Shown here: positions 1 to 38,836 of the stretch, one piece after another
Position numbering within the stretch: position 1 is the stretch's first letter
Layout of the letters: the number at the start of each line of letters is the position of its first letter
Assembly (NCBI GenBank): GCA_903789415.1
Contig: CAIFEG010000020.1
Location: forward strand, 1-38,836
Length of the DNA: 38,836 bases
Source of the DNA: an uncultured Eggerthellaceae bacterium
GTDB lineage: Bacteria; Actinomycetota; Coriobacteriia; Coriobacteriales; Eggerthellaceae
Direction of reading: 5' to 3'
Program-made: the position numbers and the translations under genes
Notes under the pieces: generated by a model
Told to the model about the DNA's origin: nothing
Seen by the model: only the letters and a program-made list of their open reading frames with translations
The model's database searches: none

Positions 1-486
1 GCACAAAAAGAGGGCAAAGTTCGTGCAATCGGCCTGTCAAACTTCTCTCGCAAAAAGTTCCAAGAGGTTTTAGATGTTGCCGACGTCGTTCCCCAAGCTC
101 TGCAAGTAGAGATCAATCCACGTCAAAACCAGCACGAGATGAAAGAATGGTTAGCTCCAAAGGGCGTTGTTTTTGAAGGATGGTATCCATTGGGACATGG
201 CGATAAAGGCTTACTCGAGATGCCTGTCTTTGTAAATCTTGCTGAAAAATATGGCAAATCTCCTGCACAAATTGTCCTTCGCTGGGAAGTTCAAAGCGGC
301 GACGTGGTATTCCCGAAGACGCTCAATCCCGATCATATGAAGGCAAATCTTGATATTTTTAACTTCCAGCTAACCGATGACGAAATGGCAGAGATCAATG
401 CAATTCCGCAGAAGCCATACTACACGGTACCTGAAGAAACTCCTGACTTCGTTAAAGCCCCGGCAAATTTCGATCAGCAAAACTAA
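1..486 (+). CDS. Aldo/keto reductase, 3' part only (5' end outside window)
   Basis: The open frame enters from the window edge in frame 1 and ends at the TAA at 484-486, giving 161 codons. The visible part starts with the aldo/keto reductase strand-loop motif KVRAIGLSNF, where SNF precedes the NAD(P)-pocket region. It continues with QVEINP-like and IVLRWEVQSGDVVFPKT segments, the latter carrying the usual PKT/PKS cofactor-binding stretch. The catalytic Asp/Tyr/Lys/His would lie in the missing N-terminal half. The family reduces aldehydes and ketones with NADPH in the cytoplasm; no substrate can be inferred. A second family member follows after 97 bp on the same strand, so the two may be co-transcribed. 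There is no terminator-like hairpin between them. Confidence 0.93.
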   Translation, partial: AQKEGKVRAIGLSNFSRKKFQEVLDVADVVPQALQVEINPRQNQHEMKEWLAPKGVVFEGWYPLGHGDKGLLEMPVFVNLAEKYGKSPAQIVLRWEVQSGDVVFPKTLNPDHMKANLDIFNFQLTDDEMAEINAIPQKPYYTVPEETPDFVKAPANFDQQN

Positions 487-583
487 GTCCGAGAGCTCGA
501 TTCATTCGATAATTAATTCGTTTGAGAGCTAGATTCACATCACAATAGATACAGCTATTCACCAATATTTTTTAGGAGCAATC

Positions 584-1450
584 ATGGAATATACAACGTT
601 AAATAATGGCGTAAAGATGCCGATGCTGGGCTTTGGCGTGTTCCAAATCCCCGCAGACCAGACAGAGCAAGTTACCCTTGATGCACTTTCGACGGGCTAT
701 CGTTTGCTGGATACGGCACAAGCATATGGAAATGAAGAAGCAGTGGGCAATGCAGTCAAAAAGAGCGGTATTCCTCGCGATGAAATCTTCATTACCGACA
801 AGATCTGGGTGAGCAATTTCACTGAAGATCGTGCCGCAGCTTCAATTGATGAGTCATTGAAAAAGCTTCAAACAGACCACATTGATTTGATGCTTTTACA
901 CCAAGCATATGGAGACTATCACGGAGCTTGGCGCGCACTGGAAAAAGCATACAAAGATGGTAAAGTCCGCGCTATTGGTGTTTCAAATTTTGATCCTATT
1001 CGTCTTATCGATATGGCAGGCCTTGCTGAAATTAAGCCAGCAGTAAATCAGGTTGAGACTCATCCATTTTGGCAGCAAAAACCTGCTCACAAAGTCATGG
1101 AAGAGCTAGGAATTCAGCATATGGCTTGGTCACCTTTTGCAGAGGGTCAACAAAATATCTTCCATAATCCTGTGTTAGAAGAAATTGGCCAAGCACATGG
1201 CAAGACTCCTGCACAAGTTATTCTTCGCGCTTTAATTCAGCAAAACATTGTGGTTATTCCAAAATCGACTCATAAGAATCGTATGGAGCAGAACTTCGAT
1301 GTGTTGGATTTCTCGTTAACTGATGAAGAACTTCAAAAGTTTGGCACACTTGATGGTGGAAAATCCCTTATTTTTGACCACTCCGATCCGAAAACGATTA
1401 GCAGTTTAATCTCTGCAATCAAAACGCAAGCTGGCGGTCCTTTGTACTAA
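584..1450 (+). CDS. Aldo/keto reductase
   Basis: Complete 288-residue aldo/keto reductase, the usual family size. The four catalytic residues are all present and correctly spaced: D43, Y48, K73 and H106 (LLDTAQAYG, TDKIW, LLHQ). The SNF motif (VRAIGVSNF) and the cofactor-binding VIPKST segment follow. Sequence is closest in style to the bacterial 2,5-diketo-gluconate reductase/methylglyoxal reductase (AKR5) group, which uses NADPH to reduce small carbonyl compounds. Start ATG at 584 is backed by an AGGAG at 574-578. It is the second of two adjacent reductases and is followed by a strong hairpin terminator. The physiological substrate cannot be read from the sequence. Confidence 0.95.
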   Translation: MEYTTLNNGVKMPMLGFGVFQIPADQTEQVTLDALSTGYRLLDTAQAYGNEEAVGNAVKKSGIPRDEIFITDKIWVSNFTEDRAAASIDESLKKLQTDHIDLMLLHQAYGDYHGAWRALEKAYKDGKVRAIGVSNFDPIRLIDMAGLAEIKPAVNQVETHPFWQQKPAHKVMEELGIQHMAWSPFAEGQQNIFHNPVLEEIGQAHGKTPAQVILRALIQQNIVVIPKSTHKNRMEQNFDVLDFSLTDEELQKFGTLDGGKSLIFDHSDPKTISSLISAIKTQAGGPLY

Positions 1451-1516
1451 TTCGTGCCCTATCTGGTCAATTAGGTAATTGACTAATTGAATAATTGCGT
1501 ATACTTACCTTTAACG

Positions 1517-1557
1517 AAAACCCGTATAAACTGTACGTTTATACGGGTTTTACTTTT
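1517..1557 (+). terminator. Rho-independent terminator after the aldo/keto reductases
   Basis: A perfect 15-bp stem (1517-1531 pairing with 1537-1551, core CCCGTATAAAC/GTTTATACGGG) encloses a 5-base loop and runs into T-rich sequence. It starts 66 bp after the stop codon. The A-tract on the 5' side means it could also act on the opposite strand. Confidence 0.88.
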
Positions 1558-1620
1558 CTGAAATTCCATGTGTTGTAGAAACTTCCTAAGATCGATTTAG
1601 ATCGCAATAAAGGAGGCACA

Positions 1621-2316
1621 TTGAAAGGAAGAAAGACAATCGGACTTGTTTTGGCTGCGTGCACCATTTTGTTGTCACTCCATGCAATAACGGGTGCAAT
1701 GGTTCATGAAATTGTCGGAACTATACTTTTCGTTTGCATCGTTATTCATATCGTACAAAACAGAAAATTACTGTCCCCGCATTACGTGTTTAGTTCTTCG
1801 CGTGTTCAAACGCAACAACGAATTAATTTTGTTATTGCCTACGTGATGATTATTTCAATAATCATTATGGTTTTCTCTGGGGTAATTTCCTCAACAACAC
1901 TGTATGGGTCAATCCGCATCCCTGGACTAACTTCTCTTTCAAGAACCCTTCATCTTACCTTCTCATGGTTCCTACCAGCCTTATTTGCCTTGCATTTTGG
2001 GATGAACAGTAGGCATATAATTCCGCGGAAGAAAACGATTTTGCAATCAACAGGCGCTTTAGAAGGTGGCTTGCCTCAAGGTGGCTTGCCTCGTTCTAAA
2101 AACCAACAAGGCAGCACAATTGCCAAATGTATCGTTTCAGTTGTGATTGCACTTTATGGTGCGTACGGTCTTGTCGTTAATATCATCATCCCGTATGGAG
2201 CCATGCATATGGGTTTTGAATATCTTCCCTCAACCCCCATTTGGCTCTACATCGTGCAAATTTTATCTGAGCTGTATCTTTTCTTTATTCTTGGGAGGCT
2301 TTTGCACAACCGATGA
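1621..2316 (+). CDS. DUF4405-like multi-helix membrane protein (probable b-type haem or redox membrane subunit)
   Basis: 231 residues starting at TTG 1621, chosen because AAAGGAGG sits just upstream and no ATG is nearby. About six hydrophobic helices are visible (roughly residues 6-25, 29-46, 68-91, 108-128, 168-193, 206-228). Histidines lie inside or at the ends of helices (H21, H29, H42, H111, H124, H132), a pattern typical of cytochrome-b-like DUF4405 proteins. That family is commonly found beside extracytoplasmic flavoproteins. Here the next gene, 98 bp downstream, encodes a lipid-anchored flavodoxin, so I infer electron transfer across the membrane to that flavodoxin. A perfect tandem duplication of 15 bp (2063-2077 and 2078-2092) adds a GGLPQGGLPR segment to the cytoplasmic/linker region. 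Haem binding is inferred, not shown. Confidence 0.72.
   Translation: MKGRKTIGLVLAACTILLSLHAITGAMVHEIVGTILFVCIVIHIVQNRKLLSPHYVFSSSRVQTQQRINFVIAYVMIISIIIMVFSGVISSTTLYGSIRIPGLTSLSRTLHLTFSWFLPALFALHFGMNSRHIIPRKKTILQSTGALEGGLPQGGLPRSKNQQGSTIAKCIVSVVIALYGAYGLVVNIIIPYGAMHMGFEYLPSTPIWLYIVQILSELYLFFILGRLLHNR
2063..2092 (+). repeat. In-frame 15-bp tandem duplication
   Basis: The unit AAGGTGGCTTGCCTC occurs twice back to back inside the DUF4405-like gene. Because it is five codons long it preserves the frame and only lengthens the loop between predicted helices 4 and 5. Confidence 0.85.
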
Positions 2317-2414
2317 TTTACCCTTTTCTATCTCAATATTTGATGTAGCTAAAACTTCGCAGGCACATATTCTTAAAGCATGCATTGACATGTGATGATC
2401 TAAGGAGATTAAAT

Positions 2415-3158
2415 ATGGCATTCATTTCAAGACGCAAATTCTTAGCCATTTCGGGCGTCAGTGCTTTATCCCTGTTTCTGGGAGCATGCTCAAGCGTAAA
2501 TGGACAAGATTCTGGAAGCTCAACCACGGGTACCTCGAGCAACTCAAGCTCGAGCTCAAATTCCTCAAACAGTTCCTCGAGCTCTTCCCCCTCCAGTTCT
2601 TCCTCTTCGAGCGAATCTACCACAAACGAAGAGCCACAGCATAAATCCCTTGTCGCTATTTTCTCCCGTGCAGGCGAAAATTATCAGGTTGGATATGTCT
2701 CAGAAGGAAACACCCAGATCCTTGCCGATCGAATTGCCGAGCAAACGGGAGCAGATACGTTTCAAATACAAACGGTCGATCCATACCCCGAGGAGTACAA
2801 TCCTACTCTTGACCGGGCTCAAGAAGAAAAAAATGAACGCGCTCGGCCGCAACTTACCGAAATCAGAGACATTTCTGACTACGACACAATTTATTTAGGC
2901 TATCCAATTTGGTGGGGCGATCTGCCAATGGCGGTCTATACCTACATCGAAAGTCAGAACTGGAATGGAAAAACGATTGCGCCATTCTGTACCAGCGCAG
3001 GAAGCGGATTAAACAATTCCGTTCAAACAATTCGCAATGAATGCCGAGGCGCCACGGTAACGCAAGGACTATATATCGACGGAGCTACCGCGCAAAACGA
3101 TCGCAATACAGTGAATACCCAAGTTGATGCGTGGCTCGGTCAAATAGGTGTGGCTTAG
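2415..3158 (+). CDS. Tat-exported flavodoxin lipoprotein
   Basis: 247 residues. Start ATG 2415 is preferred over the upstream in-frame ATG at 2385 because AAGGAG lies at 2402-2407 and the signal peptide begins here. The N-terminus carries a twin-arginine motif (SRRKFLA) followed by a hydrophobic core and a lipobox LGAC with C25, so the product should be exported folded and lipid-anchored. Residues about 33-75 are an almost pure Ser/Thr/Asn linker, presumably a flexible tether. From residue 78 a flavodoxin domain (Flavodoxin_4-like) follows, with an FMN-phosphate loop near residues 83-98, the YPIWWGDLPMAV segment around the isoalloxazine site and a TSAGSG stretch. Tat export fits a cofactor-loaded protein. 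It probably accepts electrons from the preceding membrane protein. A second protein of the same design lies at 34557-35213. Confidence 0.88.
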   Translation: MAFISRRKFLAISGVSALSLFLGACSSVNGQDSGSSTTGTSSNSSSSSNSSNSSSSSSPSSSSSSSESTTNEEPQHKSLVAIFSRAGENYQVGYVSEGNTQILADRIAEQTGADTFQIQTVDPYPEEYNPTLDRAQEEKNERARPQLTEIRDISDYDTIYLGYPIWWGDLPMAVYTYIESQNWNGKTIAPFCTSAGSGLNNSVQTIRNECRGATVTQGLYIDGATAQNDRNTVNTQVDAWLGQIGVA

Positions 3159-3182
3159 GTGAACTGAGCTCGGCGTACGGAC

Positions 3183-3216
3183 CTTGCCTGGTTAACCTGG
3201 CAAGCCATAGTTTTTC
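3183..3216 (+). terminator. Probable terminator after flavodoxin gene
   Basis: Hairpin CTTGCC (3183-3188) pairing with GGCAAG (3199-3204), followed shortly by a run of five Ts at 3211-3215. It lies 25 bp after the flavodoxin stop. Confidence 0.5.
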
Positions 3217-3342
3217 CTAAAAGAGTTCCCTAACTATCCTGACTATCCTCGCTATTTTTACTAACCTGGCCATCCTCAGTGATCCAAAAATTTCGCACCT
3301 GAGACTATTCATTTGTCAGGCGTGATGCCATAAAATTTCATA

Positions 3343-3379
3343 AGGCCATAGCACTTTCGGCTATGGCCTCTTTATTTGC
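3343..3379 (+). terminator. Hairpin, possible terminator or leader stem ahead of the CmpB-like gene
   Basis: A perfect 9-bp stem AGGCCATAG/CTATGGCCT (3343-3351 with 3361-3369) closes a 9-base loop and runs into CTTTATTT. It lies immediately before the ribosome binding site of the next gene. It may therefore be a second terminator for the flavodoxin unit or a leader hairpin. The rest of the 3159-3392 gap shows nothing else. Confidence 0.45.
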
Positions 3380-3392
3380 TTCAGGAGATGTT

Positions 3393-4313
3393 ATGGTACA
3401 GATACTGCTCTTAGTTTTGATGATTGGCCTTATTTGGCGTCTCATCCAGTATCTTTTCTACACCATCCAAGCTGATCGCATGCGTGGCAAGCTCTTTAAC
3501 GAAGCGCACGATACCGGCAAATTTGATCCTGAACTTGAAGCCGAATTCCAGCGAAGAAAAAATGAAAATTTCATCAAAGAGGCGAAAAAAGGGCGCCTTA
3601 CCCGCAAGCAGCGAAAGCAAATCCGTCAAATAGAATGGAAAGTTGCCGAGCATTACCTTAAATCCATGAAGATTGGTCCCTACCAATACATCTGGATTTT
3701 TGTTATCGCATCCGTTTTAGGTCTTCTGTTAGAAGAAGGCTGGATGTACATAAATTTTGGGATTCAAGAAAGTCGCGTTGGCCTCATCTGGGGGCCATTC
3801 TCTCCCCTCTATGGATTTGGCGCATGCATTATGACAGCTGCCTTGTGGCCACTCAGAAAACGTCCCGCATGGCAACTTTTTCTGATCTCTGCACTCATTG
3901 GTACCGTCGTCGAGCAGATTACTGGCTGGGGGATGGAAACGTTTGCACATGCAGCAAGCTGGAATTATCTTTCACTGCCCGACCATATAACCCAATGGAT
4001 CGCATGGCGCTTTATTATCATTTGGGGATTTTTAGGTCTTATATGGGTTAAAGTTGTCCTTCCTCCGCTGCTCTACACCATTGGGCGTTCATTTAGCCAC
4101 AAAGGACGCCTTGTTGCCGTCATTGTTTTAGCGGCATTTTTAACGCTCGACATGTGTATGACCCTTGCGGTATTTAACCGAAATACCGATCGTAATCAGG
4201 GAATTCCTGCACAAAATGGATTTGAATCTTGGATCGACGAACACTATGATGCCAAATTCATAGAATCACGGTTCCAAAATCTCACGATTAAAGATGAGCA
4301 ATACTTAAGCTAG
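3393..4313 (+). CDS. Putative ABC-transporter-type membrane protein, CmpB family (PF06541-like)
   Basis: 306 residues. ATG 3393 has AGGAG at 3383-3387. The upstream in-frame ATG at 3363 falls inside a hairpin stem with no binding site, so I reject it. A first helix (about 3-20) is followed by a charged cytoplasmic segment rich in Arg/Lys/Glu (about 30-85). Then comes the conserved block YQYIWIFVIASVLGLLLEE...WGPFSPLYGFGA, with further helices and a WIAWRFIIIWGFLG segment near the C-terminus. These are hallmarks of the bacterial family annotated as putative ABC transporter permease (CmpB); its true activity is unknown. No ATPase or binding protein is adjacent. The stop overlaps the acyl carrier protein gene on the other strand by 4 bp. 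Confidence 0.8.
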   Translation: MVQILLLVLMIGLIWRLIQYLFYTIQADRMRGKLFNEAHDTGKFDPELEAEFQRRKNENFIKEAKKGRLTRKQRKQIRQIEWKVAEHYLKSMKIGPYQYIWIFVIASVLGLLLEEGWMYINFGIQESRVGLIWGPFSPLYGFGACIMTAALWPLRKRPAWQLFLISALIGTVVEQITGWGMETFAHAASWNYLSLPDHITQWIAWRFIIIWGFLGLIWVKVVLPPLLYTIGRSFSHKGRLVAVIVLAAFLTLDMCMTLAVFNRNTDRNQGIPAQNGFESWIDEHYDAKFIESRFQNLTIKDEQYLS

Positions 4314-4600
4314 GACTTTGAGCTATCGTTTGAGCTTTCGCTGGGAACTGAAGCATTGTTTGCATATTTCATAACAGCGTCGACAAGTTCGCCCAACGTC
4401 GAGATGTTCTCCCACTCTTCTTCAGGAATGCGCATATTAAATTGGCCCTCGAGCTTACTTATGATGTAAATAAATTCCATTGAGTCTACGCCAATATCGG
4501 TATTCACAATGCTATTTTCATCCATCGACACCCCTTCAAGCTCGGGAGCGCATTGATGAATTGTTTGGATAACTTTCTTTTTTACGTCTTCCCTATTCAT
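4310..4600 (-). CDS. Acyl carrier protein, dedicated to the fatty-acid isomerase cluster
   Basis: 96 residues with the standard acyl carrier fold length plus a Ser/Asn-rich tail of about 14 residues. The phosphopantetheine attachment site is S40 in GVDSMEF, preceded by the acidic helix II surroundings (NTDIGVDS). A four-helix pattern is visible, with IPEEEWENISTLGELVDAV as the helix II-III region. It lies 21 bp downstream of the acyl-activating ligase gene, with AAGGA before its ATG, so it is very likely translated from the same transcript. It carries an acyl chain as a thioester; the most economical reading is that the neighbouring ligase loads it. It is not in a fatty acid synthase context, which suggests a specialised carrier. 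Confidence 0.9.
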   Translation of the reverse strand: MNREDVKKKVIQTIHQCAPELEGVSMDENSIVNTDIGVDSMEFIYIISKLEGQFNMRIPEEEWENISTLGELVDAVMKYANNASVPSESSNDSSKS

Positions 4601-4621
4601 AGGTATATTCCTTCTTATATC

Positions 4622-6031
4622 TTAAATACAGATCGCCCATCGCTGAAGCTTTCCGGTGGAAGATCTCGGTAGTTTCGAGCCATATTCGACAACCTTATAG
4701 AGTTGCTGAGAACGTTCGCGGTTACGATTAAATTGACGTAACGCCTGATTTGCCTGGTCGATATCGACGCCAAGCCCCACAACCAAAACTCCATGCCCAT
4801 TTTGCTTTATAACTGCTACTTCATTGCTCTTGAGCATTTCCGAAAGAATGCGTTCATATTGCGAACAAGGAATTTTTGTTCCATCAGGTAAGACTAAGAC
4901 ATCCGACATTCTTCCAACGATATGTAAAAATCCCTGTTCATCAATGGTTCCGAGGTCTCCAGTGTAGAACCATCCTTGTGCATCGACATGCGGATTGATT
5001 TTTAATCCATGAGTCATTTTCTTTATATAACCGCGCATAAGCGAAAGGGATTTTACTTTCACTTCGCCATTGTCTGAAATTTGGACCTGATTCCCCGGGC
5101 AAATTTCGAGAACAAACGGATCTCCTTGTGTCTGACTTAAGGCAACTCCGCTCCCTGTTTCAGTAAGACCATATCCAAGACGGACATCGATATGCCTGTC
5201 TCGAAGGTCTTGGATGAGTTGCCCATCGGGTGCAGCTGCGCCAATAAGCACACACTTAAGCTCATCATTAAGAGCAGAAGCTTTGAGTAAGTGAAAAATA
5301 ACAGCGGGAACGATAGGCAAAATAGTTGGTTGGAAAAACTTGCAATCATCGTAGATATGCCTGCGACCACCGCCTAAGGCGACACACGCACCATAGGCAA
5401 GTCCCCATAAAAGGCTGCATACAAAACCAAAAACATGAGAGAGGGGGATGATTGAAAGAAGTGTATCTGTAGGACCGCATGGCAAAACAGACTGACCACT
5501 CCAAGCAGCACTACATAATGCGCTGCTGCTCAGTACGACCGCTTTCCCTTGGGCTGAAGTTCCGGATGTAAAAAATATAAGATCCCCTTCGCATCCATCA
5601 GATGGCGCAGGATAGTCTGACCTCCGTACAGGCATTGAAGCAAAAACGGCATTCTTTAGCTCTTCACTTTGAGTTCCGCCTGCTGAAAACAAGGCATCTG
5701 CTGACGTTTCCACTGCTTCATGACGTAGTTTTTCTACCGAGGAAAGTTCATCACTTAAAACAATGGTATTTCCTGCCAAAACATCGGCAAAAATACGAAC
5801 AACAACTTCCTTTTTATGGGCGCATTTAATAAGCTCACACGAATAGTTGCTTCGCAAGCACCTTTTCGTTTCATCCTGAACTTCTCGGAAAAGCTCGTCA
5901 TACGTTATCGATTTTTTCTCATATGAATTCCGTGATGCGTCATTTTCCTCGCGCCATTCAAGCGCAGGATCATTGTTGCCTTTCCAGGTATCGACGAGAT
6001 CATGAAAATTTTTGAACATATACGCAGCCAT
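4622..6031 (-). CDS. Acyl-activating AMP-dependent synthetase/ligase
   Basis: 469 residues of the ANL superfamily, slightly short for a full acyl-CoA synthetase. The ATP P-loop signature FFTSGTSAQGK is at about residues 153-163. GYGLTETG, the A5-type motif, is near 290-297. YTGDLGTIDEQG and GRMSDV follow, and the C-terminal SSTGKLQRW carries the catalytic lysine. The first 150 residues are divergent, as expected for the substrate-binding part. It forms an acyl-adenylate from a carboxylic acid and transfers the acyl group to a pantetheine thiol. The adjacent acyl carrier protein gene (21 bp gap) makes that protein the likely acceptor. Start ATG 6031 has only a weak GGATGG ahead; ATG 6019 is an alternative. 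An intercistronic hairpin lies just upstream. Confidence 0.88.
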   Translation of the reverse strand: MAAYMFKNFHDLVDTWKGNNDPALEWREENDASRNSYEKKSITYDELFREVQDETKRCLRSNYSCELIKCAHKKEVVVRIFADVLAGNTIVLSDELSSVEKLRHEAVETSADALFSAGGTQSEELKNAVFASMPVRRSDYPAPSDGCEGDLIFFTSGTSAQGKAVVLSSSALCSAAWSGQSVLPCGPTDTLLSIIPLSHVFGFVCSLLWGLAYGACVALGGGRRHIYDDCKFFQPTILPIVPAVIFHLLKASALNDELKCVLIGAAAPDGQLIQDLRDRHIDVRLGYGLTETGSGVALSQTQGDPFVLEICPGNQVQISDNGEVKVKSLSLMRGYIKKMTHGLKINPHVDAQGWFYTGDLGTIDEQGFLHIVGRMSDVLVLPDGTKIPCSQYERILSEMLKSNEVAVIKQNGHGVLVVGLGVDIDQANQALRQFNRNRERSQQLYKVVEYGSKLPRSSTGKLQRWAICI

Positions 6032-6053
6032 AGCAATCCATCCATAATATCGT

Positions 6054-6085
6054 GGAGACTGTACAAAAAGTTTTGAACAGTCTCC
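6054..6085 (-). promoter_or_regulatory. Intercistronic hairpin between isomerase and ligase genes
   Basis: GGAGACTGT (6054-6062) pairs perfectly with ACAGTCTCC (6077-6085), and the interior holds CAAAA/TTTTG, which extends the stem. On the minus-strand transcript it sits 22 nt before the ligase start and has no U-tract after it. It therefore looks more like an RNA-stability or expression-balancing element than a terminator. Confidence 0.6.
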
Positions 6086-6113
6086 ATATTACAAGTGTTG
6101 CTAAATTATTTTT

Positions 6114-7472
6114 CTAGAAGAAGCGTTCAACAAGCTCACGAGAATATTCCGCGGTTTCATCCATATCGCCAAAGCTCATGATTTCGCCCGCATAATAGGT
6201 ATTCTTTTGGCCCTGCATAGCCTCAACTTTGTCATACCAACCATCTTGGTAATCCTTGGTGAAAATATGAGGGAAGTAATACCAAGATTTATCTTGCAGG
6301 ATCTTATCTGCAGGATTACCCATGGTCTTTAGGTCATCAAGAACGGTCTGTTTGCAGTCATCATATGGAATGACTGGTCGACCGCTGTGGTTGCGCAATG
6401 CATACGTAGTAAGGGCCTGATCTGGGTTATCCTTCCAGCGGCGGTAATAAACCATTAAATGCCCTACGCGATCTTCACTCATATTGTCAAAGATGTAATA
6501 AGAGATATCAGGGTAGTTTTCCGGCGTTGTTTGGAATGCAACAACATCGTAGCGTTCATACTCGATCTTAGAGAATAAATCACGCTCTTGATCTGTCGCA
6601 TCGAAGTACTCAGGCATATATTGAAGCGGCGCCGTAATAATGACTTTGTCATAATCTTCGGTCTTACCGTTAACCGTTACATGTACCCCTGAATCATCAC
6701 GAACAACTTGAGTAATATCGCAGTTGAGCCGTGCAGAATGCTCGAGCTTTTCATCAAGATGCTCCCAAATTGATTGGGTGCCTTCTTTCCATGTACACAA
6801 ATTGCATTTCAAGAAGTTAATCCATGTTATGAAATCAAAAAAATTCAAAACATAGGATGCAGGAATCTCATCAAAATAGCCATAGCCAAAAGCTGTAAAT
6901 GGGCCAATCCAAATGTCTTGCACCAATGGAACATCATTTTTTTCGCAGAATTCTCTAAACGGCAGCGCCAGATCCTTCAGGTTTGGATTCTCGCCTTCGA
7001 TATGTTCACGTTCAGGAGTTACCGCATCGCCTTCATACCGACCCTGTGCAATACCACGATGACCATTGACTTCATAACCCTTATATTTGGTTTCAAGCAA
7101 TTCTCCGAACTTCTTCAGCTGGTGCTTCATTTTTAGAAGCTCAGGAATCTTCGATGGATTTTTCTTTGGATCAAAAGGATCAACCACGTTCCCATCCAAG
7201 TCTTTATAGTTGCGGTTCAGCTTAGGACCGTCATGGGTAATGCCACAGAACTGCTCGACATCATGAACTGCATAGTAGGACGGCACACCCATAATGGCGC
7301 CCATCTCATAACGCTTTCCGTTGAAATGTGGTGAATTGCACTTACCACCAACATGGTCATTCTTCTCTAAGATCGTATAGTTGTGGTATCCCTTTTGCTC
7401 TAAATACATTCCTGCTGAAAGGCCTGCAGGACCGCCGCCGATGATACAAATCTTTTCATTTGTGTCAGCCAT
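6114..7472 (-). CDS. FAD-dependent polyenoic fatty acid (linoleate) isomerase homologue
   Basis: 452 residues. The N-terminus is an FAD Rossmann fold: IIGGGPAG at 10-17, acidic E36 ending strand 2, then VGGKC. The following stretches KRYEMGAIMGVPSY, IGPFTAFGYGYFDEIPASYV and the C-terminal TYYAGEIMSFGDMDE agree closely, as I remember it, with the flavoprotein polyenoic fatty acid isomerase of Cutibacterium acnes. That enzyme converts linoleic acid to trans-10,cis-12 conjugated linoleic acid. The C. acnes enzyme is about 424 residues; the extra length here is mainly an insertion of about 27 residues near position 143-170. ATG 7472 follows a strong AGGAGGG. The gene lies between an SRPBCC protein gene and an acyl-activating ligase gene on the same strand. 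The family call rests on remembered sequence, not a search. Confidence 0.85.
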   Translation of the reverse strand: MADTNEKICIIGGGPAGLSAGMYLEQKGYHNYTILEKNDHVGGKCNSPHFNGKRYEMGAIMGVPSYYAVHDVEQFCGITHDGPKLNRNYKDLDGNVVDPFDPKKNPSKIPELLKMKHQLKKFGELLETKYKGYEVNGHRGIAQGRYEGDAVTPEREHIEGENPNLKDLALPFREFCEKNDVPLVQDIWIGPFTAFGYGYFDEIPASYVLNFFDFITWINFLKCNLCTWKEGTQSIWEHLDEKLEHSARLNCDITQVVRDDSGVHVTVNGKTEDYDKVIITAPLQYMPEYFDATDQERDLFSKIEYERYDVVAFQTTPENYPDISYYIFDNMSEDRVGHLMVYYRRWKDNPDQALTTYALRNHSGRPVIPYDDCKQTVLDDLKTMGNPADKILQDKSWYYFPHIFTKDYQDGWYDKVEAMQGQKNTYYAGEIMSFGDMDETAEYSRELVERFF

Positions 7473-7485
7473 AATAATTCCCTCC

Positions 7486-7499
7486 TGATCATATGATCA
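7486..7499. promoter_or_regulatory. 14-bp perfect palindrome upstream of the isomerase gene
   Basis: TGATCATATGATCA abuts the ribosome binding site of the isomerase gene, inside the 97-bp gap after the SRPBCC gene. It could be a protein-binding operator or form a short RNA hairpin affecting translation of the isomerase. No function is shown. Confidence 0.4.
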
Positions 7500-7569
7500 A
7501 AAATCAAACGAAACATAAACTTGGCTTGAAACATTCCCTGTGTGAGGTACTCCCCTTGTACCTAGATTT

Positions 7570-8622
7570 CTACGATGCTTCTCCTCTTTCTATCGCTTCC
7601 ATTTCCTGATTCAGTGCATCTATCTTTGTCTGAGCAACACGCTGTTGTTCAGCCGATTTTGCCTTTATTTCTGCAATAGCTTCTGGAATATGTTTCTTGT
7701 AATATTCGGTGTCCACCGTCCACGGACCATCTTTTGGAGGCCATGCAGGATCAGCAAGTTTAGAAGGACGAACCTCTTCAACCGCCGGATTCCACCTGCC
7801 GTCGCGTTCCATAGAACAATGCATTTTTTCTTGAACTTCTTTTGGCGCCGAATAATAGGTGCCAAGAACCTTACGGAAGAACTTAACCATGCGGTGCACC
7901 GGCATCGTACCGTCAACACACTTCTTTACGTACTCCATCTGCCAACGTTGCATAGCCGTTCCGCATCCAAGAACGACACGCCGCAGAGCATATTGCATGA
8001 TTTTTGATTTTGATTCGTAGTATTTCCAATGAACTATAAAACGTGTTTTGTTATTGGGTAGCGGAATGAAATACCAGCCCCAGATAAAGTTCATGTCATC
8101 AACCAGGCTGCCTGACAATGCGAATGCGCCACGAGCACGAGGCGGATGTTTCATATCTGAAAAACCTAAGATATATTTGCAATCCACTACATCGGCGATT
8201 TCGTGGCCCATCCCCGAGCGATCCCACTCTTCAAAGTCTCCAGGCATGAGAGAATCTGGTTCTTGCCAGCACTCTTCAAGTTCGTAGCGATTGTAAATAG
8301 AAATATGAGCAACCCATCTCTCGGCAATTTCAGAACTTAACGAACCTGACTTCATGCCACCCCATTGATAGATCCATGGCCACACTTTATCCACGGGTGC
8401 ATCAATCGTATTTGCTGCAGTCACAGTTTGTACCAGCTTTGGATCAAATCGATCCATTAGTTCATCACCGGGATACCGCATTGCCTGCTCTTCTGGAGTT
8501 GCATAACATTTGCTTCCCCATGCTTGAACACAATAACTAATAATGATTCCCAGAATTAAAATGGCGAGAATTACGAGCAAGATAATGCCAATAACCCGCA
8601 GCACCACAAGAAGAATCCCCAT
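7570..8622 (-). CDS. Membrane-anchored SRPBCC (START-like) lipid-binding-type protein
   Basis: 350 residues. A strongly hydrophobic N-terminal helix (about 4-30) anchors the protein. It is followed by RYPGDELMDRFDPKLVQTVTAANTIDAPVDKVWPWIYQWG, the typical opening of an SRPBCC/polyketide-cyclase-like domain (TIDAP..VWPW). The domain runs to about residue 220 with GWYFIPLPNNKTRFIVHWK as a late beta strand. The C-terminal 130 residues are charged and partly coiled. Such domains form a hydrophobic cavity for lipids or aromatic ligands. As first gene of the operon with a fatty acid isomerase, I infer that it binds or presents the fatty acid substrate at the membrane. ATG 8622 is preceded by AAGGAGGT. 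No catalytic residues can be named. Confidence 0.75.
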   Translation of the reverse strand: MGILLVVLRVIGIILLVILAILILGIIISYCVQAWGSKCYATPEEQAMRYPGDELMDRFDPKLVQTVTAANTIDAPVDKVWPWIYQWGGMKSGSLSSEIAERWVAHISIYNRYELEECWQEPDSLMPGDFEEWDRSGMGHEIADVVDCKYILGFSDMKHPPRARGAFALSGSLVDDMNFIWGWYFIPLPNNKTRFIVHWKYYESKSKIMQYALRRVVLGCGTAMQRWQMEYVKKCVDGTMPVHRMVKFFRKVLGTYYSAPKEVQEKMHCSMERDGRWNPAVEEVRPSKLADPAWPPKDGPWTVDTEYYKKHIPEAIAEIKAKSAEQQRVAQTKIDALNQEMEAIERGEAS

Positions 8623-8745
8623 TTTTACCTCCTTGTTTATTCCTCAATATCTGTATTGTGGACGTAAGGAGATGATTTTGTGTCGCTTTCATTGATGCAA
8701 TGTGTTGTTTTTATGTGGTTGTCTCAATGCACAAAAGGATTTGAA

Positions 8746-8763
8746 TTATGCATATTTGCATAA
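8746..8763. promoter_or_regulatory. Dyad-symmetric operator candidate upstream of the fatty-acid isomerase operon
   Basis: TTATGCA-TATT-TGCATAA is a perfect 7+4+7 inverted repeat in the 277-bp gap between the LysR gene and the SRPBCC gene, about 124 bp before the SRPBCC start. It is the most symmetrical sequence in that gap and is a plausible binding site for the adjacent LysR-type regulator. The rest of the gap is AT-rich without a recognisable gene. Confidence 0.5.
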
Positions 8764-8899
8764 AGGCAGGTAATTCAATAGCACTGGATGATTATTCGGA
8801 AGAGTATTGCTTACTCAAACGCTTTCTTGCCACTGCTAATTCACTGTTGCTGTAGCTTAACCGTGGCAAAGTATGTGCACGTCTTCTGCATTAGGAATA

Positions 8900-9841
8900 T
8901 CAGTCATAGATGACTGAATCAGAGTGAGAAAAGACCACGTTAATATTGGTAAGAATACGATGGAGCGCATCGCTGTGCTTACTGTCTTTTTTATACACAC
9001 AGACAATCTGCTTCGTAAAGCCATCGATTTCAGTGACCATTTTCCCCGCCTTACGAAGCATATCTATCCCTGAATATGCTTCAGGAAGCAGAATCACTTC
9101 GTTACCAAGATTTACAAGCATGTCCGTTTTGTTGTCCAGAGAGCATGTCTTTGAATGATAATCCACGTTAAACTCGCGCAAGAGGTGCTTTGTATCTTCC
9201 CAATTAATGACTTCACCATCAAAGTCAGATTGTGCATGCAGAAGCGTTTGCCCGGATAAATCATGTGCTGTGAGAGGAATTTCTTTAACCAGCGGATGCG
9301 TTGCCTCCATAATCGCGACCACCGGCGTGGTAATGCACAAAATTTGATCGTATGAGCTATCGAGATTTTGAAGCCTGCGATCGCTGGAAAGCGTGACATA
9401 GATATCAAGCTCATGATCCGAAAGCGTTCGTGTGATTCCTTCTTCGTCAAAATCGGAAGGCATGTCTTCTTTGATCGTAAATTTTTCGCCCAAATCTTTG
9501 ACTTGTTCCATGAGCGCTTGGATAAGGGCAGGAAAAATACTCATGCCACCGACAACAATGCTTTGTGTATCGGCATGAGCACGCGCATAGAAGTCAATAT
9601 CTTCGACCGCATCTACAATATCGCCTGCGCGATTGTAGATATACCGGCCCATATCGGTAAGCTCTACACCGTCTTTGTGACGTGTAAGCAAATCCACATT
9701 AAGCTGAGATTCAAGTGATTTCATATGACGGCTGAGTGAAGATTGCGACACCGAAAGCTCGAGAGCAGCTTTAGAAAACGAATGATTTCTCGCAACGGCT
9801 ACAAATTCAATGAGGTAGTCACAATACATAGCTTTACTCAC
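8900..9841 (-). CDS. LysR-type transcriptional regulator, probable regulator of the isomerase operon
   Basis: 313 residues from GTG 9841, or 309 from the ATG four codons later; neither has a strong binding site. The N-terminal winged helix-turn-helix is clear: YLIEFVAVARNHSFSKAALELSVSQSSLSRHMKSLE, residues about 9-44. The remainder has the length and hydrophobic pattern of a LysR substrate-binding domain, ending with a short extension VVFSHSDSVIYD. The family binds DNA as a tetramer and responds to a small-molecule inducer. It lies on the same strand as, and directly upstream of, the SRPBCC-isomerase-ligase-ACP genes. A perfect dyad occurs in the gap between them, so control of that operon is likely, perhaps with a fatty acid as signal. 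Confidence 0.88.
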   Translation of the reverse strand: MSKAMYCDYLIEFVAVARNHSFSKAALELSVSQSSLSRHMKSLESQLNVDLLTRHKDGVELTDMGRYIYNRAGDIVDAVEDIDFYARAHADTQSIVVGGMSIFPALIQALMEQVKDLGEKFTIKEDMPSDFDEEGITRTLSDHELDIYVTLSSDRRLQNLDSSYDQILCITTPVVAIMEATHPLVKEIPLTAHDLSGQTLLHAQSDFDGEVINWEDTKHLLREFNVDYHSKTCSLDNKTDMLVNLGNEVILLPEAYSGIDMLRKAGKMVTEIDGFTKQIVCVYKKDSKHSDALHRILTNINVVFSHSDSVIYD

Positions 9842-10030
9842 AATGCTTTCTTCATGCAGATATCACAAACAGAAAATTTAATCTTTAGCTATTGTTGCAG
9901 AAATATGGCAATAAATATACCGCACATTTTACCAACGAATTTTTTGATGACATACATGTAGGGATCTGGTGCAATGCAAAAGATGCGTTGCCAAACAAGG
10001 TCGAAGGTGACTCAAAAAAATAAAGCAAAG

Positions 10031-10537
10031 CTATTTTTCGGAGCCGCGAGCACCATGAGAATTTTGGGCGCTCTGAACATTCGTAGAGCTTTTCTTTGCT
10101 TGACGTGCTTTTTCGGCATCCGTAGGACCTTCACCCTCAAGAGTCGCTTTGCGGGAGAAGAAATTCCAGATAGCAACGATAACTGTGGCACCAATTTTCG
10201 TAATACGATAATCAATGCCTAAGCGTTCAACGCCATACCACATGCAGGCATCATTGATTACCAAACCAATGGCTGAAAGAACAACGAAGATAATAAATTC
10301 GGTCCTTCGGCTCATACCTTCTTTATGGGCAAACACATAGCGCATGCTTGCGAGGTAGTTGAAAATAACCGAAACGATAAAAGAGATCGTCGTTGAAATA
10401 AGATAAGGAACTCCGAAAAGCTCCGTAAGAGCGATCATCGTGAGATAGTCAATTAAAAAAGCGATAACTCCCACGACACCAAATTTCATAAATTGCGCCG
10501 TAAGCTTTTTAAGAGACTTCACTGATGTAGCCCCCAT
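10031..10537 (-). CDS. GtrA family membrane protein
   Basis: 168 residues from ATG 10537. The frame stays open to 10603 but that would run into the tRNA-Glu gene, so the later ATG is used. Its binding site is weak, and a GTG 15 bp further in is an alternative. Four hydrophobic helices with the family pattern FMKFGVVGVIAFLIDYLTM...IVSVIFNYLASMRYVF...WNFFSRKATL are visible, followed by a charged tail. GtrA proteins are thought to flip undecaprenyl-phosphate-linked sugars for surface glycosylation. The GtrB-like glycosyltransferase lies about 0.8 kb upstream on the same strand, beyond the tRNA and a zinc-ribbon gene. The pair probably works together. Confidence 0.88.
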   Translation of the reverse strand: MGATSVKSLKKLTAQFMKFGVVGVIAFLIDYLTMIALTELFGVPYLISTTISFIVSVIFNYLASMRYVFAHKEGMSRRTEFIIFVVLSAIGLVINDACMWYGVERLGIDYRITKIGATVIVAIWNFFSRKATLEGEGPTDAEKARQAKKSSTNVQSAQNSHGARGSEK

Positions 10538-10591
10538 ATAAAAAATGATATTGAATAGAACCAGGTGGAAAACACCCAGGTAAAATTTAAA

Positions 10592-10666
10592 TGGTGCCCC
10601 CATCGAGAATTGAACTCGAGTCTCAGCCTTGAAAGGGCCGCGTCCTAACCTCTAGACTATGGGGAC
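10592..10666 (-). tRNA. tRNA-Glu (anticodon UUC)
   Basis: A 75-nt cloverleaf with encoded CCA. The acceptor stem GTCCCCA pairs with TGGGGGC, with one G-T pair. The anticodon stem CGGCC/GGCTG surrounds loop CTTTCAA, which gives anticodon UUC. The T arm TCGAG-TTCAATT-CTCGA is perfect. It stands alone 54 bp upstream of the gtrA start; the 214-bp gap on its other side (10667-10880) has only a short CACGCT/AGCGTG hairpin. Confidence 0.96.
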
Positions 10667-10880
10667 ATAACCTGTTTTTTCATGTGGAAACAGCTTGTAT
10701 ATTGTTGCAGAGAAGATGAACTGTGGCAAGCATTCTTTTTTTGCTCATTTGAATCTTCAAATTTGCAACACGCTTTGAGCGTGCGAACACTTAACCACTC
10801 ACGTTATTTGCCCAAATACACACATTCCGGCAACGAACACCGATTGGTGCAGACAAATTCAATTTCGTTTTAAATCTCGT

Positions 10881-11315
10881 CTACGACTTTTTCTCAAATG
10901 TCTCATGACATTTCGGGCAGGTAATACGCAGCTTGCCTTTGCCCTTGGGAACTTTTAATACTTCCCCACATTTTGGGCAATGGAATACACGATATTGCTT
11001 ATGGTATTTCTTCCAGTCTGAAACATACTTTGCAAATGACCGAGTCTTTTTTGATAGTCTGAGCCAGCGCTCATTCTCTTTTGTTCTTGCGTCGTCCTTT
11101 TTCGAAAGCATGCGAAAGAAACACCACAGAATTAAAACCAACGCAACTACAGAAATAATATCGCTTGCAAGACTTGCACCTGCAGCCATGCAAATGAGTG
11201 ACACGATAAGGAGAGCAATAACAACAATGGTGACCGCACGGACAAGATCATCGCTGCCATATCGGTCTTGCATAAAGTTAGAGAATTTTTGACGGAAGTT
11301 TTTATGACTATTCAT
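10881..11315 (-). CDS. Two-helix membrane protein with C-terminal zinc ribbon
   Basis: 144 residues. Two adjacent hydrophobic helices (about 25-46 and 50-67) are followed by a basic linker. A C-terminal zinc ribbon then shows two CPKC knuckles, FHCPKCGE...KLRITCPKCHE, about 17 residues apart. The ATG overlaps the stop of the upstream glycosyltransferase (ATGA at 11312-11315), so the two are translationally coupled. The role is unknown. The coupling suggests a partner or regulator of the glycosyltransferase at the membrane. No enzymatic motif is present. Confidence 0.82.
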   Translation of the reverse strand: MNSHKNFRQKFSNFMQDRYGSDDLVRAVTIVVIALLIVSLICMAAGASLASDIISVVALVLILWCFFRMLSKKDDARTKENERWLRLSKKTRSFAKYVSDWKKYHKQYRVFHCPKCGEVLKVPKGKGKLRITCPKCHETFEKKS

Positions 11316-12403
11316 CGTGAATTCCCATCTGAATACCTTTGATTCGGATAATTCGGGGCACGACTAAACCAATCCAGGTATGCATCATCGTGATTATTTT
11401 TGTCTTTGTGGAGGTCTTCCTCAGTATCAAAATGCTGTTTCATCAGGTAAATTGGACGATGTTTTCCCTCGACATAATCGCGAGCAAGATAATCTCCGAT
11501 AATACCTAAAATCATCGTCTGTATGCCGCCAAAAAGTAAAATCAAGCAAACCAGAGTGGGATATCCAGCCACTCCATTATGGAAAATTAAATAATCCACA
11601 ATGATTGAATACAGCAAGTAAATAAGCGCAACCACTGCCACAACAACGCCAATGTACTTTACAATTTTAAGAGGCCACGTACTAAACGCCATGATCCCAT
11701 TGCCGGCATACTTGAATAAAGACTTATATGTCCAATTGCTCGTCCCCGCATGGCGCGCTTTAGCCTCATAGGGCATGGTGTGAATATTAAAGCCTACCCA
11801 AGAAAAAAGACCTTTCGAAAAGCGAAAATACTCAGGCATCTGCAACAACGCTTCTCCAACCTCACGTTTAAACACACGAAAGTCGCTTGCATCAGGGGTG
11901 AGCTGAACCTCTTTGCTCATTGAATTAAAGATCGCATAAAAGCGCTCTTTAAACCACTTCATCATTCCGCTTTCATGCCGCTGCGATTGATATGCGGCTA
12001 CTTCGTCGCAGTCGGGATGATCTTGCAAATAATCATACATTTGAAGTGCGACTGCGGGATCTTGTTGCATATCGGCATCAATAAGGCCAATGAACTTTCC
12101 TCGAGCATACTGTAAGCCGGCATATACCCCAGATTCTTTTCCGAAGTTACGGGTAAAGTTGATGACTTGCACGATGTACTTTCCCCGTGCATCTTCGACA
12201 ATTTTCCGAAGGCGATTAAGCGTGTCATCGGTACTTCCATCGTTAATGAAGACAAGTTCGAGCGAAATTCCCGCATCGAGAAACGTTTTTTCGGCAGTCG
12301 TATAAAAAAGTTGGACATTATCCTGTTCGTTATGGCACGGCACTATAAGAGTAAGATCGATATCAGGAGACGTTGTCGATGTATTCTTTACAAAATCTTG
12401 CAT
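11312..12403 (-). CDS. GtrB-like membrane glycosyltransferase, family 2
   Basis: 363 residues. The GT-A domain begins with LTLIVPCHNEQDNV (about 16-29), has FINDGSTDDT and the metal-binding DADMQQDP, and ends near residue 225. Two transmembrane helices (about 243-266 and 280-305) follow, with the characteristic ILGIIGDYLARDYVEGKHRPIY tail of polyprenyl-phosphate glycosyltransferases (DPM1/GtrB/bactoprenol glucosyltransferase type). It transfers a sugar from a nucleotide donor to undecaprenyl phosphate on the cytoplasmic face. ATG 12403 has AAGGAC upstream. The gene is the head of a minus-strand unit with the coupled zinc-ribbon gene, tRNA-Glu and gtrA. The 162-bp gap to the divergent deacetylase gene is AT-rich and presumably holds both promoters. 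Confidence 0.93.
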   Translation of the reverse strand: MQDFVKNTSTTSPDIDLTLIVPCHNEQDNVQLFYTTAEKTFLDAGISLELVFINDGSTDDTLNRLRKIVEDARGKYIVQVINFTRNFGKESGVYAGLQYARGKFIGLIDADMQQDPAVALQMYDYLQDHPDCDEVAAYQSQRHESGMMKWFKERFYAIFNSMSKEVQLTPDASDFRVFKREVGEALLQMPEYFRFSKGLFSWVGFNIHTMPYEAKARHAGTSNWTYKSLFKYAGNGIMAFSTWPLKIVKYIGVVVAVVALIYLLYSIIVDYLIFHNGVAGYPTLVCLILLFGGIQTMILGIIGDYLARDYVEGKHRPIYLMKQHFDTEEDLHKDKNNHDDAYLDWFSRAPNYPNQRYSDGNSR

Positions 12404-12565
12404 TTGTATGTCCTTGAAAACTCATACCATCTGTATGAACTGTATATATTGATACATACTAATTAACGTATTTTCAAACAATAAATGGATGCCCAAATGT
12501 GCATTCAAAGTGTAACGCAGGCAATAAACCTGCGTCATATCTACGACTTGCTACAATAACGAAGT

Positions 12566-13516
12566 ATGGCAAACGGGATAAAAACGAACATATCAGTACT
12601 TTTTCATGCCGACGACTTTGGGATGAATATTCCTCAATCAAAACGCATATTGGACTGTTCAGATATATGCGGAGGAGAAGGAATCCTCAATAGCCTATCA
12701 GTTATGGCTAATAGTCCCGCATTTAATGAATGTGCTGACTTACTTGAACCATATATGGATCGCATCCATGTTGCTTTGCACGTCAATGTGGTAGAAGGCC
12801 CGTGTGTTGCAGATCCCAAAGATATTCCCTTGCTCGTTGACGATAATGGCATCTTCAAACTCAGCTTCGCACAAATGCTTTTTATGTCATGGTTTTCAAA
12901 TAAACAGATAAAGCATGATCTACACACACAGCTCGTGTGCGAGGTTGGCGCCCAACTGGATAGGTTCCTTTCACGCTGGCCGCAGATGAAAAGCAGACTT
13001 CGTATCGACAGCCATCAGCACTTTCATTTGATTCCAACGCTTTTTCGCGCCGTACTTGAAGTAATATCTGACAGAAAATGTACTCTTGAATACATGCGCA
13101 TTCCCGCAGAGCCTCTCTCCCCTTTTGTGGCAACACCTTCTATTTGGATGAAGATTCCTGCAATTAACTGGGTAAAACATTGGCTGCTGAATTATTTATG
13201 GCGCCTGGATAAAAAAAGATTCCCTGAATACTTCACCCGTTCGGCAGTTTTTTGCGGAATTAATTTTTCTGGCCACATGACACCAGAGCGCGTATTCCCG
13301 GTCTATCAGCATTTTGTACGCTATGCGGAAAAGCGCAATATGCAGCTTGAAATGTTGTTCCATCCAGGTGGATTTGATGATGTATCCTTGGCGTTAAATC
13401 CAAGACTAACAGGCTTTATTGATTTTTACACTTCACCATTCCGTTTTGAGGAAGCACGATCACTTAAAGAATTTGCAAAAATGAATGGAGATTCTAGTAC
13501 GCATGCCGGTGAATGA
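12566..13516 (+). CDS. ChbG/YdjC-like carbohydrate deacetylase
   Basis: 316 residues with the YdjC/ChbG signatures. HADDFG at residues 14-19 supplies the catalytic Asp and metal ligands. LHVNVVEGP carries a further His. RIDSHQHFHLIP near 145-156 holds the paired metal-binding histidines, and EMLFHPGGFDD is near 275. These enzymes remove an acetyl group from N-acetylated sugars using a divalent metal. No signal peptide is visible, so it acts in the cytoplasm. The neighbours are surface-polysaccharide genes, so it may deacetylate a lipid-linked sugar. It overlaps the start region of the next gene by 14-32 bp, indicating an operon. Confidence 0.88.
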   Translation: MANGIKTNISVLFHADDFGMNIPQSKRILDCSDICGGEGILNSLSVMANSPAFNECADLLEPYMDRIHVALHVNVVEGPCVADPKDIPLLVDDNGIFKLSFAQMLFMSWFSNKQIKHDLHTQLVCEVGAQLDRFLSRWPQMKSRLRIDSHQHFHLIPTLFRAVLEVISDRKCTLEYMRIPAEPLSPFVATPSIWMKIPAINWVKHWLLNYLWRLDKKRFPEYFTRSAVFCGINFSGHMTPERVFPVYQHFVRYAEKRNMQLEMLFHPGGFDDVSLALNPRLTGFIDFYTSPFRFEEARSLKEFAKMNGDSSTHAGE

Positions 13517-16391
13517 AAATTTATCCGCAAAACAAGCACATGCACGGATCCATATTCATCATGTTCATATCAATAGATCCCGCGTTATCACCTGTCTCGT
13601 CGCAGGTCTTATTACTTTTATAATTCTGCTGATAAGTCTCGCAGTGAATCATATTTACCCTTTTGGAGACACATCTATTGCCGTCTATGATTTGGAATGG
13701 CAATATCAAAGCTATTTCGGCTGGCTTTCAAATGTGCTGCATGGACAGTCAAACCTGTTCTATTCAAATGCCAAGGGACTTGGCGGCGGCATGCTTACCC
13801 TGTTCGCTTACTATTTATCCAGCCCTTTTAATGTGCTTGCAATTCTCTTTTCCCCTGCACAAACGCCTGAGCTCATATCACTTTTGACTCTCATCAAGCT
13901 CCCTACGTGCGCTATTACGTGCGCAGTCTTTTTGACAGGGCGATTTGCTGATCACATTAATGCAATATCAGATCAACTTATATTAGTTCTCATCTCCACA
14001 GCATATGCCCTTTGCGGGTGTGTCGGAGGATATTCGAGCAACCTGATGTGGATCGATGGCTACTATATGCTGCCATTAGTTGCGCTTGGAATATATCGCC
14101 TTGTGACCGAGAAGAAGGTGGGGCCACTTTTCTGCGCCGTACTTTTTTCTATTCTTTTTAATTGGTACACCGCATATATGAACTGTCTTTTTGCGATTCT
14201 CTATTTCTTTTTTGAGTTGCTTCGACACAATGCATGGAGTTTCCGCATACATACGAAAAAACTCTTACGTATGTGCGGTCGTTTCATCTTTGTAATGGCA
14301 CTTGCAGTGGGTACTTCAATGGTCCTTTTGTGGCCAAACATTGTCGAGCAGCTTGAAGGAAAAGGTGCAAATGCGGGGCTTGCCACGTTATTTACACAGC
14401 TTCCCATAAACTCCGAACTTTATACCATGTGGAGCCAATTCTGCGTAGGAAGTACACCGAGTAACGAAGCGTGCCAAGCTCCTGTCTATATTGCCTCAAT
14501 CGTAGTGTTATTATCGCTGGTATTTTTGTTTGCACGAGGATATCGCAAAAGCGACCGCAAAGCTTATCTGGTCATGTGCATTATCGGTGTTGCATCTACG
14601 GTAAGCCCATTCTTAAGCACTATTTGGACAGGCTTTTTCCCTGCATCTTCGTATATCGATCGCCAGGCCTACGTTTTTTCTTTCTTTTTGGTCATCATGG
14701 CATTTGAAGGATGGACCGTTGTACGTCATGCTGACAGGAACAATGTTCGCAGCGCACTTATTGCTGCGGTGGTGGGTGAACTCGGCGTTATTGCCTTGTC
14801 CATTGCAATAACACGTGTTCTTCATCCCGACCTGGCAATTTCGTGGCAACACTACGCCGCTACGGTTGTAGTGGTTCTTTTATGCTCATTATTCATTTAT
14901 TTCTTTAGCAACCTCTATAAAAAAATACAAGCGCTCGCACAAAGAGAAATGATGCGCGGAATGCATGGAGTAGAAAGCTCGAGATTATCTATTCAAACTC
15001 GTTCCGTTGCACAGAGAACCATTCTGATCATGTGCCTTGGACTAGGAGCTTTTATCGGAATAGAAAGCGTACAAACACATTATTATTTCAGCAATCAGCA
15101 AGCTTCAGTATCTTTTTACGAGAGCTACATGAGCCAAATGTCAGACGTTTTAAGTGAACTTCCTACTGAGGAAGGTTTCTTGCGTGTAGAGCAAACAGGC
15201 ATGTCTCACCATACTGAGATGAACAGAAACCTTTACGACATCAGCAAAAACAATGCAAACGATGATATGCTTGCCTTAAACATCTCGAGCCCTATGCATT
15301 ACTCATCGACACAAAACAATAATGAGCAAAATTTCTTTGCACATGTTGGGTATACAAAACAATCAATTTTTGGCACCTACGCGCGCTCGCCTATCGAGCC
15401 AATTGATAAGTTACTGGGAATTGATTATGTAATTGATAATCGTAGTGTTCCTGGAGCGCAGAAAATTGACGCCGATCTTCCACAGCCTTCCGACCAAACT
15501 ACACCTGGTTTTTCGCTTTACCAGTACCAATCAACCATGCCTTTAGGATACGGCGTTGCAAATAATGCAGATTTAGGATGGGACCAAAAAGATACTCGTT
15601 TGATTGCAGACCCATTCGCAGATCAAACTGAACTTTTCAGCGAACTGACGGGACAAGATGCCACCGATTTATATCATCGTGATGCTATCCAGGAAACAAA
15701 CCCCAGCACAAATCAACGCTCATTTGATGTCACCATAACTCAAGATGGTCCTGCGTACTTAAAATTATCTTCCAATATGAATGCAGATCATTACAATGGC
15801 GGAATTTTATGCAACGTTTCAGTTAACGGACAATTCCTTCAGTGCAGTGGTGGTCGTTTTTCAAGTGGGGTCATATACCTCGGAACCTATTACACAGGTG
15901 ATGTGGTGCACGTACAGCTGGATATGCTGCACAATTCTCAATCCAGCCTTGAAGCCGAAAAGGAAAAGCAGTGGTTCATGGACCCACCCATTGATGAACT
16001 TGTACATGTCGAAAGTCTAAACGAGCAAAAAACGGATCAGCTTTTGAACAGTTTGGACTCAAACGGCTTTCAGCTTAATTCTTATTCCGATGGGAATATT
16101 GATGCTACATTCAATGCAGATCATGATGAGCTTTTGATGCTTTCGGTTCCCTATGATTTGGGTTGGAATGCAACCGTAGATGGCGAAAATACCTCAATAC
16201 AAACAATCGCAAATACCTTCTGCGGAATTCACGTTCATGCGGGAACGAACCACATACAACTGCATTACCACACTCCAGGTCTTTATGCAGGAGCGTGCAT
16301 CGCTGCTATAAGTCTGATCATTTTCGCAATTTGGCAACTATGCGCCACGTATCGACGTCGACAAAAACGCTTGGCAATCAATGAAATCTAG
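13503..16391 (+). CDS. YfhO-like giant polytopic membrane protein (GT-C-type, probable surface glycosylation)
   Basis: 962 residues from ATG 13503, which has GGAG 12 bp upstream. ATG 13485 is an alternative adding six residues but lacks a binding site. About a dozen helices occupy residues 30-520, beginning with VITCLVAGLITFIILLISLA. An extracellular domain of roughly 400 residues follows. The C-terminus ends with LSVPYDLGWNATVDGE... and a last helix GACIAAISLIIFAIW, exactly the layout of Bacillus YfhO-type proteins. In Gram-positives these proteins glycosylate teichoic acids or surface polymers using polyprenyl-phosphate sugars made by GtrB/GtrA-type partners, both of which are encoded nearby. 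The start overlaps the deacetylase gene. Confidence 0.85.
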   Translation: MPVNENLSAKQAHARIHIHHVHINRSRVITCLVAGLITFIILLISLAVNHIYPFGDTSIAVYDLEWQYQSYFGWLSNVLHGQSNLFYSNAKGLGGGMLTLFAYYLSSPFNVLAILFSPAQTPELISLLTLIKLPTCAITCAVFLTGRFADHINAISDQLILVLISTAYALCGCVGGYSSNLMWIDGYYMLPLVALGIYRLVTEKKVGPLFCAVLFSILFNWYTAYMNCLFAILYFFFELLRHNAWSFRIHTKKLLRMCGRFIFVMALAVGTSMVLLWPNIVEQLEGKGANAGLATLFTQLPINSELYTMWSQFCVGSTPSNEACQAPVYIASIVVLLSLVFLFARGYRKSDRKAYLVMCIIGVASTVSPFLSTIWTGFFPASSYIDRQAYVFSFFLVIMAFEGWTVVRHADRNNVRSALIAAVVGELGVIALSIAITRVLHPDLAISWQHYAATVVVVLLCSLFIYFFSNLYKKIQALAQREMMRGMHGVESSRLSIQTRSVAQRTILIMCLGLGAFIGIESVQTHYYFSNQQASVSFYESYMSQMSDVLSELPTEEGFLRVEQTGMSHHTEMNRNLYDISKNNANDDMLALNISSPMHYSSTQNNNEQNFFAHVGYTKQSIFGTYARSPIEPIDKLLGIDYVIDNRSVPGAQKIDADLPQPSDQTTPGFSLYQYQSTMPLGYGVANNADLGWDQKDTRLIADPFADQTELFSELTGQDATDLYHRDAIQETNPSTNQRSFDVTITQDGPAYLKLSSNMNADHYNGGILCNVSVNGQFLQCSGGRFSSGVIYLGTYYTGDVVHVQLDMLHNSQSSLEAEKEKQWFMDPPIDELVHVESLNEQKTDQLLNSLDSNGFQLNSYSDGNIDATFNADHDELLMLSVPYDLGWNATVDGENTSIQTIANTFCGIHVHAGTNHIQLHYHTPGLYAGACIAAISLIIFAIWQLCATYRRRQKRLAINEI

Positions 16392-16637
16392 GGGGCATTT
16401 CCCCATACATTGTAGATACCCGTAAATAGTGCACATACGATTTGATGCAAGACGCTTGACACGAGACAAGACTTTTAACGATCCATCGAATAATTTCTTC
16501 TCGGAATTCATACCGAAACCTTACTCAAAAAGCCCGCTTGTCAGAAGCTTTACCCTCTGAGCCTTCAAATGCGTAGTGTAGAAATGATCGAAATAAAAAC
16601 TGAAATCACTTCTGCTGGAAAACGAAGGGAGGGCTCC

Positions 16638-16988
16638 ATGAAAATTGCCGTGGCGTGTCAGGGACTGGATGTCGCCGAGCATTTACCATCAGCAACAAAT
16701 TTTACGTGTTATTTCACGGAGTCTTTCAAAATCGTTTCCGTACAAAACCTACCCATAATAAATTCTTCTGTAGATGAGTGGGCTGAAGCCCTTGCAAATA
16801 TTGGAATTGATATTCTCCTCGTAAATAAAGCAGATGATTTCACGCTACAACTGTTTACTTCACGCGGCATTGAAGTATTTTCAAGCTTTACCGGCACGGC
16901 AAAAGAAGCAGTGCAAAGCTTTCTTTCTCAGCGATCTCATGAACTTGATTTAGAATTCAAAAATCACCAACAAGGGGTCAATAAATAG
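16638..16988 (+). CDS. NifX/NifB-C-terminal-like small protein (dinitrogenase Fe-Mo cofactor binding fold)
   Basis: 116 residues from ATG 16638, chosen because GGGAGGG precedes it. The frame is open further upstream but starts like MKIAVACQG are typical of the family. The chain MKIAVACQGLDVAEHL...YFTESFKIVSVQNLP...IDILLVNKADDFTLQLFTSRGIEVFSSFTGTAKEAVQSFL follows the ribonuclease-H-like fold of NifX/NafY/NifB C-terminal proteins (PF02579 style). Nitrogenase genes are absent, so it is one of the many orphan family members of unknown role, perhaps metal-cluster related. The 246-bp upstream gap (16392-16637) shows no gene. It is convergent with the next gene, 55 bp away, with no clear terminator between them. 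Confidence 0.72.
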   Translation: MKIAVACQGLDVAEHLPSATNFTCYFTESFKIVSVQNLPIINSSVDEWAEALANIGIDILLVNKADDFTLQLFTSRGIEVFSSFTGTAKEAVQSFLSQRSHELDLEFKNHQQGVNK

Positions 16989-17043
16989 AAGTCGGTCATA
17001 TCGGACCACTGTTTCTAAAAAAGATTACCGCTGCCTACCTAGT

Positions 17044-19062
17044 TCAATTCAAACTCTTGATGCCATTGTCAGAATCTTGTGTCTTTATCTTGCCTTGCAA
17101 GTAAAGCAATACCAGCATAATCGGCAGCGACATGATAAGAGGCAGGGCATAGCGTATCGAGCCAACTGGAGAGGCAAATAGAACAAGTTCTTTCATAAAC
17201 AAAGGAGAAAGCGTAATAAATGTCTCTTTAGTGAGAGTTTTCTTATACAGTGCATACGCAAAGATAAAAAGAATAAGCCAGCTATACATCCCAATAGAAT
17301 AGAAGACATTAATAGGGGGAATAAACCGTATGTTTAAGCAGAAGTAGTAGAAAATCAAATGTGAAGTTGCAACTTGGTCCCAGGTATGAGCGCTTGGATG
17401 CCATCCCGGCTGAGACCACTCCTCATGTATTGGGGGATACGACACACCCGCTTCTTCAAAAAACGTCCCCACAGTAAATGGATACCAACACAGAGTCGTA
17501 TTCACTACAGCACTCAATGATTGAAGTGGATATCTCATAAAGATATTTGCAGACGCATGAACAATGTCACCTGTCGAAGGATAGCCAGGTTTATCAACTG
17601 TCAACGCGTTTTTCATCGGGTCAGATACTCTTGGCATATATAACTGCCCAACTTCTGCATATGAACGAGAAAATGCATTTTCGATAGTTGATACTGTTTC
17701 ATCATCAAGTGCATAATCATGTGATGCTGCATTGCCAATTATTTGGACGGGAATTGAAAGTGCCTCATTACTTCCCTCTCTAACCACTCCAAGAGAGTCA
17801 ATCGCGGGGCCATACCACAACGCGGTAATAGCAAAAACTGAAATCATAACGGCAAGGATCTTCTTGCTTTTATAGAGCAAGGTGTAACAAAGAAGAGCAA
17901 AAACAACAATGAAAATTCCATCGTTTCTTGTAAGAGAAACCCCTAGTGCAACAAGGGCGAGCGCAACAGGATGATAGATAAAACTCTTCTGGATCTTTGC
18001 ATTATCTTGTTGTTTTACCACAAGTAGGAGACATTGCAGAACAAACAAAACTATCAAGTATGCCTGCAATGTGTCTTTCCCTATCAGAAGGGTATACACA
18101 GGGAATAAGGGGAACAGCGCAAAGAAGATCAAGGCGAAATATACAAGCCCTCTGCGTTTGCATAATCTCCGCATCCATACCATAACCTGTGCGAGCACAA
18201 AGAGCGCCAATACAAGCTGAACGAGGAACATGAGAAATGTTCCCATATTTCCTGACGGGTCAAATTGCAGACCTACTTCGAACAAAGATCCGTACAGTAT
18301 TGCAACCGCATAAGGGAAATGCGTTGTTGGATACAAACCATTAAAGTGAAAATATTGAGCGAGTTGCCTGCTTGTATCGTTCATATAGCTTCCTGGTATA
18401 TATGTAACGATATACGGCATCCAGGCAATCAAAATAATGAGCAGAACAACCGCGATGTATTTCCTATCTGGCAAGCTAAAAAATTTATTCGTCCACGTAT
18501 GCGAGCTCTGTTTAGAGATAGTGCTCAATGAAGGAAGAAATTTATCACAGCATGCAAATGCAACAATAATGCATGAAAACGCAATTGCATAATATCCAAT
18601 AAAGAGAATAACGCGCAGGAAATAGATGACCGTAAGATTTCTAATAACTGCATAATTGTTCCATTCCGGATGTGGACCATCAGATCCATAACTAAAAGGA
18701 TATGAGATATGGATCTCAGAGATATCAGTACTGTAGGACTGACTTAAGGGGATTCCTAACCATAGACATGCCGCGAAAAACAATGCGAGAACCAAAACGA
18801 TAAGATATGTGCGTCTTGACTGGCGAATGCTTATTCCGATTTTCAAAAGATGAGAAGACCCCGTAAGCAATAAATAAGAACCATAAAGAAGAAGCCCGAA
18901 AAAAAGACTGCTCGTAACACTCAAAAATGAATTCACATTGAGATTCACAATCGTATTTCCCGGATACGAGACAGAACATCCGATGCATGTACAGATAAAC
19001 GCGCACCAGAAAATAACGGTAAGAAATACCGATTTGTGCAACGATAAACTTTGCGAACCCAT
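17044..19062 (-). CDS. Polytopic membrane protein, DUF6020-like, tandem paralogue 1
   Basis: 672 residues from ATG 19062. The longer frame to 19245 would overlap the upstream paralogue and lacks homology to it, and this ATG matches the paralogue's start (both share HKSVFLxVxFW). About 14 helices are visible, with extracellular loops carrying TDISEIHISYPFSYGSDG and PTTHFPYAVAILYGSLFEVG. The topology and length fit GT-C-type membrane glycosyltransferases; from memory the family is listed as DUF6020 in actinobacteria. The acidic DDTSRQ/NDTSRQ segment in the loop after helix 7 could be the GT-C-style acidic site. Together with the neighbouring copy it probably decorates a surface polymer, but no substrate is known. 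AAGG lies upstream of the start. Confidence 0.68.
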   Translation of the reverse strand: MGSQSLSLHKSVFLTVIFWCAFICTCIGCSVSYPGNTIVNLNVNSFLSVTSSLFFGLLLYGSYLLLTGSSHLLKIGISIRQSRRTYLIVLVLALFFAACLWLGIPLSQSYSTDISEIHISYPFSYGSDGPHPEWNNYAVIRNLTVIYFLRVILFIGYYAIAFSCIIVAFACCDKFLPSLSTISKQSSHTWTNKFFSLPDRKYIAVVLLIILIAWMPYIVTYIPGSYMNDTSRQLAQYFHFNGLYPTTHFPYAVAILYGSLFEVGLQFDPSGNMGTFLMFLVQLVLALFVLAQVMVWMRRLCKRRGLVYFALIFFALFPLFPVYTLLIGKDTLQAYLIVLFVLQCLLLVVKQQDNAKIQKSFIYHPVALALVALGVSLTRNDGIFIVVFALLCYTLLYKSKKILAVMISVFAITALWYGPAIDSLGVVREGSNEALSIPVQIIGNAASHDYALDDETVSTIENAFSRSYAEVGQLYMPRVSDPMKNALTVDKPGYPSTGDIVHASANIFMRYPLQSLSAVVNTTLCWYPFTVGTFFEEAGVSYPPIHEEWSQPGWHPSAHTWDQVATSHLIFYYFCLNIRFIPPINVFYSIGMYSWLILFIFAYALYKKTLTKETFITLSPLFMKELVLFASPVGSIRYALPLIMSLPIMLVLLYLQGKIKTQDSDNGIKSLN
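18214..18380. repeat. 167-bp stretch identical to 20285-20451
   Basis: Aligning the two paralogues shows base-for-base identity over 167 bp, at an offset of 2071 bp. Flanking coding sequence differs at many synonymous sites. This is the copy in paralogue 1. Confidence 0.9.
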
Positions 19063-19132
19063 AGCCAATAACCTTAATAAATAAAAAGACCAAAAGTCTC
19101 TTTTTCTATGTATTGAACAAAGTTGAATGTTA

Positions 19133-21136
19133 CTACCTAGAACCCGTCGAACCTGCTCTACTTTGCAGATAGAACAATAAAAGTATGATCGGTAGCGACA
19201 TGATAAGAGGCAGAGCATAACGGAGCGAACCAACTGGAGCCGCAAACAGCACGAGCTCTTTCACGAAAAGCGGAGAAAGGGCCAAACATGTCTCTTTAAC
19301 GAGAAATTTTCTATAAAGCGCATATGCAAAGATAAAAAGCATGAGCCAGCTATACATGCCAATTGAATAAAAGATATTTATTGGTGGAATATTGCGTATG
19401 TTCTGGCAGAATTGGAAAAAGCCTGCGGTGGCATCAGCTTTTTCTGTCCATGTGGACCAACTTGGGTGCCATCCAGGTTGTTCCCAATCATCGATTGAAG
19501 TGGTTGGAAATGTCACGCCCGTTTCGCTGTAATACGTTCCTATGGTAAACGGATACCAGCACAAAGTCGTGTTAAAAGCCGCGCTCAATGATTGAAGTGG
19601 ATATCTCGAAAACACACGTATAGATGCGTGAATAACATCCCCCGTCGAAGGATATCCAGGTTGATCAATCGTCAAAGCATCTTTCATTGGATCAGACAGT
19701 CTTGGCATATATGTCTGTCCAACTTCCGCATATGAACGAGAGAAGCTTCTCTCAATAACCGATGTTGTTTCATCGTCAAGTGAATAATCGTGTGATGCCG
19801 CATTACCAATTATTTGGACAGGAAGGGAAAGCGCCTCGTTACTTCCCTCTCGCACTACACCAAGCGCATAAATGGCTGGACCATACCACAATGCTGAGAT
19901 TGCAAAGACAGAAAGTGTCACAGCAAGAAATTTCTTACTTTTACATACTAAGGTATAGAGAATAAGAGCAAACGTGACGATAAAAATTCCGTCGTTTCTT
20001 GTAAGAGAGACCCCTAGGGCAACTAATGCTATCGCGATCGGGTGGTAGACAAAACTCTGCTGGATCTTCGCAGTATTTCTTTGTTTTAAGGCGCCTAAGA
20101 AAAGTTGCAGGGCAAAAAGCACTACAAAACACGCATGCAAGGTATCTTTCTCAATCGTAAGAGCATACACAGGGAATAATGGCAGAAGCGCAAAAAAGAG
20201 TACGGCGAAATATACAAGCCCCCTGCGTTTGCATAATCTTCGCATCCATATCATTATCTGAGCAATAACAAAAAACATTAAGATAAGCTGAACGAGGAAC
20301 ATGAGAAATGTTCCCATATTTCCTGACGGGTCAAATTGCAGACCTACTTCGAACAAAGATCCGTACAGTATTGCAACCGCATAAGGGAAATGCGTTGTTG
20401 GATACAAACCATTAAAGTGAAAATATTGAGCGAGTTGCCTGCTTGTATCGTCAGAATAACTTCCCGGGAAGTACGTGACAATGTAGGGCAACCATGCAAT
20501 AAGAATGATAAGCAGAACGGATGCTACAAATCTTCTATCAGATAAACTAAAGAATTTATTTGCCCATTCATGCGAACTTTTTCGAGATTCATCCTTAAGA
20601 CAAGGAAGAAATTTATCACAGCATGCAAATGCAACCATAATGCATGAAAATGCAATTGCGTAATACCCAATAAAAAGAACAATGCGCAGGAAATAGATGG
20701 CCGCAAGATTTCTAATAACTGCATAATTGTTCCATTCCGGATGTGGACCATCAGAACCGTAGCTAAAAGGATATGAAATATGAATCTCAGAGATATCGGT
20801 ACTGTAGGACTGACTTAAGGGAATTCCGAACCATAGACATGCCGCAAAAAACAATGCGAGAACCAAAACGATACCATACGTTCGCTTTGATAGGTGAATG
20901 CGAAAATTAATTGTCGCTAAGCGAGGAGATCCGACAAGAAGTGAGTATGAAAGATAGAGAATAATACCAAAGAAAAGGCTGCTTGCTACCGTTAAGAATG
21001 AGTTGACATCGAGATTTGCAACGGTGTTGCCTGGATACGTAACAGAGCATCCAGCGTAGGCACATACAAATGCAAACCAAAATAATACGGCAAGAAAAAC
21101 TGACTTATGCACATAAGAATTATTTTGATTTACCAT
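19133..21136 (-). CDS. Polytopic membrane protein, DUF6020-like, tandem paralogue 2
   Basis: 667 residues from ATG 21136, with GAGG eight bases upstream. Sequence and helix pattern match the downstream paralogue almost throughout: the shared blocks are the YTYPGNT-like N-terminal loop, YSTDISEIHISYPFSYG, DDTSRQLAQYFHFNGLYPTT, GYPSTGD and SLRYALPLIMSLPI. The N-terminal 60 residues, the region around residue 500-560 and the last 10 residues diverge most. The gap between the two genes is 70 bp, so they form one unit. It lies next to the infC operon terminator. As for copy 1, a GT-C-type glycosyltransferase role is inferred from topology and neighbours; it could also be a polymer-processing or transport protein. 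Confidence 0.68.
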   Translation of the reverse strand: MVNQNNSYVHKSVFLAVLFWFAFVCAYAGCSVTYPGNTVANLDVNSFLTVASSLFFGIILYLSYSLLVGSPRLATINFRIHLSKRTYGIVLVLALFFAACLWFGIPLSQSYSTDISEIHISYPFSYGSDGPHPEWNNYAVIRNLAAIYFLRIVLFIGYYAIAFSCIMVAFACCDKFLPCLKDESRKSSHEWANKFFSLSDRRFVASVLLIILIAWLPYIVTYFPGSYSDDTSRQLAQYFHFNGLYPTTHFPYAVAILYGSLFEVGLQFDPSGNMGTFLMFLVQLILMFFVIAQIMIWMRRLCKRRGLVYFAVLFFALLPLFPVYALTIEKDTLHACFVVLFALQLFLGALKQRNTAKIQQSFVYHPIAIALVALGVSLTRNDGIFIVTFALILYTLVCKSKKFLAVTLSVFAISALWYGPAIYALGVVREGSNEALSLPVQIIGNAASHDYSLDDETTSVIERSFSRSYAEVGQTYMPRLSDPMKDALTIDQPGYPSTGDVIHASIRVFSRYPLQSLSAAFNTTLCWYPFTIGTYYSETGVTFPTTSIDDWEQPGWHPSWSTWTEKADATAGFFQFCQNIRNIPPINIFYSIGMYSWLMLFIFAYALYRKFLVKETCLALSPLFVKELVLFAAPVGSLRYALPLIMSLPIILLLFYLQSRAGSTGSR
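20285..20451. repeat. 167-bp stretch identical to 18214-18380
   Basis: Second copy of the identical segment, inside paralogue 2. It encodes the loop DDTSRQLAQYFHF through SGNMGTFLMFLVQL. Confidence 0.9.
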
Positions 21137-21225
21137 CTTAGAACCTCGAAATGAAGAAGTTACATTTGGGAGAATAAAAAACGTTTCTGTAGTTATTTCG
21201 CAGGTATCTCAGTGGCAATTCTAAT

Positions 21226-21266
21226 AAAAAAGATCACATGTATATAAGTCATGTGATCTTTTTTAT
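21226..21266. terminator. Bidirectional terminator downstream of rplT
   Basis: AAAAAAGATCACATG (21226-21240) pairs perfectly with CATGTGATCTTTTTT (21250-21264) around a 9-base loop. It lies 28 bp beyond the rplT stop on the minus strand and has T-runs on both strands. Confidence 0.9.
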
Positions 21267-21291
21267 ATAAATTATAAAAATGTAAACAGAA

Positions 21292-21648
21292 TTATTTAAC
21301 GGCCTTTTTAGCAATTTCTACTAAAGCACTGAATGCCTTTGGATCATTGATGGCCATATCGGAAAGAACCTTACGATCCAGCTCAATTCCAGACTTGTGA
21401 AGACCATTCATAAACATAGAATAGCTCATACCATTTTGACGAGCGCCTGCATTGATACGGACAATCCAAAGACGACGAATATCGCGCTTCTTATTGCGAC
21501 GATCGCGATACTGGTACTGCATCGAATGTTGAGTTTGCTCTTTTGCAGCACGATAACTACGAGATTTGTTTCCGTAATATCCCTTCGCACGATTTAAGAC
21601 CGTACGACGCTTTTTATGTGCGTTTACTGCGCGTTTAACGCGTGCCAT
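21292..21648 (-). CDS. rplT: 50S ribosomal protein L20
   Basis: 118 residues, the standard L20 length, beginning [26 protein letters not shown] and ending in the conserved [16 protein letters not shown] region. It binds 23S rRNA early in large-subunit assembly. In many bacteria it also represses its own operon by binding the leader RNA. It is the last gene of infC-rpmI-rplT, 17 bp after rpmI and followed by a strong terminator. A structured leader with a terminator hairpin precedes infC, in line with L20-type autogenous control. Confidence 0.98.
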
Positions 21649-21665
21649 GTAAAATCACTCCTACC

Positions 21666-21863
21666 CTATCGACGGCCCAAATTGCGAGCCAATACTTTCT
21701 GATCGCTTTTGGCAACTTCTGTTTCATGACGGAAATTACGCTTACGCTTCTGAGATTTTTTCGTCAGAATATGACTCTTAAACGCTTTTGAGCGCATGAT
21801 TTTGCCCGAACCTGTAACGCGAAAACGTTTTGCAGTACCGCGATGTGTTTTCATCTTCGGCAT
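21666..21863 (-). CDS. rpmI: 50S ribosomal protein L35
   Basis: 65 residues, full length, [24 protein letters not shown] followed by the basic [15 protein letters not shown] segment and a C-terminal VLARNLGRR. It is a small rRNA-binding protein of the large subunit. It lies 3 bp after infC and 17 bp before rplT in the conserved infC-rpmI-rplT order. Its binding site (GGAG) lies within the end of infC. Confidence 0.98.
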
Positions 21864-21866
21864 GAG

Positions 21867-22460
21867 CTACTCCTTTGTTTCTGAGGTAGTTGACTCTTTA
21901 CTACCCTTATCTTTCTTTGAATCTTGTTTTTCTTTCTTATCGAAAGCATGTGGAATTGGAGCGATCAGCATATGCATGTTGCGCCCCTCCATTTTTGGTT
22001 TGCTATCAACAACGGCAACATCTTTTAGGTCATCGGCTAAACGTTCGAGAATAGTCAAACCTTGCTCAGGATGAGACATCTCACGACCACGGAACATGAT
22101 GGTGATCTTCACCTTTGAACCCGCTTTCAAGAAGCGTAAAACATGCTTCTTCTTTGTCGTGTAATCTCCAACATCAATCTTCGGACGAAACTTCATTTCC
22201 TTTGTTTCGGCACGATTTTGATTCTTACGCGCTTTGCGTGCTTTGCGAGCTTGGTCATACTTATATTTGCCATAGTCCATGATGCGACAAACGGGAGGAT
22301 TTGCATTCGGAGCAATTTCTACAAGGTCGAGACCTTGATCGCTCGCAGCACGACGAGCTTCTCCAATTGACGTAATTCCCATTTGCTCTCCGTCATAACC
22401 AATTAGACGAACTTCGCGAGCATAAATATCACCATTGAGCCTTGGCTCTTGAGCAGCTAT
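21867..22460 (-). CDS. infC: Translation initiation factor IF-3, apparently with an AUA start codon
   Basis: 197 residues counted from ATA 22460. The N-domain PRLNGDIYAREVRLIGYDGEQMGI and the C-domain VKITIMFRGREMSHPEQG are canonical. A Lys/Ser/Glu-rich tail of about 25 residues is extra. The start is unusual. The only in-frame GTG (22469) lies inside the ribosome binding site AGGAGGTG, no ATG or TTG occurs before residue 30 of the protein, and ATA sits eight bases after AGGAGG. Known infC genes often start with AUU or another non-AUG codon, so that IF3, which rejects such codons, limits its own synthesis. AUA here would serve the same purpose. IF3 prevents premature subunit joining and checks the start codon. 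Confidence 0.93.
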   Translation of the reverse strand: MAAQEPRLNGDIYAREVRLIGYDGEQMGITSIGEARRAASDQGLDLVEIAPNANPPVCRIMDYGKYKYDQARKARKARKNQNRAETKEMKFRPKIDVGDYTTKKKHVLRFLKAGSKVKITIMFRGREMSHPEQGLTILERLADDLKDVAVVDSKPKMEGRNMHMLIAPIPHAFDKKEKQDSKKDKGSKESTTSETKE

Positions 22461-22519
22461 TGCGCCCACCTCCTACAGATCTCAAACTGTCTTCTGTGAG
22501 ACCTAAACAAAAAAAACAA

Positions 22520-22547
22520 AACCCGCAGCGCACAAGCGCCACGGGTT
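22520..22547 (-). terminator. Attenuator-like terminator in the infC leader
   Basis: On the minus-strand transcript AACCCG...GCGC pairs with GCGC...CGGGTT (22547-22542 with 22525-22520, plus inner GGCGC/GCGCT pairs). It is followed at once by TTTTGTTTTTTTTG (22519-22506). It lies 46-87 nt upstream of the infC start, the place where ribosomal-protein leader attenuators are found. Confidence 0.82.
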
Positions 22548-22559
22548 CAATCGTAAGCT

Positions 22560-22641
22560 GAAAGATGAAACGATATCTTTCATTACAACAACCCATCAGC
22601 AACTTAAAAGCGCCGAACCAGGTGGGAGATTTACTCCACTT
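22560..22641 (-). ncRNA. Upstream helices of the infC-rpmI-rplT leader
   Basis: Before the attenuator, the leader RNA forms a 7-bp hairpin GAAAGAT/ATCTTTC (22581-22575 with 22566-22560). Further upstream is a GTGGAG/CTCCCAC-type helix (about 22638-22621). The arrangement of stacked hairpins before a terminator resembles an L20-type autogenous leader, but I cannot match it to a known consensus by eye. Confidence 0.5.
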
Positions 22642-22661
22642 GAATAAGACAGCTGATATAT

Positions 22662-22670
22662 AGTAGCACA
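22662..22670 (-). promoter_or_regulatory. Extended -10 promoter of the infC operon
   Basis: On the minus strand TGCTACTAT provides an extended -10 (TGnTACTAT). No good -35 is present at the usual spacing. Transcription from about 22654 would give a leader of about 190 nt containing the hairpins described. Confidence 0.45.
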
Positions 22671-22708
22671 AACCACAATTAAGAAAAGTTCCAACGAAAG
22701 AAAACTAC

Positions 22709-23572
22709 TTATTGTGCATCGATAAACACATATATCACGTGCGTCGCATCCGCAAGATTACCTGTTGAATTTGCGCGCGTGTAATCATAGATCAAACGAG
22801 CCGACCAATTATAGACAGCACCATTGCTTCCTACACCTTGTCCTTGGAAATTCGCATGCTCTTGAACCAATGTATGCCCATCGGGACCATAGGTAGAGTA
22901 ATCTTGTTTTGCAGGAAGCTCAATATTGCCCGTTGAGACAGTTAAACCTGTTCTGCTGAGTGTTTGTTCAATGATATGTTCATTGGTAATTGCATCTGCA
23001 AAACTTAAACGCCCATAGCCTAACAGAGACGTGGGGGCAGAATATCCTGCTTCAATTACATTACCTTGCGCATTTAATCCCAAATAGACTGTTGGCGTAC
23101 CTTGTTTTGAATCGCCGGGTTCCTGAGTCAGAGAAACGTTTACGCTACTGACAATAGAATTACCAGTTTGATTGACAGCTGTTGTAGAAGTTACCGTTGC
23201 TCCATGCCCAATGGTACGCAGCGCGTCTGTCTGTTGCATGCCCATAACATTGATCAAATTAGGAATGCTTGTTTGTACCGTGTTTTGGGACTCTTCTTCC
23301 TCTTCTTCATCGTTGGAGGCATCTGATGAGTCTTGCTGTTGCTGCTCCTGAGGCTGACCATCACTTGTTTGCTGAAGAGAGACATTCGATCCCGCACGGT
23401 TAAGCATGCTAAGAACGATTATTAAACACACAACAAGGAAAACGAGAAGCACGGTAATGAATGCAAAAGCTCGATGCATTGATTGAGCACGTGTAGGTGA
23501 TTTTGCGATGTGTGCCTTCTTTTTGTTCGAATGATCGCGAGACGTTTCTTGTTGTTTTTCACGATCAGGCAT
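22709..23572 (-). CDS. Single-pass membrane protein with large extracellular domain, PASTA-like segment
   Basis: 287 residues from ATG 23572; the frame extends to TTG 23602 with GGAGG nearby, so the exact start is uncertain. A basic Lys/Arg-rich cytoplasmic N-terminus of about 40 residues precedes one helix (FAFITVLLVFLVVCLIIVLSML). An acidic, Gln/Ser/Glu-rich linker with EEEEEE-type runs follows. The extracellular part starts with VQTSIPNLINVMGMQQTDALRTI, which resembles the opening of a PASTA repeat (xPNLxGMxxxxA). It continues with a domain I do not recognise, ending DATHVIYVFIDAQ. I assign no function. A cell-wall-binding or envelope role is possible. It follows, on the same strand, the gene for another small membrane protein 84 bp away. 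Confidence 0.7.
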   Translation of the reverse strand: MPDREKQQETSRDHSNKKKAHIAKSPTRAQSMHRAFAFITVLLVFLVVCLIIVLSMLNRAGSNVSLQQTSDGQPQEQQQQDSSDASNDEEEEEESQNTVQTSIPNLINVMGMQQTDALRTIGHGATVTSTTAVNQTGNSIVSSVNVSLTQEPGDSKQGTPTVYLGLNAQGNVIEAGYSAPTSLLGYGRLSFADAITNEHIIEQTLSRTGLTVSTGNIELPAKQDYSTYGPDGHTLVQEHANFQGQGVGSNGAVYNWSARLIYDYTRANSTGNLADATHVIYVFIDAQ

Positions 23573-23656
23573 ATCTTTTTTCACCAACCTCCATACGTGC
23601 AACGTTTTGTCATTACGAAAAAAGCGGCATCAGAAACATAAAAGATGCTTTTCAAA

Positions 23657-24181
23657 TTACGAAGAAAGTAATCCACCTGTTCCTTGAGAATAATACATAA
23701 CAATGCCGATAACGATAATGATTCCAATCACAATGATTGCAATGCGCATCCGTGGAAAAGGAACTGGTTTATGCAAATCCTCTTCGGTGGTAACCATTCG
23801 ATTCTTCTCACGTTCAGCACGACGTTTTTCCATAGCCCGTTCAAATGCAGCATCTTCTTTTTCTTCTTCGGTTAATTGTGATAGGTGCTCTTGGTTGTCC
23901 GTAGCAGGCTGTTCTTGGACTGAAGAGCTTTCAGATACACGAGAAGCATCTGGACGATGCGACTTGGACTTCTTTGGGCGAGATGGGGATACTGTCGTGT
24001 TTTCTTGACTATGTTGAACTTCATTCGCGGAGGAAGAAATAGATTCGGCCTGATTTGATTGGTGCCGAGCATTGCTACTACTACGCTGAGAGGAATGAGC
24101 TCCAGCGTGGATGACAATGTCATCGTCGTCATCATCATCATCGATAGATATATATGAATACTTTTTCTTGGTATCCGACAT
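23657..24181 (-). CDS. Tail-anchored acidic/Ser-rich membrane protein
   Basis: 174 residues. The N-terminus holds a run of eight aspartates at about residues 14-21, encoded by alternating GAT/GAC codons. About 110 residues of Ser/Gln/Glu-rich, probably disordered sequence follow. A charged helix EEEKEDAAFERAMEKRRAEREKN precedes one hydrophobic helix at about 148-166 (RIAIIVIGIIIVIGIVMYY) with a short outside tail. This is the layout of a C-terminally anchored cytoplasmic protein. It is not a family I recognise. The neighbours on both sides are envelope proteins on the same strand. The start ATG 24181 has AGGAAAG upstream. Confidence 0.72.
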   Translation of the reverse strand: MSDTKKKYSYISIDDDDDDDDIVIHAGAHSSQRSSSNARHQSNQAESISSSANEVQHSQENTTVSPSRPKKSKSHRPDASRVSESSSVQEQPATDNQEHLSQLTEEEKEDAAFERAMEKRRAEREKNRMVTTEEDLHKPVPFPRMRIAIIVIGIIIVIGIVMYYSQGTGGLLSS

Positions 24182-24224
24182 GATCTTTCCTCTCGCAGTT
24201 CATCATCGGCAGAGCATACATACG

Positions 24225-25373
24225 TTACCGTTGGGAGGACGACTGCCCCGTTGCGGCGCCACTGCCTGTGTTGCTTGCCGTTCCCGAACTTGTGCCCGTA
24301 CCTGTCGTGCTTGTCCCTTGGGTTCCCGTGCCTGCCGCACTTGAGCCAGTTCCGCTCCCACTCGAATTCTCAGAAGTTTCTTGAGATGTGCCTGCACCCT
24401 GGCCGCTCGTTGATGTTTGCCCGTTTGATTCATCTTGAGAAGAAGATGACTGTTCTTGTAAGTTCGCCACATTAGATCCTGCAGAAGAACTGACTTGGTT
24501 GGAATTGGTGGAGCTGCTATTTGAGGCTGATTGCGCCGTTGAAGAGGCTCCCTCTGTTAATGGCGTTGCTGAAAGATCCAACAAGCTTCCCAGCCATTTG
24601 CTTTGGATGACTGAGATAACTCCATTGTTCTGTAGCGTTGAAAGTGCATTTGAAATCGCATTGGACAACGCTGAATTGTTACTATTGCACGCAAAACAAT
24701 ATCCTGATGGACTTTGCAAAAGCCCTACAATATGTGCACCGTAATTCTGTGTGTAATTTAAATACGTCCCGATCACTGCATCGCACGCAACATAAGAAGC
24801 TTGACCGTTTTGCAATTGAGAAAAAGCACTTGATAAATCATTTGCAAGTGTCAGCGCATCATTTCCGTATTGATCGCTGACCAATGAAGAGCTATAAGAA
24901 TTCGTCTGAGCAACGATTACCGGAGTGCTTGTTGTGCTGGGGATGTTATTTTGTGTTGTCGCAAAAAGCGCAGGGGCACTTTGAACATAAGGATTTGATA
25001 CCCAATAGTCCTCAGAGGAAATAGTATCCGGATCAATATCCATCACAACATCAACCGATCCGTCATCAATGGCACTCGTAGGATCACTGCCCACATCGAC
25101 CAGTTCAAGTTTTAATCCCAACTGATCTGCAACGGCAGCTGCAGTATCAACATCCAAACCGATGATTCTATTCGAGTTTTGATATGCAAAAGGAGCATTC
25201 TGTGCATCAACTCCCACACGCAATGTTCCATCTGTTCCGATTGTAGGCGTGCTGATAGAAGGAGATGACGTTTGCGGAATACCACTGTCTTGGTTAGCCG
25301 AACAACTGGCAAGTGCAAAAACAGAAAGCATAGCTGCAACGCACACAAGTAACAGAGTACGCAAACGTTTCAT
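24225..25373 (-). CDS. Amino-acid-type ABC substrate-binding lipoprotein with long disordered tail
   Basis: 382 residues from ATG 25373, with AAAGGG upstream; the frame is open to 25463 but that stretch precedes the signal peptide and overlaps a structured RNA. A lipoprotein signal (KRLRTLLLVCVAAMLSVFALASC, lipobox C24) precedes a family 3 binding domain. LRVGVDAQNAPFAYQ, GLDVDTAAAVADQLG and the AIDDGSVDVVMDIDPDTISSEDY segment are typical. Family members bind amino acids or related solutes outside the membrane. After about residue 285 the protein ends in a low-complexity tail of about 95 Ser/Thr/Gly/Asn residues, unusual for a binding protein. No permease or ATPase gene is adjacent, so it is an orphan that may serve a transporter elsewhere or act as a sensor. 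Confidence 0.83.
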   Translation of the reverse strand: MKRLRTLLLVCVAAMLSVFALASCSANQDSGIPQTSSPSISTPTIGTDGTLRVGVDAQNAPFAYQNSNRIIGLDVDTAAAVADQLGLKLELVDVGSDPTSAIDDGSVDVVMDIDPDTISSEDYWVSNPYVQSAPALFATTQNNIPSTTSTPVIVAQTNSYSSSLVSDQYGNDALTLANDLSSAFSQLQNGQASYVACDAVIGTYLNYTQNYGAHIVGLLQSPSGYCFACNSNNSALSNAISNALSTLQNNGVISVIQSKWLGSLLDLSATPLTEGASSTAQSASNSSSTNSNQVSSSAGSNVANLQEQSSSSQDESNGQTSTSGQGAGTSQETSENSSGSGTGSSAAGTGTQGTSTTGTGTSSGTASNTGSGAATGQSSSQR

Positions 25374-25404
25374 TGAATAAATCCCTTTCTTCGTTTTCCA
25401 ATAA

Positions 25405-25632
25405 TTTCCCGCGGCTGACCTAGTCTTTGTCCCCACAATCGCGTGCTGGAACGTAGCTTGCACTCAGTTCTCTCGTCCGAGCAACCCCTTGTTGCTAATG
25501 AGCGGACGGCACGTCTTACATCTAGAATGCGCCATGCTCGCCATAATGGTTTACGTGGATCCTTTTGACCGCATCTGCCATGGAATAAGAAGCATCTTAC
25601 ATATGCTTCCGCAACTACAGACCCGCAGGAAA
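25405..25632 (-). ncRNA. Structured RNA of about 228 nt (candidate raiA-motif-like or cis-regulatory RNA)
   Basis: The 420-bp gap between comF and the binding-protein gene contains a clear fold on the minus strand. A 10-bp terminal helix joins the ends: TTTCCTGCGG (25632-25623) with CCGCGGGAAA (25414-25405), one G-U pair. Inside are a perfect 7-bp hairpin GAAGCAT/ATGCTTC (25609-25603 with 25595-25589), and a two-part helix GTCCG/CGGAC stacked on AGCAAC/GTTGCT (25507-25503 with 25479-25475, and 25496-25491 with 25485-25480). A GTGC/GCAC hairpin (about 25462-25442) is also present. The octamer ATGTAAGA occurs twice. Promoter elements lie just upstream and no terminator follows; the RNA ends 31 nt before the lipoprotein start. 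raiA-motif RNAs are about this size and, as I recall, are linked to raiA/comFC loci. The identity is inference. Confidence 0.62.
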
Positions 25633-25641
25633 CCAAACAAA

Positions 25642-25680
25642 AGTATAGCTGATTAATCGTAATGCAAACCATACTGTCAA
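25642..25680 (-). promoter_or_regulatory. Promoter of the structured RNA
   Basis: On the minus strand TTGACA (25680-25675) is followed after 17 bp by ATTAAT (25657-25652). A better -10, TATACT, lies at 25647-25642 with TTTGCA 15 bp ahead of it. Either gives a transcript starting 3-13 nt before the 5' strand of the terminal helix. Confidence 0.6.
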
Positions 25681-25793
25681 GCATCAGCAAAGGATTTAAA
25701 TACATATTGAGTTTTTCAATATCAAGATCTAGGTAAAAACATGCAGAGTAAGCTCGCAAAGTAACGTATGCAGAATACCGCATACCTCAAGTT

Positions 25794-26597
25794 TTAGACA
25801 CGCGTAAACGTTGCACAATACACTTTTGAAACTCCGGCATCTCGAAGTATCTGAGCAGCTGAGCAAAGTGTTGCTCCCGTCGTATACACATCGTCGACAA
25901 TGATGATTTCGGCGCCTTCCAATTTATTGAAAAGCGTAGAGGATTTATTTAAAGAAAAGCGCCCATTCATATTTACAAAGCGCTGACCTCGTGAAAGTTT
26001 GCGCTGATCATGAGTTTTCGGTCGATTAAATACGTAGAACGACGGCAAGCCAATCCATGAAGCCACAGATGTGCCTAACGCATATCCATGATCAAAACCA
26101 CGTCTTTGGAATGCTTTTCTTGTTGCCGGTATATACGTAACTGCACATTCCTCTTGAACCCATTCAGGAGGAATTGCCTGTGCAATAATACGACCCATAA
26201 TTCCTGCGAGGCGCCTTTCTCCAAGATCTTTATGTGCGCGAACGATCTTACCGGTAATATCATTATCAAAAACCGTTGCACTCACACATCCATTGAAAGG
26301 AAGAGACTCAATTCCTTTTTGTGCAAGGGAAAAAGAAGAACACTCAACACACTGATGGAGGCCTAAGGAGGCACCGCATGCAGGACACGCTTTCCAGAAA
26401 TCGATATAGGGAAGTGTATGCTCGCAATCTCTGCAAAGAACTTCTCCTGGCGCGCCGCAGATAACGCAACGTGTCGGCCAAAATGTTTCAAGAAAGATTT
26501 CTTTGCTTGCCTGTGCATATAGCAAGCCGCATGAGAGTAGAGATCTATCTCTATATTGTGATGAGACACGGTCTACCTTATCTGATCTTTTTTTCAT
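25794..26597 (-). CDS. comF: ComF family phosphoribosyltransferase-like protein
   Basis: 267 residues. The N-terminal zinc-binding part shows CVICGAPGEVLCRDC and CPACGASLGLHQCVEC. The C-terminal phosphoribosyltransferase fold has FQRRGFDHGYALG, HDQRKLSRGQR and the PRPP-binding loop EIIIVDDVYTTGATL. In naturally competent bacteria ComF/ComFC supports uptake and handling of transforming single-stranded DNA. ATG 26597 has GGAG directly adjacent; the GTG ten codons later follows AAGG with better spacing and may be the true start. After the stop a GTATGC-N8-GCATAC hairpin (25766-25785) may act in 3' end formation. A structured RNA follows, an arrangement known from comFC/raiA loci, but no raiA gene is in the window. 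Confidence 0.88.
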   Translation of the reverse strand: MKKRSDKVDRVSSQYRDRSLLSCGLLYAQASKEIFLETFWPTRCVICGAPGEVLCRDCEHTLPYIDFWKACPACGASLGLHQCVECSSFSLAQKGIESLPFNGCVSATVFDNDITGKIVRAHKDLGERRLAGIMGRIIAQAIPPEWVQEECAVTYIPATRKAFQRRGFDHGYALGTSVASWIGLPSFYVFNRPKTHDQRKLSRGQRFVNMNGRFSLNKSSTLFNKLEGAEIIIVDDVYTTGATLCSAAQILRDAGVSKVYCATFTRV

Positions 26598-26669
26598 CTC
26601 CGAACGCCCTCATGTGCAACGAGCCAACAAAAACTCAGCATACAAAGAACGTCTTACAGAAAGTATGCA

Positions 26670-26710
26670 AAAACCCTGCGGAGAGCTTACGCAATCTGCA
26701 GGGTTTTAAA
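26670..26710 (-). terminator. Terminator after the processive glycosyltransferase gene
   Basis: AAAACCCTGC (26670-26679) pairs with GCAGGGTTTT (26698-26707). On the minus-strand transcript the hairpin is followed by a run of Ts, 40 bp beyond the glycosyltransferase stop. Confidence 0.75.
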
Positions 26711-26746
26711 AAAACTTTTTCTGTTTCGTATTATCCGATAAACGTC

Positions 26747-28066
26747 TTACAGCAAACTGTCAACGCCCTTTTGTGCTGTCGCAAAATCGTCGACGTTAAC
26801 GGAAACGGTATGTGCGATAGGCTTCCATTCCGGTTTCTTAAATAGCGCAACAATAGCGATTGGCATGTATGTCATCATAAAGAATGGGAACGAGAACATG
26901 TAGCGAATCTTTTTTGCCGTAGTGGTGTGGATGTTATCCCATTCAGTAAATGTGGTAAGAACGCCCAAGCCAAACATATACAGCATATAGGTTACCACGC
27001 AGAAGAGAATCGAAGAACCGGCTGAAGCAATCATGATGCCGAATGACATATACCCAAGTGCCGCAAGGGTAATGACAATGATGTTGAAGATAATAGCAAC
27101 AATGGTTAAAAGCATTCCTGGAGCAATGGTCATCATCATGTCATAGCAAGCAAAACGCTTGCCCTTTCCATTTTTCAAAATGCCCTTCAAAAGCTTTAAC
27201 CCATAGCTATTAAATACCTGGTAGAAACCTTTTGACCAACGAACACGCTGGTTCCAAGAAGATTTGAATGTCGTTGGCTGCTCATCATAGACAACGGCAG
27301 TCGGGCAATAGGCAATACGACGTCCAGAAATAATTGAATCCGTAGAAAACTCGATGTCTTCGGTAAGCAGATGCCATTTCCACCCGCCAGCCTTTTTCAG
27401 AACGCTCGCAGCAATATAAAATCCGGTGCCAGAAATCGCGCAACTCGTGTTAAGCGTAAGACGCGACTGATTAATGTACTTTGCTTCGCGCATAAACCAG
27501 ACACCATAGCCAGCTGAAATCCAGTTGCTTCCAAAGTTCTTTGAATTTCTATAGCTCGTAGAAGCCAGTGCCCCGGTATCATACGTGTTATTCATTTCGC
27601 GGAAATAATTTACGTCTAAAACATTGTCTGCATCGAATACAAAATATGCTTCATATCCATTATCTGGATTGTTTCGCTGAATTTGTTTGTACCCGTAATC
27701 AAGCGCATATCCTTTGCCGCAAAGCTTTTCATTGTGGCGCTCAAAAACATGGGCACCTGCATTACGTGCGACCTCTGCCGTATTGTCAGTGCAATTATCA
27801 GCAATGACATACACGTCAATCAAATCAGATGGATAATTTTGAACCTGGATTGAATGGAGAAGGTCTCCGATGACGGCGCTTTCATTACGCGCAGAAACCA
27901 TAACTGCAAACTTATGCTGCTTTGTGGCCTTATGCAATGGCGGCTTTTTTGTGAGTGTCACCCAGATATAGTAAAGCTGATATGCATAGAAAACGGTAAA
28001 TACCGCAAAGACGCAAAAGTTAAAGATGTCGACAAACGACACTTGACCGAACATTGGGTTCAGCAC
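26747..28066 (-). CDS. Processive-type membrane glycosyltransferase, family 2
   Basis: 439 residues from GTG 28066, which follows AAAGGAG at ideal spacing. The frame is open to TTG 28138, but neither that codon nor the ATG 28117 has a binding site. One N-terminal helix (FVDIFNFCVFAVFTVFYAYQ) precedes the catalytic domain. Its marks are VMVSARNESAVIG, YVIADNCTDNT, VFDADNV, LTEDIEF and QRVRWSKG, the Q-x-x-R-W motif of processive enzymes such as poly-GlcNAc, hyaluronan and cellulose synthases. Three or four C-terminal helices follow. It probably polymerises and exports a beta-linked surface polysaccharide or glycolipid. The upstream leader has two stable hairpins. Confidence 0.87.
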   Translation of the reverse strand: MLNPMFGQVSFVDIFNFCVFAVFTVFYAYQLYYIWVTLTKKPPLHKATKQHKFAVMVSARNESAVIGDLLHSIQVQNYPSDLIDVYVIADNCTDNTAEVARNAGAHVFERHNEKLCGKGYALDYGYKQIQRNNPDNGYEAYFVFDADNVLDVNYFREMNNTYDTGALASTSYRNSKNFGSNWISAGYGVWFMREAKYINQSRLTLNTSCAISGTGFYIAASVLKKAGGWKWHLLTEDIEFSTDSIISGRRIAYCPTAVVYDEQPTTFKSSWNQRVRWSKGFYQVFNSYGLKLLKGILKNGKGKRFACYDMMMTIAPGMLLTIVAIIFNIIVITLAALGYMSFGIMIASAGSSILFCVVTYMLYMFGLGVLTTFTEWDNIHTTTAKKIRYMFSFPFFMMTYMPIAIVALFKKPEWKPIAHTVSVNVDDFATAQKGVDSLL

Positions 28067-28148
28067 AGATGCTCCTTTGACGCATTGACGCCATATAAAT
28101 GCATGCAAGTTGCCCATCAGTTTTGTTCGATAAGTCAACTCGTAAATG

Positions 28149-28231
28149 GGGCAGGTGACGCCATTTCCTGCCCACCGGAGCCATTCACCGTTTTATCTTC
28201 ATTAGGACTCCAGCTCAAGTTTTGAATTATA
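28149..28231 (-). promoter_or_regulatory. Promoter and structured leader of the processive glycosyltransferase gene
   Basis: A perfect -10 TATAAT is present on the minus strand (28231-28226), without a good -35. The leader then folds into GGAGTC/GGCTCC (one G-U pair) around a 23-nt loop. Right after it comes a perfect 7-bp hairpin GGGCAGG/CCTGCCC (28149-28155 and 28167-28173 on the plus strand). No match to a known riboswitch could be made by eye. The remainder of the 28139-28488 gap holds the next gene's terminator. Confidence 0.42.
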
Positions 28232-28374
28232 GTGAGTTTCGCCTAAATAGGTAGACTTTTTACTGAGCTGTATAGAATATGCATACCAAATCGCAATATT
28301 TCCACCATATCTCAACTTTTTTGAAATCTTCTTTTAACAATTTCTCAAAAGCAAGTCTGAATGGAGTGCATAGA

Positions 28375-28413
28375 AAAGGCCATGTACGAAAAATGTACAT
28401 GACCTTTATTCTC
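28375..28413 (-). terminator. Terminator of the Gln/Asn-rich membrane protein gene
   Basis: On the minus strand AAAGGTCATGTAC pairs with GTACATGGCCTTT (one G-U pair) around a 7-nt loop and runs into TTTTCT, about 75 bp beyond the stop at 28489. Confidence 0.78.
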
Positions 28414-28488
28414 TCTTCTTTTATAGGCTCATGAGCGAAGTAGCCCAAAGCTTACCCCACAAAAAGGTAATTATCCATACCACCGGGA

Positions 28489-29160
28489 TTAACTCATCAT
28501 TGGGCCCATGTGCGAACCCCCTATGGTATCTTCGTAGCCATACATGCTGCTGTAATCAGAAACTTGCCCGACGAGAGCAATGATCACACCCCAGAAAATA
28601 ATCGTGAGGACAATCCCTACCGCCATCCAAATAAGCTGTGCGCGGGCGTAATTCCTACGTGCAGGAGCAGTCGTAGAGTCAAACCCCCAGATAAACAGCA
28701 TGATGATATTTACAATAGGAATCATGGACAGAAGGATTGTCACAACCCATGTCCCTAAGGTAAGAGATGAGTCGCTTTCACGAACAGGCTGAGCAGGAAT
28801 AGGCTGATATTGCTGATTCGGGGCATAATTGGGTTGATAGTTGGTATTGGTCTGTGTCTGTCCCCCAACGGGCTGTTGCCAATAGTTGGATTGCCCCTGA
28901 TTTGAGCTGGCCTGATATTGGGCGCTTTGTTGTGTGTAAGCATTTTGATTAGGCTGTTGATACGTCTGAGCGCTTGTATATTGGCCTGGTTGCGTATTTG
29001 CACTTGCATTTTGCTGCGGTGCCGCCTGAGCATTCGGTGTCGGTTGCGCATTAGAGTTTGTGTTCACTGGTTGCTGAGAACCCTGCTGAGCGTTTACCGC
29101 AGGATTTTGGTTGGTCTGTTGACTTGGTTGTGATTGATTATTTTGATCTTGCTCTGCCAT
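28489..29160 (-). CDS. Gln/Asn-rich protein with two C-terminal membrane helices
   Basis: 223 residues. About 125 N-terminal residues are a low-complexity Gln/Asn/Pro/Tyr/Ala sequence with repeated QQ, NQ and YQPN-type units, predicted disordered. Then LTLGTWVVTILLSMIPIVNIIMLFIWGF forms helix 1. A cytoplasmic-looking segment TTAPARRNYARAQLIW leads into helix 2 (MAVGIVLTIIFWGVIIALVG), followed by a Tyr/Gly/Met tail. The two-helix part resembles small membrane proteins of the DUF4190/DUF805 kind, in which RxNYARA follows the first helix. Function unknown. Start ATG has GAGGAGG upstream. The gene has its own terminator. The 244-bp upstream gap (29161-29404) contains the tRNA terminator and nothing else recognised. 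Confidence 0.78.
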   Translation of the reverse strand: MAEQDQNNQSQPSQQTNQNPAVNAQQGSQQPVNTNSNAQPTPNAQAAPQQNASANTQPGQYTSAQTYQQPNQNAYTQQSAQYQASSNQGQSNYWQQPVGGQTQTNTNYQPNYAPNQQYQPIPAQPVRESDSSLTLGTWVVTILLSMIPIVNIIMLFIWGFDSTTAPARRNYARAQLIWMAVGIVLTIIFWGVIIALVGQVSDYSSMYGYEDTIGGSHMGPMMS

Positions 29161-29353
29161 CAGAGCCTCCTCAATTCGCTTTAATAGAAAAAATCTGCTT
29201 CATGCTATTTGCATGATTCCGCTATAACTAACTTTTTCATAGTACATTTCATAACAGACAATATGCGTGCAGCATAGCATCAGTGCAGATATCACGCGTA
29301 AAAACAATAATTCAAAGCAACCACAAAACTGAACAGCGCGCAAATTCGGAGAG

Positions 29354-29381
29354 GCCAAAAAACCAATAAGGTTTTACCTTA
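29354..29381 (-). terminator. Terminator of the tRNA-Pro/tRNA-Gly unit
   Basis: TAAGGT/ACCTTA (29367-29381) forms a 6-bp stem with a 3-base loop on the minus strand and is followed by TTGGTTTTTTGG. It starts 23 bp after the tRNA-Gly 3' end. Confidence 0.65.
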
Positions 29382-29404
29382 ACCTGTATGAGGAAGATTA
29401 AAAA

Positions 29405-29478
29405 TGGAGCGGGTGACGGGAATCGGACCCGCGTTGCCAGCTTGGAAGGCTGGAGTTCTACCATTGAACCACACCCGC
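29405..29478 (-). tRNA. tRNA-Gly (anticodon UCC)
   Basis: 74-nt cloverleaf including encoded CCA. The acceptor stem GCGGGTG/CACCCGC is perfect, the anticodon loop CTTCCAA gives UCC, and the T arm is CGGGT-CCGATTC-CCG-type. It lies 16 bp after tRNA-Pro on the same strand, so the two are processed from one transcript. Confidence 0.96.
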
Positions 29479-29494
29479 GATCAAGCGAAAAAGA

Positions 29495-29571
29495 TGGTCG
29501 GGACGACAGGATTCGAACCTGCGACAACCTGCTCCCAAAGCAGGTGCGCTACCAAACTGCGCCACGTCCCG
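29495..29571 (-). tRNA. tRNA-Pro (anticodon UGG)
   Basis: 77-nt cloverleaf including encoded CCA. The acceptor stem CGGGACG/CGTCCCG is perfect. The anticodon stem CCTGC/GCAGG surrounds loop TTTGGGA, giving anticodon UGG, and the T arm GCAGG-TTCGAAT-CCTGT is standard. Confidence 0.96.
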
Positions 29572-29671
29572 ATCAGTGCAGCGATACGAATTATAGCAGA
29601 CTAAACGAAGAAGAAAACATCAATTTTTGGAGTTGAAAAGAATTTATACAGGGCACGACGCTTGGCTTTCC

Positions 29672-30274
29672 CTAAGCTCTCCCCTTTTTTAAGAGCTCAT
29701 CGCGAAGTGTTCTGAGGGCATTTCCCCTGTGCGAGATCTCATTTTTCTTTGCTTGAGGAACTTCCGCAAACGTCTTCCCATTTAAACCAACCGGTAAGAA
29801 CAAAGGATCATATCCAAAACCAGAATCGCCCTTTGCTTTAAAACCAATATGGCCTTCAATCGTGCCGCGTGCATCAATTTCGGTATTGTCATCATCAATA
29901 AAGACAAGGGTGCATACGAAACGTGCCGTTCTTTTCTCGAGTGGCGTATCCCCAAGTTCGCGCAAAAGCTTTTCGTTATTTGCCGCATCATTACCATGGG
30001 TGCCTGCATATCGTGACGAATACACACCTGGCTCTCCATTAAGTGCGTCCACTTCCAAGCCCGAGTCATCGGCTAATACGGCACAGTCACACAATTTTTT
30101 TGCTGCACGAGCTTTGATTTTTGCATTGCCTAAAAAAGTATCGGATGTCTCTTCGGGGTCAGACGTAAGCCCCGCATCTGCAAGAGTAAGAAATTCCCAG
30201 TTGGGAAACGCAAGTGCCGTTTCAATTTCTTTTGCTTTATTTTGATTATTCGTTGCAATAATGACGCGTTTCAA
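29672..30274 (-). CDS. rdgB: XTP/dITP diphosphatase (RdgB/HAM1 family)
   Basis: 200 residues from TTG 30274, which has GGAAGG eight bases upstream and gives the family start MKRVIIATNNQNKAKEIE. The frame continues to 30367, but that extension has no family similarity. The substrate-binding block LADDSGLEVDALNGEPGVYSSRYAG is at about 65-89, with GDSGFGYDPLFLP and SHRGNALR near the end. It hydrolyses deaminated purine triphosphates (dITP, XTP) to monophosphates, keeping them out of DNA and RNA. It is 108 bp downstream of murI on the same strand, a common gene pair. Confidence 0.95.
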   Translation of the reverse strand: MKRVIIATNNQNKAKEIETALAFPNWEFLTLADAGLTSDPEETSDTFLGNAKIKARAAKKLCDCAVLADDSGLEVDALNGEPGVYSSRYAGTHGNDAANNEKLLRELGDTPLEKRTARFVCTLVFIDDDNTEIDARGTIEGHIGFKAKGDSGFGYDPLFLPVGLNGKTFAEVPQAKKNEISHRGNALRTLRDELLKKGRA

Positions 30275-30382
30275 GGCATTGTCCTTCCGAAACAAAAGCT
30301 TCTTACTTGCCAATAAACAGCTCGTGCTATCCAGCATATCGTATCTGTCTGCCTGTGCCACCTGCAATGAAGAAATGAACTG

Positions 30383-31339
30383 TTAAAGGTCCTCCCCCAC
30401 AAGAGGAAAATCAAGACGATGCACTTCTTGTACATCCATCTTTAAAACTCGACTTGCAAAATCTTTAAAATCTTCCAGCATGCCCCCCGAGCAATAGAAT
30501 TCAAATTCAAGAGGATGATGAGAGTCCTCAACAAGGTTATTTCGCTGCAGAAGGTCACGCGCATCGTTGGCAACTTCAACGGCAGGATCCACTAACACTA
30601 CATCACTGCCGATCACTCCCCCAATAAGTGACTTAAGCAGGGGAAAATGAGTGCATGCTAAAACAAGCGTATCGATGCCTGCACGACGTAATGGCTCCAA
30701 ATATTGAATTGCAATCGTTCGGAACTCCGGTCGAATATACACATCAGTGGTACGGGAAATGTAATTCTCCCAGACGCTGTCTTCCATGCATAGTCCGCGC
30801 TCGACAATCTCTACGAACCGCGGTGCCGCAACAGAGTAAACCGTTATATCTTTGTTGAGCGAGCGAATTGCTTTGGTGTACGCACCTGAATTGACTGTTC
30901 CTTGTGTTGCAATAATTCCCACACGATTGTTTTTCGTTGTTGCAACTGCGCCCCGTGCTCCAGGTTTAATAACTCCTAAAATCGGAACATTAAAATTTTT
31001 TCGTGCCTCATCAAGCCCTGCCGCCGTTGCAGTATTGCACGCAATGACAATGAGCTTTACACCACGATCGACAAACCATTGACAAATCTGCTGAACAAAA
31101 AGATTGATTTGCCCTTGTTTTCTTGTTCCATAAGGGCATCTTCCGCGATCCCCGAAAAAGATAAACTTTTCGTGCGGAAGCGCCCGCTTGAGCTGACGCA
31201 GAACGGTCAGCCCCCCAAATCCAGAATCGAACACGCCAATAGGGGCATCTTTACGTATTGAGTGAAAGGTATTGTCTAAATGTCGCTTGCGATCATGCGC
31301 AGAGGCAATATGGGACACATCTGCATTTATATTAGACAT
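30383..31339 (-). CDS. murI: Glutamate racemase
   Basis: 318 residues, about 45 longer than typical, because of a 32-residue N-terminal extension before PIGVFDSGFGGLTVLR. The two catalytic cysteines are present: C101 in IACNTATA, and the second in LACTHFPLL near residue 212. The usual GDTARxPYG motif reads GDRGRCPYG, with Arg in place of the conserved Thr/Ser. The enzyme makes D-glutamate for peptidoglycan. The ATG has GGAAGGG upstream. The extension contains internal His/Asp-rich residues and no other in-frame ATG near the domain start, so it is probably real. The 332-bp upstream gap contains a 19-bp operator-like dyad that more likely serves the divergent esterase gene. Confidence 0.95.
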   Translation of the reverse strand: MSNINADVSHIASAHDRKRHLDNTFHSIRKDAPIGVFDSGFGGLTVLRQLKRALPHEKFIFFGDRGRCPYGTRKQGQINLFVQQICQWFVDRGVKLIVIACNTATAAGLDEARKNFNVPILGVIKPGARGAVATTKNNRVGIIATQGTVNSGAYTKAIRSLNKDITVYSVAAPRFVEIVERGLCMEDSVWENYISRTTDVYIRPEFRTIAIQYLEPLRRAGIDTLVLACTHFPLLKSLIGGVIGSDVVLVDPAVEVANDARDLLQRNNLVEDSHHPLEFEFYCSGGMLEDFKDFASRVLKMDVQEVHRLDFPLVGEDL

Positions 31340-31500
31340 CCTTTCACCCTTCCATTTCTTATTTGAAGCTTATAAGAAGCAATTCAAAAATGACTTTAAA
31401 TCATAGAACAATCCAAAAGAACAAAGTTAGTTCATGAAACTGTTTCGTTAAATTGAAAAAGTACGGCATTTGTAAAAAGCACATACACCTGTTTAATGTT

Positions 31501-31519
31501 GTATGCAAGGAATGCATAC
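31501..31519. promoter_or_regulatory. 19-bp dyad GTATGC-N7-GCATAC, site A (LysR-type operator candidate)
   Basis: GTATGCAAGGAATGCATAC is an inverted repeat (7 bp arms, 5-bp spacer) that contains a T-N11-A LysR box (T31504 to A31516). It is followed 17 bp later by GCATTGTAC (31536-31544). The same two elements, at nearly the same spacing, occur upstream of the LysR/flavodoxin pair at 34457-34499. It lies 153 bp before the esterase start. Confidence 0.7.
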
Positions 31520-31671
31520 TAAAACAAACAAGTATGCATTGTACTTCTTTCTTATCCCCCACCACAATTAAATACAGAAATATACGCTTTTAAAAAAACA
31601 CGACTAAATTGCGCGTGCGCATACGATTCTTTTTGATGAAATACGTATAGCACAATGAGGAGTAACACCTT

Positions 31672-33582
31672 ATGAAACATTGGTTACATAAAGAACAAAC
31701 GCATTTGAAGAACAATATTGGCAGGGATAACCATTCAGAGGAGGAAGGCTCTGCATCTCAAACACTTGGCTATGATGCGGGAAAGATTCCTGATCGGCTT
31801 GAACATATTCCTCATGGGTACGAAAAGCCCGCTCAACACGCGGGAAAACTTGTTCGTTTGACGTATCAAACATACGAGTCTTTTTCTTATGAGAAGAAGA
31901 CTCATCCCATCAAAAAAGTCGCATGGGTGTATGAACCGTATGAATATAACCAGGATCATCAATACGATATTCTGTACCTTTCTCACGGAGGTTGGAGCGA
32001 TGAAACGACCCTTATGGGGACGCCGAAGAACGAAACTTCTTTTAAACATGCCATTGATCATGGAATTGAAGATGGCTTGATTGCGCCGCTCATCATCGTT
32101 TTACTGACATATAACAATACGTCAGGCAAGGATAGTTGGGATTATTCGCTTGCTCTTCAACTAACGAATAATTTTCATAATGAGTTGGTAAATGATTTGA
32201 TGCCTGCCGTTGAATCGAAATGGCACACCTATGCCAAAGAGATAACCCCTGAAGGTTTTGCCGCATCACGTGACCATCGTGGTTTCGCAGGGTTTTCCAT
32301 GGGCTCAGTGAACACGTGGCATACATTTCAATATTGTCTGGATTACTTTCGGTGGTTTATGCCGATGAGTGGGTCATATACCAATAATGCTTCAGTGATG
32401 GTTCAGATGGTTAAAAACCAAGATCGAGGTCCTCGCGACTTTTTCATTTTTTCAATGTCTGGGACGAGGGATTTCGCATATTCCGGTATTAAGAATCAAA
32501 TTGAAGCAATGGAAGAAGACCCAAGTCAGATGTTTCAGAAAACTGATTCACTTGAAGGTGGCAATATAGCATTTCGCGCTCGTGCAGGTTATGAGCACAC
32601 CCCGAATGCTGCTGATGAATATACATACAATGGTATACGGTTGTTTTTTAACGGAGCTCAACATCAAAAAGGGGCCCAAGATTCTTCTGCCCAGAACACG
32701 ACCGAAGAAAAGGTGTACTATTCAACGCGCACTCCAATAAAAGAAGTGGCAAATGATGCCGCATTCGGTGATTGGGGAAAATTTATTTTCCCGCTTAATA
32801 AAGGATACATGTCTGGTAAGACGCTCGGTTCAATCGGTCTTACGTGGTACAGCGAAATAGATCCGAATGAAACGGTAACAATCTGCAACTATTTACGAAA
32901 TCAAGCAGAACGAGGCCACGCGCCATTTATCCGTTTTTATTCTGATGAAGACATCAAACGTAACCCGAATAAAGCAAATACGGGATTGTTTTTCTTTAGA
33001 GGTAAGCCAGGTGGGCGGGTTGCATTTTGCTGTGCCGGTGGTGGCTTTGCCTATGTTGGGGCTATTCACGATAGTTTCCCCGTAGCATACGAACTTTCGC
33101 GCAAGGGGTATAACACCTTCGCGATTATCTACCGTCCGGGAGCACAAACGGCATGTGAAGATCTTTCAAACGCTATAGCATATGTGCAGAATCATGCCGA
33201 TGAGCTGGGCGTAACTCTTAATGACTATTCCATTTGGGGCGGATCTGCGGGCGCAAGAATGGCCAATTGGGTAGGTACCTATACCACCGAATTTTTCACG
33301 GGTGAGATGTGCCCGCGACCAAGTGCAGTAATTACTCAATATACGGGGCTCAATGAGGTTACGGGAGAAGAACCACCGACCTATGCATGTGTGGGAACCC
33401 GAGACTATATCGCAGATTGGCGTGTAATGTCCGATCGAATTGCACGCATCAAAGCCAATGGAACTCCCGCAGAGATCGAAGTATTCCCTGGGCTTTCGCA
33501 TGGTTTTGGGCTCGGTACGGGAACCGTAGCACAGGGATGGCTCGACCGTGCCGCAAAATTCTGGGACGAACAATCTAACTAA
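31672..33582 (+). CDS. Two-domain esterase: feruloyl-esterase-like plus alpha/beta hydrolase
   Basis: 636 residues with GAGGAG nine bases before the ATG and no signal peptide, so cytoplasmic. The N-terminal half (about 50-325) looks like an esterase D/feruloyl esterase domain (PF00756 type), with YDILYLSHGGWSDE near 102-115 and the nucleophile elbow GFSMGS near 205. The C-terminal half (about 430-636) is a second alpha/beta hydrolase with VAFCCAGGGFAYVG as oxyanion strand, the elbow GGSAGA near 525 and SHGFGLG as the probable catalytic His. Two complete catalytic sites in one chain suggest cleavage of two ester types in one substrate. A LysR gene is convergent with it (8-bp overlap of the ends). 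The shared dyad upstream points to control by that regulator. Substrate unknown. Confidence 0.82.
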   Translation: MKHWLHKEQTHLKNNIGRDNHSEEEGSASQTLGYDAGKIPDRLEHIPHGYEKPAQHAGKLVRLTYQTYESFSYEKKTHPIKKVAWVYEPYEYNQDHQYDILYLSHGGWSDETTLMGTPKNETSFKHAIDHGIEDGLIAPLIIVLLTYNNTSGKDSWDYSLALQLTNNFHNELVNDLMPAVESKWHTYAKEITPEGFAASRDHRGFAGFSMGSVNTWHTFQYCLDYFRWFMPMSGSYTNNASVMVQMVKNQDRGPRDFFIFSMSGTRDFAYSGIKNQIEAMEEDPSQMFQKTDSLEGGNIAFRARAGYEHTPNAADEYTYNGIRLFFNGAQHQKGAQDSSAQNTTEEKVYYSTRTPIKEVANDAAFGDWGKFIFPLNKGYMSGKTLGSIGLTWYSEIDPNETVTICNYLRNQAERGHAPFIRFYSDEDIKRNPNKANTGLFFFRGKPGGRVAFCCAGGGFAYVGAIHDSFPVAYELSRKGYNTFAIIYRPGAQTACEDLSNAIAYVQNHADELGVTLNDYSIWGGSAGARMANWVGTYTTEFFTGEMCPRPSAVITQYTGLNEVTGEEPPTYACVGTRDYIADWRVMSDRIARIKANGTPAEIEVFPGLSHGFGLGTGTVAQGWLDRAAKFWDEQSN

Positions 33583-34435
33583 GGTTTGTCGGTTCTTGCG
33601 CTGCCATCAGCTGGAACACATCTGAGGCACTCCCCTGTATGTCTTTAGATGCAACAAGGAAATATACCACTCGAGCACTCGAATCAGTTATCGGAATGCG
33701 AACACGCCCTTTGACTTCAACTTCATTTCTTGGAGCATCGGAGCTAAATGCGAGGAGATCGCTTTTTTCAAGAAGTCCCAAAAATACTTCTCGATCTTCC
33801 TGAACAATAAATTGCGAATGAGGCAAATGAGTACGTACAACATTCATCCAACCACCAATTCCCTTGAAGAGAAGAAATGGCTGCTCGTCTAATTCAGCAA
33901 AAGAAACGCTGCTACGCTTCGACAAAGGGTTTTCTTGAGGAATTAACGCAAACAGATTTTCACCCATAAGAGGAATGGACTGAAACGTTGGAAGTGCAGG
34001 TTCTCTATCTAAGATTGCAAAGTCTACATCTCGATTGATAAGCGCATTTTCCGCTTGCACCTCATCCATAAGCTGTGGAGTGATAATAATACGCGGAAAT
34101 TCCTCAACCACCCGTTCCGTTAAACACCACGTTGGTGCCGGGCCAACGGAAGCAATTTTTATCGTACGCTCGCGTTGAGAAAGTGCATCAAAGTCATCTC
34201 GCATAAGACGCACATCTGCCAAAATTCGCTTCGCGTGATGTACCGCCAACTTCCCAGCTTCATTTAAAGCGACAGAGTTATGTCCCCGATCGAACAAAGA
34301 CTGCCCTAAATCGGTTTCGAGCCTACGTACGGACCGAGAAAGAGCTGGCTGAGTAATATGCAATTCTTCCGCTGCAGCTGAAATTGTCCCCAAGCGATCA
34401 ATTTCAACAAGCTGTCTAAGCTGCTCAAGTTCCAT
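33575..34435 (-). CDS. LysR-type regulator of the esterase/flavodoxin locus
   Basis: 286 residues, standard LysR length. The helix-turn-helix is MELEQLRQLVEIDRLGTISAAAEELHITQPALSRSVRRLETDLG, and the effector-binding domain follows from about residue 88. No strong binding site precedes the ATG. A 19-bp dyad, GTATGC-N7-GCATAC, lies 22 bp upstream of its start and a second copy lies before the esterase gene. I infer autoregulation and control of the divergent flavodoxin and of the esterase. Its 3' end overlaps the esterase 3' end by 8 bp, so read-through would give antisense RNA. The inducer is unknown. Confidence 0.92.
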   Translation of the reverse strand: MELEQLRQLVEIDRLGTISAAAEELHITQPALSRSVRRLETDLGQSLFDRGHNSVALNEAGKLAVHHAKRILADVRLMRDDFDALSQRERTIKIASVGPAPTWCLTERVVEEFPRIIITPQLMDEVQAENALINRDVDFAILDREPALPTFQSIPLMGENLFALIPQENPLSKRSSVSFAELDEQPFLLFKGIGGWMNVVRTHLPHSQFIVQEDREVFLGLLEKSDLLAFSSDAPRNEVEVKGRVRIPITDSSARVVYFLVASKDIQGSASDVFQLMAAQEPTNLS

Positions 34436-34456
34436 AAAACTACCCCACAGAACAAC

Positions 34457-34475
34457 GTATGCATGCGGCGCATAC
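34457..34475. promoter_or_regulatory. 19-bp dyad GTATGC-N7-GCATAC, site B (LysR-type operator candidate)
   Basis: GTATGCATGCGGCGCATAC has the same arms, spacer length and internal T-N11-A (T34460 to A34472) as site A. GCATTGTAC follows at 34491-34499, 16 bp downstream. It sits between the divergent lysR and flavodoxin genes, the classical place for a LysR autoregulatory operator. Confidence 0.75.
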
Positions 34476-34556
34476 CAGATTGACTAAATAGCATTGTACA
34501 CAGGAGAAAAGTCATACGAATATAAAAGCAGAAAAGAGCAGAAGAAAGGGGTCATT

Positions 34557-35213
34557 ATGGAAAAGAAATTATATAGTAGGCGTCAATTTGTTGGAGTTTT
34601 AGGTGCGCTCGGAGCAACCACATTACTTGGTCTTACTGGTTGCGCGAGCAATGCAGCATCAAATGACTCAGGCAGCAGCACGGAAACAGGCTCGAACAGC
34701 AATGAGACACCGAACTCCGGGAGCAATAGCGGAAGAGTTCTCGTCGCGTATTATTCTGCAACAGGCCATACCCGTCCAGTAGCCGAACGTCTCGCCAATG
34801 ATCTCGGAGCGACGCTTTTCGAAATAACTCCTTCAGATCCATTTTCTAGTGATGACCTCAATTTCAACAACCCAGATTCTCGGGTTTCTCAAGAGCATGA
34901 GAATCCTGATCAACGAGACACTCCCCTCGCGCAAACAACACCTGATAATTTCGATCAATACAGCACGGTGTTGCTCGGATATCCAATTTGGTGGGGTGAG
35001 GAAGCATGGCCAATCGATCATTTTGTTACCGACAACGACTTTTCTGGCAAGCGCGTCATTACCTTCTGTACCTCAGAATCTTCAGGACTTGGATCTACCA
35101 CATCAAAACTTTCTGGCATGGCTCAAACAGGAGATTGGGAAGATGGGCGCAGATTTGCCGAGCATCCTTCTCAAAGCGACATTGACAGTTGGGCACAATC
35201 ACTGGGACTTTAA
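34557..35213 (+). CDS. Tat-exported flavodoxin lipoprotein (second copy of the type)
   Basis: 218 residues from ATG 34557, preceded by AAAGGGG; the frame is open to 34494 but the signal peptide begins here. A twin-arginine motif SRRQFVG and the lipobox LTGC (C29) show Tat export and lipid anchoring. A Ser/Asn/Thr-rich linker (about 30-58) leads to the flavodoxin domain. The FMN-phosphate loop is YYSATGHTRPVAERLA, the mid-domain block is LLGYPIWWGEEAWP, and then FCTSESSGLGS. It is divergent from the LysR gene with a shared dyad between them. It parallels the 2415-3158 protein but is under different control and has no adjacent membrane redox protein. Substrate or partner unknown. Confidence 0.88.
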   Translation: MEKKLYSRRQFVGVLGALGATTLLGLTGCASNAASNDSGSSTETGSNSNETPNSGSNSGRVLVAYYSATGHTRPVAERLANDLGATLFEITPSDPFSSDDLNFNNPDSRVSQEHENPDQRDTPLAQTTPDNFDQYSTVLLGYPIWWGEEAWPIDHFVTDNDFSGKRVITFCTSESSGLGSTTSKLSGMAQTGDWEDGRRFAEHPSQSDIDSWAQSLGL

Positions 35214-35312
35214 TTCGCTCAACAGATACCGAACCTTCTCGGTGCTTATGGCTGAATAGGCATACATGTGGATGAACAGGCTCATATCCACACTTCTTCG
35301 ATGACAAAATAC

Positions 35313-35358
35313 AATGATCTTCCCTGATTAAAAATCCTTTCAGGGAAGATCATTTTTC
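35313..35358. terminator. Bidirectional terminator between flavodoxin and amidase genes
   Basis: AATGATCTTCCCTG (35313-35326) pairs perfectly with CAGGGAAGATCATT (35341-35354), followed by TTTCTTTC on the plus strand and an A-rich 5' side for the minus strand. It separates two convergent genes. Confidence 0.88.
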
Positions 35359-35395
35359 TTTCAACTATTTTTCTGATTTGTGTTTCTGAAATAAC

Positions 35396-36340
35396 TTACA
35401 GTGCCGTTGGGCCATCGATTGTTTTACATACATCCATTGATACCGACTTGTATGCAGGATCATCATAGGTGTTGTAGTAGTAGGTCTGTGTCGCTTGAGA
35501 ATATCCTCCCGTGTAGAGCGTATATTCAAAATTTCCGCTCTCTTGTTTGCAATATCCTTTTACCATCGATACCGCCTGCAATGTTTTAAATAAACGGGTT
35601 CGATTAGCAATTTCTCCCTCTTCTTCGGGATAGTTCGCGTTCAAAACAGCCACACGTACAAAACGCGAGATAGAAGAAGGGTCTCCTGGAAGACCCATCA
35701 TAGAAGGGCCAACCCCCAACGCAGACAGTTTTGCATCCCGCATTGATGTTTCGGGAGTCCATTCGGTATCGAGATGCATGTAATTACGCATATTGTTCTG
35801 GTGAAAACCAAATTCTGGTTGATTCGTAAGTACATCAAAGCCATCTTTATAGACTTTCAATCCCTCTTCGGTCTGCTCAATGACCAAAGAACGATGCGCA
35901 TCGGCAACAAACCAATGCAGATCAGTTGGAGGCATCGTGGGAGCTACCGCATCTTTGGTAATGCACAGCGAAGATACTGCTTGTTCTACTTGATCAACGC
36001 TGTCGAAATTTCCGCAGATCCATAGCGGCATTTCATAGCTTGCAACGTTCGTTTTTCCATCTTTGGCATCTGCATAATGTGCAAAGCCTGCAGCAAACGA
36101 CAGCCCTGCGCAATAAAGTCCGTCGTCATTTGCGGCATCAAAGAAGAGCGGCAAGCCTTCTGCAACGATGCCCATACCAAGTAAGTTATGATTGCACACC
36201 TGTTGTCCAAGATGCTTCGCTTCCCAGGTGAATCCTTTGGGGACCGCAACTGGTTTTTCTCCGAAATCCACTCCCCAGTCTAAATTTCGACCAGCATAGA
36301 GATTTCCATTTTTATCAACAAATTGCACTGCTGTGCACAT
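35396..36340 (-). CDS. Choloylglycine hydrolase family amidase (bile salt hydrolase / penicillin V acylase type)
   Basis: 314 residues from ATG 36340, which has GGAGGT at ideal spacing and places Cys at position 2, the N-terminal nucleophile exposed after Met removal. An apparent TTG start at 36352 lies inside the binding site. Conserved residues seen are C2, R18 and D21 (AGRNLDW), N173 (LTNQPEF) and R226 (SRFVR). At the position of the bile salt hydrolase Asn82 (AGLNF), this protein has Ser (AGLSF). Penicillin acylases have Tyr there, so the substrate may be neither typical. Such enzymes hydrolyse conjugated bile acids, penicillin V or N-acyl homoserine lactones. No signal peptide. Likely a single-gene unit. 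Confidence 0.87.
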   Translation of the reverse strand: MCTAVQFVDKNGNLYAGRNLDWGVDFGEKPVAVPKGFTWEAKHLGQQVCNHNLLGMGIVAEGLPLFFDAANDDGLYCAGLSFAAGFAHYADAKDGKTNVASYEMPLWICGNFDSVDQVEQAVSSLCITKDAVAPTMPPTDLHWFVADAHRSLVIEQTEEGLKVYKDGFDVLTNQPEFGFHQNNMRNYMHLDTEWTPETSMRDAKLSALGVGPSMMGLPGDPSSISRFVRVAVLNANYPEEEGEIANRTRLFKTLQAVSMVKGYCKQESGNFEYTLYTGGYSQATQTYYYNTYDDPAYKSVSMDVCKTIDGPTAL

Positions 36341-36386
36341 ATATACCTCCAAGTTTTGCTGTTTTTAAACCCGAACGCGTATTTTA

Positions 36387-36402
36387 CTAAACACGTGTTC
36401 AG
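36387..36402. promoter_or_regulatory. Palindrome upstream of the amidase gene
   Basis: A perfect AACACGTGTT (36390-36399) with partly symmetrical flanks lies about 47 bp before the amidase start, a possible repressor site. In the rest of the 360-bp gap between the divergent amidase and repair genes I see only the repair promoter elements. Confidence 0.35.
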
Positions 36403-36592
36403 TTACAGCATATTTGGAACATTTTTAATAAAAACGCACATTCCCATTCTGGCAAACGTATTGAAAAACGTATTGATGCGATATCTATGCGAAACATGAG
36501 AGGATGGATTTTCGCAAAAGATTTCACATCAGCGACCTTCAAATTTAAACTTCAAAAGTTTTCTTTTCCTGTGCCGTCATTCATTCAACTTC

Positions 36593-36624
36593 ATGTCCGA
36601 AAATTTCTACATCTATGTCCGAAA
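36593..36624 (+). promoter_or_regulatory. Direct repeats ATGTCCGAAA, candidate Ada-type activator site, plus -10
   Basis: ATGTCCGAAA occurs at 36593-36602 and again at 36615-36624, exactly 22 bp (two helical turns) apart. A -10-like TATACA follows at 36650-36655 without a -35. An activator bound to the repeats would contact polymerase from there. The downstream gene encodes an Ada-type activator domain, so autoactivation after DNA methylation damage is a reasonable inference. Confidence 0.5.
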
Positions 36625-36700
36625 GTCGCTATTACTAACCTGATAGTTTTATACACTTTATGCAGAAGATACAACCTAAAGAAATGCATGGGGAACCTCA

Positions 36701-38191
36701 ATGAGCATAGACACCGATACATTATATGAGGCGTTTAAAGCAAACGATTCCCAACTCGATGGTCGCTATTTTATGGGCGTGACCTCTACGGGAATCTATT
36801 GCAGGCCTGTCTGTGGCGCCAGGATGCCGAAAAAGGAAAATTGTCGATTTTTTACTTCAGCGGCTGAAGCAGAACAAGCTGGTTTCAGACCATGTTTGAT
36901 CTGCCGCCCCGAATTAGCACCAGGAAGATCAATCAGTGATGCGACTTCAAATCTTGCTCTTCGAGCGGCTCGCACGTTGCGCGATACATGCGGAAGCGGC
37001 GAAAGCATTGAAACTTTAGCAGGAAAACTCGGGTATACCGATCGCCATCTTCGCCGTGTGTTTGAACGTACGTATCACCTTACGCCAGTTCAATATGTCC
37101 AAACATGCCGGCTTCTGACCGCTAAAAACCTTCTGACAGACAGCAATCTTTCTATAGGAGATATCGCTCTTGCGTCAGGGTTTAAAAGTGTCCGTCGTTT
37201 CAATGAAGCGTTTAAGTCACATTACCGCATGGCTCCCTCTTCGTTGCGTAAAGAAGCGTCGCACAAAGGAACCAACGAGAGAGGAATATCATCGAGCGCG
37301 ATTTCATTAAGTGGGATTTCACTCAAGCTCGGATATCGGCCACCATATGCATGGGAAAGCATGCTTCACTTTTTGGAAAGTCGAGCAATCGAAACCATTG
37401 AGGTCATTCGTGATAATGCATATTATCGGACGGTTTCAATGAAAACAAATACGGGAAAATTAATCACCGGATGGATCAAGGTAAGCAACCTCCCCGAACG
37501 TAACTGTATACGGCTTACCATGAGTGAAAGCCTCTTGCCCGTCCTTACCCACGTTGTCGCGCGCGTACGTCTTCTCTTTGACTTAGATGCAGAACCTGCA
37601 CTTATATACAATGCATTAAAAAGCATGGAAGGGATAAAGCCAGGATCTCTGCGGCAGGGCACACGCCTTCCAGGAAGTTTTGACGCTTTCGAAACGGCTG
37701 CGCGCGCCATTATTGGACAGTGGATAAGCATTCAGAACGCCAATGTCCAAGCTGCAAAAGTCGCTCAAAAATATGGAACACCCATACAAACGGGAGTACC
37801 GGGGCTTTCGCGCTCTTTTCCGACTGCGGATTGGGTGGTACGTCAGGGAACGCATCTTCTCGATGACTTCGGGAATCTCGGCATTACATCAGCACGATCG
37901 AAGGCGATATTAGCCTTGGCACAGGCCATAATTCATGGAAACGTTTTGCTTGAACCTGTCTCAGATCCTCAAGAACAGATGAGCAATATGCTTGCCCTTA
38001 AAGGTATTGGGCCATGGACAGCCAATTATATTGCAATGAGGACGATGGGATACACCGATGCATTTCTCGAAACCGATTCGGGGATAAAACATGCACTCGA
38101 GGGCACGAACAGCAAAGAAATGTTAGACATGGCAGAAAATTGGCGACCTTGGCGAAGTTATGCGGTCGTTAATCTTTGGAACACCCTTTAG
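36701..38191 (+). CDS. Ada-AlkA fusion: methylphosphotriester-sensing activator and 3-methyladenine DNA glycosylase
   Basis: 496 residues. Residues 20-75 are an Ada zinc domain with cysteines C34, C38, C65 and C68 (GIYCRPVC, RPCLIC); C34 corresponds to the methyl-accepting Cys38 of E. coli Ada. An AraC-type helix-turn-helix follows (about 85-185; LGYTDRHLRRVFERTYHLTPVQY). The C-terminal half is AlkA: an N-terminal sheet domain (about 205-290) and an HhH-GPD domain with LKGIGPWTANYIAMR and the catalytic Asp in LETDSGIKHAL. It therefore both senses methylated DNA backbone and excises alkylated bases. A gene for a separate Ogt-type methyltransferase follows after 8 bp, so the operon supplies a complete adaptive response. 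Confidence 0.95.
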   Translation: MSIDTDTLYEAFKANDSQLDGRYFMGVTSTGIYCRPVCGARMPKKENCRFFTSAAEAEQAGFRPCLICRPELAPGRSISDATSNLALRAARTLRDTCGSGESIETLAGKLGYTDRHLRRVFERTYHLTPVQYVQTCRLLTAKNLLTDSNLSIGDIALASGFKSVRRFNEAFKSHYRMAPSSLRKEASHKGTNERGISSSAISLSGISLKLGYRPPYAWESMLHFLESRAIETIEVIRDNAYYRTVSMKTNTGKLITGWIKVSNLPERNCIRLTMSESLLPVLTHVVARVRLLFDLDAEPALIYNALKSMEGIKPGSLRQGTRLPGSFDAFETAARAIIGQWISIQNANVQAAKVAQKYGTPIQTGVPGLSRSFPTADWVVRQGTHLLDDFGNLGITSARSKAILALAQAIIHGNVLLEPVSDPQEQMSNMLALKGIGPWTANYIAMRTMGYTDAFLETDSGIKHALEGTNSKEMLDMAENWRPWRSYAVVNLWNTL

Positions 38192-38199
38192 GAGGAAAA

Positions 38200-38733
38200 A
38201 TGCAGTACAAAGATACCTACGAATCACCTTTAGGATCTATTTTGCTCGCTTCGGATGATGAGGGGTTAATAGGTTTATGGTTCTTCCACCAGAAATACTT
38301 TGCAAATATCTTAAAGAAAGATGCTGAGCAGAAAGAAATTGAGCCAATACGAGCAGCAAAAGAATGGCTTGATCAATATTTTTCAGGAAATAAGCCTTCA
38401 GTTGATGTGCCGCTTCATTTTATCGGCACCGACTTCCAAAAAGAAGTTTGGAATTGTCTGCTTACGATACCCTATGGGCATACCACAACATATGGCGAAA
38501 TCGCCCAACACCTTGCAGAAGAGCATGGGGGCAAAAAAGTATCAGCTCAAGCTGTCGGAGGCGCCGTTGGGCATAATGAAATGTCAATTATTGTTCCCTG
38601 CCATCGCGTCGTAGGCTCGAATGGTAGCCTTACCGGATATGCGGGCGGCATTCAGCGAAAGATGAAGTTGCTGGAACTCGAAGGCGTCGATTTAAGCAAA
38701 TTCTCTGTCCCAACAAGTGGAACAGCGTTGTGA
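38200..38733 (+). CDS. ogt: Methylated-DNA--protein-cysteine methyltransferase (Ogt type)
   Basis: 177 residues from ATG 38200, with GGAGG at 38191-38195 overlapping the previous stop; the ATG at 38176 lies within the upstream gene and lacks a site. The suicide cysteine is in the family signature IIVPCHRVVGSNGSLTGYAGG near residues 134-154. The DNA-binding helix region IPYGHTTTYGEIAQHL precedes it. The protein removes O6-methyl from guanine by transfer to its own cysteine. It is co-transcribed with the Ada-AlkA gene. The last 103 bp of the window (38734-38836) hold only a weak GAGTG/CACTC hairpin and no gene. Confidence 0.95.
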   Translation: MQYKDTYESPLGSILLASDDEGLIGLWFFHQKYFANILKKDAEQKEIEPIRAAKEWLDQYFSGNKPSVDVPLHFIGTDFQKEVWNCLLTIPYGHTTTYGEIAQHLAEEHGGKKVSAQAVGGAVGHNEMSIIVPCHRVVGSNGSLTGYAGGIQRKMKLLELEGVDLSKFSVPTSGTAL

Positions 38734-38836
38734 AAGCTCAATCACATTGAGTGATACTTTAACCACTCACGCCTACACACGCAAAAACGCCCTCTATGAG
38801 CACGACGCCCTATTCTTCCACGTCACTACAACGTAG

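Follow-up and report, generated by a model that had tools for sequence, protein, structure and literature searches.

Does the structured region between a comF gene and a binding-lipoprotein gene of an uncultured Eggerthellaceae bacterium belong to a known class of RNA, or does it regulate the lipoprotein gene in cis, as its leader? Both alternatives were raised in a first-pass annotation of the window, i.e. the whole stretch of 38,836 nucleotides analysed here, which recommended Rfam models and a search for covarying pairs in relatives, and which named conservation at the protein level only as an observation that would speak against a structured RNA.

Identity and distribution of the RNA

The raiA motif, alias ModT, is a widespread class of bacterial RNAs with an intricate fold. 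The region at 25406-25631 on the minus strand is a confirmed, added member of this known class (Table 1). The Rfam covariance-model search places it full length on raiA RNA (RF03072, positions 1-209) with 139.7 bits (E 1.2e-34) against a gathering score of 101.3, and independent covariation agrees with the match, so that the first of the two alternatives stands. The features shared with RF03072 comprise, besides the full-length match, the helices P1, P3, P4-P5 and P6-P8, the pseudoknot pk-1, an upstream comFC gene, a predicted promoter of its own and occurrence as a single copy. The source genome contains one copy, as do 75 of 80 relatives; the samples of the class and of the phylum likewise show single copies, in 114 of 119 and 76 of 198 genomes, respectively, and none was found in 14 control genomes. 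A sequence pattern of the RNA retrieved near relatives designated as Eggerthellaceae and Coriobacteriia; the lipoprotein, searched against named genomes, had no match.

Table 1. Positions in the window of the RNA, its structural parts, its promoter element and its neighbouring genes
Feature	Position	Strand	Basis or remark
raiA-motif (ModT) RNA, full length	25406..25631	-	Rfam RF03072 1-209 and covariation
-10 hexamer TATACT of the predicted own promoter of the RNA	25642..25647	-	comparison with relatives
P1a, 5' strand (pairs with 25406-25414)	25623..25631	-	Rfam and covariation
P1a, 3' strand	25406..25414	-	Rfam and covariation
Optional P2 hairpin, 7 bp, loop AUGUAAG	25589..25609	-	covariation, all 7 pairs with double changes
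P3-loop half of pk-1 (RNA 57-62)	25570..25575	-	covariation
pk-loop half of pk-1 (RNA 101-106)	25526..25531	-	covariation
P6-P7-P8 multi-stem domain, variant-2 type	25442..25513	-	Rfam, family alignment, covariation
comFC-like gene, ComF family, phosphoribosyltransferase domain	25794..26597	-	ends 162 nt before the RNA
SBP_bac_3 amino-acid-binding-type lipoprotein gene	24225..25373	-	no terminator between RNA and gene

Secondary structure and covariation

Helix P1 joins the 5' end of the RNA to its 3' end. The 10-bp terminal helix of the first-pass annotation is present on the minus strand, with one G-U among its pairs, and consists of 9 bp (25631-25623 with 25414-25406) and an A-U pair (25632/25405); the coordinates given originally, 25405-25632, are thus the Rfam span and this one extra closing pair. 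In the family, the bases outside the Rfam boundary pair as well, at -1/+1 in 39 of 43 members and at -2/+2 in 38 of 43. The perfect 7-bp hairpin seen in the single sequence corresponds to P2 (RNA positions 23-29/37-43), which varies in sequence among relatives and keeps its pairing, and the 11-bp two-part helix corresponds to P7 (5 bp) with an inner helix of 6 bp. The repeated ATGTAAGA is likewise present (RNA positions 30-37 and 111-118), but most likely by chance, to judge from the P2 loop, the sequence of which is not conserved among relatives; the idea that it represents a second, meaningful pk-loop copy was rejected for this reason. The pk-2 of the raiA motif has two pairs only. The pseudoknot pk-1, formed by the P3 loop with the pk-loop, is paired in 100% of cells in 39 sequences, and one of its pairs changes from U-A to C-G in 7 of these 39. 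It comprises six pairs here versus seven in the structure from C. acetobutylicum (PMC11751092).

Covariation was examined in our own alignment of 39 RNAs from Eggerthellaceae, with a structure that combines the consensus of Rfam with the cryo-EM description in the literature (PMC11751092). Standard pairs occupy 95.8% of cells, versus 86.9% in shuffles and 30-44% with slid partners; drawing up the structure partly on this very sequence favours it over the slid versions. Independent of this advantage are the double-sided changes, found in 37 of 58 pairs, pk-1 included, and none of 500 shuffles matches the real alignment on any of five measures. Folding energy is unexceptional (z = -0.91), would not reveal the RNA by itself and was discarded as uninformative; the case therefore rests on homology and covariation. 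By cryo-EM, raiA-motif RNA is a monomer with a compact fold (PMC11751092, PMC12286853).

Some relatives deviate in length. Loci L044 (G013) and L059 (G031) have raiA RNAs of just 169 and 194 nt, and that of G031 has nearly lost the P6-P8 domain and resembles variant 1, in a family that otherwise possesses the long form. In L089 (G077), P2 has grown into a hairpin of ~70 nt.

Promoter and transcript start

In line with the promoter elements noted in the first-pass annotation, a hexamer TATACT ends at a distance of 10 nt from the 5' end of the RNA. It coincides in position with an extended -10 element (TGnTAnAnT) conserved among relatives, with AG in the source genome where the relatives have TG; a generic sigma-70 promoter scan at the RNA returned no match, and the element was recognised solely through the comparison of relatives. 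TGnTAnAnT is found in 38 of 43 loci of the family, 18 of 26 in the rest of the order and 23 of 25 in the rest of the class Coriobacteriia, mostly 8-10 nt from the RNA. Outside the class it occurs in 2 of 27 loci, both at a different distance, and control positions yield 0-1. This extended -10, common to Coriobacteriia, probably sets the transcript start at the 5' end of the RNA. In view of the pairs at -1/+1 and -2/+2, the start site lies probably at the base of P1. The RNA is accordingly predicted to have its own transcription start, as the inversion of comFC in 28 of the 43 family members requires.

Gene order around the RNA

Both flanking genes of the first-pass annotation were recovered on the same strand as the RNA, and the distance of 31 nt to the lipoprotein gene is exact when counted from 25405 to the ATG at 25373, i.e. 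32 nt after the RNA end at 25406. Downstream of its SBP_bac_3 domain, the lipoprotein carries a C-terminal low-complexity tail of ~110 residues rich in Ser, Thr, Gly and Gln.

A raiA gene downstream is typical of the motif (66% of its members), not defining. The present locus differs from this pattern: the raiA/HPF gene of the source genome lies on another contig, and the lipoprotein gene follows the RNA. No raiA gene was found within 4 kb of the RNA at any of the 43 Eggerthellaceae loci, as far as the contigs reach. comFC lies upstream of 74% of raiA-motif members (PMC11706538), and the ComF-family gene of the window, on the same strand and 162 nt upstream, agrees with this. Within the Eggerthellaceae, comFC is colinear with the RNA in 7 of 43 loci, and in a further 8 of 43, some of them at contig ends, it was not found within 4 kb.

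A same-strand lipoprotein gene follows the RNA in all 43 sampled Eggerthellaceae; beyond the family it does so in 24 of 26 loci of the order and, beyond the order, in 25 of 25 loci of the class. The gap measures 21-77 nt (median 35) in Eggerthellaceae, where it contains a Shine-Dalgarno-like stretch in 43 of 43 cases; over the sampled class the median is 35-40 nt. Of all 67 gaps compared for T-runs, one contains a T5 run. The usual order in the sampled class is comFC, RNA, SBP_bac_3 lipoprotein and then raiA or further transporter genes; some relatives carry another binding protein and an ABC permease there. Outside the class the order is comFC, RNA, raiA, without the lipoprotein. In two related genomes of another family, G072 and G076 (L085, L088), the lipoprotein is absent as well, so that raiA follows the RNA, at ~200 nt. 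That raiA motifs often precede genes of periplasmic binding proteins is already stated in a review (PMC11477304); the invariant order in Eggerthellaceae is a refinement of this association, as the class-wide extended -10 and the separation from c-di-GMP and sporulation described below are refinements to a known class.

Proposed mode of action and alternatives

Very probably, the locus encodes a stable, compact raiA-motif RNA that has its own promoter, is locked at its ends by P1 and held in its core by pk-1, and acts in trans. Established directly by the analysis are the membership of the class, the fold, the occurrence as a single copy, the position of the promoter and the placement before the lipoprotein gene. 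Transcription would begin at the RNA's own promoter, near the base of P1. With terminators nearly absent from the short gap in relatives, the primary transcript is expected to continue into the lipoprotein gene; processing, or partial 3' stopping near the P1 base, would then release the mature RNA. Abundance and trans action of the Eggerthellaceae RNA are predicted from its family: clostridial ModT is very abundant, its long isoform has a half-life like that of 5S rRNA, and clostridial knock-outs are complemented in trans (PMC11706538). ModT of C. difficile shares with the present RNA its class, a comFC-like gene upstream, a downstream gene other than raiA and, at its 5' end, a promoter of the sigma-A type (PMC11706538, PMC11477304). 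It differs in a downstream terminator, which yields the long isoform, whereas here a 32-nt gap without terminator leads to the lipoprotein gene.

By location, the RNA occupies the 5' leader position of the lipoprotein gene, with which it would be co-transcribed, and one might suppose that in Coriobacteriia it acts also, or only, in cis as a riboswitch-like leader controlling this amino-acid-binding lipoprotein. Such a leader would lead one to expect the invariant lipoprotein gene that lies 21-77 nt downstream throughout the family, and the scarcity of T5 runs in the gap fits the same picture. The link moreover persists where comFC is inverted and raiA has moved away, a second lipoprotein and an ABC permease follow in some families, and Rfam classes RF03072 as cis-reg/riboswitch. 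The review argues against a riboswitch on the ground that the RNA is often hundreds of nucleotides from the next gene (PMC11477304), an argument inapplicable to Coriobacteriia because the distance is short there. As in riboswitch leaders, a structured RNA directly precedes a transporter-type gene on the same strand; unlike in these, no expression platform was found in the form of a T-run terminator or of pairing between P1 and the Shine-Dalgarno region. Almost all gaps lack a terminator-like T-run, and the 5' strand of P1 pairs with its own Shine-Dalgarno region no better than with regions swapped in from other genomes (395 of 1000 permutations within the family are as high), so that a switch between the two found no support. 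The RNA also exists without the lipoprotein in G072, G076 and outside the class, and clostridial members of the motif act in trans (PMC11706538). A cis leader is accordingly considered unlikely. Of similarly low probability is a combined role, in which a trans-acting RNA would at the same time form a near-obligatory 5' leader in Coriobacteriia; a single transcript would then tie the sensing or uptake of amino acids to growth-phase output of the RNA, with neither c-di-GMP nor sporulation involved. The invariant order in Eggerthellaceae turns the choice between cis and trans into a concrete question.

A protein-coding region, or a fold arising by chance, has next to no probability here. An ORF of 137 aa does span the region, and the folding energy is no help; yet coding is not conserved, as 35 of 43 family members lack a forward frame that stays open throughout the RNA, and RNA lengths in the family cover all residues modulo 3. 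Conservation at the protein level only is contradicted by this unconserved frame together with the covarying helices and the Rfam score, and the coding explanation was rejected. Very improbable, too, is an RNA that works solely through c-di-GMP and sporulation. In clostridia ModT affects growth transition, sporulation and c-di-GMP, and deletion of modT in C. difficile raises c-di-GMP via DccA and lowers sporulation (PMC11706538). Spo0A, the master regulator of sporulation, was however found in none of 60 relatives, and the source genome, differing in this from the known RF03072 systems, has neither Spo0A nor GGDEF or EAL domain proteins. It is one of 16 GGDEF-free genomes among 36 Eggerthellaceae examined, 14 of which retain the RNA, and three of these carriers (G008, G018, G027) are single-contig assemblies with 99% completeness. 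Judging by the gene content of these RNA-bearing genomes without Spo0A and GGDEF, setting c-di-GMP or sporulation as in C. difficile cannot be the conserved function of the RNA, which must lie elsewhere. A conserved role in growth-phase or nutrient adaptation appears most plausible, in keeping with the genes that accompany the RNA, i.e. those of the ribosome hibernation factor RaiA and of amino-acid ABC transporters. The GGDEF-free bacteria with the RNA would be simpler test organisms.

Other features of the window

Two adjacent large membrane proteins with DUF6020 (PF19484) are encoded at 17044-19245 and 19133-21136 on the minus strand; they are paralogous and represent a tandem duplication.
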